Assembly: GCF_009900715.1 (NCBI RefSeq)
Contig: NZ_JAAAJC010000001.1
Span: 547,216 to 611,215 of the forward strand
DNA length: 64,000 bases
Source of the DNA: Halococcus salsus
GTDB taxonomy: Archaea; Halobacteriota; Halobacteria; Halobacteriales; Halococcaceae
Direction of reading: 5' to 3'
The notes under the pieces are model-generated. The model had not been told where the DNA came from. It saw nothing but the letters and a program-made list of their open reading frames with translations, and made no database searches. Positions 1 to 64,000 of this stretch are shown here, one piece after another. Positions within the stretch are counted from its first letter, which is position 1; each line of letters begins with the position of its first letter. Both the position numbers and the translations under genes were made by a program.

Positions 1-809
1 GAGAACGTATCCGGTTGGTCGCTTCCCGCCCACATGATCGCCACGGCGGGTTTCTCGCCCGAGGGGACGACCTCGCTCACGTTCGACTGGAAGTCGTCGT
101 GGAGACCGGCGAAGGCCTCGTAGCGTTCGGTCTCCTGGAACACCTGTGAGAGCTTCTCGAACGCCTCGTAGAGCGAGAGGTACGGGTAGTCCTCGTGCCA
201 GTCGTAGCCCCGCGAGAAGATGCTGTTGCCGAAGAAGGGCGCTATCTCCGTCTCGATCTCCTTGATGTCGGTCTGGTTCCAGCCCTTGTACCGGTTCAGG
301 AGGAAGTTGGGGTCGATGACGTGGACGTCGCCGTCGAGCTCGTAGAACAGCTCCTTGCTCACCCCGTCGCTGTAGAGGCTCTGCATCCCGCTCTTGTCAA
401 CCGAGACGCCGGGGATCTCGTCGTAGTACTGGGTGTGGTACCGTTCGGTGAGCCAGACCGCCTTCGGGGGCTGCTTGCCGAGCGCGACACCCATGTCGGC
501 CCAGCTTCCGTTGTTGGCGACCCACGTCTCGGGAACGCTGTCGAAGCTTACCGTACCCACGGGCGGCATCGTGGTGCTGTAGGACCCGCCCGATGCGGTT
601 CCCGTTCCGTCGGTGGCCTCCGAGCCCGTTCCCTCGGCCGCGGTGGATCCGGACTCGGTCGCGGCTCCCGCGCCGGTCGTTCCGTCGCTCGCGGCGGTCC
701 CGTCGCCGGCACCAGCGGTGCTCTCGTTGGTTCCGCCGTCGCTCCCGGTACAGCCGGCGAGCAGCCCGCCGGCGACCGCCGTGGTTGCGAGGAATCGTCG
801 TCGTCGCAT
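1..809 (-). CDS. Iron-siderophore ABC transporter substrate-binding lipoprotein (3' end beyond window)
   Basis: The gene starts at the ATG at 807-809 and runs off the left edge, so the C-terminus is missing. The N-terminus has an arginine run before a hydrophobic stretch ending in LLAGC (Cys about residue 20), a Tat-style lipobox, so the protein is probably a lipid-anchored binding protein outside the cell. A Ser/Thr/Gly/Asp-rich linker of about 60 residues follows, then a FepB/FecB-like periplasmic-binding domain with conserved stretches such as PKAVWLTERY, VHVIDPNFLLNRY and GEKPAVAIMW. Such proteins hand Fe(III)-siderophores to an ABC importer; no permease or ATPase lies within the window. 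A TATA-like box lies about 27 nt upstream with a DtxR-type palindrome between it and the start, fitting iron-dependent repression. Family assignment is good; the ligand is unknown. Confidence 0.75.
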   Translation of the reverse strand, partial: MRRRRFLATTAVAGGLLAGCTGSDGGTNESTAGAGDGTAASDGTTGAGAATESGSTAAEGTGSEATDGTGTASGGSYSTTMPPVGTVSFDSVPETWVANNGSWADMGVALGKQPPKAVWLTERYHTQYYDEIPGVSVDKSGMQSLYSDGVSKELFYELDGDVHVIDPNFLLNRYKGWNQTDIKEIETEIAPFFGNSIFSRGYDWHEDYPYLSLYEAFEKLSQVFQETERYEAFAGLHDDFQSNVSEVVPSGEKPAVAIMWAGSDQPDTF

Positions 810-814
810 ACGAG

Positions 815-828
815 TTAGGCCCGCCGAA
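815..828. promoter_or_regulatory. Putative DtxR/IdeR-type iron operator (imperfect)
   Basis: The sequence is TTAGG-N4-CCGAA, one mismatch from the palindrome TTAGG-N4-CCTAA. It sits 5 nt before the start codon of the siderophore-binding gene and just downstream of its TATA-like box (833-839), where a bound repressor would block initiation. A further CCTAA half site lies at 858-862. The TTAGG/CCTAA half sites match those of the bacterial DtxR/IdeR consensus; haloarchaea carry DtxR-family iron regulators. Binding is inferred. Confidence 0.5.
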
Positions 829-832
829 AGAA

Positions 833-839
833 GCTAAAG
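833..839 (-). promoter_or_regulatory. TATA-like box of the siderophore-binding gene
   Basis: On the minus strand this reads CTTTAGC, centred about 27 nt before the ATG at 809. This is the distance expected for a leaderless haloarchaeal transcript. Confidence 0.45.
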
Positions 840-1022
840 CCTTCCGATTTCGGTCGGCCTAAATCGAAACCCGCTCCGCCCGTGACTTTTCGATCGAGAT
901 CGATTGCAACGATCACTCATCCGCTTCGCTCCGCCGGGCGATCCCCCGTGCGATGCCATCGCGTGTTCCGATATGGAAACCGGATTTTCGGGATCCCAAA
1001 GAAAACTTCTCGCGAGGGGAAT

Positions 1023-1030
1023 GTTTAAGT
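1023..1030 (+). promoter_or_regulatory. TATA box of dps
   Basis: The element GTTTAAGT lies about 26 nt upstream of the ATG at 1052. This implies a leaderless mRNA and supports that start over the longer open frame beginning at 953. No DtxR-type palindrome is seen here. Confidence 0.55.
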
Positions 1031-1051
1031 GGCTTGTCGTCCTACACTGGG

Positions 1052-1612
1052 ATGATGAGTCTCCAAGAATCCGACTCCCGTCTCCAGCAGGAGTTCGGCA
1101 CGGTCGACGAATCGCCGGCGACCCGCATCGAGGCCGAGCGCGCCGAACAGGTCATCGACGCGCTCAACGCCGACCTCGCGGCGTCGTACGTGCTCTATCA
1201 CCAGCTCAAGAAGCACCACTGGAACGTCGAGGGTGCCGAGTTCCTCGAACTCCACCGCTTCTTCGAGGAGGCCTACGAGGACGTCGAGGAGCACGCCGAC
1301 GCGATCGCCGAACGCGCCCAGGCGCTCGGTGGTGTCCCCGTCGCGGGTCCCGTCAACCTCGACGAGCGGAGCTACGTCGAGTTCGAGGGTGAGGACGTCT
1401 ACGACGTCCGGACCTCGGTCGCCAACGACATGGTGATGTTCGCCGACATCGTCGAGCGGTTCCGCGACCACATCGAACTCGCCAACAACCTCGGCGACTA
1501 CACCTCCGAGGAGGTCCTGCGCCACGCGATCACGGACTACGAGGAGTACGCCCACCACCTGGAGCACTACCTCGAAGACGACACCCTCGTGCTCGAAGAA
1601 GCGACGCACTGA
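1052..1612 (+). CDS. dpsA: Dps family ferritin-like DNA-protecting protein
   Basis: This 186-residue protein is a four-helix Dps/DpsA ferritin, close in length to halobacterial DpsA. Dps proteins form 12-subunit shells that oxidise Fe(II) with peroxide and store the ferric core, protecting DNA. Typical features are the N-terminal helix, the LYHQLKKHHWNVEG stretch carrying ferroxidase-centre histidines, and the following acidic helix FFEEAYEDVEEHADAIAERA with Glu/Asp ligands. The start at 1052 (MMSLQ; the next ATG at 1055 is equally possible) was chosen because a TATA box lies 26 nt upstream; the longer frame adds an unlikely basic N-terminus. Its neighbours, an iron-siderophore binding protein and a gene with an iron-type operator, fit a role in iron homeostasis. 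Confidence 0.9.
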   Translation: MMSLQESDSRLQQEFGTVDESPATRIEAERAEQVIDALNADLAASYVLYHQLKKHHWNVEGAEFLELHRFFEEAYEDVEEHADAIAERAQALGGVPVAGPVNLDERSYVEFEGEDVYDVRTSVANDMVMFADIVERFRDHIELANNLGDYTSEEVLRHAITDYEEYAHHLEHYLEDDTLVLEEATH

Positions 1613-1673
1613 GGCGTAGTCCACGAAAACTCGTTCTTTTTCGATTCCCTCCGAGAGCTATCAGTCCCGCAGT

Positions 1674-1853
1674 TCAGCGTTCGAGGTCGACGGCGAGGTC
1701 CGTCGCGATCCACCCGTCGGTGTTCCCCGCCTCGACGAAGACGCGACGGCCGGGGCGGGTGGTGTGCACCGAGACGCCGTGGTCGAGCCGCGATCCGCTG
1801 TGGTCGTCGGTCGTGGTCGTGTCGGGGCCCAATCGGTGGGAGGGAACGGCCAT
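1674..1853 (-). CDS. Small 59-residue haloarchaeal protein with iron-type operator
   Basis: An ATG at 1851-1853 opens a 59-residue frame. The protein has a polar N-terminus with a TTTTDDHSGSRLDHG stretch, then a compact, conserved-looking C-terminus with the segments VHTTRPGRRVFVEAGN and DGWIATDLAVDLER. It resembles small uncharacterised haloarchaeal proteins; I cannot name a function. It has no signal peptide or membrane segment. A TATA box (1877-1885) lies about 28 nt before the ATG, and a TTAGG-N4-CCTAA palindrome (1862-1875) sits between them, so transcription is probably leaderless and iron-controlled. It lies between dps and the MATE gene. Confidence 0.65.
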   Translation of the reverse strand: MAVPSHRLGPDTTTTDDHSGSRLDHGVSVHTTRPGRRVFVEAGNTDGWIATDLAVDLER

Positions 1854-1861
1854 TACCCGAG

Positions 1862-1875
1862 TTAGGCAACCCTAA
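1862..1875. promoter_or_regulatory. Putative DtxR/IdeR-type iron operator
   Basis: The sequence is TTAGG-N4-CCTAA with perfect half sites. It sits between the TATA box and the start of the 59-residue gene, the same arrangement as at the siderophore-binding gene. Another CCTAA half site is at 1897-1901. The half sites match the bacterial DtxR/IdeR consensus; the archaeal regulator is not in the window. Confidence 0.6.
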
Positions 1876-1876
1876 A

Positions 1877-1885
1877 GTCATAAGC
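1877..1885 (-). promoter_or_regulatory. TATA box of the 59-residue gene
   Basis: Minus-strand reading GCTTATGAC, about 28 nt upstream of the ATG at 1853, preceded by purine-rich ACCAAAAT that could serve as a BRE. Confidence 0.55.
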
Positions 1886-1933
1886 ATTTTGGTCGGCCTA
1901 ATCGGTTCCGGATCGTGGCCCTTGCTCGCATCG

Positions 1934-3358
1934 TCAGTCGCCGGGCTGGGTCGCGGGACGGTAGTCTCGGGCGATCACCTTCCATCGACCCGTCGAGAAG
2001 CGGTAGTAGCTGACCGCGGCGGGCGCGACCATCACGGCGACGACGGCGACCACGAGCCCCGGGAGGCCGAGGTCGGTCGTCGCGCCGAGGTACGCGAGCG
2101 GGAGGCCCACGACGTAGCCGAGGACCTGACCGTAGAACGGCCACCGGGTGTCGCCGCTCGCGCGGAGCGGGCCGGTCGCGGTTCGCGAGAGGCCCTTGAA
2201 GACGATCCCGACGCAGGTCGCCCTGACGAGCAGCGTGGCGATCGGGAGCGCGTCGCTCGCGGGGTCGCCGACGAACGCGAGCGCGATCGGATCGGCGAGG
2301 ACGAACACCACCGCCGCGAGCAGGAAGTAGACCGCGACGCCGAAGCGGATCACCTCGGTGCCGTAGGCCTCGGCGGTGTCCTCGTCGCCGGTGCCGAGTT
2401 CCTGGCCGACGAGGCTGGAGGAGGCGAGCCCGAAGCCCCAGCCGGGGGTGTTGAGGAGGTCCCGAACGCGCTGGGCGACCACGAACGCCGCCACGACCGT
2501 CGTCCCGAACAGCCCGACGATCCAGAGCATGGCGAAGCCGCCGAGTCGCCAGGCGACGTTCTTGCCGATCAGGGGCGTCCCGATCTTCACGAGTTGGCGG
2601 GTCGTCTCGCCGTGGAGGTAGGTGCCGAGCGGATCGACGGTGATGGGGAGTTTCCCGACGCCCGGGAGCCAGCCCGCCGTCAGCCCGTAGACGAACGCGA
2701 TCGTGACGGCGACGTTCGCGAGGACGGTGCCGACCGCCGCGCCGACGACGCCGTAGCCCAGCCAGAATATCAGGGCCGCGTTGACGGCGACGTTCAGGAC
2801 CGCGCCGGCGGCCCGGACCACCATCGGGGTCCAGGCGTCGTCGGCCCCCACGAGCGCGCGGCTCGCGATCAGGTTGAGGCCCGCGAAGGGGACGCCGAGG
2901 CCCATGAGTCGGAGGTAGTTCGCGCCGAGTTCGACCACGCGCGGGTTGTCGCTGAGGAGGCCGAGGAGCTGTGTCGGGAGGAACCAGAACAGCGCGGTGA
3001 CCGGGACCGTGAGCCCGAGCACGACGAGGATGCTCGACCGGACGGGTTGGCCGACGGGTTCGTCGGCCCCGTAGCGTTGGGAGACGAGTGCGATGGTGCC
3101 GCTGGCGAGGCCGCCGCCGAGCGCGAACGCCATCCCCCAGTAGGGGGCGACGAAGCCCACACCTGCGATGGCGGCTGTGCCCACTGCGAGGCCGACCATC
3201 GCCGTGTCGGCGGCGTTCTTCGACATCCGTGCGAGGCCCGTGACGATCCGGGGCCACGCGAGGTCGGTGGTTCGGCGCGCGCGTTCGGGCTCGATGAGGT
3301 CCGCCCGAACCAGCGCCGTTCCCACCCAGGCGACCACCAGTCGAACCGGATTCGGCAC
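1934..3358 (-). CDS. MATE family multidrug/sodium antiporter
   Basis: A polytopic membrane protein of about 474 residues with the 12-helix, two-half pattern of MATE exporters, which expel organic cations and drugs in exchange for Na+ or H+. Family-like segments include the N-terminal WPRIVTGLARMSKNAADTAMVG, the ALVSQRYGA stretch and, at the start of the second half, IGTPLIGKNVAWRLG. The length is normal. The start is uncertain: the frame opens with TTG at 3367, but GTG at 3358 has AGGAG about 11 nt upstream and is preferred. It is convergent with nothing and stands alone; whether it belongs functionally with the iron genes to its left is unknown. Confidence 0.85.
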   Translation of the reverse strand: MPNPVRLVVAWVGTALVRADLIEPERARRTTDLAWPRIVTGLARMSKNAADTAMVGLAVGTAAIAGVGFVAPYWGMAFALGGGLASGTIALVSQRYGADEPVGQPVRSSILVVLGLTVPVTALFWFLPTQLLGLLSDNPRVVELGANYLRLMGLGVPFAGLNLIASRALVGADDAWTPMVVRAAGAVLNVAVNAALIFWLGYGVVGAAVGTVLANVAVTIAFVYGLTAGWLPGVGKLPITVDPLGTYLHGETTRQLVKIGTPLIGKNVAWRLGGFAMLWIVGLFGTTVVAAFVVAQRVRDLLNTPGWGFGLASSSLVGQELGTGDEDTAEAYGTEVIRFGVAVYFLLAAVVFVLADPIALAFVGDPASDALPIATLLVRATCVGIVFKGLSRTATGPLRASGDTRWPFYGQVLGYVVGLPLAYLGATTDLGLPGLVVAVVAVMVAPAAVSYYRFSTGRWKVIARDYRPATQPGD

Positions 3359-3474
3359 TCGTTCCAAGACTCCTGTGCGTTGCCGTCACGGCATGAAATG
3401 GCTTGCGTCATCGGCAGACCGGGCTGGTTTTTCAGCCGATCTAACTACCGAAAACAATCGTGTTGGACCTCCTG

Positions 3475-3845
3475 CCGCGCGGTGCGGCGCGGCCGCGGCG
3501 CGGTTGCGGTGTGGCGGCGCGGCGGTGGCGGTCGCGGTGCGGCCGCGAGGCGGTTGCGGTGCGGTTGCTGGCCTGGCGGATGAAGGGCGAAGCACTCGAA
3601 CGAGGCCGTAGGCCGAGTGAGTAGCGAACGAAGTGAGCGGGTGCTGAGGGCTTCGGCGGTGCGGTTGTGGTTTGCGGAGGCGGTTAGTGATCGCACCGCG
3701 AGCGAGTGAAACAAGCGAGCGGGCCAAGGAACCTCCGAAGGAGGTGACGCAGGCTTTTGATCCACATTTTGCCAGCGTCATCAGAACTGCGAAGCAGTTC
3801 TGATTGGCACACAAAATCGCTCCGCGATTTTGGGACGAAGGAGCG
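3475..3845. repeat. Intergenic array of GC-rich palindromes and triloop hairpins
   Basis: The gap 3359-3882 holds no convincing gene. From 3475 to about 3580 it is a run of imperfect GCGGC/GCGGTTGC repeats. Further right are perfect small hairpins with three-base loops: 3731-3745 (6-bp stem, loop GAA), 3780-3804 (11-bp stem, loop GAA) and 3812-3832 (9-bp stem, loop TCC). A 15-bp motif at 3601-3615 recurs inverted at 26099-26113. Open frames across it give basic, low-complexity products unlike haloarchaeal proteins. The origin and role are not known; a palindromic repeat family is the likeliest reading. Confidence 0.6.
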
Positions 3846-3882
3846 ACCACAGGGAGCGACTGAGCGCAGCAAAAGGTGGGGG

Positions 3883-4344
3883 CTAGAGTCCTTCGAGCGA
3901 TCGCAGCCGCTGTTCGACCTTCGGGGGAGCCGCACTCGGGCCGTCCCGAACGCGGTGGTCGGGGATGATGATCGGGATCGGATTCTCGTCGAGCGCGGTG
4001 CGCACGCGGTCACGGTCGTCGTCGTCCTCGGGGTCGAAGCCGGGGATGCGACCCGTGAGCGGCTCGACCGAGGTCTGGGTGCCGTAGGGGAGTTCGCGAA
4101 CGGCTTCGAGCACCGACCGCTGGTCGGTGGGAACGGTGAGGCCGATCTCGACGTCTCGGAACTCGTCGTGGTCGCCTTCGAGGTACTCGAATATCCGGTC
4201 GAGCACCTCGTGCCGGGCGTCGGCCCCGGACGCGAAGTTCCGTGGGAACGACACCGAGACGACGCGGTCGCTCGCCACCCCGACCTGGACGCAGCGGTCG
4301 AGATAGTTCGACTCCCGCGCGTAGATTCCGGCGACCTCGCTCAT
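3883..4344 (-). CDS. Alkyltransferase-like protein (MGMT fold lacking the active-site cysteine)
   Basis: This 153-residue protein aligns with O6-methylguanine-DNA methyltransferases: an N-terminal region, then the DNA-binding domain with [13 protein letters not shown] and the core [10 protein letters not shown]. In true MGMTs the last motif is PCHRV and its cysteine accepts the alkyl group; here it is Asp, so direct alkyl transfer is not expected. Alkyltransferase-like (ATL) proteins with replaced cysteines bind O6-alkylguanine and hand it to other repair. The start at 4344 (MSEVAG) is chosen because a TATA-like CTTTAAC-region box (4368-4373) lies about 26 nt upstream; ATG at 4353 is an alternative. 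It is divergent from trpC with only about 95 bp between starts. Confidence 0.75.
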
Positions 4345-4404
4345 GACGATCATAGGGCCGTGCGGGTCTTTAACATTCTGTCCGCCTCCGTTGGGTGACG
4401 CAAG

Positions 4405-4435
4405 TCTTATGTACAAAACAGTCCATCACTGTACA
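4405..4435 (+). promoter_or_regulatory. trp promoter with two TGTACA boxes
   Basis: A TATA-like TCTTATGT (4405-4412) lies about 28 nt before the ATG of trpC. Two exact TGTACA hexamers occur at 4410-4415 and 4430-4435, 20 bp apart (about two helical turns), one overlapping the TATA box and the other the expected start site. TGTACA is the established TRP-box sequence bound by the repressor TrpY in Methanothermobacter. The spacing and placement suit repression; the haloarchaeal binder is unknown. Confidence 0.6.
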
Positions 4436-4438
4436 CTA

Positions 4439-5197
4439 ATGAACGAAACCGAGGGAGTGGCCCCCGAGGTCGAATCGATCCTGGCGGCCGCGGCCGAACG
4501 CGAGGGCGGCACCGATCGGCTCGCCGTCTCGGCGCGGTCGTTCCCCGCCGCGTTCGCCGCGGCCGAATCCGAGGGTCGCGTGCCGGTGATCGCCGAGGTC
4601 AAGCCCACCAGCCCGACGACCGACGGCGAGCGCGACGAGGACCCCGTGGCGCTCGCGAAGTCTATGGTCGCCGGCGGCGCGGCGGCGATCTCGGTGCTCA
4701 CCGAACCCGACCACTTCGGCGGCTCGCTCGACGCGCTCACGGCCGTTCGCGAGGCGGTTTCGGTGCCGGTGCTCCGGAAGGACTTCGTGCTTCGCGAGGC
4801 GCAGCTCGATGCCGTCGCGGCGGACGCCGTCCTCCTGATCGCGCGGTTCGTCGACGACCTCCCGAAACTCGTTGCAGCCGCCCGCGACCGTGGTTTCCAG
4901 CCGCTCGTGGAGGTTCACTCCCGCGCCGAACTCGACGCCGCGCTGGCTGCCGATGCGGACTTGATCGGCGTCAACAACCGCGACCTCGCGCGGCTGGAGG
5001 TCGACCTCTCGACCTTCGAGGAGCTCGCGCCGCGGGTCCCGGACGACGTGACCCTCGTGGCCGAGAGCGGCATCACGAGCTCGGAGGACGTCCGGCGGAT
5101 GCGCGAGGCGGGGGCCGATGCCTTGTTGATCGGCACGGCGGTCATGGACGGCGACCCGGAGGCGAACGCTCGGCGACTCACGACGCAAGACCAATGA
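4439..5197 (+). CDS. trpC: Indole-3-glycerol-phosphate synthase
   Basis: A 252-residue TIM-barrel enzyme that converts 1-(2-carboxyphenylamino)-1-deoxyribulose 5-phosphate to indole-3-glycerol phosphate with loss of CO2 and water. Diagnostic segments are [34 protein letters not shown] (catalytic Lys), LIGVNNRDL and VAESGI. The ATG at 4439 is supported by the TATA/TGTACA promoter; a longer frame from 4343 runs into that promoter. It is first in trpCBA, its stop overlapping the trpB start. Confidence 0.95.
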
Positions 5198-6465
5198 GTG
5201 AGACGAACCGAGGGACGAACAAGCCAATGGCAACGGACGAGAACGGGAAATTCGGGCGGTACGGTGGCCAGTACGTCCCCGAGGCGCTGATGGCGGCGGT
5301 CGAGGAACTCGACGACGCCTACCGGCGCTACGTGCTGGAGAACGAGGACGGTTTCGTGGACGAGTTCCGCGAGCGGCTCCGGGACTTCGGGGGCCGACCC
5401 ACCCCGCTCCAGCACGCCGACCGACTGAGCGAGCGCTCCGGCTTCGACGTCTACCTCAAACGCGAAGACCTCCTCCACGGTGGCGCGCACAAGCTCAACA
5501 ACGCGCTCGGGCAGTGCCTCCTCGCGAAGTACATGGGCAAAGAGCGGATCGTGGCCGAGACCGGGGCGGGCCAGCACGGCACCGCGACCGCGATGGCCGC
5601 GGCTCACCTCGGGATGGAGTGTGAGGTCTACATGGGCGAGCGCGACATCAACCGCCAGCGCCCCAACGTCTTCCGGATGCGGCTCAACGGCGCGACCGTC
5701 AATCCGGTGACGACAGGAAGAGGGACCCTGAAGGAAGCCATCAACGAGACGATGCGCGAGTGGGCGACGACTGTGGAGGACACCCACTACGTCATCGGTT
5801 CGGTGGTCGGCCCGCATCCCTTCCCGGCGATGGTTCGCGACTTCCAGTCCGTCATCGGCGAGGAAGCCCGTCGGCAGACACAGGAGAAGATCGGTGGGCT
5901 GCCCGACAGCGTGGTGGCCTGTGCCGGCGGTGGCTCGAACACGATGGGCGCGTTCGACGCGTTCGTCGAGGACGAGAGCGTCTCGCTGGTCGCGGTCGAG
6001 GCGGGCGGCAGCAGCCTCGACGTCGACGAGGAAGCGGGCGTCGCGCCGAACTCGGCCTCGCTCGCCACGGGCCAGGAGGGCGTGCTCCACGGTGCGCGCA
6101 CGAAACTCCTCCAGGACACTGCGGGTCAGATCCTCGAATCCCACAGCGTGAGTTCGGGGCTCGACTACGCCGGCGTGGGACCCGAACTCGCGAACCTCGT
6201 GGACGAGGGACGCGTGACTCCCGTCTCGGTCGACGACGACGCCGCCCTCGAAGGCTTCCACCGGCTCTCCCAGCTGGAGGGGATCATCCCGGCGCTCGAA
6301 AGCGCCCACGCGATCGCCTACCTCGACCGTGCCGACCCCGACGACCTCGGGGACAGCGTCGTGGTCAACCTCTCCGGGCGCGGCGACAAGGACCTCGAAA
6401 GCGTCGTCGAGGAGACCGAGAAACGCGACATCGGGAACGCGCCCGAGATGGGGGTCTTCGAGTGA
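5194..6465 (+). CDS. trpB: Tryptophan synthase beta subunit
   Basis: A 423-residue PLP enzyme joining indole and L-serine to give L-tryptophan, working in an alpha2-beta2 complex with TrpA. The PLP lysine is in [12 protein letters not shown]; the GQHG segment ([11 protein letters not shown]), the phosphate-binding GGGSN and the C-terminal NLSGRGDKD are all present. The ATG at 5194 overlaps the trpC stop by 4 nt (ATGA), implying translational coupling; an internal ATG at 5227 ([19 protein letters not shown]) is an alternative start nearer the usual family N-terminus. Confidence 0.97.
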
Positions 6466-7355
6466 GCCGCATCGACGAGGTCTTCGAGGACACCGAGGCC
6501 GCGTTCGTCCCGTACCTCGCGGTCGGCGACCCCGACGTCGAATCCAGCGTCGCGTACATCGAGGCGCTCGCGCGCGGCGGGGCCGACGTCATCGAGCTCG
6601 GGTTGCCCTTCTCCGAACCGATCGCCGAGGGGCCGACGATCCAGCACGCAGTGGTCAGATCGCTCGACGCCGGGATGACCCCCGAGAAATTCTTCGAGGT
6701 GGTCGAACGCCTCGACGTCGACGTGCCGCTGGTCTGTATGACCTACTACAACCTGGTCTATCAGTATGGGCGGCGCGAGGCCCAGCGGGCCTCGGAACGA
6801 GCGAGCGGCGACGCCGCGAGCAGCGAGGAACCAGGGCCCGAACCGTTCGTCCGGCGGGCGGCCGAGGCCGGCATCGACGGCTTCGTGATCCCGGATCTGC
6901 CCGTCGAGGAGAGCGGTCCCCTCAGAGCGGCGTGCGACGAGCACGGCTGCGACCTCGTCTTCATCGCCGCGCCGACGACCCGCGGGGACCGGCTCACGGC
7001 GGCCGTCGAGGAGACCTCGGGCTACCTCTACGTCCAGGCTCGCCTCGGCGTCACGAGCGCCCGCGACGACGTCTCCGACCAGACCACCGAGAGCCTCGAT
7101 AGGTTGGCGGAGTACGACATCCCGAAGGCGGTCGGGTTCGGGATCAGTTCGGGCGAGATCGCCCGCGAGGTGGTCGCGGCGGGTGCCGACGGCGTGATCG
7201 TCGGGAGCGCGCTGGTCGACATCGTCGCCGAGGGACACGAGAGCGGGGAGAGTACCACGGAAGTCGCCGAACGGCTCGAAGCCAAGGCCCGCGAACTCAA
7301 GGAGGGCGCACTCGCGGGGGCCACGCAACGTGCGCCGCGACCGGAACGTCCATAA
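6462..7355 (+). CDS. trpA: Tryptophan synthase alpha subunit (with a palindrome-encoded insertion)
   Basis: A 297-residue TIM-barrel protein that cleaves indole-3-glycerol phosphate to indole for TrpB. Family signatures include [19 protein letters not shown] (catalytic Glu), [24 protein letters not shown] (catalytic Asp) and GFGISS. It starts with GTG at 6462, which overlaps the trpB stop. Unusually, after YNLVYQYG comes an extra segment of about 22 residues rich in Arg, Ala, Ser, Gly and Glu (about residues 103-126) before [12 protein letters not shown]; family members normally have only a few residues there. The DNA of the insert contains perfect hairpins (see 6776-6817). The insertion lies in a loop and need not harm activity. 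Confidence 0.94.
6776..6817. repeat. Triloop hairpins inside trpA
   Basis: Two perfect palindromes lie in the extra trpA segment: an 8-bp stem CGAGGCCC with loop AGC (6776-6794) and a 5-bp stem GCGGC with loop GAC (6805-6817). Three-base loops and GC-rich stems match the intergenic hairpin array at 3731-3832. The reading frame is kept, so the element is translated as an added loop. Confidence 0.5.
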
Positions 7356-7378
7356 CCATCGTGGGACGGAGTGACAGT

Positions 7379-8173
7379 ATGAACACCGGTATTCAGGCAC
7401 GTCTCGACCGTATCGGCACCGACGGGAAGTTCCTCACCATCCCGATGGACCACGGCCTCACCCTCGGCGCGGTCCGGGGGCTGGTCGACATCGAGTCGAC
7501 CGTCGACGCGGTGACGCGCGGTGGGGCCGACGCCGTGTTGACCCAGAAAGGGGTCGCCCCTCGTGTGCATCCCAACAAGAACGACGCGGGCTACATCGTC
7601 CACCTCAACGGCTCGACCGCCGGCGGCCCGGACGCCAACGACAAACGGATCACCGGGACCGTCGAGGCGGCGGTCAAGGCCGGCGCGGACGCGGTCTCCT
7701 TTCACATCAACGTCGGGAGCGAATCCGAGCCCGAGCAGATCACCGACCTCGGCGAACTCACCGAGCGTGCCGACGAGCTCGGGATCCCAGTATTGGCGAT
7801 GGCCTACGCCCGCGGACCGGGCGTCGACGGGGCCGATCCCGAGCGCCTCAGCCACGCCGTCCGCCTCGCCGAGGAGCTCGGTGCGGACGTCGTCAAAACG
7901 GGCTACTCCGGCGACGCCGGGAGCTTCGCCCGCGTCGTCGACGCGACCCGACTGCCCGTGCTGATCGCGGGCGGCGAACCCGCGGGCGACAAAGCGTCAC
8001 TCGAAGCGGTCCGCGGCGCGATGGACGCGGGCGCGGCGGGCGTCTCGATGGGCCGCACGGTGTTCCAGCACGACGACCCGGAGGCCATGACCCGCGCGGT
8101 CTCGGGCGTGGTCCACGACGACCGCACGGCCGAGGAGGCGCTCGACCGGGCCGGCCTCGCGGTCGAAGCGTAA
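7379..8173 (+). CDS. aroA': 2-amino-3,7-dideoxy-D-threo-hept-6-ulosonate synthase
   Basis: A 264-residue class I aldolase-like protein. In the archaeal alternative route to dehydroquinate, this enzyme joins L-aspartate semialdehyde and 6-deoxy-5-ketofructose 1-phosphate. Features are LTIPMDHGLTLG, the GADAVLTQKG strand, the Schiff-base region ADVVKTGYSGD and the C-terminal phosphate site GAAGVSMGRTVFQ. It was once annotated as a fructose-bisphosphate aldolase. The ATG at 7379 lies 24 nt after the trpA stop, so it is probably the fourth gene of the trp operon; its partner aroB' is at 9153. Confidence 0.93.
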   Translation: MNTGIQARLDRIGTDGKFLTIPMDHGLTLGAVRGLVDIESTVDAVTRGGADAVLTQKGVAPRVHPNKNDAGYIVHLNGSTAGGPDANDKRITGTVEAAVKAGADAVSFHINVGSESEPEQITDLGELTERADELGIPVLAMAYARGPGVDGADPERLSHAVRLAEELGADVVKTGYSGDAGSFARVVDATRLPVLIAGGEPAGDKASLEAVRGAMDAGAAGVSMGRTVFQHDDPEAMTRAVSGVVHDDRTAEEALDRAGLAVEA

Positions 8174-8347
8174 CTATCGGTAGATGATGGCGAGTCCGAT
8201 AGCCGCCGAAACCACACCGTAGGTCAGCGCACCCCACGCGAGCAGGTTCGTCGCGCTCACGAAGACGAACAGACTGGCCACTCCAGCAACCACGATCCCA
8301 ACGAACAGGATCAGATGACCCGGGAGGCGCTCTAGCAGGCTCGACAT
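8174..8347 (-). CDS. Small two-helix membrane protein
   Basis: A 57-residue frame starting at the ATG at 8347 and ending one base after the aroA' stop on the other strand. Two hydrophobic segments are visible: LILFVGIVVAGVASLFVFV (about residues 12-30) and a C-terminal stretch ending LAIIYR. An AT-rich GAATAAATTC (about 8376-8385) could be the promoter. Function unknown; it is inserted between the two dehydroquinate-pathway genes on the opposite strand. Confidence 0.7.
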   Translation of the reverse strand: MSSLLERLPGHLILFVGIVVAGVASLFVFVSATNLLAWGALTYGVVSAAIGLAIIYR

Positions 8348-8414
8348 GGTTCGTCTGTGCGATGTGACTTCATGAATTTATTCCGGAAGCGGCGTGCACC
8401 ACGTTCTACGCCGT

Positions 8415-9071
8415 TCAGAGGAGACCGGGCAGGTCCACGGGCGAGTCGATGGTGTGGTCCGGTCGGATATCACCGACCGATAGGTCCGCCCCGTGTGAAA
8501 CCCAGACCGACCGGATGCCGAGCGCGTTCGCACCGGCGACGTCCGCGTGGAGGGAGTCGCCGACGTGTACCGTCTCTCGGGGATCGACATCCAGTTCCGA
8601 GAGCGCGTGCTCGAACGGTGCGGGGTCGGGTTTGATGCCGCCGGTGTCGGCGAACACCCGGACCTCGAATCGGTCGGCGATGCCGAGCGCGTCGAGCTTC
8701 GCGCGCTGGGTCGCCTCGCTGCCGTTCGTGACGAGTCCGAGGGGTGTGTCGACGGCGCTGAGGGCGGCCTCCGCACCGGGAACGAACTCGACGTCGGCGT
8801 AGTCGATGGCGCGGTGGTACGAGCGGGCGACCGCCTCGGCGCGTTCGGGGGTCGTATTCGTGCGCTCTGCGGCCGCTTCGAGGCAGTTGGTGTAGAACGC
8901 CACGTCGTCCTCGGCGGTCGGCACGTCGTTCACGACCGCGTTCATCTCGCTCGCGGTGGTGTACGGCGTCACGCCGACCTCGTCGAACGCCCCCGAGAGC
9001 ACCGTCTCCGGCGACCAGCGCCGTCGACAGAGGGTAGCATCCAGGTCGAACAGCACCGCGTCGGGCTCCAT
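8415..9071 (-). CDS. HAD superfamily hydrolase
   Basis: A 218-residue haloacid-dehalogenase-type phosphatase. Motif I is FDLDATLC (the first Asp is the nucleophile), motif II is LGLVTNGS, the Lys of motif III is in GIKPDPAPF, and motif IV is HVGDSLHADV. A helical cap lies between motifs I and II (about residues 20-85). The substrate cannot be told. The position between aroA' and aroB' raises the possibility that it dephosphorylates an aromatic-pathway sugar or intermediate, but it is on the opposite strand and the link is only positional. Confidence 0.88.
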   Translation of the reverse strand: MEPDAVLFDLDATLCRRRWSPETVLSGAFDEVGVTPYTTASEMNAVVNDVPTAEDDVAFYTNCLEAAAERTNTTPERAEAVARSYHRAIDYADVEFVPGAEAALSAVDTPLGLVTNGSEATQRAKLDALGIADRFEVRVFADTGGIKPDPAPFEHALSELDVDPRETVHVGDSLHADVAGANALGIRSVWVSHGADLSVGDIRPDHTIDSPVDLPGLL

Positions 9072-9152
9072 TATGCGGATGGTGGGTCGTCGCATCCGAA
9101 AACCTTCCGGGGTTTCCGCCACGTTCAAGCCCGACGGCTTCGAGCGCCCCGT

Positions 9153-10340
9153 ATGACACGCACGGTCTGGCTCAAAGCCGACGACTCGGTTGGCGACTGG
9201 GAGGAGCGGAAACGACGGATCACGGCGGGGCTCGAAGCCGGCGTCGACTGGGTGCTCTGCGACGAGGCCGACGTCTCGAAGGTCCGCGACCTCGGCGCGG
9301 TGTCGGTCGCGGCGTTCGCGAACGGCGGCATCGACACCATCGGGGACGAGGGCGAAGGGCCCGACGCGACGGTTGTCGGGAAGGGCGGCGAGGGCGACGG
9401 TACGGCCGACCTGCCACCCGACCTCTCGGGGTCGGCCGACCTCTCGGCGATCCGCCGTGACGACGCCGACGGCGCGTACGTCAGGGTGTTCAACCAGGAC
9501 TACGAGTCCTTCGCCGAGGCCGCCGCGAGCGAGGCCGACTACACCTTCATCATCGGCGAGGACTGGACCATCATCCCGCTCGAGAACCTGATCGCGCGCA
9601 TCGGCGAGGAGACCCACCTCGTCGCCGGTGTCGAGACCGCCGACGAGGCCCGAACGGCGTTCGAGACGCTCGAAACCGGCTCCGACGGTGTGCTGCTCGA
9701 TTCGAGCGACCCCGACGAGATCCGGCGCACGGTCGAGATCCGTGACGAGGCCGAGCGCGAACACCTCGACCTCCAGTGGGCCGAGATCACGGGGATCGAA
9801 CAGGTCGGGTCCGCGGACCGGGTCTGTGTCGACACCGGGTCCCTGCTCTCGGACGACGAGGGGATGCTCGTGGGCTCGATGAGCCGCGGGCTGTTCTTCG
9901 TCCACGCCGAGACCGCCGAATCGCCCTACGTGGCCTCGCGGCCCTTCCGGGTGAACGCCGGCGCGGTCCACGCCTACGTTCGGACACCGGACGGTGGCAC
10001 CCAGTACCTCTCCGAAGTCAAGAGCGGCGACGAGGTTCAGGTGGTCGACACCGACGGCCGAACCCGCGAGGCGCTGGTCGGGCGAGCGAAGATCGAGCGC
10101 CGACCGATGTTCCGGGTGGAGGCGACGGTCGGCGCGACGGTCGACGACGCCGAGAGCGGCGAGATCGACGGCGACCACATCGAGACCCTGCTCCAGAACG
10201 CCGAGACGATCAAGGTCGCCACCCCGAACGGGCCGAAGGCGGTGACGGACCTCAAGGTCGGCGACGAGGTCAAGGTCTACCACGAGGAGACGGCGCGCCA
10301 CTTCGGCGAGGCGGTCGACGAGCGGATCGTCGAGAAGTGA
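9153..10340 (+). CDS. aroB': 3-dehydroquinate synthase II
   Basis: A 395-residue archaeal enzyme that carries out NAD-dependent oxidative deamination and cyclisation of the AroA' product to 3-dehydroquinate, replacing the classical AroB. Characteristic segments are VWLKADD at the N-terminus, DWTIIPLENLIA, VCVDTGSLL, EGMLVGSMSRGLFFVHAE and the conserved FRVNAGAVHAYV. The start at 9153 (MTRTVWL) is preferred over the long upstream open frame, which is antisense to the HAD gene. The last bases nearly touch rimI, which is convergent. Confidence 0.95.
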   Translation: MTRTVWLKADDSVGDWEERKRRITAGLEAGVDWVLCDEADVSKVRDLGAVSVAAFANGGIDTIGDEGEGPDATVVGKGGEGDGTADLPPDLSGSADLSAIRRDDADGAYVRVFNQDYESFAEAAASEADYTFIIGEDWTIIPLENLIARIGEETHLVAGVETADEARTAFETLETGSDGVLLDSSDPDEIRRTVEIRDEAEREHLDLQWAEITGIEQVGSADRVCVDTGSLLSDDEGMLVGSMSRGLFFVHAETAESPYVASRPFRVNAGAVHAYVRTPDGGTQYLSEVKSGDEVQVVDTDGRTREALVGRAKIERRPMFRVEATVGATVDDAESGEIDGDHIETLLQNAETIKVATPNGPKAVTDLKVGDEVKVYHEETARHFGEAVDERIVEK

Positions 10341-10341
10341 G

Positions 10342-10806
10342 TCAGTCCCGAACCATGATCAGCGCGTTCTCGCCGTCGGCGTAGTAGCCCGGTGCGGTCT
10401 TCCGGTGGACGAAGCCGAACCGTCGGTAGAGCGTCTGTGCGCGCTCGTTGCTCGCGCGGACTTCGAGCTTGACCGAGGTGGCGCGTCGGCCGTCCATGAC
10501 GTCGAGCGCGCGGGCGAGCAGGGTCGCGCCGACCCCGCGTCCGCGATGGTGGGGGTCGACCGCGAGGTCCTTGACGTGCCCGAGCCGCCGGCCGTGGTTC
10601 GGCACGTCGTCGGCGACGATGTAGCCGACCACCTCATCGGTGACGGCCACCAGAAAGCCCGGAGTCCCGAGGAACCGTTCGAACGCGCGGAACGGCCACG
10701 GCTGGGGGAAGGAGGCTTTCTCGATCCGGAACACCGAGAGGAGGTCGGCCCGGACGATCTCGCGGGTCCGCACCCCCGGCCCGTCGGCATCGGTCGCCGT
10801 CGTCAT
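10342..10806 (-). CDS. rimI: Ribosomal-protein-type N-acetyltransferase
   Basis: A 154-residue GNAT-fold acetyltransferase of the RimI/Ard1 type, which acetylates protein N-termini with acetyl-CoA. The acetyl-CoA loop is RGRGVGATLL, preceded by VKDLAVDPHH; the RimI-like substrate region FPQPWPFRAF and the C-terminal YRRFGFVHRKTAPGYY are present. It starts at ATG 10806 and is convergent with aroB' with one base between the stops. Confidence 0.9.
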   Translation of the reverse strand: MTTATDADGPGVRTREIVRADLLSVFRIEKASFPQPWPFRAFERFLGTPGFLVAVTDEVVGYIVADDVPNHGRRLGHVKDLAVDPHHRGRGVGATLLARALDVMDGRRATSVKLEVRASNERAQTLYRRFGFVHRKTAPGYYADGENALIMVRD

Positions 10807-10848
10807 CGACGGTCGTACGGTACGAGCGTACTTATGGTCACTGCGGGG

Positions 10849-11166
10849 TCAGGGCGCGCCGCTGATCACGAACTGGGCACCCTCGTCGCCGGTCGTGATC
10901 TGCCGTGTGGCACCGGGTGAGACCCGGAGCGCGTCGCCGACGTCCATCGCGACGTCCTCGTCGTCGACGGTGATCGTGGCCGCGCCGTCGACGAGCACGT
11001 AGACCTCCTCCTCGCCCTCGTCGGCGTGGTCGTGTTCGAAGCCGTCCCAGTTCGGCTCGGCGTCGAGCACGCTGACGCCGTGCTCCTCACAGCCGAGCGG
11101 GTCACGAAGGAAGTGGAGTCCCTGGGTCGACTCGGTCTCCTCGTAGTTGACTTTGGTGTACGACAT
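10849..11166 (-). CDS. Cupin domain protein
   Basis: A 105-residue single-domain cupin. The metal-binding first motif is visible as HDHADEGEEEVYVLVDG-like spacing (EHDHADEGEEEVYV), giving two His and a Glu; the second motif is weak, DVGDALRVSPG, and lacks the usual His there. It may be a small metal-dependent sugar isomerase, dioxygenase or a sensor; the substrate is not predictable. It lies between rimI and an aldo-keto reductase, divergent from the latter. Confidence 0.8.
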   Translation of the reverse strand: MSYTKVNYEETESTQGLHFLRDPLGCEEHGVSVLDAEPNWDGFEHDHADEGEEEVYVLVDGAATITVDDEDVAMDVGDALRVSPGATRQITTGDEGAQFVISGAP

Positions 11167-11271
11167 CGTCGGGACCCACGGGACGGCGAGGGATACGCGT
11201 TTGGCTCCCGTATCGAAGTACTAGAAGATTGCCACAAAAGGGCTATTCATCTCCCACTCGAATCGATGCGG

Positions 11272-12237
11272 ATGGAGTACACGACGCTCGGTGACACCGG
11301 CATGACGGTCAGCAAGATCTGTCTCGGCTGCATGAGCTTCGGGGAGGGTGGCGACGAGATGTTCGATTGGACCGTCGACGAGGAGCAGGCCACCGAGGTG
11401 ATCGACCGCGCGATCGATCTCGGGATCAACTTCTTCGATACCGCGAACGTCTACTCCCGCGGCGACAGCGAGCGGATCCTCGGCAACGCGCTCTCGGAGT
11501 ACGACCGCGACGAACAGGTGGTCGCCACCAAGGTCTGGGGCGAGATGCGCGACGACGACCCCAACTCGGGCGGTCTGTCGCGAAAGACCATCGACCAGGA
11601 GCTCGACAACTCCCTCGATAGATTAGGTATGGACACCGTCGACCTCTATCAGATCCACCGCTGGGACGACGACACGCCGATCGAGGAGACCCTTCGCGCG
11701 CTCGACGACGCCGTGCGAGGGAACAAAACGCGGTATATCGGCGCGAGCTCGATGTGGGCCCACCAGTTCGCCGACGCACTCCACACCAGCGATTCGCTCG
11801 GCCTCGAACGGTTCGTCACGATGCAGAACCACTACAACCTCGTCTATCGGGAGGAGGAACGCGAGATGAACCCGCTGGCGGCGAAGGAGGGCGTGGGAGT
11901 GATCCCCTGGAGCCCGCTCGCGGGCGGCTACCTCGCGCGCCCCCACGAACGGGCCGACGAGATGCGCGACATGACGGAGGACCGATACGACACCCCACAG
12001 GCCCGCGAGATCAACGAACGCGTTCAGGAGGTCGCCGACGAGGCGGGCGTGAGCATGAGTCAGATCGGCCTCGCGTGGCTGCTCTCGAAGGAGGGCGTGA
12101 CCGCACCCATCTACGGCACGTCGAGCGTCGAGCACCTCGAAGACGCCGTCGAGGCGGTCGAACTCGACCTCGCCGCGAGCGATATCGAGTACCTCGAAGA
12201 ACCCTACGAGCCGATGGCGGTCCTCGGCCACGAGTAG
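11272..12237 (+). CDS. Aldo/keto reductase
   Basis: A 321-residue NADPH-dependent TIM-barrel reductase. The catalytic tetrad is seen as Asp-Tyr in FFDTANVYS, Lys in VATKVWGE and His in YQIHRWD. The NADPH-binding C-terminus has IYGTSSVEHLEDAV. It resembles the YajO/Kv-beta-like subgroup that reduces aldehydes or ketosteroids. The second ATG (11272, MEYTTLGDTGM) is chosen because a TATA-like GCTATTCAT (11242-11250) is about 26 nt upstream; ATG at 11266 would add two residues. Confidence 0.92.
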   Translation: MEYTTLGDTGMTVSKICLGCMSFGEGGDEMFDWTVDEEQATEVIDRAIDLGINFFDTANVYSRGDSERILGNALSEYDRDEQVVATKVWGEMRDDDPNSGGLSRKTIDQELDNSLDRLGMDTVDLYQIHRWDDDTPIEETLRALDDAVRGNKTRYIGASSMWAHQFADALHTSDSLGLERFVTMQNHYNLVYREEEREMNPLAAKEGVGVIPWSPLAGGYLARPHERADEMRDMTEDRYDTPQAREINERVQEVADEAGVSMSQIGLAWLLSKEGVTAPIYGTSSVEHLEDAVEAVELDLAASDIEYLEEPYEPMAVLGHE

Positions 12238-12275
12238 CTCCCGTTCGTCACACCGAATTCGGTCGGGGCGGTGAG

Positions 12276-13358
12276 TCAACCGACCGGTTCGCCGTCCGCG
12301 ACCACACGGGTGAGCTCGAAGACGGTGTTGCCGTCGGCGTCGGTCGCCTCGATCCGGAGTTCGTAGGTCGAGCCAGCGCCGTCCGGCACGGTGAACCTCG
12401 TCTCGCCGGTCGAGTCGCTGCCGCCCGCGTCGAACGACCGCTCGGCGACGGTCCGAGCCTCCCCGTCGGGGTCGGCGACGAGGCCGACGGTGACGCCCGA
12501 GAGGTCGTCGTCGGGGTCGGCGACGGTCCAGGCGACGTCGAAGACCGCCACGGTGCCGTTCGACGCGTCGGTGACGTCGAACGACTCGACGACCGGCGAG
12601 CGCGACGCCGGGGTCGCGGTCGGGCTCTCGTCTCCATCCCCCGCGGCCGACTCGTCGGCGTCGGTCGGCGTGTCCGCCTCATCGGACGCCGTCGTGTCGG
12701 TCGGTGTCTCCGCCCCGCCCGATCCACCGGCCGCATCCGACGCATCCGCTTCGCCTGACGCATCAGCCTCGGTCGGTGTATTCGGCTCGCCTGACGCATC
12801 AGCCTCGCCCGATTCGTCCGCCTCGTCCGACGCAGCCGTCGCGGTCGGTGTGTCCGCCTCGTCCGCTGCAGGCGTGTCGGTTGGGGTCCCGGAGTCGGCT
12901 GCCGCCGGGGGTTCCGGTGCCGACGGCGCTCCCGACTCCGCTGCGGGCTCCGACGTCGGCGTCGCGGTCGATGTCGCGTTCCCCGTCGTCGTGTTCTGGA
13001 GTGCGGTCGCCGTCGTCCGAACCGTGCCGAGGTCGGTCGTTGTGCCTCCGACGGTCGTCCGGGTTCCCGCGGTCGTCGGCTGCTCGGTCGTCCCTCCAGC
13101 GGTACTCGTCGTCGGGCCCTCGGCTCCCGCGCCGCCGTCCGTCAGCCCACCGAGGAACGGGAACCCGATGACGAACAGCACCGCGCCGAGCACGACGACG
13201 ACCACGAGGATGGCGACGACGCTCTCGGCACCGAGGCTCCTGTCGGTCGTCCCGCCCGGCCGCTCGTCACCGAAGACGAACCGGCCGTCGTCGGGCCCCG
13301 TTCGGTCGTCGTCGGGTCCCGTTCGGTCGTCGTCGGGCCCCGTTCGGTCGTCGGCCAT
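12276..13358 (-). CDS. Single-pass membrane protein with long Ser/Thr/Glu-rich stalk
   Basis: A 360-residue protein without a classical signal peptide. The N-terminus has the tandem unit DDDRTGP about three times (its DNA repeats near 13305-13350), then a transmembrane helix VVAILVVVVVLGAVLFVIGF (about residues 46-66). About 180 residues of Thr/Ser/Ala/Glu/Asp low-complexity sequence follow, with repeated motifs such as ASDEAD, ASGEAD and TPTD, and possible N-glycosylation sites (NTTTGNAT). The C-terminus (about 255-360) is a compact beta-rich region with SFDVTDASNGTVAVFDVAWTV that looks like a PKD/Ig-like fold. It is probably a cell-surface protein with its C-terminus outside. Function unknown. 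Confidence 0.75.
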   Translation of the reverse strand: MADDRTGPDDDRTGPDDDRTGPDDGRFVFGDERPGGTTDRSLGAESVVAILVVVVVLGAVLFVIGFPFLGGLTDGGAGAEGPTTSTAGGTTEQPTTAGTRTTVGGTTTDLGTVRTTATALQNTTTGNATSTATPTSEPAAESGAPSAPEPPAAADSGTPTDTPAADEADTPTATAASDEADESGEADASGEPNTPTEADASGEADASDAAGGSGGAETPTDTTASDEADTPTDADESAAGDGDESPTATPASRSPVVESFDVTDASNGTVAVFDVAWTVADPDDDLSGVTVGLVADPDGEARTVAERSFDAGGSDSTGETRFTVPDGAGSTYELRIEATDADGNTVFELTRVVADGEPVG

Positions 13359-13430
13359 TATTCGTCTCCTGAGTGTGGGTTCGGTTCGTCAGCGGTGGCC
13401 ACGGTTGGGTCGGTCGGTCTCACGGTGGAC

Positions 13431-14333
13431 TCAGGGGTACGACCGCTGGAGGACCACCGTTCCGCTCGCGTCGCGCACCGTCATGGTGTCCGCGCCGTTG
13501 TCCCAGACCTCGTTCGCCCGACCCCAGTAGCGTTCCGTCGCGGTGTCGGTGCCGCTCCCGGTGTAGAGGGTGACCTGCGCCCCCGGCGCGAGCGAGACGC
13601 CCTCCGGGAATGTGTAGGTCGTGCCGGAGCTGTCCGTGACGGTCCAGCCCGAGAGGTCGAGGCCCGCGTCGCCGGTGTTCTCGTAGGTGACGTACTCGTC
13701 GTTGAGGTTGTTCGCGTCGGTGCCGTCGGCGTCGGCGCTCAGCCCCGCCACCGAGAGCTCGCCCTCCCCCGAACCGTCGTCGCTTCCGTCGCCGTTCGCG
13801 CCCGCGACGAACTGCTTTGCGATCGGGCCCACCTGGTCTTCGCTTCGCGCCGGGTCGAACGCGTTCGGTGCGGGGCGCTGGAGGTTGAGCAGTTGGAAGT
13901 AGGTCGCGTGGTTAGCCTCGACGCTGTGGATCGAGAGCGCGGCCGTGAGGACCTCCTCGCTGTCGATCATGGGTGCCGCACCGGCGTAGGCCGAGACGCC
14001 GACGGCTTCGATCCGGTCGGCGAGCGCGACGAACCCCTCCATGGAGTCGTAGGGGAACTCGTAGTCGGCGAGTTCGACCGGTGTGCCACCCAGTTGTTCG
14101 ATCGTCTCGGTAAGCGCGTCGACGTGGGCCTTCTCGTGGTCCCGGACGTCCTCGATCTGCTGGTAGACCGAGTACTGGAGGGTCGGGCGGGCGAAGTAGT
14201 TCGCGACCGCCGAACACTCGACCTCGTGTTCCGAGTGGTTGGCGAGGAACTCGTCGTAGAACGCGTACTCGAGGTGTTCGAGTCCCAGCGCGTAGTTCAG
14301 TACGTCGACGTCGCTCGGGTCGGGTCCGTCCAT
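13431..14333 (-). CDS. Ferritin-like domain fused to a lamin-tail domain
   Basis: A 300-residue protein in two parts. Residues 1 to about 165 resemble ferritin-like (DUF4439/Ferritin_2) helices, with LGLEHLEYAFYDEFL, the DVRDHEKAHVDAL helix and SIHSVEANHATYF giving paired Glu/His of a possible di-metal site. After a Gly/Asp/Ser linker comes a lamin-tail-like beta domain (about 195-300) with NNLNDEYVTYENTG, LDLSGWTVTDSSGTTYTF and APGAQVTLYTG. Lamin-tail domains occur on secreted bacterial and archaeal proteins, but no signal peptide is seen here. The start at 14333 is supported by a TATA box (CTTTTATCCC, 14357-14366) about 27 nt upstream. The role is unknown; iron or stress function is possible. 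Confidence 0.78.
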   Translation of the reverse strand: MDGPDPSDVDVLNYALGLEHLEYAFYDEFLANHSEHEVECSAVANYFARPTLQYSVYQQIEDVRDHEKAHVDALTETIEQLGGTPVELADYEFPYDSMEGFVALADRIEAVGVSAYAGAAPMIDSEEVLTAALSIHSVEANHATYFQLLNLQRPAPNAFDPARSEDQVGPIAKQFVAGANGDGSDDGSGEGELSVAGLSADADGTDANNLNDEYVTYENTGDAGLDLSGWTVTDSSGTTYTFPEGVSLAPGAQVTLYTGSGTDTATERYWGRANEVWDNGADTMTVRDASGTVVLQRSYP

Positions 14334-14406
14334 ACCGACGACAGACAGATGTGGGATAAAAGAGTATGCCAAATTCTCGCCGGAGAACCGGCGAGCGCGT
14401 CCCGAG

Positions 14407-15138
14407 TTATCCGAGGTCGGTCTCCTCACCGTCGACGTAGACCGAGACGTCGCCGTTGGCCTCGAAGCTCGTGATCTCGCCGGTGATGTGGTAGGCGTCG
14501 CCGCCACCGCCGAGCCGTCCGTCGACCGTCGAGCCGCTGATGACGTCGATGTCGGGGTCCTCGGTCACGCCGCTGTCGTCGATCGGCGCGCCGTAGCTCT
14601 CACCGCGGCGCTCGATCGACCCCGAGACCGTCAGCTGGTAGGTGACCTTGTCCTCCACGGACCCACCGATGAGGACGACGTTGTGCTCCTCCTGCGGAGT
14701 GGTCTCCGTCGGGGTCGATGTCTCCGTCGGTGTTGGTGTCGGGGTGTCCGTCGGGGTCGGTGTTGGTGTTGCGGTCGGTGTGGGCGTCGGTGTCGGGGTG
14801 TCCGTCGGGGTCGGTGTCGGGGTGTCCGTCGGCGTCGATGTTGCGGTCGGCGTAGCTGTTGGGGTTGGCGTCCCCGTCGCGGTCGACGTTGCAGTGGACG
14901 TCGCCGTAGACGTCGTGGTGGCCGTCGCGTTCGAACCGGCGGTCGTCGTCGACGCCGCCGTCGTGGTGTTCGGTGCCGGCGGACTGGTCGGCGAGCCCGT
15001 TGCGGTTCCCGTCTCGTTTCCGGACTCACCGGACGTCGGAGCCGGTGTCTGGTCCGCGGGTGCCGACGCGAGCTGTGAGCACCCCGCGAGCAACAGCAGC
15101 GCGACACACACGACGGCGATGACGGCTCGTTGCCTCAT
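14407..15138 (-). CDS. Lipoprotein with Thr-Pro repeat stalk
   Basis: A 243-residue secreted lipoprotein. The signal peptide ends in the lipobox LLLLAGC (Cys about residue 19). Residues 25-150 are Thr/Ser/Pro/Ala-rich, with repeats built on TPTPTPTD and TSTAT units; the underlying DNA is a tandem repeat. The C-terminal 90 residues form a small beta-rich domain with VVLIGGSVEDKVTYQLTVSG and YHITGEITSFEANGDVSVYVDG. The stalk probably carries sugars and spans the S-layer. Function unknown. It is transcribed in the same direction as the two preceding surface-type genes. Confidence 0.8.
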   Translation of the reverse strand: MRQRAVIAVVCVALLLLAGCSQLASAPADQTPAPTSGESGNETGTATGSPTSPPAPNTTTAASTTTAGSNATATTTSTATSTATSTATGTPTPTATPTATSTPTDTPTPTPTDTPTPTPTPTATPTPTPTDTPTPTPTETSTPTETTPQEEHNVVLIGGSVEDKVTYQLTVSGSIERRGESYGAPIDDSGVTEDPDIDVISGSTVDGRLGGGGDAYHITGEITSFEANGDVSVYVDGEETDLG

Positions 15139-15274
15139 GCCCCTAACCAGCTAGCTTCTCGACCATAACTCCCCCGATAGGAGAAACGGGCCGTTTCAGC
15201 CCCCTATCGAACCGATATCCCTGGTTTCGGCCGAGATCGTGTCGACTCACCGACCCGGTTCGTGCGTCGGTCGG

Positions 15275-16402
15275 TCAGGGTTCGTCTCGGACCAGCCCGA
15301 CGGCATTGCTCGGCGCGCCGACCACCGAGAGATACGTCGCGCCGACGGTGCTCTTCAGCGCGTTCGCCGCCGCACCGCGAACGACGCGCGGGCCGACTTG
15401 GCCGACCGCGCCGTCGCCGACGCTCACCAGCCACCCGGGCGCGTCGAACCGGAACCGTTCGGGTCGCGGCTCGAAGACGCCGTCGCGGTCGTCCTCGACG
15501 ATCCGGGTGATGGATTTCGCCACGGTGAGCGCCTCGCGGACCGCCGCCGCGGCGCTCGCGGGCACCGCCGCTCCGTCGGTGTCCGTGACCCGCGCGGCGT
15601 CGCCGACCACGAAAGTCCCGTCGCCGAGCTTGAGGGTGTCGGGGATCAGCGGGCGCTCGCCGCCGAGCGCGTCCGGTCCGCGGAGCCCGCCGGTCCAGAC
15701 CAGCTGGTCGTAGTCGAGCGCCTCGCGGTCCTCGAACTCGACCGCGGTGTCCGTCGCCCGCTCGACGGTCCGTCCCGTCTTCACCACGACCCCACACGAT
15801 TCGAGCTCGTCGCGGACCGCGGTCTGGAAGTCGGCGTCGAAGTTCGGCGCGACCGCGTCGGCCTGTTCGAGGAGGGTGACCTCACAGCCGAGGGCCTCCT
15901 CGTCGGCGAGCGCGGCGAGTTCGCCCGCGACCTGCACCCCCGACAGCCCCGCGCCGCCGACCACGGCCCGGTCTCGGGAGCCGAGGTCGAGGAACTCCTT
16001 TCGAATGCGTGCAGCGTCCGGCAGGCGTTTCAAGGGGATGCTGTGCTCCTCGATCCCCGGCAGGTCGTAGTAGGCCGTCTCGGCCCCGAGACAGACCGCG
16101 CCGACGTCGTAGTCGAGTGTCGTCTCACCCGCCTCGTCGTCGAGGTGGGCGACGCCCGCCTCGTGGTCGACGTCCGTGACGCGCGCGACGCGGACCTCGG
16201 CACGGTCGAGCACGTCGTCGAGGTCCACGGTGATCCGGTCGGCGAGCGCGGGCCGGCGGACCACCCGGTGGAGTTCGTGCTGGACGAGGTGGTCGGGTCG
16301 GTCGTTGACCACGACGATGTCGGCCGACGACGGCAGGCTCCGTTCGAGCCGGCGGGCGAGCATCAGCCCGGCGTAGCCGGCACCGAGAACGGCGACGTTC
16401 AT
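15275..16402 (-). CDS. NDH-2-like NAD(P)/FAD-dependent oxidoreductase
   Basis: A 375-residue flavoprotein of the NADH:quinone oxidoreductase type II / FCSD family. The N-terminal FAD-binding GAGYAGLMLARRL, a second dinucleotide fold with VVGGAGLSGVQVAGEL and the C-terminal FAD motif FVVGDAARV are intact. It lacks an obvious membrane helix, like other peripheral NDH-2 proteins. It probably moves electrons from NAD(P)H to a quinone or other acceptor. It is divergent from cofD with about 130 bp between them. Confidence 0.85.
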   Translation of the reverse strand: MNVAVLGAGYAGLMLARRLERSLPSSADIVVVNDRPDHLVQHELHRVVRRPALADRITVDLDDVLDRAEVRVARVTDVDHEAGVAHLDDEAGETTLDYDVGAVCLGAETAYYDLPGIEEHSIPLKRLPDAARIRKEFLDLGSRDRAVVGGAGLSGVQVAGELAALADEEALGCEVTLLEQADAVAPNFDADFQTAVRDELESCGVVVKTGRTVERATDTAVEFEDREALDYDQLVWTGGLRGPDALGGERPLIPDTLKLGDGTFVVGDAARVTDTDGAAVPASAAAAVREALTVAKSITRIVEDDRDGVFEPRPERFRFDAPGWLVSVGDGAVGQVGPRVVRGAAANALKSTVGATYLSVVGAPSNAVGLVRDEP

Positions 16403-16535
16403 GCGCGAGGCTTGGTTTCGCAGGGCTAAATCCTTTGAGAATACCGACGCACGAACGGTGCTCCTCGAAGCGGATTCGGGCGGTCGCCGACGCGGGAGCA
16501 GAAGGGTTTAGCCCGAAGCCGGTCGAACCCGGGCT

Positions 16536-17537
16536 ATGGTGACGTTTCTCTCCGGCGGCACCGGCACGCCGAAGCTTCTCTCCGGTGCCGATTCGGTTTT
16601 CGCCCCCCGCGAGACCACCGTGGTCGCCAACACCGGCGACGACGTCGAACTCGGTGGCCTGCTGGTCTCGCCCGACCTCGATACGGTGCTCTACGACCGC
16701 GGCGGCGTGCTCGACCGCGAGCGGTGGTGGGCGGTAGCCGACGACACGACCGCGACCCACGACGAACTCCAGGAACGCTCGGCGGCGGCGGGCTTCGAAC
16801 CCGGCCCGCGCTACCTCCCTGACGAAAAACAGACCGCGGGGCGCGACCTCGCGCGCTGGCGGCGATTCTCGGGCGTGAGTGAGTTCATGTTGATCGGCGA
16901 CCGCGACCGCGCCACACACCTCCTTAGAACCAGTCTCCTCGACGAGGGCTACTCGCTCACCGGGACGACCAGTCAACTCGCCGATTCGTACGATCTCGGG
17001 CTCGAACTCCTCCCGATGAGCGACGACCCGGTCGCAACGATGATCCACACTCCCCAAGACGAGGTCCACTTTCAGGAGTTCTGGGTGGCCGAAGGCGGTG
17101 AGCGCTCGGTCGAGGACGTCGAGTTCCGGGGCGCGGAATCCGCCGATCCCACCGACGCGGTGCTGGAGGCGCTCGCCGGTCCCGTCGTGATCGGCCCGTC
17201 GAACCCCGTGACGAGCATCGGGCCGATGCTCGCACTCGACGGCGTTCGGGAGGCGCTCGCCGAGACGACCGTGGTGGCTGTCTCGCCCTTTATCGGTGAC
17301 GAGGTCTTCTCCGGGCCGGCGGCGAAGCTGATGGAAGCCGTCGGGCTGGAGGCGAGCACCGCGGGGGTCGCCGAGGCCTATCCGTTCTGCGACGCGTTCG
17401 TGGTCGACGACGGCGACGACACGCCGCTCGACCGGCCGACGGTGAAGACCGACATCACGATCGACACCCCCGAGGACTCGGCACGGGTCGCACGCGCCGT
17501 CGCCGACGCGCTCGAACTCGGGCGGGGGGAGAGCTGA
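16536..17537 (+). CDS. cofD: 2-phospho-L-lactate transferase
   Basis: A 333-residue enzyme that joins lactyl-diphosphoguanosine (or the phosphoenolpyruvate form) to the deazaflavin Fo, making F420-0. It begins [15 protein letters not shown], the nucleotide-binding loop, followed by [14 protein letters not shown] and later [16 protein letters not shown], all typical of CofD. It heads a four-gene run with start/stop overlaps: its stop overlaps the next start. Confidence 0.95.
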
Positions 17538-18319
17538 TGGTCGACCTCGACTTCGAGCCACGGGTGGCGCTGGCGAGCCTCAGCGGGGAGTCCGACGCGG
17601 CGTGGGCGAAACGCGCGGCGGACCACGCCGGCCTGGCGTTCCTCGGCGGGATCGCGATCGACGAGGGCTCGCGGCGGGCGGCCGAACGGCTGGTCGAGCG
17701 CGGTCGAAACGAGTTCCTGCCCGAGGACCCGTTCGCGTTCGTCGACCGGCAACTCCGCGCGCTCGACGACGTCCCCCTCGAAGCGGGTGTCAACGTCAGA
17801 AGCGCCTCGCGCGCGCCAATCCGGGACGTCGCCGAGCTCTGTGCCGACCACGACGCTATCCTCGAAGTCAACGCCCACTGTCGCCAGCCCGAACTCTGCG
17901 CGGCGGGCTGTGGCGAGACGCTCCTCAGAGATGCCCACCGGCTCTGTGAGTACGTCGAGACCGCCGCCGCGACGGGCGCGGTCGTGAGCGTCAAACTCCG
18001 CGCGGAGGTGCCTGGCATGTCGCTCCCCGAGACGGCCGGCTGGGTCGCGGCCGCCGGCGCGGACGTCCTCCACGTCGACGCGATGGACTCGGAGGAGGTC
18101 GTTCGGGAGATCGCCGACGCCGTCGACGCGTTCGTGCTCGCCAACAACGGCGTTCGCGACGCGGCGACCGTTACGGAGTATCTCGATTACGGTGCGGATG
18201 CGGTGAGCGTCGGCCGGCCGAGCGACCGCCCGGCCGTGCTTCGACGCGTTCGCGAGGCGACCGATGCGTGGTTCGCAACCCACGAGACGGACGTGGCGGA
18301 GGCGGGGACCGGCGGATGA
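17537..18319 (+). CDS. tRNA-dihydrouridine-synthase-like TIM-barrel flavoprotein
   Basis: A 260-residue protein in the Dus/DHOD-related archaeal family, probably an FMN TIM barrel. Visible features are LEVNAHCRQPELCAAGCGE (a Cys-rich segment where Dus enzymes hold the catalytic Cys), VVSVKLRAEVPG and the C-terminal FVLANNGVRDAATV with the glycine-rich phosphate site VSVGRPSDRP. Whether it reduces tRNA uridine or another substrate is not settled for this subgroup. The ATG overlaps the cofD stop. Confidence 0.8.
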   Translation: MVDLDFEPRVALASLSGESDAAWAKRAADHAGLAFLGGIAIDEGSRRAAERLVERGRNEFLPEDPFAFVDRQLRALDDVPLEAGVNVRSASRAPIRDVAELCADHDAILEVNAHCRQPELCAAGCGETLLRDAHRLCEYVETAAATGAVVSVKLRAEVPGMSLPETAGWVAAAGADVLHVDAMDSEEVVREIADAVDAFVLANNGVRDAATVTEYLDYGADAVSVGRPSDRPAVLRRVREATDAWFATHETDVAEAGTGG

Positions 18320-19152
18320 GGACGACCGCGGAGAACGCCGAACTCGCCCTCCTGCTCGAAGTCACGAGCACGCCGAAACCCGGCAACGTCGACCGGACGC
18401 ACGACCACGACGACCTCCGCTTCGAGCACTTCGTGGCGGGCGCGGTGGGCGCGAGCCAGGGCCTCCGAATGGCGGCAGCGGGCGACCCAGTAGGAAAATC
18501 GTTCGAGCGCGCCGTCGAGGGAATGGCGAACCAGCGCGGCGGCAACACCCAGTTCGGCGCGTTGCTGGTCCTCGTCCCGCTGGTCGCGGCGGCACGCGCG
18601 GAGGGCGGGGTCACACCGGAATCGGCGTCGGCGGTCGCCGAGGCCACGACGGTCGAGGACGCGGCGGGGTTCTATCGAGCCTTCGAACACGTCGACGTCG
18701 CGGTCGACGACCCGCCCGACGGGATGGACGCGCTCGACGTTCGCCGCGGTGCCGAGGCGGTTCCCACGCTCGAAGACCGCGGGCTGACACTCTCCGACGT
18801 GCTCGCGGCGAGCGTCGAGCGCGACGGCCTCGCGCGCGAGTGGGTCTCGCGGTTCCCGCGGAGCTTCGAGACCGCCGAACGGATCGAGTCGAGCGATGGG
18901 CCGGTGCCCGACCGGGCCGCTCGGGCGTACCTCGAACTCCTCGCCAGCGAGCCCGACACGTTCGTCGCGACCGTCCACGACGAGGCGACCGCGCGCGAGG
19001 TCTGCGAGGCCGCCCGCGCGGTGCTCCGCGGTGAGGCGAGTTCCGAGACCCTCGCCGACCAGCTCGTCGAGGCCGGGGTGAACCCGGGCACGACCGCCGA
19101 CATCGTCGCCGCCGGGCTGTTCGTCGCGCTCGAACGCGGGCTCGACGTATGA
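18316..19152 (+). CDS. CitG-like triphosphoribosyl-dephospho-CoA synthase family protein
   Basis: A 278-residue helical protein of the CitG/MdcB family. In bacteria CitG makes the prosthetic-group precursor of citrate lyase from ATP and dephospho-CoA. Motifs include TSTPKPGNVDRTHDHDD, NQRGGNTQFGALL and the C-terminal GVNPGTTADIVAAGLF. No citrate lyase or malonate decarboxylase genes are nearby, so an archaeal cofactor role is more likely. The start codon overlaps the previous stop. Confidence 0.82.
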   Translation: MRTTAENAELALLLEVTSTPKPGNVDRTHDHDDLRFEHFVAGAVGASQGLRMAAAGDPVGKSFERAVEGMANQRGGNTQFGALLVLVPLVAAARAEGGVTPESASAVAEATTVEDAAGFYRAFEHVDVAVDDPPDGMDALDVRRGAEAVPTLEDRGLTLSDVLAASVERDGLAREWVSRFPRSFETAERIESSDGPVPDRAARAYLELLASEPDTFVATVHDEATAREVCEAARAVLRGEASSETLADQLVEAGVNPGTTADIVAAGLFVALERGLDV

Positions 19153-19733
19153 CCGGACCCAGGGAGTGGCCGGTCGACCTCGACGGCGTCACCGAATCCG
19201 TGGTGGCGACGCGCGGCCCCGGGGGAGCCTGGAACTTCGCGGCGCTCGGGCTCCACGCCGGCGAGCCCGCGACGGCGCGGACTTGGGGTCGCACCCGAAC
19301 GCGACGCAACTTCGAGCGCGAGGGCAGTGGCATAGTTCAGTTCGTCCACGACCCGGTGGTGTTCACCGAGTGCGCGCTCTCCGTGCTCGAACGCGACTCG
19401 CCGGTCCACCCCGCGGCCGCGGCGTGGGCGCGCGTCGACGTCGAGCGGGTCCAGACGGGCGAATCCGGGGACACCGAGTGGGCCGAGTGGGAACTCGTGC
19501 CCACGGAGTCGGCGGTCGAATCCCGGACCGTGCCGACCACGAACCGTGGCTACGGGGCGGTCATCGAGGCCACCGTCGCGGCCTCTCGACTCGACGTCTC
19601 GGGCTACGATACCGCCGACCTCCAGGATCGGTTGGCGTTCTTCGAGGACGTCGTCGCGACCTGCGGCGGTGAGCGCGAGCGGGCCGCGATGGCGCTGGTG
19701 GGCGACCTGTCGGCGTGGGACGGGGCCGACTGA
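19149..19733 (+). CDS. DUF447 family protein
   Basis: A 194-residue protein of the archaeal DUF447 family, whose members have a flavin-reductase-like split-barrel region at the N-terminus (here about residues 1-110, with [10 protein letters not shown] and [15 protein letters not shown]) and a helical C-terminus. It ends the cofD operon and its start overlaps the citG-like stop. The operon suggests a role in cofactor metabolism; the reaction is unknown. Confidence 0.8.
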
Positions 19734-19750
19734 GCGGGCGAGAGCGCGTC

Positions 19751-19759
19751 GTTTATACG
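19751..19759 (+). promoter_or_regulatory. TATA box of rps17e
   Basis: GTTTATACG lies about 26 nt upstream of the ATG at 19781, so transcription is likely leaderless. Confidence 0.65.
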
Positions 19760-19780
19760 CCGCGCGAAAAAAGTCGGTCC

Positions 19781-19975
19781 ATGGCCATCAAACCCGCCTA
19801 CATCAAGAAGACGGCGAACGAGCTGCTCGAACGGTATCCCGACGCGTTCTCGACCGACTTCGAGCACAACAAGGAGAGCGTCACCGCGCTCACCAACGTC
19901 CAGTCGAAGGGCGTCCGCAACCGGATCGCGGGCTACGTCTCCCGCAAGCGCCAGTCCGAAGCCGCGGCCGCCTGA
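19781..19975 (+). CDS. rps17e: 30S ribosomal protein S17e
   Basis: A 64-residue basic protein of the archaeal/eukaryotic small subunit, recognised from [16 protein letters not shown], the [12 protein letters not shown] segment and [11 protein letters not shown]. The length is normal for archaea. It has its own strong TATA box and is followed by asd about 70 nt downstream. Confidence 0.96.
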
Positions 19976-20043
19976 ACCGGTCGGATTCGGCGTGATTTAC
20001 GCCGACCAGAACCGTTTTCCCCTGGTTTGTCCTACCGCGGGGA

Positions 20044-21078
20044 ATGACAACGCGAGTCGGTATTCTCGGTGCGACTGGAGCCGTCGGCCAGCGCCTCATC
20101 CAGCTTCTCGACCCCCATCCCGAGTTCGAGATCGCCTGCGTCACCGCCAGCGACGACAGCGCCGGTCGCCCCTACGGCGAGGCCGCGAACTGGCGGATCG
20201 ACGTCCCGATGCCCGACGCCGTCGCCGACCTCGACGTGGCTCGAACGGAGCCCGACGCGATCCCGAACGACGTTCCGCTCCTGTTCTCGTCGCTTCCCTC
20301 GTCGGTCGGCGAACGTGTCGAACCCCCGCTCTGTGAGGCGGGCTACGTGGTCTCCTCGAACTCATCGAACGACCGGATGGCCGAGGACGTCCCGCTCACG
20401 ATCCCGGAGGTCAACGGCGACCACCTCGACCTGATCGAGGTCCAGCGCGACTCCCGCGGCTGGGACGGCGCGCTGGTGAAGAACCCCAATTGTTCTACCA
20501 TCACGGCAGTACCGCCGCTCGCGGCGCTCGCGGAGTTTGGCCTCGAAACCGCCCACGTCGCCACGATGCAGGCGGTCTCCGGCGGGGGTTACTCCGGGGT
20601 GACCTCGATGGAGATCATCGACAACGTCCTCCCCCACATCGGCGGCGAGGAGGAGAAGGTCGAGACCGAACCCACCAAACTCCTCGGCGAGTTCGACGGT
20701 GCGGCGGTCCAGCGTCACGAAGTGGATATCGCCGCCTCCTGCAACCGCGTCGCGACGGTCGACGGCCACCTCGAAAGCGTCTGGGCCGACACCGCGGAGG
20801 ACATCACGGCCGACGACGCCGCCCGCGCGATGCGCGAGCTCCCCGCCCTCGACCTCCACAGCTCGCCCGACCAGTTCGTCGAGGTCTTCGAGGAACCCGA
20901 CCGTCCCCAGCCCCGGCTCGACCGGATGGTCGGCGGCGGGATGAGCGTCGCGGCGGGCGGCCTCCGCGGGACGACGCATGGTGTACAGTTCAACTGCCTC
21001 GCCCACAACACCCTCCGTGGCGCGGCGGGCGCGAGCGTGCTGAACGGCGAACTCCTCGTCGAGCGCGGCTGGGTCTGA
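20044..21078 (+). CDS. asd: Aspartate-semialdehyde dehydrogenase
   Basis: A 344-residue NADP-dependent enzyme making L-aspartate 4-semialdehyde from aspartyl phosphate. The N-terminal GILGATGAVGQRLIQLL binds NADP; the active-site Cys is in NPNCSTI; QAVSGGGYSG and the substrate-binding VQRHEVDIAA region are intact. Its product feeds threonine, methionine and lysine, and also the AroA' step of the aromatic pathway encoded at 7379. Confidence 0.96.
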   Translation: MTTRVGILGATGAVGQRLIQLLDPHPEFEIACVTASDDSAGRPYGEAANWRIDVPMPDAVADLDVARTEPDAIPNDVPLLFSSLPSSVGERVEPPLCEAGYVVSSNSSNDRMAEDVPLTIPEVNGDHLDLIEVQRDSRGWDGALVKNPNCSTITAVPPLAALAEFGLETAHVATMQAVSGGGYSGVTSMEIIDNVLPHIGGEEEKVETEPTKLLGEFDGAAVQRHEVDIAASCNRVATVDGHLESVWADTAEDITADDAARAMRELPALDLHSSPDQFVEVFEEPDRPQPRLDRMVGGGMSVAAGGLRGTTHGVQFNCLAHNTLRGAAGASVLNGELLVERGWV

Positions 21079-21231
21079 ACGCCCTTCCCGCCGTCGGCCC
21101 GTCGTCGTTGTTCCCGAACCAGCATGAGCCGGTCATTGTCGACGGATCCAGACCGTATTTGACGCCGGACCGACCACGACCGATATGACCTCGAACCCCC
21201 GCTCGAACGTTCGCGCCACCAGTGGCGCGAG

Positions 21232-22184
21232 ATGAGCGGCGTCGTCGCGCCGTTCACCGACGCGATCCTGCCGATCGTCGCGATCGCCGCCGTCGGCTAC
21301 CTCCTCGGTCGTCGGACGGGGCTCTCGGTCGAACCGCTCAATACGGTGGCACTCACCTTCTTTTTGCCCGCCCTCGTCTTTCACGGGATCGCCACCACCG
21401 ACCTGAGCGGCGGGACGGTCGTCAAACTGGTCGGTGGCGTGCTCGCCTACACCTTCGTCCTGATGGGGATCGCCTACGTCGGCGGCCGCGCGCTCGACGT
21501 CCCCGAGGCGCTCCTGCCGGCGATCGCCCTCTCCAGTGCCTTCCCGAACTCGGGGTTCGTCGGGATCCCGCTCACGGGCTTCGTCTTCGGCGAGATCGGG
21601 CGCACCACCGCGACCCTCTTCCTCACGACCCAGAGCGTGGTGCTCTACACCCTCGGGGTCTACGTCGTCTCCTCGGACGGCGAGAACGCCGCCATGGAGG
21701 CGGTTCGCGAGGTCTTCCGGCTCCCGCTGGTCTACGCGGTGATCGCCGCGGCGGCGCTTCGCGCGCTGGGTCTCGTCCCGCCGACCGACGGGACGTTCAT
21801 GACCACCGTCGACTCGGTGGGGTCGGCGTCGATCCCGTTGATGCTTACGGTTGTGGGGATCCAGCTCGCGGAGGTCGAGCTCGGCGCGCCCGGCGCACCC
21901 TCCTCCCGGCGGGGCTCAAACTCGCCGTCGCACCCGTCGTCGGCGCGGCGCTCGCGCTCGCGGTCGGCTTCTCGGACCCACGGGTGAGCAACATCTTCGT
22001 CATCGAGTGTGCGACCCCCGCGGCGGTGACACCGCTCGCGCTCATCATCGCCTACGGCGAGACCCCGGAGGAGGGGCTCTCAGCAGCCGAGTTCACGAGT
22101 ACGGTGATCTTCGTGACCACCATCCTGAGCGTCGTGGTCCTCACCGCGCTCGTCGTCGCGGTTCGGAACGGCTGGCTGTTCTGA
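21232..22184 (+). pseudogene. AEC family transporter, frameshifted
   Basis: Auxin-efflux-carrier-type permease, about 317 residues if intact. The first frame (from ATG 21232) encodes the N-terminal helices up to about 21890, with LNTVALTFFLPALVFHGIA, AFPNSGFVGIPL and VGIQLAEVEL. The remaining helices (LKLAVAPVVGAALALAVGF, FVIECATPAAVTPLALIIAYG) continue in another frame to the stop at 22184. Joining the frames needs a single-base insertion or a two-base deletion near 21885-21905, in the run GGCGCGCCCGGCGCACCC. It is either a recent inactivation or an assembly error. The substrate class is weak acids. Confidence 0.8.
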
Positions 22185-22225
22185 TCTGAGCCGTGCCGCT
22201 TCGTTTCGACCCGCGCGGAACCGTC

Positions 22226-23182
22226 TCAGAGCACCTGGTTCTTCAGGTCCTCGTACTCACCAGTTTGATCGACCCGCTCGACGTTCTCGGCCACGATGTC
22301 CGCGAGGCGTTCGTAGTACATCGGGGTGTTGCCGGTGTTGTGGGGGGTTATGAGGACGTTCTCGAAGTTCCAGAGTTCGTGGTCGACGGGTAGCGGCTCG
22401 GGGTCGGTGACGTCGAGCACCGCGCCGCCGATGGCGTTGTCGTGGAGCGCCGCCACCAGCGCGTCGGTGTCGACCACCGGACCGCGCGCGACGTTCACGA
22501 GGAACGCCTCGGGCGAGAGCGTGGCGAACTCCTCCTCGCCGATCAGGCCTTCGGTCCCTTCGTTCAGCGGCACCGCGAGCACGACGCTGTCGGTCCGCGC
22601 GAGCGCGTCGTGGAGTTCGTCGGTCCCCAGCACCTCGTCCGTCGGGCCGCCCTTCTCGGGCGAGTGACGCACGCCGATGGTGTGGACGTCGAATCCCGAG
22701 AGCCGTTCGACGATCGCGTTTCCGATTGCGCCGAGGCCGACGACCGTGACCGTCGATCCGGCGAACTCGCTAGTGGGGTAGGCGCGCCACTCGTTGTGTT
22801 GCTGTCGTCGCCAGCCCTCGTAGTGGCGGCGGGTGAGCGAGAGCAGGAAGCCGAGGACGTCCTCGGCGATGTTGGGGCCGTGGACGCCCGAGGCGTTCGT
22901 CACCGCGACGCCGTGCTCGTCGAGCGCGTCCATCGGGAGGTGGCCGTAGCCCGCCGAGAAGCCCGCGAACAGCCGAAGGTTCTCGGCGTGGTCGAGCAGC
23001 TCCTCGTCGATGACCTGGCCGACCACGATGGGGACGTCCTCGACGAGGTCGCGCTCCTCGGCGGGCGTCGTCGCACACTCGACCTCGTGGTCGGGCAGGC
23101 GCTCACGGAGCGCCGTCGCCAAATCGCTGCTCGACAGTCCGTGGATCCCCTTTCGGAGCACGACGATGTCCGGGGCCGTCAT
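22226..23182 (-). CDS. D-2-hydroxyacid dehydrogenase
   Basis: A 318-residue NAD-dependent dehydrogenase of the phosphoglycerate/glyoxylate reductase family. The nucleotide motif is VVGLGAIGNAI; the catalytic Arg is in VNVARGPVVDTDAL, the Glu in DVTDPEPLP and the His in ITPHNTG. It reduces 2-keto acids or the reverse; the exact substrate is unclear. The gene is convergent with the AEC carrier and divergent from the geranylgeranyl reductase. Confidence 0.9.
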   Translation of the reverse strand: MTAPDIVVLRKGIHGLSSSDLATALRERLPDHEVECATTPAEERDLVEDVPIVVGQVIDEELLDHAENLRLFAGFSAGYGHLPMDALDEHGVAVTNASGVHGPNIAEDVLGFLLSLTRRHYEGWRRQQHNEWRAYPTSEFAGSTVTVVGLGAIGNAIVERLSGFDVHTIGVRHSPEKGGPTDEVLGTDELHDALARTDSVVLAVPLNEGTEGLIGEEEFATLSPEAFLVNVARGPVVDTDALVAALHDNAIGGAVLDVTDPEPLPVDHELWNFENVLITPHNTGNTPMYYERLADIVAENVERVDQTGEYEDLKNQVL

Positions 23183-23302
23183 TCGCTATCCGCTCCTGTG
23201 TCCATGCATGCGCTTCGGCGGCTACGGGTGTATATCCCCCGGAAGTCGAGCGGTCCCGGACACAACGGGTAGACATTTATTCCCGGCCGCGGGCGGATCG
23301 GT

Positions 23303-24649
23303 ATGGAGCGGATCGATGTCGCGGTCGTCGGTGGTGGACCCGCCGGAAGCTCGGCGGGGCGAGCCGCGGCCAGGCAGGGAGCCGAGACGGTGGTGCTCGA
23401 AAAGGGGGTCCCGCGCGAGGACCGCGACCGACCGGGGCCGGACTCGACCGATGCCGCCGGGATGTTGGACTACTGGGTCGACCTGATGGACCTCCCCGAA
23501 CCGGTCCCCGACGACGTGATCCTCCGGGAGCTCGACGGCGCGACCTTCGCGGGACCCTCGGAGCGGATCACGATCCGGGAGACGGGCATGAAAAGTTCGT
23601 ACCCGAACTTCGGGTTCACCTTCCACCGCGCGCGTTTCGACGACTGGCTGCGCGAGCGCTGTGAAGCCGCCGGCGGGGAGTACCGCGTGGGCAAGAGCGT
23701 CCGGAACGTCGAGGTCGACCCCCGAGACGGACACGTCCTCACGCTCGCGAACGGCCACGAGATCGAAGCCGAATACCTGATCCTCGCCGACGGGCCACAG
23801 CGGACGGTCACGCGCGGTGTCCTCTCGGAGTTCGTTGGCGAGAGTCGGTTGGAGGGGCTCTCCTCGCGCCGCGCGAACCACATCGCCTACCAGGAGTATC
23901 GAGAATTTCCGCCCGAACTCTTCCCCGATGACCGGATCGTCTTCTGGTGGGGTGCGATGCCGGGCCACACCGCCTATCCGTGGGTCTTCCCGAACGACGG
24001 TAACGTCGCGCGCGTGGGGCTGACGATGCCGATCGGGCTCGACATCGACGAGGTCGAGAACCGCGAGAGCTACCGCCTCCTCGAACCCGACGACGACTCG
24101 ATCCCGTCGGGCTCGGAGTACATCCGCCGCCTCCTCGAGAGCGAGTACCCCGACTACGACCTCGAGGACTTCCCTCTCGTCGAGGACCGCGGCAAGCGAA
24201 AAGGGGTGGAATCCTATCCGATCTCCTCGACGAAGCCGATCGACTCCCCCGTCGGCGCGAAGGTCGCCGTCGCGGGCGGCGCGATGGGGACCACCTCGGC
24301 GTTTCACGAGGGCGGCGACCACGTCGCGGTTCGGACGGGCAAGATCGCCGGGTCGCTCGCGGGCGCGGGCGCGCTTTCGGCCTACAACCGCGAGTGGAAA
24401 CGTGCGGTCGGCGACGAGATCGCCCGAAACGTCGCGATGGCCGACGTGGTCGGCGGGTTCGGGCCCGACGACTGGGACCGGACCTTCGGGGCGGTCGGCC
24501 GGATGATGAAGGACGGGACGTACAGCCCGCTGCGGGTACCCCGAGCGGGGCGTGCGGGGCTGTCGGTGTTCGCGAAGTACGAACGCGCTCGGTTCGGCTA
24601 CCGCAACGGCGGCTACGTCCAGATCGAGGAGTCGGAGTACGCGATATGA
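23303..24649 (+). CDS. Geranylgeranyl reductase family flavoprotein
   Basis: A 448-residue FAD-dependent enzyme. The FAD motif VVGGGPAGSSAGRAAA, the LILADGPQRTVTRG segment and VAVAGGAMGTTSAFHEGGDH are characteristic. Archaeal members saturate the geranylgeranyl chains of ether lipids or menaquinone/dolichol. An extended C-terminus ends in YRNGGYVQIEESEYAI. A TATA-like CATTTATT (23273-23280) is about 27 nt upstream. The stop codon lies right at the edge of the downstream IS element. Confidence 0.88.
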   Translation: MERIDVAVVGGGPAGSSAGRAAARQGAETVVLEKGVPREDRDRPGPDSTDAAGMLDYWVDLMDLPEPVPDDVILRELDGATFAGPSERITIRETGMKSSYPNFGFTFHRARFDDWLRERCEAAGGEYRVGKSVRNVEVDPRDGHVLTLANGHEIEAEYLILADGPQRTVTRGVLSEFVGESRLEGLSSRRANHIAYQEYREFPPELFPDDRIVFWWGAMPGHTAYPWVFPNDGNVARVGLTMPIGLDIDEVENRESYRLLEPDDDSIPSGSEYIRRLLESEYPDYDLEDFPLVEDRGKRKGVESYPISSTKPIDSPVGAKVAVAGGAMGTTSAFHEGGDHVAVRTGKIAGSLAGAGALSAYNREWKRAVGDEIARNVAMADVVGGFGPDDWDRTFGAVGRMMKDGTYSPLRVPRAGRAGLSVFAKYERARFGYRNGGYVQIEESEYAI

Positions 24650-24655
24650 CATCCT

Positions 24656-24676
24656 CCCCGCCGTGAAACGGCGGGG
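24656..24676. repeat. Right-end hairpin of the tnpB element
   Basis: Perfect 8-bp stem CCCCGCCG with loop TGAAA. Sub-terminal hairpins like this mark the ends of IS200/IS605 elements and, at the right end, form part of the TnpB guide-RNA scaffold. Confidence 0.65.
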
Positions 24677-24697
24677 TTTCCCTTCCGAGGTGGGAAA

Positions 24698-25957
24698 TTA
24701 TAGCTCGCAGTCCATCTGTTCACGCGGGAGAAAATCTCCTCGCGCTTTGTCGAACAGTCGGACTGCTGGCTGTGCCATCCAGCCGTTATCCCTATCCTCT
24801 CGCCGAGGATTCGGGAGTACCCTTTGTCGAATGTTCTCCGCGCCGTTCGTATCAGCGTTGGCGACCAGTCCACAGTCGTCACAGACGTACAGGCCGCGTT
24901 CGACGCGCTGGCTGTCCGCTTTCGTCCCACACACCGAGCAGGTCTTCGACGTGTCCCGTTCGGAGACGGTTTCGACCTCGATTCCTTCGGCTTCGGCTTT
25001 GTAGTCGAGCAACGTCGTGAAGCGGTCGAACGCCCACCCGTGGAGGTCCATGTTGCCGTGGTCGCCCCAATTCCGTGGGCCGTTCTCGTCCTCGCGGATA
25101 CCGCCGAGGTCGCCCACGACGATTGTACCGACCTCGCATTCGACGCACTCCTGTACGATGTGCTTCGACAGCGCGTGCAAGAAGTGCGTGCGCCGGTCGG
25201 TGCGCTTCCGGTCGAGACGCTGTGCCTCACGAGAGAACGAATCGTTGCACTTCGCGCGCTCTTTGGCGAAGTAGTATTCGTCCTCTTTGAGTACGCCGCC
25301 GGGGTACAACACGGACTCGTCACCGAACGAGACGGCGGCGACGTTGCAGATGCCGAGGTCCACACCCGCCGTTCCGTCACCGGCCGATGTGATCTCGATT
25401 TCGTGCTGGCAGACGATGTGCAAGCGCCACTCGCCGTGTTCGAAGACGGCGCGCACCTGCTGGACGTTCTCGATTTCAACGTCCGGGTCGGCGTCGTAGG
25501 CACACAGGATGAAATCGGACCAGTGGGCCTTCGTGTTCCGGCCCTTCGACAGTCGGATGTAGCCGTTTCGAGCGTCGTGCTTGAAGCCGTCTTCCTTGAA
25601 CGTGACCGTCGAGCGCGGGTGTTCGTCGCCGTTCTTGCGGTAGCCAGGCGGGTTCGCGTTCTCGTCCCCAGAGTCTCGGTGGCCGTACCATCCACGAAAC
25701 GCCTCATCGAGTTCTTCGAGAACTCGCTGACTGGACTGTGCGTTGAGGTCCGCGTAGCGTTCGTGGCTCTTGAGATACGACTTGAGTACCGAGTGGTCGG
25801 GAATCTGGCCGCAAGCGTCCCAAACGCGCCCCGCTGTCCACCGGGCGACGTTCCAGAGTTTCGCGGCGGCGAAACCAAGCGTATCAAGCCCGTCTCGCAC
25901 CTGCCGCTGGTTCCGTATGGAAGCGCGGTGGGTGCGAACAACGGTCTCAATCGCCAT
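24698..25957 (-). CDS. tnpB: TnpB family RNA-guided nuclease
   Basis: A 419-residue TnpB (OrfB). RuvC-I Asp is in GVDLGICN (about residue 200), the zinc ribbon is CSVCGT...CDDCG (about 340-360) and RuvC-III Asp is in ADTNGAENI. At RuvC-II the family usually has VEDL-like sequence with a catalytic Glu; here it is VVGDLGGIRED, so Glu is missing at that spot and may be supplied a few residues on (GIRED). TnpB proteins use a right-end RNA to cut DNA matching the flank, helping the element persist. The ATG at 25957 has a TATA box (about 25979-25988) 25 nt upstream. Full length, no frameshift. Confidence 0.92.
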   Translation of the reverse strand: MAIETVVRTHRASIRNQRQVRDGLDTLGFAAAKLWNVARWTAGRVWDACGQIPDHSVLKSYLKSHERYADLNAQSSQRVLEELDEAFRGWYGHRDSGDENANPPGYRKNGDEHPRSTVTFKEDGFKHDARNGYIRLSKGRNTKAHWSDFILCAYDADPDVEIENVQQVRAVFEHGEWRLHIVCQHEIEITSAGDGTAGVDLGICNVAAVSFGDESVLYPGGVLKEDEYYFAKERAKCNDSFSREAQRLDRKRTDRRTHFLHALSKHIVQECVECEVGTIVVGDLGGIREDENGPRNWGDHGNMDLHGWAFDRFTTLLDYKAEAEGIEVETVSERDTSKTCSVCGTKADSQRVERGLYVCDDCGLVANADTNGAENIRQRVLPNPRREDRDNGWMAQPAVRLFDKARGDFLPREQMDCEL

Positions 25958-26157
25958 GCATAGCCTATTGTGCTACGCCGATATAATTACATGGTGTCCA
26001 TAGTGAAAGTGAATGCGGAATATCCAGTAGAGCCGTTGGCGGGTGGCCGGTGGTTGCGACCATCCACGGCAAAGCTTACGCGATTCACGCCCGCCCCCCG
26101 GCCTACGGCCTCGGCACGGGATTCTCTCGCTGAATTATGATAGCAAAGGGATTTGAG

Positions 26158-26461
26158 GTGGCGGCGGCAAGGACCCCTGCACGCCGTTGTCCCCGCCCGA
26201 GCACGTCCACACGGGCACGATGACGCGCGGCGAACCCCGGCGTGCGATACTGGTTGCGCGTAGCGCAACCCACTGCGAGGCCGGCACGCGCCGGCCGAGG
26301 TTGGTCACCGACGACCCGCCCGGCATAGGGTTTTCCGGCCGAGACGGCACACCGCCCGCGATGAGGCCGGTGGTTAGTGTTCCGGGCGACACTCCACTTT
26401 CAGTAGCGAACGGCTCGTCGCTCCTCGAACGCGGGAGCCCACGACGTGCTCTCCGCCGCAC
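26158..26461 (+). ncRNA. Candidate structured RNA of about 304 nt, family unassigned
   Basis: The gap 25958-26565 has no acidic open frame but strong potential base pairing. The ends pair (26158-26167 with 26453-26461). Inside are: 26179-26186 with 26238-26245 (8 bp) enclosing 26195-26199 with 26212-26216; 26252-26270 (8-bp stem, loop GTA); 26279-26296 (7-bp stem, loop ACGC); 26376-26393 (5 bp); 26420-26438 (5 bp). A TATA-like GAATTATGA (26132-26140) lies about 25 nt before the 5' end on the plus strand, favouring that strand. I looked for the SRP helix-8 sequence (GGAA loop with AGCAG) and the RNase P GAAAGTC and GGCTTA blocks and did not see them. It precedes the exonuclease gene. Confidence 0.45.
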
Positions 26462-26565
26462 GTCCGTCGTCGTGTGGGTCACCGTTCCTCCCAGCAGCAG
26501 GCGGACCCCATGAGCCACGCTCAAGTCGTTCCCGCCCGAAGACGGAACGAGTCCACACCCCTGCC

Positions 26566-28026
26566 ATGCCCCACGCTCATTCGACGGCGAAACTGCTCGT
26601 CATCCCCTCCGTGGTCGCGCTCCAGCTCTCGCCACCGGAGTTCGAGGACGCGCTCTCGTACTTCGAACCGGACGCCCTCCTCGTTCTCGGTCCCCAAGAA
26701 CACGCCTACACGACGGCTGCCTTCGACCACCTCACCGACGAGTCCGTCCCCGTCGTGTTCGACCCGCTCGACGCCACTCTCCCCGACGACTATCGACCGT
26801 GCACGCTGCACGGCGTCGACGTGGTCTTCGCGAACACCACCGCCGACATCGAATCCCTCCACGAGGGCGAGACGGACGGTTCGCTCGACGTCGACACGGA
26901 GACCTACGTCGTGAGCGGGCTCCTCGGTCTCGACGTCGATACCGACGCGCTCTCGACCACCCTCACCGGTCGCGCCGACTACCGGAGAGCGCTCTCGCCG
27001 AGCGATCGTGACGGGTCGTACACGCATCTCGCCACGAAGATCGAGGCCGGCTACGCCTACACCTGGGACGACCTCCGGGTCCGTGGCATCGGCCTCCCGG
27101 ACGGGGCTGGGTTGCCGCCGCTGACCTGTTTCACCCTCGATACGGAGGGGCACACGACCGCGGAATCCCTTGATCCCGGCAAGCTGGGACTTCGCGCGGT
27201 CCACGGTGTCGGGCCGACGACCGAGGACCGGCTCCGGACGGCGGGGCTCGCCACCACCGACGATATCGCCGCCGCGACCGTCGAGGAGTTGACCGAGATC
27301 CGGGGCATCGGCGCGAAGACGGGCGAGCAGATCCGCTCGAACGCGCGGGCGTTCTCGGAGGGTCGGGTCATCCGAACCAGCGAGACGCCGCTTCCGGGTC
27401 GGGACCCCGTCTTCGTCGATATCGAGACGGACGGGCTCAACCCCACGATCGCGTGGTTGATCGGGGTTCAGGACGGCATCGACGGCGACTACGTCTCGTT
27501 CGTCCAGCCCGACCCGGACGACCCGGGGAAGGCAGCTCGGGAGTTCATGAGCTGGTACACGGCGACCGCAACCGGTCGAACGCTCATCGCGTGGAACGGC
27601 TGGAACTTCGACTTTCCCGTCCTCCGAGAGCAGATCACCGCCCACTGTCCGGAGTATCTCGACGCCTGGAAACGCGCCTCGAAACGCGACCCGCTCCGGT
27701 GGGCCCGCGACCACGACAACGCCGTGCTCCCCGGTCGGACGAACAAACTCGAACACGTCGCAGGCGCGCTCGGCTGGGAGCACGACGACACGGGTCTCTC
27801 GGGGGCCGCAGTCGGGCGCGCCTATCGCCGCTGGATAGAGACCCGCAGTCCGGACGACGAACTCGACTGGGAACGCCACGAGCGCTACTGCGAGGATGAC
27901 GTTCGCTCGCTCGCGTTCATCTACGAGGCGATGCGCGAGGCGAACCGGCTCGCGGCGACGAACGACGACCGATCCCGGTCAGTCGGCGAGACCACCGAGC
28001 AGGGGACCCTCGGGGACGTCTACTGA
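26566..28026 (+). CDS. MrfB/YprB-like exonuclease with helix-hairpin-helix segment
   Basis: A 486-residue protein. The C-terminal half is a DnaQ-like RNase H-fold exonuclease: PVFVDIETDGLNPTIAWLIG (Asp/Glu of motif I), LIAWNGWNFDFPVL (motif II Asp) and YCEDDVRSLAFIYEAM (motif III Asp). Ahead of it is a helix-hairpin-helix pair with AVHGVGPTTEDRL and IRGIGAKTGEQI (about residues 205-265), a DNA-binding unit. The domain type matches YprB, renamed MrfB in Bacillus subtilis, which acts with helicase MrfA in mitomycin C repair. An MrfA-like helicase follows at 28603. The ATG at 26566 is the best start; the upstream frame is basic and unlike a protein. Confidence 0.8.
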   Translation: MPHAHSTAKLLVIPSVVALQLSPPEFEDALSYFEPDALLVLGPQEHAYTTAAFDHLTDESVPVVFDPLDATLPDDYRPCTLHGVDVVFANTTADIESLHEGETDGSLDVDTETYVVSGLLGLDVDTDALSTTLTGRADYRRALSPSDRDGSYTHLATKIEAGYAYTWDDLRVRGIGLPDGAGLPPLTCFTLDTEGHTTAESLDPGKLGLRAVHGVGPTTEDRLRTAGLATTDDIAAATVEELTEIRGIGAKTGEQIRSNARAFSEGRVIRTSETPLPGRDPVFVDIETDGLNPTIAWLIGVQDGIDGDYVSFVQPDPDDPGKAAREFMSWYTATATGRTLIAWNGWNFDFPVLREQITAHCPEYLDAWKRASKRDPLRWARDHDNAVLPGRTNKLEHVAGALGWEHDDTGLSGAAVGRAYRRWIETRSPDDELDWERHERYCEDDVRSLAFIYEAMREANRLAATNDDRSRSVGETTEQGTLGDVY

Positions 28027-28073
28027 ACGTTCGAGAACGGCTTTCACCGGACCGGTCGGGACGCTATCGGCCG

Positions 28074-28283
28074 CTATCTGAACTCCCGGGAGTACAACCG
28101 AGCGAGCGTGAGCAACGCGACCCCGAGACAGACCAGCCCGGCGAGCAGCCCTATCGGTGGCCCGAGGGTGAGCCCCGCACCGACGAGCGCGACCAGGAAT
28201 ATCAGGAGGTCCAGCTGTGTCCGCGTTTCGAACTCGAACCCCGAACGGTGTCGGTCCGCACCGAACGTCGTGCGCTGCGCCAT
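28074..28283 (-). CDS. Small two-helix membrane protein
   Basis: A 69-residue protein with a polar N-terminus (about 25 residues) and two close hydrophobic helices, LLIFLVALVGAGLTLGPPIG and LLAGLVCLGVALLTLARLY. It is on the opposite strand between the MrfB-like and MrfA-like genes. Function unknown. Confidence 0.7.
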   Translation of the reverse strand: MAQRTTFGADRHRSGFEFETRTQLDLLIFLVALVGAGLTLGPPIGLLAGLVCLGVALLTLARLYSREFR

Positions 28284-28446
28284 ACCGCGTCGTTTCTCCC
28301 GGGAACGCGTTACGTCTTGTGGGCCATCGAAGGAGGCGACGGGACGGGGCGGACGTCGTGACCGAGTTCCCGCTTCCCTCGGAACCGGTGGGCGAATCGA
28401 AGTGGATCGACCGATGCTTTATAGCCGAAAATCACCAACGGGTCGT

Positions 28447-28551
28447 ATGACCAGTCGTCGAGCGCTCGGTTTCCGACGGGACACCCATCCCGATATTCCA
28501 TCGCATCGGCGTGGACACTGCTCCCAGTCGGCGGGCCGTCGCGACCGATGA
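28447..28551 (+). CDS. Possible 34-codon leaderless small frame ahead of the helicase
   Basis: The gap 28284-28602 has a clear TATA box GCTTTATAG (28416-28424). The ATG at 28447 is 27 nt downstream, opening a 34-codon frame with a basic His/Arg-rich product and one Cys. It could be a leader peptide, or the TATA box may simply drive the helicase with a 5' leader of about 155 nt. Codon use is not convincing. Confidence 0.25.
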   Translation: MTSRRALGFRRDTHPDIPSHRRGHCSQSAGRRDR

Positions 28552-28602
28552 CGCCCGCCGGCCCTCCGCCCACCACGGTCGTCCCGCTATCGGCTCCAGA
28601 TC

Positions 28603-30936
28603 ATGAGTGACAGCCAGACCCCCGACGCGAGCTCGCTCGCGAAGACCTACCCCCGCTACGCCGGGCAGGTCGCCTACGACCACACCCAGCCCGCCGTCGA
28701 GGCCGAGACGGTTCCCGCCGCCGACGTGCTCGAACCCGGTCTCGCGGATCGACTCCCGCACGACCTCTACACCCACCAGGCCGAAGCCCTCTCGCTGCTC
28801 GAAGCTGGCGAGAACGTCTGTGTCGCGACGTCGACGTCCTCGGGAAAGACGTTCGTCTACGGGCTGCACATCGCCCGCCAGCACTACCGAGGGGAGGACT
28901 CGACGGCACTGCTGGTCTATCCAACGAAAGCGCTCAGCCGCGACCAGAAACAGGCGCTGGATGAACTCTATGCCACTCTAGGATTGGACATCGACGTCGC
29001 CGTCTACGACGGGGACACCCCGTCGAACGAACGCCGACGTATCCGCGAGGAGTCGGACGTCGTCATCAGTAACTTCTCCGGGGTGAACGTCTACCTCTCC
29101 GACCACGCGCTCTGGAAGGAGTTCTTCTCCCGACTCGACCTCGTCGCGATCGACGAGAGCCACTCCTACACGGGGATCCAGGGGATGCACGTCGCCTGGG
29201 TGATCCGCCGTCTCTGGCGGGTGCTCGATCGATACGGCGCGGACCCGCAGGTGACCCTCACCTCGGCGACCATCGGCAACCCGAAGGAGCACGCCGAGTC
29301 GCTCACAGCCAAGTCGGTTCAGGTCGTCGACGAGGACGGCTCGCCGCACGGCGACCGCGAGATCGTCTTCTGGGACCCACCCACCGAGATCGACGAGAAC
29401 GGCGAGGAGGTCAAACGCTCCGCGAACGAGGAGGCCAGCGACGTCCTCGCCCACCTCGCCGACCGGAATCTCCAGACGCTGATGTTCACCCGGTCGCGCA
29501 AGCAGACCGAGCTCAACGCGCGCCGGGTTCGGAACGCCGACGAGGACCTCGTCCCGACCGGCGGGCTCGACGTCGAGGCCTACAACGCCGGTCACGGGAA
29601 GGACACCCGACGGCGGGCCGAGGACAGACTCAAGAACGGGCGGTTGGACGGGATCGTCTCGACCAACGCCCTCGAACTCGGTATCGACATCGGGAGCGTC
29701 GACGCGACGATCCTCACCGGCTACCCGGGAACCCGCCAGTCGTTCTGGCAGCAGGTGGGTCGCTCGGGTCGCGGGCTCTCGGACGCTCTGGGCGTCTTCG
29801 TCGCGAACTACGACTCGATCGACCAGTACATCCTCGACCACCCGGAGTACGTCCTCGGTGACACCATCGAGGACGCCGTGGTCGACACCACGAACGACCC
29901 CGTCTACGCACGGCACCTCCTCTGTGCCGCCGAGGAGATCCCGCTCACCCACGACGACGGCCGGTGGTTCGGTGACGACCGCCTCGAACGCGCCGTCGAG
30001 ATGTGGCGTCGCGCCGGGCGGATGGTCGGTCGCCTCGAATCCGGTGTCCAGTACGACGGTCCGCACCGCCCGCAGATGGACATCTCGATGTACGCGACGA
30101 AGAGCGAGCAGTTCGAGGTTCGCGTCGCGAACGGCGATATCGACATGGAACCCATCGACAGGGTTCGTGCCTACCGGGACTTCCACGAAGGGGCCGTGCA
30201 CCTGCACAAAGGAACCGAATACGAGGTCGTCGAGCTGAACGAGGCGGGTGCTCACCCGTACGTGCTCTTAGAACGGACGAACGCGGACTACTACACCCAG
30301 ACCCTCTCCGAGATCACCATCGGCGACCTCGACCGACAGGACTCGCGTCCCCTCGGGAACGACGTGACCCTCTGCTACGGCGAGGCGACGGTCACCGTCG
30401 ACTACTACGCCTACAAGAAGGTCGAGTACGGTCGCGGGGACGGTGGCCGCCAGATCCCGACGGGGCTCGACCCGATCGAGATGCGGACCCAGCTCACGTG
30501 GGTGGCCTTCCCCGAGGGAACGATGGACGACCTCGACGAGCGACTGGAGCTCGCTGTCGATCCCGAGGTGTTGCTCGGCGGGCTCCACGCCGCCGAACAC
30601 GGGACGATCGGGATGGCACCGCTCGAACTCCGACTGGACAAGGGCGACCTCGGCGGGCTCAGCCAGTGTCGACACCCGGAGCTCGACGGGCCGGTCTGGT
30701 TCGTCTACGACGGTGTCGCCGGTGGACTGGGGTTCAGCCGGGCGATCTTCGACAGCTACGAGACGATCGCGGCGCACACCCGGGACATGATCCGCGAGTG
30801 CGACTGCGATGGCGAGGACGGCTGTCCGGCCTGCGTGATGGACAGCAACTGCGGCGACGACAACAGCCCGCTTCATCGGAGTATGGCCGTCGAGCTACTG
30901 GAACGAACCCTCGCCGAACGGTCGACTCCCCGCTGA
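28603..30936 (+). CDS. MrfA/YprA-like DEAD/DEAH-box helicase
   Basis: A 777-residue SF2 helicase. RecA-1 has VCVATSTSSGKTF (Walker A), YPTKALSRDQ and the DESH box (VAIDESHSY); motif III is LTSATIGNP. RecA-2 has NALELGIDIGSVDATILTGYPG and QQVGRSGRG (motif VI). The C-terminus (about 735-760) holds four cysteines, CDCDG...CPACV, of the MZB/DUF1998 zinc-binding domain. This layout matches B. subtilis MrfA and eukaryotic Hrq1-type helicases, which move 3' to 5' and act on crosslinked DNA. It probably works with the exonuclease at 26566. Confidence 0.9.
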   Translation: MSDSQTPDASSLAKTYPRYAGQVAYDHTQPAVEAETVPAADVLEPGLADRLPHDLYTHQAEALSLLEAGENVCVATSTSSGKTFVYGLHIARQHYRGEDSTALLVYPTKALSRDQKQALDELYATLGLDIDVAVYDGDTPSNERRRIREESDVVISNFSGVNVYLSDHALWKEFFSRLDLVAIDESHSYTGIQGMHVAWVIRRLWRVLDRYGADPQVTLTSATIGNPKEHAESLTAKSVQVVDEDGSPHGDREIVFWDPPTEIDENGEEVKRSANEEASDVLAHLADRNLQTLMFTRSRKQTELNARRVRNADEDLVPTGGLDVEAYNAGHGKDTRRRAEDRLKNGRLDGIVSTNALELGIDIGSVDATILTGYPGTRQSFWQQVGRSGRGLSDALGVFVANYDSIDQYILDHPEYVLGDTIEDAVVDTTNDPVYARHLLCAAEEIPLTHDDGRWFGDDRLERAVEMWRRAGRMVGRLESGVQYDGPHRPQMDISMYATKSEQFEVRVANGDIDMEPIDRVRAYRDFHEGAVHLHKGTEYEVVELNEAGAHPYVLLERTNADYYTQTLSEITIGDLDRQDSRPLGNDVTLCYGEATVTVDYYAYKKVEYGRGDGGRQIPTGLDPIEMRTQLTWVAFPEGTMDDLDERLELAVDPEVLLGGLHAAEHGTIGMAPLELRLDKGDLGGLSQCRHPELDGPVWFVYDGVAGGLGFSRAIFDSYETIAAHTRDMIRECDCDGEDGCPACVMDSNCGDDNSPLHRSMAVELLERTLAERSTPR

Positions 30937-31077
30937 GACGACTCGACCGTCTCCCCACGAAGACATCGCAACCTCCTGTTCGATGCCGTGGTCCTCGTGA
31001 GCCGTCCGCCCCTCCGTCCGAGACCCGTCCGACGTCCGTCGGACGTAGGTTCATGTTGCTCGGGACGAACATCACGT

Positions 31078-31350
31078 ATGGGCTGGGAGCGTCGACTACC
31101 GCCGATCGCCGAGGACGCTCTCGAACGCCTCTCGGCGGCGGCCGAGGACTCGACCGAGCCGGAGGACGCGGAGAACGGTGAGAGCGGGCGTTCGCACGGG
31201 GGGTTCACGAAGGACGAGGCCACGGCGGTTCTCGTGGCCGACGAGGAGTTCACCGAGGCCGACGCGGAACACGCGCTGGAAGTCCTCTTTCAGCGTGGCC
31301 ACATCTACTACGTCGGGGACGACGTCTACATCACGCCGACCGACGGCTGA
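31078..31350 (+). CDS. Small acidic protein with winged-helix-like C-terminus
   Basis: A 90-residue protein. The N-terminus has RRLPPIAEDALERLSAAAE, the middle is acidic and flexible, and the C-terminal half (GGFTKDEATAVLVADEEF, AEHALEVLFQRGHIYYVGDDVYITP) has the helix-helix-wing pattern of a small DNA-binding domain. It lacks a clear family name. It follows the helicase by about 140 bp and could be cotranscribed. Confidence 0.65.
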   Translation: MGWERRLPPIAEDALERLSAAAEDSTEPEDAENGESGRSHGGFTKDEATAVLVADEEFTEADAEHALEVLFQRGHIYYVGDDVYITPTDG

Positions 31351-31451
31351 GCGCCGCTCGGGGGAGCGCCGAGGAACCGGCGGCGCTCGGTCACTTCCAC
31401 TTTCAGTCCGCTTCGATAGGGTATACCTTCCCTTCAGTACGAGTTCCAGGC

Positions 31452-31619
31452 GTGGCAGACCTGATCGTTCAATCGGCCGTCAAGGAACAGCTCGAAGGGA
31501 TAAACGTCTCCTCGGATTTCTACGATGCGCTCGACGAGGTGGTCGCGGACCAGCTTGACGATGCCGCCCGGCGTGCGGAGGAGAACGACCGAAAGACCGT
31601 CCAGCCGCGCGACCTCTGA
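31452..31619 (+). CDS. DUF1931-like single histone-fold protein
   Basis: A 55-residue protein starting with GTG at 31452. The pattern ADLIVQSAVKEQL, VSSDFYDALDEVVADQLDDAARRAEEN, RKTVQPRDL matches the haloarchaeal DUF1931/histone-fold family; the last motif is the loop-strand region of archaeal histones. A TATA-like GTATACC (31421-31427) is about 28 nt upstream, supporting the GTG start. It may bind DNA or pair with another fold partner. Confidence 0.75.
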   Translation: MADLIVQSAVKEQLEGINVSSDFYDALDEVVADQLDDAARRAEENDRKTVQPRDL

Positions 31620-31983
31620 ATCGGCGTCCGGCTCGGTCGGACCACGGCGTCATCGTGGTTCCGGCACGGCGGTGTATTTCACCTACCGAGAGCGGAGTCC
31701 GTTCACAGCGGTGCTCCGCTGGGGCTCGATCGACCCCACGGCGAGGAACGACCCCATCGAGCTCCATAATTCTATCTCAGAGCGCGACTCCACTCGGGCG
31801 GAGAGAGCTCGCGAGGCACTGCGACCAGCCGATTCGGGAGTTATTACCGAACAATATCAATTGACACAATCATCTTCCGACGAAGATCAATAGAATAAGT
31901 CTAGTAATTTTGTATGGGTTATTATTATCTAAGTTTCTAAGTTGGGAAAAGAACTAAGTAGTGATTGATTATGTGTGTTAACG
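31620..31983. other. AT-rich intergenic region upstream of the surface protein
   Basis: No gene is seen. The last 130 bases are strikingly AT-rich against the GC-rich surroundings, with several TATA-like tracts (31912-31930, 31966-31973). The likeliest start-site element for the following gene is CTAAGTA near 31954-31960, about 27 nt before its ATG. The composition suggests either a strong, regulated promoter or acquired DNA. Confidence 0.5.
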
Positions 31984-34257
31984 ATGGGGAGAAGACTTCC
32001 ACGACTCGGGATGGGGCCCGTCCTTGTTGCGTGTCTCATCGTCGTTCTCGGCACGACGATGATACCCGCGTTCGCGGCAGGAACTGGCAATCAGGCCGAT
32101 ATGACCGAACAGAACACGACGAACTGCGGTTGCGGGGCCGGTGAGGACAACGACGTGGTCGATATCGACGGCGACAACAACACCGTCGAGATCGTCATCA
32201 ACGGCGAGACCGGCGAGGTCAGCGACGTCGTCACCGAAGACACCGGTGATGGCGGTGGCTCGGGGGCCGACCCCGCCGATGACGGCGACAGCACCGGAAC
32301 CGACGAGAGCGCCAGCGTCGATGTCACTGTCGACGACGGCGACGTTCGCGTCAACGGCCAGGACGTCGCGAACGAGGAGAACGACGGGATGAGCAACCAG
32401 GAGGCGCGTGACTCCGTCACCCGGATCGTGACCAACGTCGAGGGGACCTCGGTCTCCAACGACGACATCGACCGGATCGTCGACGAGAACGACATCAACG
32501 GCGGCGACACCAGCGGTCTCAACGTCGATGCACTGGTCGAGGCGCTCAACGCGGCTGACGACGGCAGTGACGGGGCGGACGGTGCGGACGGGGCGGATGG
32601 AACGGACGGCACTGACGGTGCGGACGGGGCGGACGGGGCGGACGGCACTGACGGTGCGGACGGAAGCGACGGCGACGACGGTGCGGACGGAACGGACGGT
32701 GCGGATGGGAGCGATGGCGATGACGGCACCGATGGCTCGGACGGAGCGGATGGAGCCGACGGTGCGGATGGAACGGACGGTACTGACGGCTCGGACGATA
32801 CGGACGGCGCTGACGGGGCGGACGGAAGCGATGGCGATGACGGTACGGACGGTACGGACGGAAGCGATGACGGCTCGGATACCGAGACACCGACCGACGA
32901 TGGCTCGGACACCGACGACGGGTCTGACACCGACGGCGACGACGGCGACAACAGCCAGACCGTCGGCGACATCGACGACAGCACGCTGTTGCAGATCCTC
33001 CTCGACCTGGGCTACCTCGACCTGAGCGAGGTCAATTCCGCGATCGAGAACAACTCGATCGACAACAGCACGATCGTCAACAACGCCGTCAACGGCGACC
33101 AGACGCTCAACCTGAACAGCGTATACGTCGACAACAGCGTCACCAACATCGACAACAGCACGACGATCACCCAGATCATCCAGAACTCGACGGTCGGTGA
33201 CGACTCCGGCAACATCGACACCGGCGACGGCGACGCCGGCGACGGGGACGGAACCACCACGCCTGGGACGACCGACGTCGGTGACGGCGACGGTGCCCCC
33301 GACATCAGCGTCTCGAAGAGCACGGACACGGACGAAGTCGAGGTCAGTCTGCTCGACGACGGCGGGGTCCTGCAGGCGAACGAACCCGCGACGTTCACCG
33401 TGACGGTCACCAACGACGGGGACGCGACCGCCGACGACGTCGTGGTCAACGACGACGACGTGATCGCCGATATCGCGAACAGCGACATCCTCGACACGAC
33501 GGTGTTCCTCGTGACGGATTCGAGCACGAGCCAGGGCGACTTCAGTGCCGCCACTGGTGACTTCGAGGTCGGCACGCTCGAACCGGGCGAGACCGCGACG
33601 CTGACGTTCGACGCGCTCGCCGTCTCGACGGACGCGGGTCTGCTCGACGGCTCGCTCGCGGACCTCAACGCGACCAACGACGCCGAGCTGACGTCCGTCT
33701 CGCCCGAGGACTCGAACGCCGACAACGACGCCGGTAGCGCGACGATCACGCTGGTGAGCGCGCTCGACGATGGGCTGACGGCCGACCAGCTCGCCGCGCT
33801 GAACGACGCGTTCACCGACGCGCAAGTCGACGACCTCCAGGCCGAACTCACGACCGACCAGCTCGTGACGCTGCTCGACTCGACGAGCGACCTGGAACTC
33901 GCCTCGATCGGCGACGCGCTCAACAACGACGAGACCACGATCGAGGACCTCGGCGACGCGATCGACGGTGACAACCTCGATAGCTTCCTCGGCGGGCTCT
34001 CGGGCGGCGGATCGGTCGGCGTCAGCTCGGCCGACGACACGACCGAGAACGCCACCGACGGCGATGCCAACACCAGCGACGACGCCACCGCTGGCTCCGG
34101 CACGGCCACTGGCACCGACGGAACGGCCGCCACGGCGAACGCGACCACGGACACGCAGTCCGCGGTCGGCCCGCTCTCGACCGGCGGGTTCGCGGTCGGC
34201 GGCGTGACGCTGCTCGGGCTCCTGGGGAGCGTCGTGCTCTTCAGGCAGAACCGGTAA
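31984..34257 (+). CDS. Surface protein with collagen-like Gly-X-Asp tract and C-terminal anchor
   Basis: A 757-residue secreted protein. A signal peptide (ACLIVVLGTTMIPAFA, cleavage about residue 31) leads to an acidic region with CGCG, then 34 Gly-X-Asp triplets (about residues 194-295). An Asn-rich segment follows with many N-glycosylation sequons (ENNS, DNSTI, DNSTT, QNST), then a CARDB/DUF11-like domain (DISVSKSTDTDEVEVSLLDDG, FTVTVTNDGDATADDV). The C-terminus has a Thr/Ala stalk and a transmembrane helix FAVGGVTLLGLLGSVVLF ending RQNR; no PGF motif is seen. It probably sits on the cell surface. The start at 31984 is preferred over the GTG at 31975. Confidence 0.82.
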   Translation: MGRRLPRLGMGPVLVACLIVVLGTTMIPAFAAGTGNQADMTEQNTTNCGCGAGEDNDVVDIDGDNNTVEIVINGETGEVSDVVTEDTGDGGGSGADPADDGDSTGTDESASVDVTVDDGDVRVNGQDVANEENDGMSNQEARDSVTRIVTNVEGTSVSNDDIDRIVDENDINGGDTSGLNVDALVEALNAADDGSDGADGADGADGTDGTDGADGADGADGTDGADGSDGDDGADGTDGADGSDGDDGTDGSDGADGADGADGTDGTDGSDDTDGADGADGSDGDDGTDGTDGSDDGSDTETPTDDGSDTDDGSDTDGDDGDNSQTVGDIDDSTLLQILLDLGYLDLSEVNSAIENNSIDNSTIVNNAVNGDQTLNLNSVYVDNSVTNIDNSTTITQIIQNSTVGDDSGNIDTGDGDAGDGDGTTTPGTTDVGDGDGAPDISVSKSTDTDEVEVSLLDDGGVLQANEPATFTVTVTNDGDATADDVVVNDDDVIADIANSDILDTTVFLVTDSSTSQGDFSAATGDFEVGTLEPGETATLTFDALAVSTDAGLLDGSLADLNATNDAELTSVSPEDSNADNDAGSATITLVSALDDGLTADQLAALNDAFTDAQVDDLQAELTTDQLVTLLDSTSDLELASIGDALNNDETTIEDLGDAIDGDNLDSFLGGLSGGGSVGVSSADDTTENATDGDANTSDDATAGSGTATGTDGTAATANATTDTQSAVGPLSTGGFAVGGVTLLGLLGSVVLFRQNR
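32563..32868 (+). repeat. 34-unit Gly-X-Asp coding repeat
   Basis: A 9-bp unit GGN-NNN-GAC repeats 34 times, encoding Gly-Ala-Asp, Gly-Thr-Asp, Gly-Ser-Asp and Gly-Asp-Asp. One unit (27th) has Asp instead of Gly. The first X position is Ala, Thr, Ser or Asp and no unit holds Pro. Copies differ in codon choice, so it is not a very young expansion. Length variation between strains is likely. Confidence 0.85.
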
Positions 34258-34434
34258 CGCCGGCTTCCGCCGGCACCTCGTTTTTCGTTCCCCTCGTTTC
34301 GGAGAGCGCCGTCTCCACCTACCGGGGGCGACGGATCGCTCGGCGACTTTCGAGGAAGCCGGACGACGTTCCCGCGACGGTTCCGACGGGGACGGCGACC
34401 GGTTGTCGAGACCCGGAGATGGCCGACGACTCGT

Positions 34435-37400
34435 TCACTGTGGGGTCGGCAACGGAGCCTCCGGCGAGAAGTTCACCTCGAAGCGAGCCCCCGCGGTGCC
34501 GTCGGCGACCGTCACCTCCCATCCGTGGGCGTCGGCGAGCGTGTCGACGATCGCCAGCCCGAGCCCGGTCCCGGCCTCGTTCGTGGAGTAGCCACGCTCG
34601 AACACCGCCTCGCGTTCCGATTCGGGGATCCCGGAGCCATCGTCGGCGACGTAAAAGCCCGGTGCGTCGTCGAGCGGCCCCACGCGGACCGCCGTGGCGT
34701 CGCCGTGTTCGATCGCGTTACGGAACAGGTTCTCGAAGAGGGTCCTGAGACGGTCGTCGTCGGCTTCGGCGGGGTCGAGGTCCTCGACGGTCAGTTCGGT
34801 CCCACCGGTCTCGACGGTTCGCCAGGCCTGCTCGGCGGTCGCTTCGACGTCGACCCGGGTCGAGTCGGTCACTATCTGGCCCTGCCGGGCGAACGTGAGA
34901 CACTCCTCGATCAGGGTGTCCATCCGGTCGAGCGCGTCGGCGATGGGCCGTGTGTGCTCGCTGTCGGTCTCCGTTTCGAGGAGTTCGAGCCGGCCGCTCG
35001 CCACGGCCAACGGGCTGCGCAGGTCGTGGCTCAACACGCTCGCGAACGCCTCCAGTTGGTCGCTCTGGCGTTCGAGCAGACGCTTTCGGGCCGCACGTTC
35101 GCGCTCGCGTTCCGCGCGTTCGAGGGCGGCCTCCACGGTGGTGGCGAGGAGCCGTGTGAGCGCCTCGTCGGTCTCGTCGAACTCGCCCGGCGTCGTGGTG
35201 CCGACGTTCATCACGCCGTACTCGCCAAGCGGGAGGACCATCCCCGATCGGACCGGCGTCTCCGGGCGGCAGTCGTCCGTGTCGTCGGCGTCGTAGCTGT
35301 ACGCGTCGCCGGTCTCGAAGACCTCCCACGTGCGGCCATCGCCGGGCTCGTAGGTCGGCAACGCCTCGACCGCCGTCCCCTCGTCGTCGGTCAGGGCCGC
35401 CGGACGGAGCGTCCCGGTGTCCTCGTCGTATAACCAGAGACTCGCCACGGAGCGGTCGAGCAGGTCCTCGGTCGCGTCCATGGCGATCGACGCCACGGCC
35501 GCGGGCCCCTCGGCCCCCATCATCTCTCGCGTCCGGTCGTGGAGGTCGAGGAGCACACGCTCACGGCGTTTCTGGGGTGTGATATCGGTGTAGATGGCGT
35601 ACTGTGATCCCTCCGGCGACTCCTCGTCCGGTCCGCTGATCGGGACGTTCCGCAACAGGAAGGTCCGGCGGCCAGCGGCCGTGAGCCGTTCGACTTCCGC
35701 GTCGAGCGACGCCCCGGACCTGGACGCGGCCACGAGCTGTCTGTGCTTTTCGACCCGGTCGGCGGGGACGATCGTCTCCGTGACCGGGCGGTCGAGGACG
35801 CGCTCCGGCTCGTAGCCGAAGACCTGCTCGAAGGCGGGGTTGACCTCCTTCGGGACGAGCACGTTGTCGTCGAGGTCGTGGCGATACACCGGGTCCGGGA
35901 TGTTCTCGAACAGCGCCGCGAGGGTGTTGCGCTCGCGTTGGAGGTCCCGTTTGTCCTCCCTGCGCTCGGTGATGTCGGTCAGGATCGCGTAGCCGGCGAC
36001 TCGCCCGTCCTCGGCCGTCTCCGTCATCGAGGCGTTTCGCAACAGGAAGGTCCGTCGCCCGGTCGCGGTCTCGCACTCGACCGCCACGTTGACGAGGTCG
36101 CCCGTTCCCGCACGCGCCACGACGTCCTCGTACTCCGCCAGACGATCGGCGGGGACGATCGTTTGGGCGATCCGTTCGCCGACGACCTCGTGCTCGTCGT
36201 ACCCGAAGACCGACTCGAACGCCGGGTTGACGGCTCGGATCCGCCCCGCTTCGCCCGCCGCTTCGAACTCGTATCGGAACACCGCGTCCGAGACGTTCTC
36301 GAACAGCGCACTCAGTCGGTCGCGTTCGCGTTCGAGGGCGCTCTCGTAGCGGTTGCGTTCCGTGACGTCCTGGCCGACGAGGACGGCTCCCCGGAACTCG
36401 CCGTCGGAGGGCAGCAGCGAGACGTGGATCCGCAGCACGCGTTCGTCCCGTTCGGGGTGCGTGATGGGGATCGTATACTGACCGGTGGTCCGGTCGGACG
36501 ACGCCGACAACAGGTCGCGCAACACCGCTCGGTACTTGGAGATGGCGGCCTCGGGCACGATCCCCTCCTCGATCAACGAGACGAACGGGTCGCCGGTGAG
36601 CGCCGCGACGGTGTGCCCGACGAGCGCGGTCGCACGTTCGTTACACCACGTGATCGTCCCCTCGGCGTCGAGCACGAACACGCCGACCGGGGCGACCTCC
36701 ATCACCGTCTCGTAGCGTTCGAGCTCGTGTTCGCGCTCCCTGTGCTCGGTGACGTCGGTCAGGACCGACTGGACGGCGGGCTCGCCCTCGTAGGTGATGG
36801 GCGTGCTCGCCACTACCGCGTGTCGCGTCTCGCCGTCGAACCCGACGAAGCGCTGTTCGATGGGCTCTCGGGGTTCGCTCTCACGACTCCCCGCCCAGCG
36901 CTCCCGGAGCGTGGCCTCGTCCTCGGGGTGGACTAGGTCGAGCGTCGACAGGCCGTGAACCGCCTCGGGGCCGTCCGCGCCGATGAACGACGCGGCCGCC
37001 TCGTTGGCGTAGACGATGCTGTCGTCGAGGGAGGTGATGACGACGCCGGCGGGCGAGGACTCGACGAGGTGCTGGTAGCGCTCCTCGGAGCGTTCGAGCT
37101 GTCGCTCCGCATGGCGTGCCTCGATCGCGTTCTCGATCCGGTTCGCGAGCACCTCGTACTGCTCGGTGCCGGTCTCCTTCTGGAGGTAGTCGGTGACGCC
37201 GAGTGAGATGGCTTCACTCGCGACCTCTTCGCTCCCCTTGCCGGTGAACAGGATGAACGGGGTTCCGGGATCGCGCTCGGCGACCGCCTCGAACAGCGCG
37301 AGCCCGTCCATTCCGGGCATATTGTAGTCGCTGACGATACAGTCGACGTCCAGATCCTCCAACAGGTCGAGCGCCGCGTCCGGGTCCGTCGCGGTCGTGA

Positions 37401-37497
37401 CCGTCACGTCGTCGCTCGCCCGTTCGACGAACGCCGCTGCCGTCTCGACCATCCCCGGGTCGTCGTCCACGAGGAGGACCGTTGCCATCTCTCTCAT
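34435..37497 (-). CDS. Hybrid sensor histidine kinase: receiver, four PAS, GAF, HisKA, HATPase
   Basis: A 1020-residue cytoplasmic sensor without membrane helices. Order: receiver domain (about 3-120, phospho-Asp in VSDYNMPGMDG), PAS domains at about 135-255, 260-385, 395-515 and 520-640, a GAF-like domain (about 650-790), a HisKA helix with the phospho-acceptor His in LSHDLRSPLAVASGR (about 815) and an HATPase with NLFRNAIEHG, DDGSGIP and GLGLAIVDTL. Haloarchaea have many such kinases. ATG 37497 or 37488 fits the start; a TATA box (ATTTATATTA, 37537-37546) lies upstream. No cognate output regulator is adjacent. The ligand is unknown. Confidence 0.9.
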   Translation of the reverse strand: MREMATVLLVDDDPGMVETAAAFVERASDDVTVTTATDPDAALDLLEDLDVDCIVSDYNMPGMDGLALFEAVAERDPGTPFILFTGKGSEEVASEAISLGVTDYLQKETGTEQYEVLANRIENAIEARHAERQLERSEERYQHLVESSPAGVVITSLDDSIVYANEAAASFIGADGPEAVHGLSTLDLVHPEDEATLRERWAGSRESEPREPIEQRFVGFDGETRHAVVASTPITYEGEPAVQSVLTDVTEHREREHELERYETVMEVAPVGVFVLDAEGTITWCNERATALVGHTVAALTGDPFVSLIEEGIVPEAAISKYRAVLRDLLSASSDRTTGQYTIPITHPERDERVLRIHVSLLPSDGEFRGAVLVGQDVTERNRYESALERERDRLSALFENVSDAVFRYEFEAAGEAGRIRAVNPAFESVFGYDEHEVVGERIAQTIVPADRLAEYEDVVARAGTGDLVNVAVECETATGRRTFLLRNASMTETAEDGRVAGYAILTDITERREDKRDLQRERNTLAALFENIPDPVYRHDLDDNVLVPKEVNPAFEQVFGYEPERVLDRPVTETIVPADRVEKHRQLVAASRSGASLDAEVERLTAAGRRTFLLRNVPISGPDEESPEGSQYAIYTDITPQKRRERVLLDLHDRTREMMGAEGPAAVASIAMDATEDLLDRSVASLWLYDEDTGTLRPAALTDDEGTAVEALPTYEPGDGRTWEVFETGDAYSYDADDTDDCRPETPVRSGMVLPLGEYGVMNVGTTTPGEFDETDEALTRLLATTVEAALERAERERERAARKRLLERQSDQLEAFASVLSHDLRSPLAVASGRLELLETETDSEHTRPIADALDRMDTLIEECLTFARQGQIVTDSTRVDVEATAEQAWRTVETGGTELTVEDLDPAEADDDRLRTLFENLFRNAIEHGDATAVRVGPLDDAPGFYVADDGSGIPESEREAVFERGYSTNEAGTGLGLAIVDTLADAHGWEVTVADGTAGARFEVNFSPEAPLPTPQ

Positions 37498-37733
37498 AAC
37501 TGAATCCCTGCGGTCGTCCCTTCGGACGATCGGCGGGGTAATATAAATGCCCCCACTCGACGGTCGAAACTCCCGTTCGGGCGAGGTCGTGCCCGATCCG
37601 GCTCGTCTCATGATCCCGCCGAGGGCCGACGAGGACGCGCTCTCGCTGGAGGCAACTGACGAGACGAAGACGGCACCGACCGGACGACAACGGATGGCTT
37701 AGGAAGCGCGAGTCGGAACGGTGAACAGAGTAA

Positions 37734-38918
37734 ATGAGAGTCACGCGGATCCTTCGGTCCTCGCCCGTCGTCGTCGTGATATTCGCGAGCACGCTCGTCG
37801 CGGTGATGGGCGTCTCCCTCATCAGCCCCGTACTCCCGGCCGTACAGGAGGCGTGGGGTATCTCGGAGGGCCAGGCCAGCCTGCTGCTGTCGGCGTTCAC
37901 GCTCCCGGGGATCTTCCTCACCGTTCCGATCGGGGTCGTCGCCGACCGGATCGGTCGGAAACCCGTCCTGATCCCGGCGCTCGCCGTCTTCGGCCTCTGT
38001 GGTGGGGCGATCGTCCTCGTCCCCGATTTCACGCTGGTTCTCGTGCTTCGGGGCATCCAGGGCGCGGCCAGCAGCGCGATCATGATGGTCACGATCACGC
38101 TCCTGGGCGACCTCTTCACCGGCGAGGAGCGGCGTGTCCTGATCGGGACCAACGCCGCGATCCTCGCGATCGGTGCCGCCGGCTACCCGCTTCTCGGCGG
38201 TGCGCTCGCGACGATCGCCTGGTCGGTTCCGTTCGCCTGCTTCCTCCTCGCGCTCGTCATCATCATTCCCGGGATCACGGTGCTTCAGGAGCCGGACCGA
38301 AGCGAGAGCGACGCCGAACCGAGCGTGTACGCCTTCCTCACGGGGCCGACCCCGCTACGACCGTTCGCGGTCCTCTACACGGCGATATTCGGGATCTTCG
38401 TCGTTCTCTACGGGGCACAGCTCACGTTGCTACCCTTCCTGCTCGATAACAGCTACCAGCTCTCGTCGGCCGGTATCGGTCTCCTCCTCGGGCTGCCGGC
38501 GCTCGCGATGGGAGCCACCGCGACACAGAGCGGTCGGATCCTCCGCACGTTCACGAGCTTTCAATCGATCGCGCTCGGCTTCGTGAGCTACGGGGTCGGG
38601 CTCGCCGTCGTCGCCCGCGCCCAGTCGCTCTCCACCGTCGCTGGCGCGCTCCTCCTGTTCGGGTTCGGGCAGGGGCTCGCGGAGCCGATCACGGACACCG
38701 CGCTGAACGAGTTGGCCCCGGACGACTTCCGTGGCAGCATCATGAGCGTGCGAACGAGCGTGCTCCGACTCGGGACGACGGTCGGGCCACCGCTGAGCGT
38801 CGCCGCCACCGGCGTCGTGGGCTACCGAGGAACGCTGTTCCTCTCCGGTATCGCTGCGTTCCTCATCGGTGCGGTTTGGTTCACGGTCAGAACGATCCCC
38901 CGAAGCGACGAGCACTGA
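37734..38918 (+). CDS. MFS transporter
   Basis: A 394-residue 12-helix major facilitator. The loop 2-3 signature is GVVADRIGRKPVLIP and the second half repeats the fold. It resembles bacterial drug/efflux proton antiporters (DHA1 group); helix 5 has an antiporter-like GYPLLGGAL segment. It is divergent from the sensor kinase with about 240 bp between the starts, which hints at shared regulation. Substrate unknown. Confidence 0.88.
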   Translation: MRVTRILRSSPVVVVIFASTLVAVMGVSLISPVLPAVQEAWGISEGQASLLLSAFTLPGIFLTVPIGVVADRIGRKPVLIPALAVFGLCGGAIVLVPDFTLVLVLRGIQGAASSAIMMVTITLLGDLFTGEERRVLIGTNAAILAIGAAGYPLLGGALATIAWSVPFACFLLALVIIIPGITVLQEPDRSESDAEPSVYAFLTGPTPLRPFAVLYTAIFGIFVVLYGAQLTLLPFLLDNSYQLSSAGIGLLLGLPALAMGATATQSGRILRTFTSFQSIALGFVSYGVGLAVVARAQSLSTVAGALLLFGFGQGLAEPITDTALNELAPDDFRGSIMSVRTSVLRLGTTVGPPLSVAATGVVGYRGTLFLSGIAAFLIGAVWFTVRTIPRSDEH

Positions 38919-38989
38919 CCGTCGGCTGTCGAGGTGGGTCCCGCGTTCGACGGCGGTTGGTAACTGGGTGGGCTACGGTATCGCTTCGA

Positions 38990-39265
38990 TCAGTACTGGT
39001 CGTCGAACTGCTCCGCCATCTCCACGTCCTGCTCGGTGACACCGCCCTCCTCGTGGCTCGTCAGCTGCACTTCCACCTCGTCGAATCGGATCGTCATCTC
39101 CGGGTGGTGGACCTCCTCGTCGGCGAGCTCGGCGACGTCGTTCGCGAAGGCGACGCCGTCGAGGTACTCCTCGAACTCGTAGGTCCGAACGATCGCCTCG
39201 CCGTCCCGGCTCCATCCGTCGGGCGCACGGTCGTCGATCTCGTCGTCCGAGAGGGTCTCGGCCAT
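38990..39265 (-). CDS. phhB: Pterin-4a-carbinolamine dehydratase
   Basis: A 91-residue protein that dehydrates 4a-hydroxytetrahydrobiopterin; PhhB family. The diagnostic motif is VHHPEMTIRFDEVEVQLTSHE, with the active-site His pair and a further His. A TATA-like CCTTATTCAC (39286-39296) lies about 25 nt upstream of ATG 39265, so it is leaderless. No pterin-dependent hydroxylase is in the window; haloarchaeal copies may instead recycle another pterin. Confidence 0.9.
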   Translation of the reverse strand: MAETLSDDEIDDRAPDGWSRDGEAIVRTYEFEEYLDGVAFANDVAELADEEVHHPEMTIRFDEVEVQLTSHEEGGVTEQDVEMAEQFDDQY

Positions 39266-39296
39266 GTCACCACAACCGGGGACCAGGTGAATAAGG

Positions 39297-39682
39297 GTTT
39301 GCCAGGCTCGTTCAAGCAACACCGTCCCACGGACGTCGTCGAAGCCATCGGTCCACCCGAACGAAGCGACCTCTCGAGGAGCGCCCGACAAACGGTCTCT
39401 AGCCGACTACTGCGCGTCGGTTGTTCCCCAGGACGTCGTACGAAGATACTCCTCTGGCTATCCTCGCTACGTCGTGTCCATGAAACCCGATGGGTGCTCC
39501 GTTGGTACGTCGGGGGTGAGGGCCATCCAGTGAGCACTATCAAACACCTGAGCAACACTGCGGGGAGTATAGGGGACCGCATCGTCTCTTCGCCGACGGA
39601 GTACGTTCCGACCGTAATCTATACCCACTTCGGGACGCCATCCGTCCCCTACCGACGCCATCAGACGCGAACCACCGCCCGA
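39297..39682. other. Intergenic region, no gene recognised
   Basis: About 390 bases with lower GC than its surroundings. Open frames on both strands give products with no family features. A TATA-like AGTATAGGGG lies at about 39568-39577, with no sensible frame behind it. It could hold a decayed gene or short RNA; nothing definite is seen. Confidence 0.35.
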
Positions 39683-39711
39683 AATACGGCCTGTGATAGA
39701 ACACCAACCCT

Positions 39712-39900
39712 ATGACGACCCCATATCACCCCGACGACCTCGCCGACAGGGACGATTTCGAAGCCCACCTCCAACACCTCGTCGCCGTGGCGCGCGACAA
39801 CGACATCCCGATCGAGGGTGCGTATCACGTCCGTTCGTCCGAGCCCGAGGAACCGGACTATCAAGTCGAGATCAGCGAGATAGCCCCGGGGAACACGTAG
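39712..39900 (+). CDS. Small acidic protein of 62 residues
   Basis: A hydrophilic protein opening MTTPYHPDDLADRDDFEAHL, then LVAVARDNDIPIEGAYHVRS and a C-terminus of beta character, PDYQVEISEIAPG. It resembles short uncharacterised haloarchaeal proteins; no function can be given. A TATA-like AAATACGG lies about 26 nt upstream. It is convergent with the HTH gene at 39958. Confidence 0.65.
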   Translation: MTTPYHPDDLADRDDFEAHLQHLVAVARDNDIPIEGAYHVRSSEPEEPDYQVEISEIAPGNT

Positions 39901-39957
39901 AACGAGCTCCTCGGTCGATCGGTAACTCGTGCGAGGCGCGTCGAGACGGCGACGGGC

Positions 39958-40167
39958 TCACTCCTCGGAGGTGGTCTCGCGAACCAGCGTATCGATCTCG
40001 CTGCGCATTCGCTCGGAGTACTCCCGGTCCGAGATGCCACGCTGGTTCGCCAACTCCACCAGCGAGGTCTCCCGTGGCACTTTGAAGTACCCCTCGCGGA
40101 CCGCGGTGTGCAGGAGGTCTCGGTGGGTGCTCGACGCTTCCGATTCCCCTTCGTCGCTTGAGGCCAT
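39958..40167 (-). CDS. Minimal HTH_10 (Bat-like) DNA-binding protein
   Basis: A 69-residue protein made almost entirely of one HTH domain: LLHTAVREGYFKVPRETSLVELANQRGISDREYSERM with a second recognition helix after. It matches the C-terminal HTH_10 domain of haloarchaeal bacterio-opsin-activator-type regulators, but the usual N-terminal sensor is absent. It could be a stand-alone regulator or a truncated relic. Its promoter region contains the inverted repeat at 40211-40274, and an Lrp-type gene lies upstream in the same direction. Confidence 0.78.
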   Translation of the reverse strand: MASSDEGESEASSTHRDLLHTAVREGYFKVPRETSLVELANQRGISDREYSERMRSEIDTLVRETTSEE

Positions 40168-40210
40168 TGGTCTTCTCACGTCGAAGTTGGTCGGAAGCGC
40201 CAAAGGTATT

Positions 40211-40274
40211 GCGATAATCACAGTTTGAATGCCGGAATATTCGCACAAACGAAGTTTTTTGCTGTGATTATCGC
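40211..40274. repeat. Perfect 13-bp inverted repeat between two regulator genes
   Basis: GCGATAATCACAG at 40211-40223 is matched by its exact complement CTGTGATTATCGC at 40262-40274, 38 nt apart. The stretch between is AT-rich. The right arm lies 4 bases beyond the Lrp gene's stop and the left arm overlaps a likely TATA element of the HTH gene. It could be a dyad operator or a large-loop hairpin. Confidence 0.6.
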
Positions 40275-40278
40275 AGCG

Positions 40279-40785
40279 TCAAAATGATCCCGACGAACCG
40301 CTCGGCTCGGCGTCGGTCTCGTCGTCGTACTCGAAGTGGCTCCACGGGCGCGTGTAGTGGTTCGCGATTATCTCCGAGGTCACGAGCTCGATGCCGGTGG
40401 TGGCGAGGTCGTTGGTGATCGTGGTGAGGTCGTGGGTGTCGACGGCGACGGCCTCGACGTAGAGGTTCTGTGCGCTGGTGAGCATCTCGCGAACGTCGAC
40501 GACGCCCCTGGTCGAAAGCGCCTCCCGCGCGAGTCGTTCGCGTCGGTCGGCCGGCGCGGTGCAGATGAACAGGACGTGGAGCGGGAACGCCGCTCGCTCG
40601 TAATCGACTTTCGGGTAGTACGATTCGATGACTCCCGTGTCCTCGAGCGCGTCGAGCCGGTTGCGTACCGTACTCGACGAGACCTCGACCTCGGCGGCGA
40701 TCTCCGCGATCGTGGTGTTGCGGGCGTCGCGCTGGAGCGCGAACAGGATCCCGCGGTCCACGTCGTCAAGCGTCTCCGAATCCAT
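40279..40785 (-). CDS. Lrp/AsnC family transcription regulator
   Basis: A 168-residue regulator. The N-terminal winged HTH is DSETLDDVDRGILFALQRDARNT, with the recognition helix VSSSTVRNRLDALEDTGVI; the C-terminus is an AsnC ligand-type domain (FPLHVLFICTAPADR, VEAVAVDTHDLTTI). A TATA box CTATTTATTT (40808-40817) is about 27 nt before ATG 40785. The C-terminal tail is Asp/Glu/Ser-rich. The ligand and targets are unknown. Confidence 0.9.
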   Translation of the reverse strand: MDSETLDDVDRGILFALQRDARNTTIAEIAAEVEVSSSTVRNRLDALEDTGVIESYYPKVDYERAAFPLHVLFICTAPADRRERLAREALSTRGVVDVREMLTSAQNLYVEAVAVDTHDLTTITNDLATTGIELVTSEIIANHYTRPWSHFEYDDETDAEPSGSSGSF

Positions 40786-41051
40786 GGAATGAGTAGGCTC
40801 CTTCCGCAAATAAATAGTGCCGGCGACCACCGAGGTCCGGCGCGACCGACGGTGCAACGTTGTCCGTGAACGCGACACTCGTCGTGAACACGGCAGAGCG
40901 GAGCCCGCCGACGGAATCGGTGGTGCTCTCACGGAGCCCAACGTCCCCGGTGTCCCGAGCGAGGACGACCGCGACCGACCTCCACTATAAAAAGGCGGGG
41001 TTCACTGCACACGAAACTTGAAACGGGGCTTGGGATAAGTCACGGATCGTC

Positions 41052-42770
41052 ATGGCGTCGTCAGACGAACCCACCGAGGTGCCGACGGACTACGAGATCG
41101 CCCAGCAGGTCGAGACGCGGCCCATCACCGAGGTCGTCGAGCCGGTCGGGCTCACGGCGGAGGACCTCGAGCTCTACGGCGACGAGACCGCGAAGCTCAC
41201 CTTCGACGCCATCGAGCGGCTCCGGACCTCGGACCGCGAGGACGGCGACGTGATCCTCGTGACCGGGATGACGCCGACGCCGATGGGCGAGGGAAAGACC
41301 GTCATGACCGTCGGCCTGACGCAGGCGTTCAACCACCTCGGCGAGAACGCGCTCGCGGCGGTCCGCGAACCCTCGCTCGGCCCGGTCTTCGGTGTCAAGG
41401 GCGGGGCAGCGGGCGGCGGCTACTCGCAGGTGCTCCCGATGGAGGACATCAACCTCCACTTCACCGGCGACCTCCACGCGCTCACCTCGGCGCACAACCT
41501 GGTCGCCACGATGCTCGACAACCACATCAAACAGGGCAACGACCTCGACATCGACGTCAACCGGGTCCAGTGGCCCCGGGCGGTCGACATGAACGACCGC
41601 GCGCTTCGCGAGACGGTCATCGGGCTCGGCGGCGAGGGGACGGGCATCCCCCGCGAGGACCGCTTCATCCTGACGGCCGCCTCCGAGATGATGGCCGTAC
41701 TGTGTCTCGCCGACGACCTCACCGACCTCAAGGAACGCGTCGGGCGTATCATCGTCGCGTACGACGAGGACGGCGATCCCGTCACCGCCGACGACATCGA
41801 GGCCACGGGTGCGGTCACGATCCTCCTGAAGGACGCCCTCAAACCGAACGTCGTCCAGACCATCGAGGGGACGCCGGCGTTCGTCCACGGCGGCCCGTTC
41901 GCCAACATCGCCCACGGAACCAACTCGTTGATCGCCGACGAGGCGGCTCGAAAGCTCTCGGACTACCTCATCACCGAGGCGGGGTTCGGTTCGGACCTGG
42001 GGGCCGAGAAGTTCATGAACGTCGTCTGTCGGCTCGGGGGGATGGAGCCCGCGGCGGTCACGCTCGTCGCCTCCGTCCGCGCGCTGAAGTACCACGGCAA
42101 GGACATGTGGCCGGCCGACCTCGACGCGCTCGACGAGGCGGACGTCGAGGCGGTGCGTGGGGGGTTCGAGAACCTCGACGCCCACGTCCGCAACCTCCAG
42201 GGGTTCGGCGTTCCGGTCGTCGTGGCGCTGAATCGGTTCCCCGGCGACACGTCGGAAGAAGTCGAGGCGGTGCTCGAGCACTGCCGGGAGGACTTAGGGA
42301 TCGAGGCGGCCGAGTCGACGGTGTTCGAGGAGGGCGGCGCGGGTGGTGCGGACCTCGCCGAGAAGCTCATGACCGCCATCGAGACCGACGAGGGGACGTT
42401 CGAGTTCCTCTACGACGAGACGGCCCCGATCGAGGCGAAGATCGAGACGATCGCCACCGAGATCTACGGTGCGGACTCGGTCTCGATCGGGAGCGACGCC
42501 CGCAACGACATTGAACGCATGAACGATCTCGGTTTCGGGGACCTCCCGGTCGTGATGTCGAAGACCTTCCACTCGCTCAGCGACGACGCCTCGAAGAAGG
42601 GTGCGCCGACGGGCTGGGACCTCGAAATTCAGGAGGTCTACCCGTCCGCCGGGGCGGGCTTCCTGGTCGCGCTCACCAGCGACGTGCTCACGCTACCGGG
42701 GCTGCCCGCCGACCCCGCCGCCGCCAACATGGACATCGACGACGACGGAACCGTCTCGGGGCTGTTCTGA
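41052..42770 (+). CDS. fhs: Formate--tetrahydrofolate ligase
   Basis: A 572-residue enzyme forming 10-formyltetrahydrofolate from formate, THF and ATP. It has the P-loop TPMGEGKTVMTVGL, the FGVKGGAAGGGYSQV stretch and conserved VFVHGGPFANIAHG-like segments (here AFVHGGPFANIAHGTNS). Length is normal for the family. It supplies one-carbon units for purine and other syntheses. A TATA box CTATAAAAAG (40984-40993) is present upstream, giving a 5' leader of roughly 40 nt. Confidence 0.96.
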   Translation: MASSDEPTEVPTDYEIAQQVETRPITEVVEPVGLTAEDLELYGDETAKLTFDAIERLRTSDREDGDVILVTGMTPTPMGEGKTVMTVGLTQAFNHLGENALAAVREPSLGPVFGVKGGAAGGGYSQVLPMEDINLHFTGDLHALTSAHNLVATMLDNHIKQGNDLDIDVNRVQWPRAVDMNDRALRETVIGLGGEGTGIPREDRFILTAASEMMAVLCLADDLTDLKERVGRIIVAYDEDGDPVTADDIEATGAVTILLKDALKPNVVQTIEGTPAFVHGGPFANIAHGTNSLIADEAARKLSDYLITEAGFGSDLGAEKFMNVVCRLGGMEPAAVTLVASVRALKYHGKDMWPADLDALDEADVEAVRGGFENLDAHVRNLQGFGVPVVVALNRFPGDTSEEVEAVLEHCREDLGIEAAESTVFEEGGAGGADLAEKLMTAIETDEGTFEFLYDETAPIEAKIETIATEIYGADSVSIGSDARNDIERMNDLGFGDLPVVMSKTFHSLSDDASKKGAPTGWDLEIQEVYPSAGAGFLVALTSDVLTLPGLPADPAAANMDIDDDGTVSGLF

Positions 42771-42803
42771 CGGGACCGGCCTCGGAGCCTGTTCTGTGAC
42801 TGC

Positions 42804-43286
42804 TCAGTCTGACTCCTCGTCCACCTGTCGGTCGTGGACGACCGTCACCGGGGAGACCGACCGGCGCATGACCGTCTCGGAGACGCTCCCGCGCAGGATC
42901 CGCGCCAGTCCGGACCGGCCGTGACTCCCCATGACGATGTGGTCGATCCCGTTTCGCTCGGAGTAGCTCACGATCGAGCGCGCCGGGTCACCGAACTCGA
43001 TGACCGTGCCGAGGGTGAGGCCACGTGCGTCGGCCTTTCCCTGTGCCTGTGAGAACCGTTCCCTGATGCGCGCTTTCGTCGGCTCGTACCACTCCTCGCT
43101 GTACCCCGGCATCCCCGCCCTGCCGACCGGGGAGTGATAGCCGGTCTCCTCCGGTCTGGTGTCGAACGGGTCGATGACCGTGAGCAGCGTGATAGTGACG
43201 TCAGGCAGTGTGAGTGCGTGGACGAGCGCGGCCTCGGCTTGTGGGGACCCGTCCATCGGGACGAGGACCTTTTCGGTGGTGGACAT
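42804..43286 (-). CDS. UspA family universal stress protein
   Basis: A 160-residue USP domain: KVLVPMDGSPQAEAAL at the N-terminus, and the ATP-binding signature VMGSHGRSGLARILRGSVSE at the C-terminus, complete G-x2-G-x9-G(S/T). It is therefore likely an ATP-binding stress protein. It is convergent with fhs and divergent from the Nramp-fold transporter. Confidence 0.92.
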   Translation of the reverse strand: MSTTEKVLVPMDGSPQAEAALVHALTLPDVTITLLTVIDPFDTRPEETGYHSPVGRAGMPGYSEEWYEPTKARIRERFSQAQGKADARGLTLGTVIEFGDPARSIVSYSERNGIDHIVMGSHGRSGLARILRGSVSETVMRRSVSPVTVVHDRQVDEESD

Positions 43287-43659
43287 GTGACATCAGTGAC
43301 TCCGTCGTGCGCCCGTGACCGACTCCTCGGGAGTCGTCACGGGTCGACCACTCCGTACGGTTCGTTCACGTCCCACATGCTTAACGACTGAGCAGGAGTA
43401 CGCAGGCAGCCTCGGTGGAAAACGACCTAGGCGGGGACGACCCGGACGGGGGTTCAGCGCTGTCTCCTGGGGTCGGACCCCGAGCGGTCCGTGTAGGGGG
43501 TTTCCCAGGATTCGAGCGCGGTCGAAAGCTCAAGGTTTATGCGCGGGTATCGCGTGCGTTCGCCTCGAAACTACCCGGCCCCGGCGACCGACGGCGTGGG
43601 TCGGGATGGTGGTGGCGGCTCGTTTCTGTTCGGCTCTCGAATCAAACCCAGACGATACC
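43287..43659. other. Intergenic region upstream of the Nramp-fold transporter
   Basis: No gene is seen. A perfect hairpin GACTCC-TCG-GGAGTC lies at 43321-43335. A TATA-like GGTTTATGC at 43531-43539 would place transcription start near 43560, leaving a 5' leader of about 100 nt before the ATG at 43660, long for haloarchaea, where leaderless mRNAs are common. No known riboswitch sequence was recognised. Confidence 0.4.
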
Positions 43660-44922
43660 ATGAACCTGATAGAAAACACGCCGTTGGAGGGGTTCTTCGA
43701 CGAGTACGGCCTCGGGTTCGTGATGGTCGCGAGCTACTTCGGGTCGGGGTCGGTCTTCATCGCGAGTTCGGCCGGGGTCCAGTACGGCTACGCGCTGCTC
43801 TGGGCGGTGGTTGCGGCGGTCGTGCTCGGGTTCATCGCCCAGTACATCAGCGCACGGTGTGGGATCTTCGGGAAGCCGCTGATGACGTTCGTCCACGACC
43901 GGCTCGGAGCCCCGACCGCCACCGCCATCGCGGTCGTGCTCTCGCTTGGCTGTGTCGCGGGGGGGCTCGAACTCACGGCCGCCGTCGGGAAGGGCATCTC
44001 GGTGCTCCTCGGTGGCGCGGGCTACTCCGTCGGCTGGATGCCGCTCGCGGTGCTGTGTGCCGTCGTCGCCGTCGTGGTCGGGATCCTCGGCTACGACGCG
44101 GTCGAGAAGGTGATGGTCGCGCTGATGTTCGGGCTCCTGATCGCCTACGTGGTCGTCGCCGGCGGGAGCTCGCCGTCCGTCGCCGGAATGGTGGGCGGAA
44201 TGGTTCCCCGGATCCCCGAACTCGGCGCGCTCGCACTCATCGCCGGGATCCTCGGGACCACCGCGCTCTGGCCCAACTTCTTCCTCGAATCCATCCTGGT
44301 TCGGGAGAAGGGCTGGACCGACGAGGCGGCGCTGCCGGCGATGCGCCGCGACCTCGGGATGGGCTACGCCATCGGTGGGGTCGTTACGGTCGCGATCGTC
44401 GTCGCGACGGCGGCCGTGCTTCGACCCGCCGGGATCACCGAGATCACGACCTACATCACGCCCGGACGCGCGCTCGCCGACATCCTGGGCGAGTGGGCGC
44501 TCGTCCTGTTCCTCGTCGGCTCGATCGTCGCGGCGTTCAACAGCATCGTCCCCATCATGTGGACGCCCGCCTACATCATTCCGCAGGCCACCGGGCGCGA
44601 GATCGACGACACCGACCGGGTCTTCCGGGCGATCTACGCGGTCGGGACCGCCGTCACCGGTCTCTCGCCGCTCGTCTCGATACTCTTCGGGTTGAGCGTC
44701 GTCGACATGATCCTCCTCTTTCCCGCCGTCAACGCGGTCGTCGGGCTCCCGATCACGACGGTCTGCCTCCTCTGGGCGGCGAACAGCTCGACGTTGCTTG
44801 ACGAGTACGTCAACGGCTGGATACTGAACACCGTCGGAGCGATACTCGTCGTTCTCTCGGTCGTGCTCGCGGTCTCCTCGGCCCAAAGCGTCGTCGGTGC
44901 CATCACCGGCGGTGGCCTGTAA
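43660..44922 (+). CDS. Nramp-fold divalent-metal-transporter-family protein lacking canonical metal ligands
   Basis: A 420-residue protein with about 11 helices in the LeuT-like arrangement of Nramp. In canonical members helix 1 has DPGN and helix 6 has MPHN, supplying the metal ligands. Here helix 1 reads VASYFGSGSVFIAS and helix 6 reads TTALWPNFFLESILV, so the Asp, Asn, Met and His are all changed. A family-like region GTAVTGLSPLVSILFGLS is seen later. The substrate may not be Mn/Fe; Mg or another solute is possible. Confidence 0.8.
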   Translation: MNLIENTPLEGFFDEYGLGFVMVASYFGSGSVFIASSAGVQYGYALLWAVVAAVVLGFIAQYISARCGIFGKPLMTFVHDRLGAPTATAIAVVLSLGCVAGGLELTAAVGKGISVLLGGAGYSVGWMPLAVLCAVVAVVVGILGYDAVEKVMVALMFGLLIAYVVVAGGSSPSVAGMVGGMVPRIPELGALALIAGILGTTALWPNFFLESILVREKGWTDEAALPAMRRDLGMGYAIGGVVTVAIVVATAAVLRPAGITEITTYITPGRALADILGEWALVLFLVGSIVAAFNSIVPIMWTPAYIIPQATGREIDDTDRVFRAIYAVGTAVTGLSPLVSILFGLSVVDMILLFPAVNAVVGLPITTVCLLWAANSSTLLDEYVNGWILNTVGAILVVLSVVLAVSSAQSVVGAITGGGL

Positions 44923-45035
44923 CTTCCCGGAAATCGTCCGTTGGGAGGGAGCCGCCAAAGCGACCAAGCACCCCCTCGAAGCCACCATGCCAGAGCAAGG
45001 CACACACGTATTCCGATACGCCGCCTCACTCGGTC

Positions 45036-45206
45036 ATGGGGCCACAGTACCAGGGATGTCCGTTCTGTGACCGTGTCTTCGAGATCGGGTCGACCGACGT
45101 CCGACCGATGAAGCGGCACATCCGTCTCGCACACGCCGACCCGGAGACCGATCACACCCGGGACGACCGGCTCCCCTCGAAGCGGCCGTCGTTCGGCCGC
45201 GTCTGA
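45036..45206 (+). CDS. Small protein with one C2H2 zinc finger
   Basis: A 56-residue protein with CPFC at the N-terminus and HIRLAH 16 residues after, giving a C-x2-C-x16-H-x4-H finger. The rest is a basic, Arg/Lys/Pro-rich tail. Haloarchaea encode many such small zinc-finger proteins of mostly unknown role. It starts at ATG 45036, with a weak TATA-like element (about 45013-45019). Confidence 0.65.
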   Translation: MGPQYQGCPFCDRVFEIGSTDVRPMKRHIRLAHADPETDHTRDDRLPSKRPSFGRV

Positions 45207-45340
45207 GTAGCGGCCGGACGAGGCGGAGCCTCGATGGGGTAGTGCTCGTTCTTCGCCGTGACAGACGGCTGGTGAGAGGAATCCACGGACGGCACACGCC
45301 GGGCACAGGGCTATGCCGTCGAGCGGGTAACCGAGTGGCG

Positions 45341-46384
45341 ATGGCGACGCCGGCCGACCGCTGTGGCTACGAACAGCCCGTGATAACACGGGAGAACGTC
45401 GGTGCGGTGTGTTGCTGGCGGCCGGTGTGGACGGGCCGCGAGCATTGTATCTGGCACGCCGACGAGGACGAGAAACCCCGCGCGGCGTTCGAAGCCCACC
45501 CCGCCGAGCACGGTGAGCGACTCGACGGGGCCGTCCTCCGCGGGGCCTTCCTCACCGGTGCCGACTGGTTCGTCGGCGGGACGCTCATCGGTGCCGACCT
45601 CTCGGGAGCGATCCTCAGAAACACGGATTTCACCGGGACGGACGTCCGCCGAGCGAACTTCCGGAACGCCGACGCACGCGGCGCGGTCTTCGACGGGGCG
45701 AACGTCGAGGACGCCGAGTTCGTCCACACGGAGGTGCAGGGGGCGAGCTTCGAGGACGCGCTGTTCGACCGGGCGGTCTTCCGGGAGGCCCACGTCGACC
45801 GGAACACCCGCTTCGGCGACCGGGTCGCCTACGACGACGGGCTCGAAGCGGTCGAGGGGGAGGCGCTGGTGGTGACCGCGGAGGCGGGGATCTGGACGTA
45901 CAAGGAACTCCAGCGGCTCTTCGGCGAGAACGCGCTCCCCGAGGTCGAACGGCGGTACTACCTCCGCGAGAAGGACCTCAGACGCCGCGTCGCCTGGCTG
46001 AGCGGCCACTACGGCCGAGCGGTGCGTCTGGAGGCGGCCCGCTGGGTGACACACTACGGAACCAGCCCCTCACGGGTGGTCGTCACTTCCCTCGTCCTCA
46101 TCGTGGCCTGCGCGCTCCTCTATCCCTTCACCGACGGGATCCGGGAACCGGCCACCGGGACGGTGATCGCCTACGGTCCGGCCGACCCGATCGGCATGAC
46201 CCTCGGGGAGCTGTTCGCGACGCTGTTCACGAGCCTCTACTTCAGCGTGATCACGTTCGGAACGCTCGGTTACGGGGACATCCAGCCGGTCGGTACCGCG
46301 GCCCGCGCGCTCGCGAGCGTGGAGTCACTGCTCGGTGCACTGCTGCTCGCGCTGCTCGTCTACGTGCTCACGCGCACGCTCTGA
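45341..46384 (+). CDS. Pentapeptide-repeat protein fused to a two-helix ion channel
   Basis: A 347-residue protein. Residues 1-45 have Cys/His pairs (DRCGYEQ, GAVCCWRP, REHCIWH) that could bind zinc. Residues about 60-155 are pentapeptide repeats of A(D/N)LXX type (GADLSGAILRNTDFTGTDVRRANFRNADARG), forming a right-handed beta helix. After a helical linker are two membrane helices flanking a pore: VVVTSLVLIVACALLY, the selectivity filter ITFGTLGYGD (potassium-channel type) and ALLLALLVYVL. The fusion suggests a K+-selective pore with a regulatory N-terminus. Start at ATG 45341. Confidence 0.85.
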   Translation: MATPADRCGYEQPVITRENVGAVCCWRPVWTGREHCIWHADEDEKPRAAFEAHPAEHGERLDGAVLRGAFLTGADWFVGGTLIGADLSGAILRNTDFTGTDVRRANFRNADARGAVFDGANVEDAEFVHTEVQGASFEDALFDRAVFREAHVDRNTRFGDRVAYDDGLEAVEGEALVVTAEAGIWTYKELQRLFGENALPEVERRYYLREKDLRRRVAWLSGHYGRAVRLEAARWVTHYGTSPSRVVVTSLVLIVACALLYPFTDGIREPATGTVIAYGPADPIGMTLGELFATLFTSLYFSVITFGTLGYGDIQPVGTAARALASVESLLGALLLALLVYVLTRTL

Positions 46385-46507
46385 GTGCCGGCTCGTGCTG
46401 TGGTGTGTCGAGACCCAGTTCGTCGAGATCGCGTTCGCTCACCGGCGCTCCCGTCGGGGGTCGCGAGTCACACAGCTATTTGAACGCCCGCCGTCGAATC
46501 GAGAGCC

Positions 46508-48262
46508 ATGCGTCTACAGGACTACTGGGGTATCGGGCCGAAGACAGCCACCCAGCTCACCGACCAGCTCGGGGTCGAACGGGCGGTTCGAGCGATCGAG
46601 TCGGTCGACATCGCCACCCTCACCGACGCCGGTCTTCCGCGCGGTCGGGCGACCCGCATCCTCCGTCACGCACACGGCGAACAGGGGATGGCGATCCTCG
46701 CCACCTCGGACACACGGACCGTCTACAAGGACCTCCTCGAACGGGCCGAAGCGTACGCCGTGACCGCGGCCGCCAGCGACCGCATTCGCGTTCTCACGCC
46801 GCTGACCTCCCGCGAGGCCATGACCGAGCGCCTCGACGACGTCACCCTCGCGGCCGAGACGTGGCGCGAGCACGACGAGCCAACCCGCGAGGCGATCCTC
46901 GACGTCTTCGAGCGCTTCGACGGGATGGGCGGCGGCGACCGTGCCGCGGTCGAGACCGTCCTCGACCTCCAGGAGCTCGGCGTCGACGGCGGGACGTTCG
47001 CCTCGGTCGGGTCGATCGACGCCGAGACGCTCGACGACGCTCGCGAAGCGCTCGGTGCCCTCGACACCACGGGCGGCGACCCCACCGTCCGTGAGGGTGT
47101 CGACGACGACCTCGACAGGTCGCGCCGCTATCTCGAAGCGGCCGAGGAGCTCGAATCACGTGGTATCGACGTCGTCGAGGCGATCCAGTCCGAGGGGGTC
47201 CGGTCGAGCGAGGCCTTCCGCGAGGCGTTCGTCAGCTACGTCGCCGACGAGACGCCGATCCCGGCGACGCGGGTCAGGGAGGCGACCCCCACCGAAGCGG
47301 CCGACGCGACGGACTTCATCACGCAGGGGCTCCGGGAACTCCTCGCGAGCTTCCGGACGGCGGTCGAGACCCGCGAGCGGGAGGTACGGAGCGAACTGGA
47401 GGGCAGGCTCGAACGCAGCCGGTCGGCGATCGAGGCGGCCGCCACCGCGGTGAACGAGACCGCCTTCCAGGTCTCGCTCGCCCGCTTCGTCCACGCCTAC
47501 GACCTCACACGACCCACGTTCGTGGAGTCGGGCTGCGTCGCGGTCGAGGACGCCCGCAACCTGTCGCTGGTGGCGTCGATGGGCGATGCCGCCCAGCCCG
47601 TCACGTACGCGGTCGGCGACCACGGCTGTGCGCCCGCGGTCCCGGACGAGGACGTGGCGGTGCTGACCGGGGCGAACAGCGGTGGCAAGACCACGCTGCT
47701 CGAAACCCTGTGTCAGGTCGTGGTGCTCGCGCACATAGGACTGCCCGTCCCCGCCGCGGCGGCGGAAGTGAGCCGGGTCGACGCGGTCGTCTTCCACCGT
47801 CGGCACGCGAGCTTCAACGCGGGGGTGCTCGAATCGACGCTCAAGACGGTCGTGCCCCCGCTCACCGAGCGCACACGAACACTGATGCTCGTCGACGAGT
47901 TCGAGGCGATCACCGAACCGGGTAGCGCCGCCGACCTCCTGTACGGGCTGGTCCGGCTCGCGGTCGACGCGGGCGCGGTCGGCGTCTACGTGACCCACCT
48001 CGCCGACGACCTCGAACCGCTGCCCGACCGGGCGCGGATCGACGGGATCTCCGCCCGCGGGTTGCGCGAGGACCTCACGCTGGACGTCGACTACCAGCCA
48101 CAGTTCGGCACCGTGGGTCGGTCGACGCCGGAGTTCATCGTCTCGCGACTGGTCGCGAACGCGACCGACCGAAGCGAGCGCGCGGGGTTCGAGGCCCTCG
48201 CGGCCGCCGTCGGCGAGGAAGCCGTCCAGCGGACGTTGATCGACGCGGACTGGTCGTCCTGA
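46508..48262 (+). CDS. MutS-family ATPase with N-terminal helix-hairpin-helix
   Basis: A 584-residue protein. The N-terminus has a helix-hairpin-helix (YWGIGPKTATQLTDQLG). The C-terminal ATPase has Walker A LTGANSGGKTTLLETL, a Walker B with LMLVDEFEAITEPGSAADL and the switch HLADDL. It lacks the MutS1 mismatch-recognition domain and the Smr nuclease of MutS2, resembling the archaeal MutS5 group. It likely binds branched or damaged DNA. A TATA-like AGCTATTTGA (46473-46482) is about 26-30 nt upstream. Confidence 0.85.
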   Translation: MRLQDYWGIGPKTATQLTDQLGVERAVRAIESVDIATLTDAGLPRGRATRILRHAHGEQGMAILATSDTRTVYKDLLERAEAYAVTAAASDRIRVLTPLTSREAMTERLDDVTLAAETWREHDEPTREAILDVFERFDGMGGGDRAAVETVLDLQELGVDGGTFASVGSIDAETLDDAREALGALDTTGGDPTVREGVDDDLDRSRRYLEAAEELESRGIDVVEAIQSEGVRSSEAFREAFVSYVADETPIPATRVREATPTEAADATDFITQGLRELLASFRTAVETREREVRSELEGRLERSRSAIEAAATAVNETAFQVSLARFVHAYDLTRPTFVESGCVAVEDARNLSLVASMGDAAQPVTYAVGDHGCAPAVPDEDVAVLTGANSGGKTTLLETLCQVVVLAHIGLPVPAAAAEVSRVDAVVFHRRHASFNAGVLESTLKTVVPPLTERTRTLMLVDEFEAITEPGSAADLLYGLVRLAVDAGAVGVYVTHLADDLEPLPDRARIDGISARGLREDLTLDVDYQPQFGTVGRSTPEFIVSRLVANATDRSERAGFEALAAAVGEEAVQRTLIDADWSS

Positions 48263-48283
48263 GTGCGCCCCGAACCGGCCCCC

Positions 48284-49438
48284 TCAGGCGACGTTACGTT
48301 CGTCCCGCAAGCCGTCGTCCGTCTCGAAGCGTCGGGAGCGAAGCGGGTCGATGTCCACGAGCGAAGCCTTGCCGTCGCAGGCGATCTCGGCGACGATCCG
48401 GCCCGTCGCGGGGGCGTGCTGGAACCCGTGGCCCGAGAAACCGGCGGCGACGACGAAGCCTGGGACCACCTCCTCGACGACCGGGTGGTGGTCGGGGGTC
48501 ACGGCGTACAGCCCCGCCCAGCCACGTTTCACCCGGGTTCGGTCGCCGAAGTAGTCGGTCCACTCGCTCGCCCGTTCGAGCGCGCGCAGCGTCCAGTCGA
48601 GCCCAGGCTCCTCGTCGTAGTCGTCGGGGTTCTGGACGGGGTCCGCCCCGCCGAAGTGGCCACCGACGAGCGCGTCTCCCGCCCGTTCCGGGCGAAAGTA
48701 GAGTCCGGTGTCGAGGTCGATCACCAGCGGCGCGTCCTCCGGCACGGGGAGTTCGGGTTCCACCACGAGCACCCGTCTCCGTCTCGGCACGATCGGGAGG
48801 TCGACGTCAACCATCGCGGCGAGCCGACCGGCCCACGCACCGGCGGCGTCGACGACCGCATCGGCGGGGATCCGTTCGTCGGGCGTCTCGACGGCACGGA
48901 CCGCACCGTTCCCGTCGAGCAGTACGTCCGTGACCGGCGTCCGCGTCCGGAGCTCGACGTTTCGCCTGTCGAGAGCCTGCACGTATCCCTGTGTCGCGAG
49001 GTTCGGGTCGGCGAACCCGTCGAGCGGCGAGTACGCGGCGGCGACGAACGGTTCATCGTGGATCCCCGCCGCGAGGTCCGTTGCTTGGGCCGGGTCCAGA
49101 TACCGGCTCTCCCCACCGCGCTCGTTCTGTAACGAGACGTCCTCACGCAGGTTGGCCGCCGTGGACGCCTCCCGTGCGAGGAGGAGGTAGCCGGTTCGGC
49201 GGTGGCCGATGTCCACCCCGAAGGTCCCCTCGAAGTCGGCCCAGACGTCGAGGCTCGCGAGCGAGAGGTCCACGTTCACGCGGGTCGAGAACTGTGTGCG
49301 GATGCCGCCCGCCGCGCGCTGGGTGCTCTCGCCACCGAGACGGCCCTGCTCACAGAGCGTCACCCGGACCCCGCGTTCGGCCAGGGAGTACGCACACGAG
49401 AGACCGACGATGCCGCCACCGACGACGACTACGTGCAT
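48284..49438 (-). CDS. FAD-dependent amino-acid/sarcosine-type oxidoreductase
   Basis: A 384-residue DAO-family flavoprotein. The FAD motif VVVGGGIVGLSCAYSLAERG opens the protein; the VVDAAGAWAGRLAAMV and C-terminal GFSGHGFQHAPATGRIVAE stretches are typical of DadA, glycine oxidase and sarcosine oxidase beta subunits. It oxidises an amine or amino acid; the substrate is not determinable. No electron-transfer partner gene is adjacent. Confidence 0.9.
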   Translation of the reverse strand: MHVVVVGGGIVGLSCAYSLAERGVRVTLCEQGRLGGESTQRAAGGIRTQFSTRVNVDLSLASLDVWADFEGTFGVDIGHRRTGYLLLAREASTAANLREDVSLQNERGGESRYLDPAQATDLAAGIHDEPFVAAAYSPLDGFADPNLATQGYVQALDRRNVELRTRTPVTDVLLDGNGAVRAVETPDERIPADAVVDAAGAWAGRLAAMVDVDLPIVPRRRRVLVVEPELPVPEDAPLVIDLDTGLYFRPERAGDALVGGHFGGADPVQNPDDYDEEPGLDWTLRALERASEWTDYFGDRTRVKRGWAGLYAVTPDHHPVVEEVVPGFVVAAGFSGHGFQHAPATGRIVAEIACDGKASLVDIDPLRSRRFETDDGLRDERNVA

Positions 49439-49499
49439 CCGACCATCCCGTCTCGATTTCGTGGAGAGTCGGCGTTTCGAGCCGCTCGGTCCCGCCGGA

Positions 49500-49823
49500 T
49501 CACTCCGAGATCAGCTCCAGCCGCTCGATCTCCGATTCGGACCAGTCGTAGAACGACTTGTCCGTCTCACGGAGCGTCTCGACACAGTCGTTGTATCGGC
49601 TTCGCGCCTCCGGAGCGAACTCGTCGTCGGGATGGTCGTGTATCCACTCCCGGAGCTCCGCGAGCGCACGCGGCGAGTACGTATCGATCCGACCCTGTGC
49701 GTTCAGGAGCTCCAGCTTCCGGTCCTCGTCGCGAAGGGAGCGAACGAGCGCCCACACCGCGGTCCCCCAGAGCACGACGACCGACGCGATCATGACGACC
49801 CACGCGCTCAGTGCGAGCGCCAC
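49500..49823 (-). CDS. Small membrane protein partnered with the NSS transporter
   Basis: A 107-residue protein with one N-terminal helix ALSAWVVMIASVVVLWGTAVWALV and an acidic cytoplasmic tail (EDRKLELLNAQGRI, SYDWSESE-like end). It starts with GTG at 49823, one base after the NSS transporter stop, so the two are clearly coupled. Bacterial NSS systems such as MetPS use a small one-helix subunit; a comparable role is plausible. No other family is recognised. Confidence 0.75.
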   Translation of the reverse strand: MALALSAWVVMIASVVVLWGTAVWALVRSLRDEDRKLELLNAQGRIDTYSPRALAELREWIHDHPDDEFAPEARSRYNDCVETLRETDKSFYDWSESEIERLELISE

Positions 49824-49824
49824 G

Positions 49825-51282
49825 TCAGTCCGCCTCCATCGCCGTCTCGCCGGTCGTCCCCCGACGTAGCAGCCCCATCACGAGAACGGACCCGAGGAGG
49901 ATGCCCCCCATGAGGACGATCCCACCGACCGTCTGGACCAGCGAACTCCCGATGTTCGTCACGAGGTAGTAGACCATGATGAACACCATCACGACTGGGA
50001 TTACGTACTTGATGACCGGGCCCCACCACTTGCCGATATAGACGTCGGCGTTGTGGTTCAAGGCGATCACCCGGATCCGCTCCGGGCCGATCTTCCAGCC
50101 GACCGTGAGGACGAGCACCAGCGTGGCGATCGGCAGTCCCCAGTTTCCGAACATGAAGTCCATCGTGCCGAGGAACTCGCTCGAGTACGCGCTCGGGAGA
50201 CCGACGAGCCAGATGACGACGGAGACGGCGAGAACCGACCCACGGCGGCTCAGCCGCGTCTCCTCCGAGACGGTCGTGACGGCGACCTCGGTGATCGCGA
50301 TCCCCGTCGAGAGGGCGGCGAACAGAAAGCCCACGAAGAACAGGATCGCCCACATCGCGCCACCGGCCATCCGCGGGAAGACGCTCGCGAGCGAGACGAA
50401 CGTGAGCTGCGAGCCGGCCGAGGGGTTGATGCCGAACGCGAATATCACCGGGAACGTCGCAAAGACCGCGAGCAACCCGATGCTCGTGTTGCCGATGGCG
50501 GTGAAGATCCCGCCGCCGAGCGGGACGTCGTCGTTCTCGGAGAGGTAGCTCCCGAGCGTGAGCGCGATCCCCCACCCCAGCCCCGTCGAGAACAGCGCCT
50601 GTCCGAGCGCGGCGATCCACGTCGATCCCCGGGTGAGGTAGTCCCAGTCCGGCGTGAAAACGAACTCGAGACCGCCCATCGCCCCCGGCAACGTCAGCGC
50701 CTTGATGGAGATCGCCACCAGCGCGAGCACAAGAAACGGCATCGTCCACTTGACGACGCGTTCGATCCCGCGGCGGATACCGAACAGCAACACGACGGCG
50801 GTGAGCGCGACCGCGAGCGTCTCGGTGCCAATCGTCATCACCGGCGACCCGGAGAACGCGTCCCAGAACGCACCGGAGTCGAACCCAGGCTCCGAGAACC
50901 GAAGGAGGAGCGCGTTGGCGGCGTAGTAGATCGTCCAGCCGATGGTCGAGGCGTAGTAGGACATGAGCGCGACGATGACCACCACGATACCCAGCCCGAG
51001 TCCCTCGGCACGGCCGCTACCGTAGACCGACTTGAACGCCCCGATGACGCCACGGTTGGTGTACGAACCGAGCACCGTCTCCGCCATCAGTCCCGGCACG
51101 GCGATCAGAAAAAGCAGGAGGATGTACGCGACCAGGAACGCGCCGCCGCCGTTTTGTCCGGTCGTGTAGGGCATCCGCCAGATGTTGCCGGCCCCGACCA
51201 TCGCCCCGAGCATCGCCATCAGGAAGCCGAACCGGCTCCCCCACTCCTCGCGAACGGTCCGCGCCTCAGCGCCGCTTGGCAT
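49825..51282 (-). CDS. Sodium-dependent NSS/SNF family transporter
   Basis: A 485-residue, 12-helix Na+-coupled symporter for amino acids or related solutes. The helix-1 signature GAGNIWRMPYTTGQNGGGAF holds Na+ and substrate; other conserved parts are SYYASTIGWTIYY, GQALFSTGLGWG and AGGAMWAILFFVGFL. A TATA box ATTTATATCT (51314-51323) lies upstream of ATG 51282. The downstream gene is a likely small subunit. Confidence 0.93.
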   Translation of the reverse strand: MPSGAEARTVREEWGSRFGFLMAMLGAMVGAGNIWRMPYTTGQNGGGAFLVAYILLLFLIAVPGLMAETVLGSYTNRGVIGAFKSVYGSGRAEGLGLGIVVVIVALMSYYASTIGWTIYYAANALLLRFSEPGFDSGAFWDAFSGSPVMTIGTETLAVALTAVVLLFGIRRGIERVVKWTMPFLVLALVAISIKALTLPGAMGGLEFVFTPDWDYLTRGSTWIAALGQALFSTGLGWGIALTLGSYLSENDDVPLGGGIFTAIGNTSIGLLAVFATFPVIFAFGINPSAGSQLTFVSLASVFPRMAGGAMWAILFFVGFLFAALSTGIAITEVAVTTVSEETRLSRRGSVLAVSVVIWLVGLPSAYSSEFLGTMDFMFGNWGLPIATLVLVLTVGWKIGPERIRVIALNHNADVYIGKWWGPVIKYVIPVVMVFIMVYYLVTNIGSSLVQTVGGIVLMGGILLGSVLVMGLLRRGTTGETAMEAD

Positions 51283-51529
51283 CGTGTATCACAGACGAGG
51301 CAACACTGATAGATATAAATACGTTGCCCTGGGCAAGAATCGCGCTGGCTTCGCGATCCCGATTACCCCGCTGGGACCCCCGTCGGTCCTGCCGAAACGG
51401 CACGTCGGACCGACGGGTGGCCGACCAGCGTTCGAGTCGTCGAGGGACGAGCGGGGCGTCTGGTTCGGATACTTACGAAGCGAACGTGGATCCGGGTGGT
51501 CCGGCCGTCGGACGAGTTCGTCGACCCGT

Positions 51530-52048
51530 TTACTCCATCCGGTCCGGTTCGTCGGTGGGGTCCGTTCCGTCGGTGGGTTCCGTCGCACCGGCGGATTCCG
51601 TCCCGTCGGCGGGTTCCGGTTCGTCGGTCGCCGACTGGGCGGTCCCGGTGACCTCCGCGAACGCGACGTTGTCGCGGGCGTTCTGGATCTCGACCTCGAC
51701 CTCGTCGCCAGGACGGGCCCCGGGGACGATGACGACGTATCCCCGCTCGACCTTCGCGATGCCGTCGCCCTGGTCACCGACCGACTCGATCGTCAGCGTG
51801 CGCGTCTCGCCGCTCTCGACCGGTGGCGACCGGGCGTCGTCGTTCGTGCGACCGGCACCCGACTCGGACCGGACCCGGCTCCCCTCGTCGGTCGACCCCG
51901 TCGGGAGAACCGCGACGCGGTAGGTCTCCTCGGGGACGATCGAGCCGTTCTCGACTTCGTTTTGCGGTATCTCGATCCGATACGTGTCGCCGTCCGCCTC
52001 GATAGACCCACTAAAGAGACACTCCAACCGGTCCGAAATCTCGACCAT
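51530..52048 (-). CDS. TRAM domain protein with acidic Pro/Thr tail
   Basis: A 172-residue protein. The N-terminus (1-45) is a short beta region; the TRAM domain is about residues 80-135 with TIESVGDQGDGIAKVERGYVVIVPGARPGDEVEVEI, the RNA-binding OB-like fold. The C-terminus is Glu/Pro/Asp/Thr repetitive. Stand-alone TRAM proteins are archaeal RNA chaperones. The N-terminal extension is more than the bare domain. Confidence 0.85.
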   Translation of the reverse strand: MVEISDRLECLFSGSIEADGDTYRIEIPQNEVENGSIVPEETYRVAVLPTGSTDEGSRVRSESGAGRTNDDARSPPVESGETRTLTIESVGDQGDGIAKVERGYVVIVPGARPGDEVEVEIQNARDNVAFAEVTGTAQSATDEPEPADGTESAGATEPTDGTDPTDEPDRME

Positions 52049-52118
52049 AGGTAGCTCGGTGCTCGTTCTGCAAGGCTATTGAACCTTCTCATTCGACCGG
52101 TCTCCCCGCTGGCAAGCT

Positions 52119-52478
52119 CTACCGATCGAGGATCGGGTCCTCGAGCGCGCTCACTTCGGCCATGATGTCGGCGATGTTCGCCTCGCTGACGTCGTTCTCG
52201 CGGAGCGCCCGTTCGAGGTAGGTACCGACCGCCTCGAAGTCCGCCTCGCTGATGTCCAGGTGGCGGTGTGCGTCCCGCATCTCGCCACCGGTGTACGTGA
52301 CGGGACCGCCGGCCACCGCACTGATGAACTGGACTTGGTGGGCACGCAGCTCGGCCATGTCCATTCCCTCGAAGAACCCGACGAGTCGGTCGTCGGCCAG
52401 CACCCGGTCGTAGAAGTCCTCGACGACCGCCTCGACCGCCGCTTTCCCACCGATCTCCTCGTAGACTGAATCGGTCAT
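52119..52478 (-). CDS. Truncated haemoglobin (group I type)
   Basis: A 119-residue globin. Conserved features are the YEEIGGKAAVEAVVEDFYDRV opening, DDRLVGFFEG with the Phe-Phe pair, the HQVQFI helix and the AHRHLDI motif holding the proximal His. Truncated haemoglobins bind O2, NO or sulfide and often detoxify NO. Its neighbour at 52570 is a Cys-rich HTH regulator. Confidence 0.92.
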   Translation of the reverse strand: MTDSVYEEIGGKAAVEAVVEDFYDRVLADDRLVGFFEGMDMAELRAHQVQFISAVAGGPVTYTGGEMRDAHRHLDISEADFEAVGTYLERALRENDVSEANIADIMAEVSALEDPILDR

Positions 52479-52569
52479 CAACGGGGACCCTAACGGCCCG
52501 TCCCGGGTATCGGTTCGCCCGAACGCGATCGGGTCTTTTTCCGTCGGGACCGTGACCGTGGTGCTCGAC

Positions 52570-53211
52570 CTACGACGCCGTGAGGAGCTGGTCGAGGAGT
52601 TTCTCCTGGGCGATCGCCAAGTGTTCGCTGAAGGTCGCCACCGAGATGTCGAGCGAGTCGGCGACGTCCGCGGCCGTCGTCCGCTTCGGGTGGTCGAAGT
52701 ACCCCATCTCGTGGGCCGCTCGCAGCACCTCGTACTGGCGGTCGGTGAACGCGGCCCGGTTTATCGGCACGAACGCGTCGCCCCCGTCGGGTAGCGCCTG
52801 CGTGAGACGCCGTACACGAACGTTTCGGGCGCACGAACGGACGTCCTCGACGACCGAGCGGACCGTCGGGAGACCGGGCGCGAGGAACGACAGCGTGAGC
52901 GTCCCGGCGTCCGCACGGATCTCCCGCGCGGGGCAGCCGTGGTCGGAGAGCGTCCCGCACGGGCAGTCCCCGTCCTCGTTCCGGAAGCGATAGATCGACT
53001 TCTCCTCGTCGCCGGCTATTCGTTCCGCGCGTTCGTCCGCCGGCGAGGACTCGGTGGTCCGGAGCGTCAGCTCACCGATCCGGCCATCGCCGGTGCCGGT
53101 GGACCGCCCGTCGGTCGTGATCGATTCGACCTCGAAATCGGTGCTCAGCAGGGCTGCGGGACAGCGGTCGATCCCCATCACCGAGATCTCGACGTGGACG
53201 GCGGACTCCAT
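52570..53211 (-). CDS. HTH_10 regulator with Cys cluster
   Basis: A 213-residue regulator. The C-terminal HTH_10 domain is FTDRQYEVLRAAHEMGYFDHPKR, followed by ADSLDISVATFSEHLAIAQEKLL. The central part holds DCPCG, HGCP and a further Cys (RSCAR), a pattern suited to a metal or redox centre. The N-terminus has CPA. A TATA box GCTTATAGC (53232-53240) lies about 25 nt upstream of ATG 53211. Similar regulators control anaerobic respiration genes in haloarchaea; the target here is unknown but the adjacent truncated haemoglobin is a candidate. Confidence 0.85.
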   Translation of the reverse strand: MESAVHVEISVMGIDRCPAALLSTDFEVESITTDGRSTGTGDGRIGELTLRTTESSPADERAERIAGDEEKSIYRFRNEDGDCPCGTLSDHGCPAREIRADAGTLTLSFLAPGLPTVRSVVEDVRSCARNVRVRRLTQALPDGGDAFVPINRAAFTDRQYEVLRAAHEMGYFDHPKRTTAADVADSLDISVATFSEHLAIAQEKLLDQLLTAS

Positions 53212-53371
53212 ATTGGACGGTCGTGGATCGAGCTATAAGCGTTCCACGAACGGCTCGCACGATTGAGGTGGATTGGGACTCTCGCTCGACGTCGAACGCC
53301 ACGAGACACCCACATCATCGACCACACGTATCGCCAACAAACATACAACGGGACGGGCGGTAGCCCGCGCT

Positions 53372-53749
53372 GTGGACCGAACGAACCCAGACCCCGATGG
53401 CGATTCCGGCTGCACCGAGGCGAAGCGAGCCTCGCAGCAGCGAAAGTCGGTTCTCATCTGCCCCGGGTGTGGGCGCGAAGCGCTCGCGACGGGTGACTGG
53501 GACCGGGAGCCCACGGACCAGGAGGATCGGGTCGACCTCGTCTGTCCCGACTGCCGGACGCACCTCGCGACCCGGGGCAGCGATCCGGAGACGGAACACG
53601 GACGGGGAACCCCCGCTCCGATGCTGCCGGGCACGACGTTTCCGCAGCTGGCCGTCTCGACCGGCTTGCACGTCACCGCGGTGCAGCTCGACCTCTGGAC
53701 ACGGTTCTGGACGCCGTCCACCGCTCGGCACGGCAGGGGTCGTTCGTAG
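53372..53749 (+). CDS. Zinc-ribbon protein
   Basis: A 125-residue protein from the GTG at 53372. A zinc ribbon is formed by SVLICPGCGRE and LVCPDCRTH about 27 residues later; an acidic insert lies between. The N-terminus is polar. It resembles uncharacterised haloarchaeal zinc-ribbon proteins; the C-terminal 45 residues are poorly defined. A TATA-like ACATACAAC (53341-53349) lies about 27 nt upstream, supporting this start. Confidence 0.6.
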   Translation: MDRTNPDPDGDSGCTEAKRASQQRKSVLICPGCGREALATGDWDREPTDQEDRVDLVCPDCRTHLATRGSDPETEHGRGTPAPMLPGTTFPQLAVSTGLHVTAVQLDLWTRFWTPSTARHGRGRS

Positions 53750-54640
53750 GCCGACCGTGTCGCGGCGTCGTGCGGGTCGGATGCGCGTTCGATGGTCGAT
53801 CGAATAGGTCTCGACCGACTCGTCACGTCGTCGGAGCTATCGCGCGGTGACGAGCACCGTCACGTAGCGAAAAACCTCGTTCGGTTTCCGGAACTCTCAG
53901 TGCGCGTGGTCACTCCCGACGACGGGACGTCCGTCGAGAGCCGTCTTCGCTATACTGGAGAGTACGTTCTCGACGATACGGGGTTTCTCGCCAAGTAGAA
54001 AGGGGACCCGTCGCGTGGCATCACCTGCAACTTCCCCGTCCGACTCGATACACGTCGTCGGCAAATAGCTACTGGCCGTTCTTCGGCCACACGAACGATT
54101 TCCCCGCGGATAGCGATCGCTGCTCCGCTTTCCGTATTTTTCCTCCCAACCGAGGAACGGAGTGGCGCGTGAGACGGTCCCACCGCGTTGCCGTGCAGAC
54201 CATCGGACCCTCCCCCGTAATCGCTGCTGTCCACCGAACGAAGCCAACGGAGCGCCCTCGAAAGGGCTCGGAGCAGCTCTCGAGTCGATCCGGGTCGAGG
54301 GTTCCGTTTCGTCGAACCGTGGTCGGGTTTTTCTCGCTCCTCTCGGGGGTGAGAACTCACACAAGGCTTATATCGATCTGGACTAAACGTTCATTCAGGC
54401 CAGAAGAGGGCCGTTGCGTGGCATCACTCCGTGACCTCCCTCCCGCTGGTCCACCCTCCCACTTTCGACGAAGACGAATCCCGATAGCCTTCCTCATATC
54501 CTTGGATGTTCCGACCCAGTGGGTGTCGTCGCGGGAGGACGTCCGCAAGTAGGGCCGGGAAACGGGATCCGTTGCGTGGCATCGCCCGTCTCACCCGTCG
54601 CCCAATCCACCGCTCGGCCTCATGCAGAAGGGCTACCTAT
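53750..54640. other. Gene-poor region of about 900 bp
   Basis: No convincing gene is seen; frames give basic or low-complexity products. A 68-codon frame (53792-53998) has mixed charge but no promoter or family match. A TATA-like GCTTATATC (54366-54374) and the direct repeats at 54009, 54412 and 54570 are the main features. GC is lower than in the flanking genes, so this may be a site of decayed genes or a landing zone. Confidence 0.45.
54009..54583 (+). repeat. Three copies of a 14-bp direct repeat
   Basis: CGTYGCGTGGCATC occurs at 54009-54022 (Y=C), 54412-54425 and 54570-54583 (Y=T), all on the plus strand, 403 and 158 bp apart. Each is preceded by a GG-rich stretch (GGGGACC, GAGGGC, GGGATC). 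No other copy was noticed in the window. It could be an operator, a recombination site or a remnant of a small repeated element. Confidence 0.5.
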
Positions 54641-54665
54641 ACGCGCTTCCGCTGCCGAAGTGGTT

Positions 54666-55817
54666 ATGAATCCGCTCCATCGTGTGTCGAGCAAACTCTA
54701 TTGGCGGTCGGGCGACGGACTGCGGCGGCTCTCCCAGCGCGGTGTGAAGCCGTTTCTAGAACTGGTGGTTCACGAGGAGGCTACGGCGTGGTCGCTCTTC
54801 GAGATGCCGATCAGCCGGCGGCTGTGGCTCTGGCGGCACGGGTTCATCAGCCAAGCCGACGTGCTGTACGACGTCGACGAGCGGACCTACCACCGCTACC
54901 TCTCGAGCTATCAACGCGAACTCACCCGGCCGATCAACGGCCAGTGGCGGACCTCCCTCCAGAACAAACTGCTCTTTCACCGGCTCCTCCAACCGTTCGA
55001 CGCCCACCGCTCGACGGTCCACGGTCACCTCCATCGCGGACAGTTCACCGCCGTGGACGCTCTGGACGACGGTTCGAGCGACGAGGCGAAGAACGCGAAC
55101 GACCGCACCACCGACTCGGTATCGCGGGTCAAGGAGTACCTGACCTCGGAGAACCGACTCGTCCTGAAACCGATCTACGGGGTGAGCGGCAACCGCGTCC
55201 TCATCTGTTCGCTGACCGACGGGGACTACTTCGTCAACGGAGCGGAACGGTCCGAGCGGGAGTTCGAGGAACTGGTGGCCTCGCTCGACGGCTATCTCGT
55301 TTGTGAGTTCGTCGAACAGGCCGACTACGCGGACGACCTCTTCCCGGACGCCTCGAACACGATCCGCGTGCTCACGATGTGGGACCCCGACACCGACGAA
55401 CCGTTCATCGCCGACGCGGTCCACCGGATCGGGACGGAGCGGTCCGCCCCCCGCGACAACTGGTCGCGCGGGGGGCTCTCGGCGGCGATCGACCGCTCGA
55501 CGGGACGACTGGGGGAGGGGGTTCAGTACCCATACGATGGCTCCCTCGAGTGGCACTCGACCCACCCGGAGACGGGGAACGCGATAGCCGGGCAGGAGGT
55601 CCCCGGCTGGGAGGCGGTGAAGGAGAAGATGACGGCGCTGGCGGGACGGTTCCCCCAGATCCCCTACGTGGGGTGGGACATCGTCGTGACCGACCCCGGC
55701 GAGTTCACCGTGATCGAGGGCAACACGTGCAGCGGGGTCCGCGTGTTTCAGGTTCATCGTCCGCTGCTCGACGACCCGCGGGTACGGCGTTTCTACGAGC
55801 ACCACGACGTCATTTGA
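54666..55817 (+). CDS. ATP-grasp protein, sugar-transfer-associated type
   Basis: A 383-residue protein of the ATP-grasp family often found near sugar-transfer and surface-polysaccharide genes. Features are LVLKPIYGVSGNRVLI (ATP loop), LDGYLVCEFVEQ, SNTIRVLTMWDPDT, and the metal/ATP motif YVGWDIVVTDPGEFTVIEGNTC. The substrate is unknown. A TATA-like CCTATACGC (54635-54643) lies about 26 nt upstream of the ATG at 54666, supporting this start over GTG 54519. Confidence 0.85.
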   Translation: MNPLHRVSSKLYWRSGDGLRRLSQRGVKPFLELVVHEEATAWSLFEMPISRRLWLWRHGFISQADVLYDVDERTYHRYLSSYQRELTRPINGQWRTSLQNKLLFHRLLQPFDAHRSTVHGHLHRGQFTAVDALDDGSSDEAKNANDRTTDSVSRVKEYLTSENRLVLKPIYGVSGNRVLICSLTDGDYFVNGAERSEREFEELVASLDGYLVCEFVEQADYADDLFPDASNTIRVLTMWDPDTDEPFIADAVHRIGTERSAPRDNWSRGGLSAAIDRSTGRLGEGVQYPYDGSLEWHSTHPETGNAIAGQEVPGWEAVKEKMTALAGRFPQIPYVGWDIVVTDPGEFTVIEGNTCSGVRVFQVHRPLLDDPRVRRFYEHHDVI

Positions 55818-55820
55818 GCC

Positions 55821-56090
55821 TCACCGGAGGAGCCGTCTGAGCAGGTCGTAGACACCGCTGAGTACTAGTACCGTCGCGACCAGCACGAGCAGGTTCAGGG
55901 GTGAACCGGTCCCGATGGGTGTCACCGTCACCGAAAGCGGGTAGACCGCGACGAGGTAGACCCCGAGCGCGACCACCGCCAGGATCACCCCTTCGACGAG
56001 CGCCCGGACCCGATCGCTCGCGAACACCCGGCCGAGGGTCGACGACCGCGTTTGAATCGCGTTCGTTCGCCGCTCGGGCGGGATGGTCAC
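55821..56090 (-). CDS. Small two-helix membrane protein
   Basis: An 89-residue protein from GTG 56090. A polar N-terminus (VTIPPERRTNAIQTRSS) precedes two helices, LVEGVILAVVALGVYLVAVY and LLVLVATVLVLSGVYDLL, with a basic C-terminus LRRLLR. It is convergent with the ATP-grasp gene. Function unknown. Confidence 0.65.
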   Translation of the reverse strand: MTIPPERRTNAIQTRSSTLGRVFASDRVRALVEGVILAVVALGVYLVAVYPLSVTVTPIGTGSPLNLLVLVATVLVLSGVYDLLRRLLR

Positions 56091-56302
56091 GCCGCGACGA
56101 CCTCCCGACCGGGACCGAACCGTCTCGGGGTGGAGTCGACCCACAGCACGGTGTCGACCCCGATGCGCGGGAGGGGGCGCGAACGAGCGGGGGACATACC
56201 GCTCTCTTCCGTGGCCTGCCCAACAGTCTTTACGGTTCCGGTGACGACCCGCCGTGCCGTTCCTACCGGAGTGCTTTTTCCGACACCGTTGGTAGCGAAC
56301 CC

Positions 56303-56953
56303 ATGGAGAAAGCAGTCGTTCAACAGCGGCTCGCCGACAGCGGGGTCGTCGCGGTCCTCCGTTCGATCCCCGAGGACGTCATCGTCGAGGTAGCGAACGC
56401 GATCCACGAGGGCGGGGTGACGGCGCTCGAAGTCACGGCGGACGCCGACCGCCCCGCCGAGATGATCGCCGCCATCGACGAGGACCTCGAGGGGACGGAC
56501 GCGATCGTCGGGGCTGGCACCGTCATGGACGCCGAAACCGCCAACGAGGTCATCGACGCGGGCGCGGAGTTCGTGCTCGCACCCAACTTCGAACCAGAAG
56601 TGGTCGCGGCCTGCAACGAAGCCGACGTCGTTTGCGTTCCGGGGATCATGACGCCGACGGAGGCCGTCGACGCGATGAACGCCGGCGCGGACGTCCTGAA
56701 GGTGTTCCCGGCGGCGACGGTCGGGCCGGGTCACATCAGCGCGCTCCGGGGCCCGCTGGGCGACATCCCGCTGATGCCCACGGGCGGGGTCTCGGCGGAG
56801 AACGCTGGCGCGTTCTTCGAGGCCGGTGCCATGTCGGTGGGTGCCGGGTCGGCGCTCGTCAACTACGAGGCCATCGAGAACGGCGACATGGACGGCGTTC
56901 GAGAGCAGGCAGCGGAGTTCGTCCGTGCCGTCGAGACCGCCCGGTCGGGCTGA
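56303..56953 (+). CDS. 2-keto-3-deoxy-6-phosphogluconate (KDPG) aldolase
   Basis: A 216-residue class I aldolase of the KDPG/KHG family. The catalytic Lys lies in DVLKVFPAATVGPGHI; the Glu in TALEVTADADRP and the phosphate-binding MPTGGVSAENAGAF are conserved. It cleaves KDPG to pyruvate and glyceraldehyde 3-phosphate in the semi-phosphorylated Entner-Doudoroff route of haloarchaea. Confidence 0.92.
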   Translation: MEKAVVQQRLADSGVVAVLRSIPEDVIVEVANAIHEGGVTALEVTADADRPAEMIAAIDEDLEGTDAIVGAGTVMDAETANEVIDAGAEFVLAPNFEPEVVAACNEADVVCVPGIMTPTEAVDAMNAGADVLKVFPAATVGPGHISALRGPLGDIPLMPTGGVSAENAGAFFEAGAMSVGAGSALVNYEAIENGDMDGVREQAAEFVRAVETARSG

Positions 56954-56998
56954 GCTCGGCACCGACGAAACCCATCGAGGCGGCCGGAGAACCCGGTC

Positions 56999-57154
56999 TC
57001 AGTCCCAGTCGAGGTTCGCGATCGCGTCGTCGATGTCGAACGCCTCGGTGGTCTCGCTTCCCGCCTCGGTTCGGTCGACACCCTCCTGTTCTTCGTCGAT
57101 CTTGACCTCCGGTCCTTCCTCCTCGGTGAACTCCGAGTGGACGCCCCAGGGCAT
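56999..57154 (-). CDS. Small acidic protein of 51 residues
   Basis: A highly acidic 51-residue protein, MPWGVHSEFTEEEGPEVKI, ending FDIDDAIANLDWD. A GGAGG Shine-Dalgarno lies about 8 nt before the ATG at 57154, which settles the start over GTG 57205. No family is recognised. A TATA-like GGTATAATCG lies near 57264-57273 on the same strand, giving a leader of about 90 nt. Confidence 0.6.
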   Translation of the reverse strand: MPWGVHSEFTEEEGPEVKIDEEQEGVDRTEAGSETTEAFDIDDAIANLDWD

Positions 57155-57381
57155 TCTATCGCCTCCTGACGGGTCGCTCGGGTTTCCGATCCGATGCGGC
57201 ACCACGGTAGACCGTTCCGTTCGTAACTCTCATCGTTCGGGCGGTTCACTACGCCCGTGGAACGATTATACCTGTCGGGAGGACCGATCGTGATGGGCCA
57301 CCACCCGAAAGACGGCTGTAGACTCGGACCACACCGCCCTCCCGTCGTCGTGACCGGCTCTCACGTCCGCCGAAACGGCGG

Positions 57382-58449
57382 CTACTCCACCGCCATCTCG
57401 ACGGTGCCCTCGACGTACCGGTTGACCGATTTGTTCCCGTCCGGGAGCGTCGACGACGACCGCTCGACGGACCGTTCGACGATCGTCCCGCCGGCACCGA
57501 CCGCGACGTCGTGGGTCTTCCCGCGGGCGACGCCCTTGAGTTTGGCTTTGACCGGCGTCCGCAGCCGGTTCCACTGGCCGGCGGAGCGGCGCTCGTAGAC
57601 CTTGCCGCCGCTTCCCGCGGCGAGCCCCTTCGCCCCGTCGCGGTCGAGGGCCCGGATCGCCTGCCGACCGTCGTCGATGACGTGTGGCGTCCACCGGAAG
57701 CCGTCGTAGCGGTAGACGATCCCGTTGCCGGCGGCGACGTTCACGTCCTTCGGCCCGACGCTGGCGATGTCGAAGAACCCCTCGCCCGCGAAGTCGATCC
57801 CGATGCGCTTCCAGTTCGTGCCGCCGTCGGTGGTTTCGGCGACGAACTGACTGGTCGAGCAGACGTGTCCCGCCGTCCGACCGTGGAAGTCGATGGCCGG
57901 GATCGTCGACCCGCCACCGGGTTTGGTGACCTTCTCGTACTTGATCGCGCCGTTCTTCCGGCGAGTACCGACGAGGAGCTCGCCCGAGCCGTTGACGAAG
58001 AAGAGCCGTTCGTCGGTGTCGGCTTTCCCGACCACCGAACAGCCCTCCCAGGTGCTGGTCTTGCCCTTCGGCGCGGAGTAGTTCGTGAGGGTCTCCGTGA
58101 CGACGTTGTACTCGCCGATGACGCCCGACCCGCCGACGAACCAGATCGCCTTGCCGTCGCTGGTCACGTCGATGGCTCGCAACGGCCGGCTTCGCGCCTG
58201 CGGGCCGTAGTCGACGACCGTCTGCCAGCCGCTCTTCCGGCGCGCGAGCACGTCACCACCCGCCCCGACCGCGAACGGTCCCTCGACGGTATCGACCACC
58301 CCGTACAACGTCTTCGTCGTCGGCGAGTCGACCCTCGTCCAGAGGGTATCCGACGACCGCTTCGATGCGACCCCGACCGTCGGGACGCCGACCGCGGCGA
58401 CCGCCGCCGCGCCGCCCGTTTGCAGGAAGTTCCGTCGTGTCAGTGACAT
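57382..58449 (-). CDS. Tat-exported beta-propeller-like protein
   Basis: A 355-residue protein with a Tat signal, SLTRRNFLQTGGAAAVAAVG, predicting folded export. The body is a string of Trp/Gly/Val-rich beta units such as GDVLARRKSGWQTV, IWFVGGSGVIGEYN, DGGTNWKRIGID and VAVGAGGTIVERS, matching YCF48/BNR-like propeller repeats. No catalytic motif is seen. It may be a surface binding protein or a photosystem-stability-factor-like chaperone. Start at ATG 58449, supported by the Tat motif. Confidence 0.85.
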   Translation of the reverse strand: MSLTRRNFLQTGGAAAVAAVGVPTVGVASKRSSDTLWTRVDSPTTKTLYGVVDTVEGPFAVGAGGDVLARRKSGWQTVVDYGPQARSRPLRAIDVTSDGKAIWFVGGSGVIGEYNVVTETLTNYSAPKGKTSTWEGCSVVGKADTDERLFFVNGSGELLVGTRRKNGAIKYEKVTKPGGGSTIPAIDFHGRTAGHVCSTSQFVAETTDGGTNWKRIGIDFAGEGFFDIASVGPKDVNVAAGNGIVYRYDGFRWTPHVIDDGRQAIRALDRDGAKGLAAGSGGKVYERRSAGQWNRLRTPVKAKLKGVARGKTHDVAVGAGGTIVERSVERSSSTLPDGNKSVNRYVEGTVEMAVE

Positions 58450-58547
58450 CCGTTTTTCACCACACCTCCGGTTCGGAGCCACCACCCTTTAGTTGACAAC
58501 AAACTGCCATAAAATATCGTATTCGAACGAACCGTTTCGCCTGGGTA

Positions 58548-58970
58548 TCAGTCGGTCCCACGATAGGCCAGCACCGCGGCCCAGAGCGCCCCACCGGCGA
58601 GCACCATCGACGTCCCCGAGAGGAACTGTATCGTGGTGAGTTTCCAGAGGACCGAGTCGTGACCGCCTCCACTCTCGGATCGCTGGGTATCGGTGGTGTG
58701 AGCGGTGTGTGCGGTGGTCGTCGTTTCACCCGATCCGGGAGAGCGTGTCTCGGAGGTCGTATCCACCGTCGAACACGGCGTTGTTCCGGTTGCGGTCGCC
58801 GGGGCTCCGGCCGCGGTCGCCGAGGCGGTCGTGTCGGTACCCGTGGTGAGGTTCGCGGTCGTGGTGTGCTGGCAGCCGTGTGCCGCCGCGGGGGCGACGA
58901 GCCCCATCGTGAGTACCGCGAGACACAGCGCGCCCAGTCCGAGTCGTCGAACGAGTGGTCTGAAACCCAT
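58548..58970 (-). CDS. Secreted membrane-anchored Thr-rich protein
   Basis: A 140-residue protein. Signal peptide GLGALCLAVLTMGLVAPAAA (cleavage about residue 27), then HGCQHTTTANLTTGTD and a Thr/Ala/Ser/Gly-rich stalk with one further Cys (TTPCST), and a C-terminal helix (FLSGTSMVLAGGALWAAVLAY) that anchors it. Function unknown. Its 3' neighbour on the same strand is the Tat-exported protein, with about 100 bp between. Confidence 0.72.
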   Translation of the reverse strand: MGFRPLVRRLGLGALCLAVLTMGLVAPAAAHGCQHTTTANLTTGTDTTASATAAGAPATATGTTPCSTVDTTSETRSPGSGETTTTAHTAHTTDTQRSESGGGHDSVLWKLTTIQFLSGTSMVLAGGALWAAVLAYRGTD

Positions 58971-59118
58971 ACCGTCGACCACCGCTCGCTCGCCATATAT
59001 TCGGGACACGCTCCGGATCGACTGAGTGATTTTCTACTGTGTTCGACGGACGGATGTCGTTCGACGGATGAGACTGCACGACCGCGAGAACCACGACCGG
59101 TCGGGTCGAGCGGGACGT

Positions 59119-59577
59119 ATGTACGTCCGTCCCGCGACCGCCGCCGACCGCGCCGCGCTCCCCGCCCTCCACACCGCCAGCGTCCGCGCGTTCGGGCCCG
59201 AGTACTACGACGCCGACGCGGCTCGACGGTGGGCGAAACCCGGAGGCCGGTCACCCGCGGACTACGAACCCGACACCGACGACGAGCACGTCGTCGTCGC
59301 GGTTCGCGACGGAGCGGTCGCGGGTTTCGGCCATCTCGTCCCCGCCGTGGGCGAGGTCCACGCGGTCTACGTCCATCCCGATCACGCGCGCCACGGCGTC
59401 GGGAGCGCGCTGCTCGCCGAACTCGAAGGCTACGCGCGGGGCCGCGGTCTCGACCGCCTCTCGCTCCAGTCGTCGCTCAACGCGGTCGGGTTCTACGAGC
59501 GTGCCGGTTACGAGCGCGTCGGCGAGGGCGAGAGCCCCGGCGGGCTGGCCGTCGTCGGGATGGAGAAACCCCTCTGA
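59119..59577 (+). CDS. GNAT family N-acetyltransferase
   Basis: A 152-residue GNAT protein starting MYVRPATAADRAAL. The acetyl-CoA loop is HARHGVGSALLAELEGYAR, preceded by VHAVYVHPDH; the C-terminus has SLNAVGFYERAGYERV. The substrate cannot be predicted. It is convergent with the PIN-domain gene with no gap. Confidence 0.9.
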   Translation: MYVRPATAADRAALPALHTASVRAFGPEYYDADAARRWAKPGGRSPADYEPDTDDEHVVVAVRDGAVAGFGHLVPAVGEVHAVYVHPDHARHGVGSALLAELEGYARGRGLDRLSLQSSLNAVGFYERAGYERVGEGESPGGLAVVGMEKPL

Positions 59578-60051
59578 TCAGGCCCGTGGGTCGCGGTCGG
59601 GACCCGGATACTCGCCGCCGACGGCGGTCGGATGGAGGGTTTCGGGGTCGAAGAGCTGGGCGAATCCCCTAGGGTGTTTGACGCTCACGTCGACGTACGG
59701 GCGGAGTTCGGCCCCGGTTCTCGCGGTCCGGAGCCCGTCGTCGAACGTGAGGAGGTGGGCCGCGTCGCCCGCCGCGGCCGACGCGAGCGCCGGGTGGTCG
59801 CCCGCCGACTGTTCGACGCGAACCCGCAGCTCGTCGATCCGCTCGCGCCACGCGTCGGCGAGGCCGTCGTCCGCGAGAGTCGCGACGACGGCCGCCGCGT
59901 CCGCGAGGAGGGCGTCGCTCGCGACCAGCGAGACCCACGAGTGGGCGCGCACGAGGTCGAGCGCCTCGCGGGCCGCGCCGCCGCAGAGCAGGTCCGCCGC
60001 GAGCACGTCGGCGTCGGCCACGACTCGCGCGGGATCGGGTCGGTCAGTCAT
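59578..60051 (-). CDS. PIN-like ribonuclease domain protein
   Basis: A 157-residue protein with PIN-domain acids: VVADADVLAADLL (Asp pair), ASDALLADA, AAGDAAHLLTFDDGL and TFDD. PIN domains are metal-dependent ribonucleases, many of them VapC toxins. The ATG at 60051 overlaps the stop of a 30-codon upstream frame (60044-60136), as in toxin-antitoxin or coupled pairs. The C-terminus has a Pro/Glu-rich tail. It may instead be a housekeeping haloarchaeal PIN protein. Confidence 0.75.
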   Translation of the reverse strand: MTDRPDPARVVADADVLAADLLCGGAAREALDLVRAHSWVSLVASDALLADAAAVVATLADDGLADAWRERIDELRVRVEQSAGDHPALASAAAGDAAHLLTFDDGLRTARTGAELRPYVDVSVKHPRGFAQLFDPETLHPTAVGGEYPGPDRDPRA

Positions 60052-60136
60052 CGCGACGCGTCGCGAGCGCCTCGCTGACTGCCTCGGGCGTCACGTCGTA
60101 CTCGGCTGCGCGCTCGAACAGCGCTTTCCAGCTCAT
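60044..60136 (-). CDS. 30-codon partner upstream of the PIN gene
   Basis: The ATG at 60136 opens a 30-residue frame: MSWKALFERAAEYDVT then PEAVSEALATRRDD, an amphipathic helix pair in appearance. Its stop overlaps the PIN gene start by 8 nt. It is short for an antitoxin, but the coupling suggests a co-translated partner or leader. The coding potential seems good for such a short frame. Confidence 0.5.
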   Translation of the reverse strand: MSWKALFERAAEYDVTPEAVSEALATRRDD

Positions 60137-60178
60137 ACCCCCGACCGTGGCCGCCGAAACAAACGGATTGCGTTCGAC

Positions 60179-60811
60179 TCAGACCGTCGCGATCGACCCA
60201 CCGCCGCGACCGTCCAGCGGTCGGCGCACGAGCCGCGACCGCGGGAACGAGTAGCGCCGGTCGCTGCCGGGATAGGTCACCTCGACCACCGGTTCGCCGG
60301 GGTCGTAGGCGCGGTTCGTCGGATGTGCCGCAACGGTCGTGTCGAGGTTCCGGATCTCGACCTCGTCCGCTCGACGGTCGACCACGCCCGCGACGACGAG
60401 GTAGTCGCCGGTCTCGCGGTCGCGGACGCGCTCGCCGGGGCGGTACGTACAGAACTCACACAGCGGCAGTCGGATGGTCTCGGGAACGAACGTCGTCCGA
60501 CCGCACGCGAGACAGTCGGTGGCGCGCGAGCCGGGTGGTGGGACCCGCCCCTGCGTGACCTCGATGGCGACCCGCCGAAGGTGTTTACAGCGCGCGCCGC
60601 GGCGGACGTGGTCGGGGCACGAACACCGGCCGTGGGGGAGGTCGACGACGTGGTTCGCGTCGGCCTCGGTCTCGACGACGTACTGACCGCCGCCGAGCGG
60701 TGACACCGCCATGCGTTCGGTCCACGCTCGGGCGGCGCGGGCGGGGAGGGCCCCGAGGTCGGGGGCGAGCGATTCGATTCGTGACGCGGGTGTGTTTCTG
60801 GTGTGCGTCAT
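60179..60811 (-). CDS. SWIM zinc-finger protein
   Basis: A 210-residue protein. The SWIM finger is HGRCSCPDHVRRGARCKHLRR (C-x-C...C-x-H; about residues 60-80). A second Cys-rich unit CLACGRTTFVP...CEFCTY follows (about 100-125), then a beta-rich C-terminus. SWIM domains bind DNA or proteins; haloarchaeal copies are uncharacterised. Start at ATG 60811. Confidence 0.85.
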   Translation of the reverse strand: MTHTRNTPASRIESLAPDLGALPARAARAWTERMAVSPLGGGQYVVETEADANHVVDLPHGRCSCPDHVRRGARCKHLRRVAIEVTQGRVPPPGSRATDCLACGRTTFVPETIRLPLCEFCTYRPGERVRDRETGDYLVVAGVVDRRADEVEIRNLDTTVAAHPTNRAYDPGEPVVEVTYPGSDRRYSFPRSRLVRRPLDGRGGGSIATV

Positions 60812-60936
60812 GGGTTTTCTCAGGCAGCAACGTCTCTCGGACGTGTTCTGCCGTCAGTGGAAAGAGGGGCTGGAACGGCCTAAACCCGTCGGCGGGGTTC
60901 GAAGCGCTTTTCTCAGGGCCGACGGAATCACCGGTC

Positions 60937-61137
60937 ATGGAACGGGAGACGCTGGTCGAGGCCGTGGTTTCCATCGTCGCCGTGGCGATGTTCCTCGTCG
61001 TGATCGTCGTCGTCGGCGTTCTCTTCGAGGGGGCGAACCACCAGCTCGTCGGCCTCGGCCCGTTCGCGCTGATCGGCAGCGTCGCCTTCTTCATCGTGGC
61101 GATGTCGATCGCGGGCTACTTCCTCGCCGGCCAGTAG
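60937..61137 (+). CDS. Small two-helix membrane protein
   Basis: A 66-residue protein: MERETLVEAVV then two helices, IVAVAMFLVVIVVVGVLF and FALIGSVAFFIVAMSIAGYFL. Function unknown. It is convergent with priL with 5 bases between stops. Confidence 0.72.
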   Translation: MERETLVEAVVSIVAVAMFLVVIVVVGVLFEGANHQLVGLGPFALIGSVAFFIVAMSIAGYFLAGQ

Positions 61138-61142
61138 CAGCT

Positions 61143-62231
61143 TCAGGCCTCGGCTTCGCCCTCGTCGTCGGTTTCTCCGTTCGCCTCACGCCAGTCGGTG
61201 AGCTCCTCCTCGTCGGCGTCGTCGAGCGCCTTCTCGTAGTAGGCCAGCGGGTGCGAGATGGTCTCACACCGCTCGTCCTTGTTGATACAGTCGCCGTAGG
61301 ACTGCATCGTGGCACACGACGGGGGTGAGTACTCCGTGGGTCCGGTCTCGCCACGGATGTGGTCGGTCTGGTACCGTGTGATGTCCTCCGCGAAACCCGG
61401 GTTCACGGTGTAGAGGTCGACGATCTCGTCGGTGGTCATCCCGATCGAGGCGAGGAAGGCGGTGATCGCGAAGCGCGAGTGGTGAGCGAGGTGGTCGCCC
61501 TTCTGGACCCCGTCGAGTAGCGCCTTCATGCACGGCGGGAAGCGCTCGGGCACCACGGTGTCGATGTCGCGGGTGAGGTCGAGGTCGGCGAGCGTCTCGC
61601 GGAGGTCGGCCACGGGGCCGTCGAGCGCGTCGCCGACGGCGGTCGGAACGGAGAGGGGGAGCCCGTCGGCGACGCGGCGCTCGACCGCCTTCCGGAGGAG
61701 GTCGTCGCGTTCGGCGGTCGAGACCGGCACCATCCCGTCGGCGAGCGCGCGGTTGACCAGCCGCCAGCCCTCGCCACGCATGTCGGCCGCGAGCGGGAGG
61801 TACGCGCCGACCTCGACGAGGTGGTCGTCGAGGTCGGTCTCGGCGGGGTGGATGTGGCGCGCGAGGTCGAACTCCACGAGGAGGTCGTCGGCCGTGAGCG
61901 GCTGTTCGCGTGCGCTCTTGAGCTTCGAGCCCTCGGCGGCGGTGAAGCGCTCGTGGGCGGCGCTGGCCTCGCTCCGTGCGTAGCGCCGTGTCAGGATGTG
62001 TTCGTCGACGAGCGAGACCAGGACGCGGGCCAGCGGGTACGAGAGGAGTTCGGTGCGGACGTCGCGATGGGGCTCGCCGATGTCGCCCTCGGTGAGCGCG
62101 CGCTCGACGCGCTCGGTCGCGCGCGCGACCACCCGCTCCTCGTCGGCGAGCGCACGGAGGTCGGGGTCGAGCTCCGCGACGGCCTCGCGTGCTCCGTCGA
62201 GGAACGGGTAGGTGGCGTGGCGGCGCTCCAT
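61143..62231 (-). CDS. priL: DNA primase large subunit
   Basis: A 362-residue archaeal/eukaryotic-type primase large subunit that works with PriS in RNA primer synthesis. The C-terminus holds the four cysteines of the iron-sulfur cluster: PPCMKALL, SCATMQSYG, GDCINKD and RCETISHPLAYYE. The N-terminal helical domain has ATYPFLDGAREAVAEL and ALARVLVSLVDEHIL-like helices. PriS is not in the window. Start at ATG 62231, 90 bp from the divergent phosphatidylserine decarboxylase gene. Confidence 0.95.
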   Translation of the reverse strand: MERRHATYPFLDGAREAVAELDPDLRALADEERVVARATERVERALTEGDIGEPHRDVRTELLSYPLARVLVSLVDEHILTRRYARSEASAAHERFTAAEGSKLKSAREQPLTADDLLVEFDLARHIHPAETDLDDHLVEVGAYLPLAADMRGEGWRLVNRALADGMVPVSTAERDDLLRKAVERRVADGLPLSVPTAVGDALDGPVADLRETLADLDLTRDIDTVVPERFPPCMKALLDGVQKGDHLAHHSRFAITAFLASIGMTTDEIVDLYTVNPGFAEDITRYQTDHIRGETGPTEYSPPSCATMQSYGDCINKDERCETISHPLAYYEKALDDADEEELTDWREANGETDDEGEAEA

Positions 62232-62320
62232 TCGCGGGTCGTACTCCAGCGAGGCGAATAAGTGCGATGGTCGGACGAGACCGGAAGACACAGGTAGCGA
62301 ATGGGAATACCCGCTATCGA

Positions 62321-62923
62321 ATGCGGATCGCATCCCACGCGTGGCGCTACGCCACGCCGGCGCTCGTCCTCGCGCCGGTCGCGTGGCCCCTCTCGCCCCT
62401 CGCGGCGCTGGCGGCACTGGCGGCCGGCGCGCTCGCGCTCGTCTTCCACCGCGACCCCGAGCGCGTGGTCCCTGACTCCGGGGTCGTCGCCCCTGCCGAC
62501 GGCCGCGTCTCGGTGGTTCGACGCGAGGGCGACCGCCTGCGCGTCGGGGTCTACATGAACGTGCTGGACGTCCACGTCAACCGCGCGCCGCTCGCGGGTC
62601 GCGTCGAGTCGGTGACCCACTCGCCGGGCGCGAACCGGCCGGCGTTCTCGAAGGACTCGGACCGAAACGAGAAGGTGCGGATCGACTGCGGGGCGTTCAC
62701 GGTGGTGCAGATCGCGGGCGCGTTCGCCCGCCGGATCCACCCCGACGTGGCGGCGGGCGACGAGATCGCTCGGGGCCAGCGGATCGGGCACATCAGTTTC
62801 GGGAGCCGCGTCGACGTGATCCTGCCTCCACACGTCGAGGTCGAGGACCTCGCGGTCGAGAAGGGCGAGACGGTGCGTGCCGGTGAAACGGTGTTCGTCG
62901 AAGACGGAGCTCTCGACCCCTGA
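62321..62923 (+). CDS. Archaetidylserine/phosphatidylserine decarboxylase
   Basis: A 200-residue short-type decarboxylase. One or two N-terminal membrane helices (LVLAPVAWPLSPLAALAALAAG) precede the catalytic domain with VAPADGRVSVVRRE, VYMNVLDVHVNRAP and the self-cleavage site ISFGSRVDVILPPHV, where Gly-Ser becomes the pyruvoyl group. It makes the ethanolamine head group of archaeal ether lipids. ATG 62321 is the best start; an upstream frame from 62189 is less likely. Confidence 0.9.
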   Translation: MRIASHAWRYATPALVLAPVAWPLSPLAALAALAAGALALVFHRDPERVVPDSGVVAPADGRVSVVRREGDRLRVGVYMNVLDVHVNRAPLAGRVESVTHSPGANRPAFSKDSDRNEKVRIDCGAFTVVQIAGAFARRIHPDVAAGDEIARGQRIGHISFGSRVDVILPPHVEVEDLAVEKGETVRAGETVFVEDGALDP

Positions 62924-62945
62924 CGGCTGACTATTCGCTTCCGAC

Positions 62946-64000
62946 TCAGGGGGTCGGTTCGACGGTCGGGCCACTCCCGAGGAGGTTCTCGGGGTCGTAC
63001 TCCGCCGCCATCGACGCGAGGCGGTCGTAGTTGTCGCCGTAGATCATCCGGGCGCGTTCGCCCTCCGCGACGAAGCCGGGGAAGCCGGCGTAGAAGCCCT
63101 CGATGGTTGCCGAACTCGCCCAGAGGTGGTCCCAGATCTCGCGGGCCCACGACTCGCACGCCTCGTCGTTCTCGGGGTCGTCCCAGCCCCCTTCGACGCT
63201 CAGGAGGAACTCGGCGTTCCGGTGGGGGTAGGCGGTCGCGTCGGGGGCGACCTCGCTGACCGCCCCGCCGAGGTGCCAGATCCCGAGTTCGCACTCGTTC
63301 GTGGGTGCCGCGAGCAGCGCGTCGACCATGGCGTCGAGGTCGTCGTCGGCGAGTTCCGTGGCGTACGCCGAGTGCCACGAGTAGCGTCGCGCGTCCGGGA
63401 ACAGCAGGCGTGCGACCTCGTGGACGCCCGCGAGCGGCTGTGGGCCGCTCATGTCCATCAGCGGCTCGCCGAAGTCCTGGAAGGACGCCATGACCTGCTC
63501 GCCCTCCTCGACCGGGCCGGCGTAGACGCCATAGACCATCACCACGGGCGCGCCGATGGCCTCCGGCGGCACCATCGGGATCGGCGGGATCCGCATCAGC
63601 ACGACCAGCGTGGTCAGTTCGGCGGGTGCCTCGGCGGCGTGGGTCCGGTAGGCCCGGAGGACGTCGCCCGCGCGCTCGATCGGGAAGATGAGCTGAGCGA
63701 TCGCCACTTCGGGACCGACCTCGTGGAGCTCGAGTTCGAAGCTCGTGACAACGCCCACGGTCGCGCCGCCACCGCGGACCGCCCAGAACAGGTCGGGGTT
63801 CTCGTCCGCGCTCGCGGTCAGTACCGCTCCATCGGTGGTCACGAGTTCGACCGACCGGAGGTTGTCGATCCCGAGGCCGAACTTCCGGCGAAGCCAGCCG
63901 ATACCGCCCGCGAGCGTCGAACCCGCGATACCGGTCTGCGCCGCCGACCCGACGACCGGCGAGAGGCCGTGCTCCTGGGCGGGGCCGAGTACGTCGGCGA
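62946..64000 (-). CDS. FAD-linked oxidase, BBE/VAO type (5' end beyond window)
   Basis: The gene begins beyond the right edge, so the N-terminus is missing; 352 codons of it lie here. The FAD-binding half has VVGSAAQTGIAGSTLAGGIGWL and the LFWAVRGGGATVGVVTSFEL strand, and the C-terminus ends with the berberine-bridge-like NYDRLASMAAEYDPENLL. Such enzymes oxidise sugars, alcohols or alkaloids. The substrate is unknown. It is convergent with the decarboxylase gene. Confidence 0.88.
   Translation of the reverse strand, partial: ADVLGPAQEHGLSPVVGSAAQTGIAGSTLAGGIGWLRRKFGLGIDNLRSVELVTTDGAVLTASADENPDLFWAVRGGGATVGVVTSFELELHEVGPEVAIAQLIFPIERAGDVLRAYRTHAAEAPAELTTLVVLMRIPPIPMVPPEAIGAPVVMVYGVYAGPVEEGEQVMASFQDFGEPLMDMSGPQPLAGVHEVARLLFPDARRYSWHSAYATELADDDLDAMVDALLAAPTNECELGIWHLGGAVSEVAPDATAYPHRNAEFLLSVEGGWDDPENDEACESWAREIWDHLWASSATIEGFYAGFPGFVAEGERARMIYGDNYDRLASMAAEYDPENLLGSGPTVEPTP

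Follow-up and report, generated by a model that had tools for sequence, protein, structure and literature searches.

The window, the 64,000-nucleotide stretch of the Halococcus salsus genome analysed here, carries on its plus strand, from 26179 to about 26394, what is almost certainly a haloarchaeal two-hairpin box H/ACA guide RNA gene, as judged by sequence comparison (Table 1). The gene is recognized by its conservation, by covariation in its stems, by the invariance of its pockets, by complementarity of these pockets to 23S rRNA and by the presence of genes for Cbf5, L7Ae and Nop10 (Gar1 weakly), and a DNA search found it as a single copy in the genome. Its two hairpins, HP1 and HP2, share one predicted layout: above the lower stem come a guide pocket and then an upper stem, in which GAUGA forms one side of a K-turn, and an ANA box stands at the 3′ end. 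Folds and covariation place an internal pocket between two stems in both hairpins, the sequence GA...GAUGA is kept in both upper stems, and an ANA box follows directly 3′ of each lower stem, as AUA in HP1 and ACA in HP2, and nearly all relatives have ANA there. Counting from the TATA-like box by the general TATA-to-start spacing rule puts the probable start of the RNA near 26179; its 3′ end would lie a few bases beyond the HP2 ACA box, at about 26394.

Table 1 Features of the guide RNA locus, in window coordinates
Feature	Position	Strand	Basis and remarks
Guide RNA promoter (predicted): BRE-like CAAAGG and degenerate TATA-like ATTTGA	26144–26156	+	Upstream alignment of 97 loci
HP1, first H/ACA hairpin	26179–26249	+	Lower-stem covariation and target scoring; Pf7/Pab40 stem II homologue per Grosjean 2008; predicted guide for 23S U2616 (Hmar 2621)
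HP1 5′ guide strand GUC	26189–26191	+	Would pair with GAC 3′ of target U-N; near-invariant in 29 distinct pocket types
HP1 GAUGA, K-turn side, predicted L7Ae binding	26219–26223	+	Kept in nearly all HP1 sequences
HP1 3′ guide strand AACCC	26233–26237	+	Would pair with GGGUU 5′ of target U; near-invariant
HP1 ANA box	26247–26249	+	AUA here, ACA in most relatives
Spacer between guide hairpins	26250–26317	+	Hairpin array, one ~50-nt module; 1–199 nt in 95 loci
Spacer hairpin A, 8-bp stem and triloop	26252–26270	+	Sole genome site of GGYYGCGCNNNGCGCRRCC; other loci have related hairpins
Spacer hairpin B, 7-bp stem and GA/GA flanks	26279–26296	+	Spacer comparison across loci
HP2, second H/ACA hairpin	26318–26391	+	Sub-threshold HgcG match, compensatory changes in both stems, targets; Pf7/Pab40 stem III homologue; predicted guide for 23S U1952, alternative register U1950
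HP2 5′ guide strand AGGGUU	26327–26332	+	Invariant in 97 loci
HP2 GAUGA, K-turn side	26360–26364	+	Kept in most HP2 sequences; aligned to HgcG
HP2 3′ guide strand GUUAGUGU	26373–26380	+	Invariant in 97 loci
HP2 ACA box	26389–26391	+	ANA kept in nearly all

Conservation and covariation of the two hairpins

A DNA search with a 501-bp query (26100–26600) matched 50 of 60 relatives and 25 of 30 genera, a few of the 50 matching rows covering only the first ~45 bases, which are the end of a mobile element, or another short stretch. Within the query, two blocks are conserved, HP1 and HP2, and a degenerate pattern for the HP2 block picked up another 68 loci, in named genomes of haloarchaea such as Natrinema, Haladaptatus, Halorubrum and Halobaculum. 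Extraction yielded 97 loci for HP1 and 97 for HP2; in 95 loci the two share a strand and are 1–199 nt apart. At one locus (L010), close to the end of a contig, HP1 is on one strand and HP2 on the other, which may reflect an assembly fold-back.

The covariation check in relatives that the first-pass annotation had called for revealed compensatory changes in the stems of HP1 and of HP2, with at least 95 haloarchaeal loci carrying both. In the HP1 lower stem 93% of cells were paired, compared with a mean of 80% and a maximum of 84% after shuffling, and 28 two-sided changes were seen; the test compared 28 distinct strand pairs with a null in which the 3′ letters were dealt anew, and allowing either of two gap lengths for each sequence tilts the result somewhat towards pairing. 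The HP2 lower stem is nearly invariant, yet shows two compensatory types; in its upper stem, four changes are two-sided and the paired fraction equals that of the highest shuffle. Support for the predicted HP2 structure comes mainly from its alignment to HgcG and from these compensatory types.

The first-pass annotation had proposed a structured RNA over 26158–26461. These 304 nt are indeed rich in hairpins and in GC and encode a structured RNA, which is conserved, but the fold of this interval as a whole was no better than those of dinucleotide shuffles (z = −1.35 on the plus strand, with 11 of 100 shuffles as good; z = −0.32 on the minus strand). The signal lies in the comparative data. The same fold result, the concentration of conservation in HP1 and HP2 and the fit of the H/ACA features and targets largely refute the idea of a novel RNA structure that has no relation to H/ACA guides, spans 26158–26461 and is closed by a terminal helix; although the ends of the interval are able to pair and both arms are readable in the nearest relative (L003), we give this reading next to no chance. 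The supposed helix (26158–26167 with 26452–26461) lies outside the conserved core, and its 5′ arm is missing upstream of HP1 in the other members of the genus that were read, save L003, which has both arms; the conserved gene extends over about 26179–26394 instead. If the inserted element described below gives a new promoter, the bases of 26158–26167 and 26452–26461 could be transcribed.

Guide pockets and their predicted targets in 23S rRNA

We scored all 521 U of the organism's own 23S rRNA against the pockets, taking the mean over distinct pocket types; the pockets of HP1 and HP2 hardly vary among loci. Counterparts of known pseudouridine sites came out best for both hairpins. For HP1 the top target was U2616 (context GGGUU[U]AGAC, target in brackets), with a mean score of 8.48 compared with 6.81 for the next. 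For HP2 it was U1952 (GUAACUA[U]GACCCU; 9.50 compared with 8.75), its lead over U2230 being narrow, and by reading the sequence HP2 can be seen to accommodate U1950 too, in a second register. The spacings 2616–1952 (664) and 2616–1950 (666) are within one base of those between the published sites, 2621–1958 and 2621–1956. U2616 for HP1 and U1952 for HP2, with U1950 as an alternative, are the best-supported targets, and by sequence context and spacing they correspond to the published sites 2621 and 1958/1956. A single-sequence search that used the window's pockets with permissive offsets was unspecific, leaving the known sites in third place (HP2) and fourth place (HP1) rather than at the top, and was replaced by the scoring over all pocket types.

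In the mechanism that we propose, HP1 would hold GGGUU[U]AGAC of 23S rRNA and present U2616 for conversion to pseudouridine, and HP2 would hold GUAACUAUGACCCU in two alternative registers, presenting U1952 or U1950. Each hairpin would bind L7Ae at its K-turn and Cbf5–Nop10–Gar1 at its pocket and ANA box. In the genome, the matches to Cbf5, L7Ae and Nop10 exceed the cutoff and the one to Gar1 falls short of it; we infer protein binding and catalysis in Halococcus salsus from sequence.

Relation to known RNAs

Halobacteria, including Haloferax volcanii, have two conserved hairpins with a long spacer that are homologous to stems II and III of Pf7, and HP1 has been predicted to guide 23S Ψ2621 and HP2 to guide Ψ1956 and Ψ1958 via alternative structures (Grosjean et al. 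2008, PMC2584109). A later paper counts the H. volcanii H/ACA guides as fully (experimentally) validated, citing Blaby et al. 2011 (Toffano-Nioche 2015, PMC4652768). By published layout and targets, the present locus is like the HP1/HP2 of H. volcanii and other halobacteria (PMC2584109; Hvo1/Hvo2 in PMC4652768), with two hairpins, a long spacer, the same 23S sites and alternative registers for two adjacent target uridines. It is set apart by description, in that a TnpB element abuts the gene here and a hairpin module of varying copy number makes up the spacer. The RNA gene is genuine and of a known kind. Among the three options that the first-pass annotation had left, a new haloarchaeal RNA lacks support, H/ACA RNAs that have two hairpins, a long spacer and these targets having been known in halobacteria since 2008; the option of a known RNA in divergent form is right, and the spacer also fits the suggested hairpin-rich repeat cluster.

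The comparison with Rfam that had also been advised gave nothing at gathering score for 26158–26461. A match to HgcG/Pab40 (RF00064) covers HP2 (26316–26387, model 198–268; 17.1 bits, E = 0.019 in an 801-base search), short of the family's gathering cutoff of 77 bits, and the locus was absent from the matches of a whole-genome HgcG search. Like HgcG/Pab40/Pf7 of Thermococcales, to whose third hairpin it aligns, HP2 contains CGAUGAGG and a GUUAG pocket; unlike them, the locus is without a recognized stem I counterpart, has a spacer between its hairpins and scores below the family cutoff. Its kind is missing from Rfam, which is why the RNA looked like an unknown structure here. The 97 aligned haloarchaeal sequences could seed the absent family, so that annotation would stop overlooking the gene.

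Core blocks of SRP RNA and RNase P RNA had rightly gone unmatched: these genes sit at other genome sites (contig C1, 216279–216592, and contig C2, 424872–425309, respectively), and neither covariance model matched at the locus. Weak Rfam matches to che1, CRISPR-DR28, sRNA-Xcc1 and RsmW, two of which are on the opposite strand, were rejected: they fall on GC-rich hairpins and their E-values are at chance level.

Promoter and neighbouring genes

Upstream of HP1, the alignment of 97 loci, numbered from the HP1 anchor, shows an AT-rich TATA position (−38 to −34) and a second AT peak (−20). Where relatives carry TTTA/TTAA (TTAAAC), Halococcus salsus has the degenerate ATTTGA. The TATA-like box first placed about 25 nt upstream of the RNA turned out to be the end of an inserted IS605-type element, TTATGATAG at ~26135–26143; the conserved BRE/TATA follows ~13 nt further on (~26144–26156).

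This TnpB-only IS605-type element (24650–26143) separates the guide RNA promoter from the stop codon of an FAD oxidoreductase gene. The tnpB product has OrfB_IS605 and Cas12f1-like_TNB domains, and a match to the sot0042 RNA (24655–24822, minus strand) is found at the tnpB 3′ end. In the nearest relative the element, there lacking tnpB, still separates the guide RNA from the FAD oxidoreductase gene.

The insertion beside the promoter might have lowered transcription and left a decaying gene copy whose sequence is now drifting. The end of the element does abut the promoter, ATTTGA is weaker than the TTTA/TTAAAC of relatives, and HP1 has one apical-stem mismatch as well as AUA in place of ACA, but AUA is also seen in relatives without the insertion. 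Moreover, the guide pockets and K-turn sides are intact, as are the stems; the nearest relative shares the insertion, and its HP1 and HP2 are 98.7–100% identical; and the copy is the only one found in the genome. We consider decay very improbable and retain the reading of a guide RNA gene of the known kind.

About half of the loci have a homologue of the FAD oxidoreductase upstream of the RNA, often as its immediate neighbour. The exonuclease gene beside which the RNA had been placed adjoins it in only two loci, many loci being too short to show it; the adjacency is incidental, a neighbour without conservation.

A variable hairpin array in the spacer

Spacers of at least 60 nt folded better than their dinucleotide shuffles (mean z = −3.5; z < −2 in 37 of 42). 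The count of spacer triloops demands perfect pairing, so its pair table is no covariation test. Within the genus, the ~50-nt two-hairpin module occurs once in the window and in one other locus (L004), twice in most loci and three times in L003 (tandem period 50). We know of no earlier description of this spacer hairpin array, and its variation from one to three copies within the genus is somewhat new; the alignment of the guide RNA also records it. We regard it as speculative and rather unlikely that the spacer has a function as an expandable array of hairpins, which might for instance act as a scaffold or bind protein, and so hold the two modification complexes at a distance or allow both to work on the same rRNA. 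Hairpin A was also considered as a dispersed repeat and rejected, its pattern occurring once in the genome. Module copy number was compared in the window, L003, L006 and L008, and 2 × 2 internal loops of GA/GA or UC/UC recur in the spacers of several genera.
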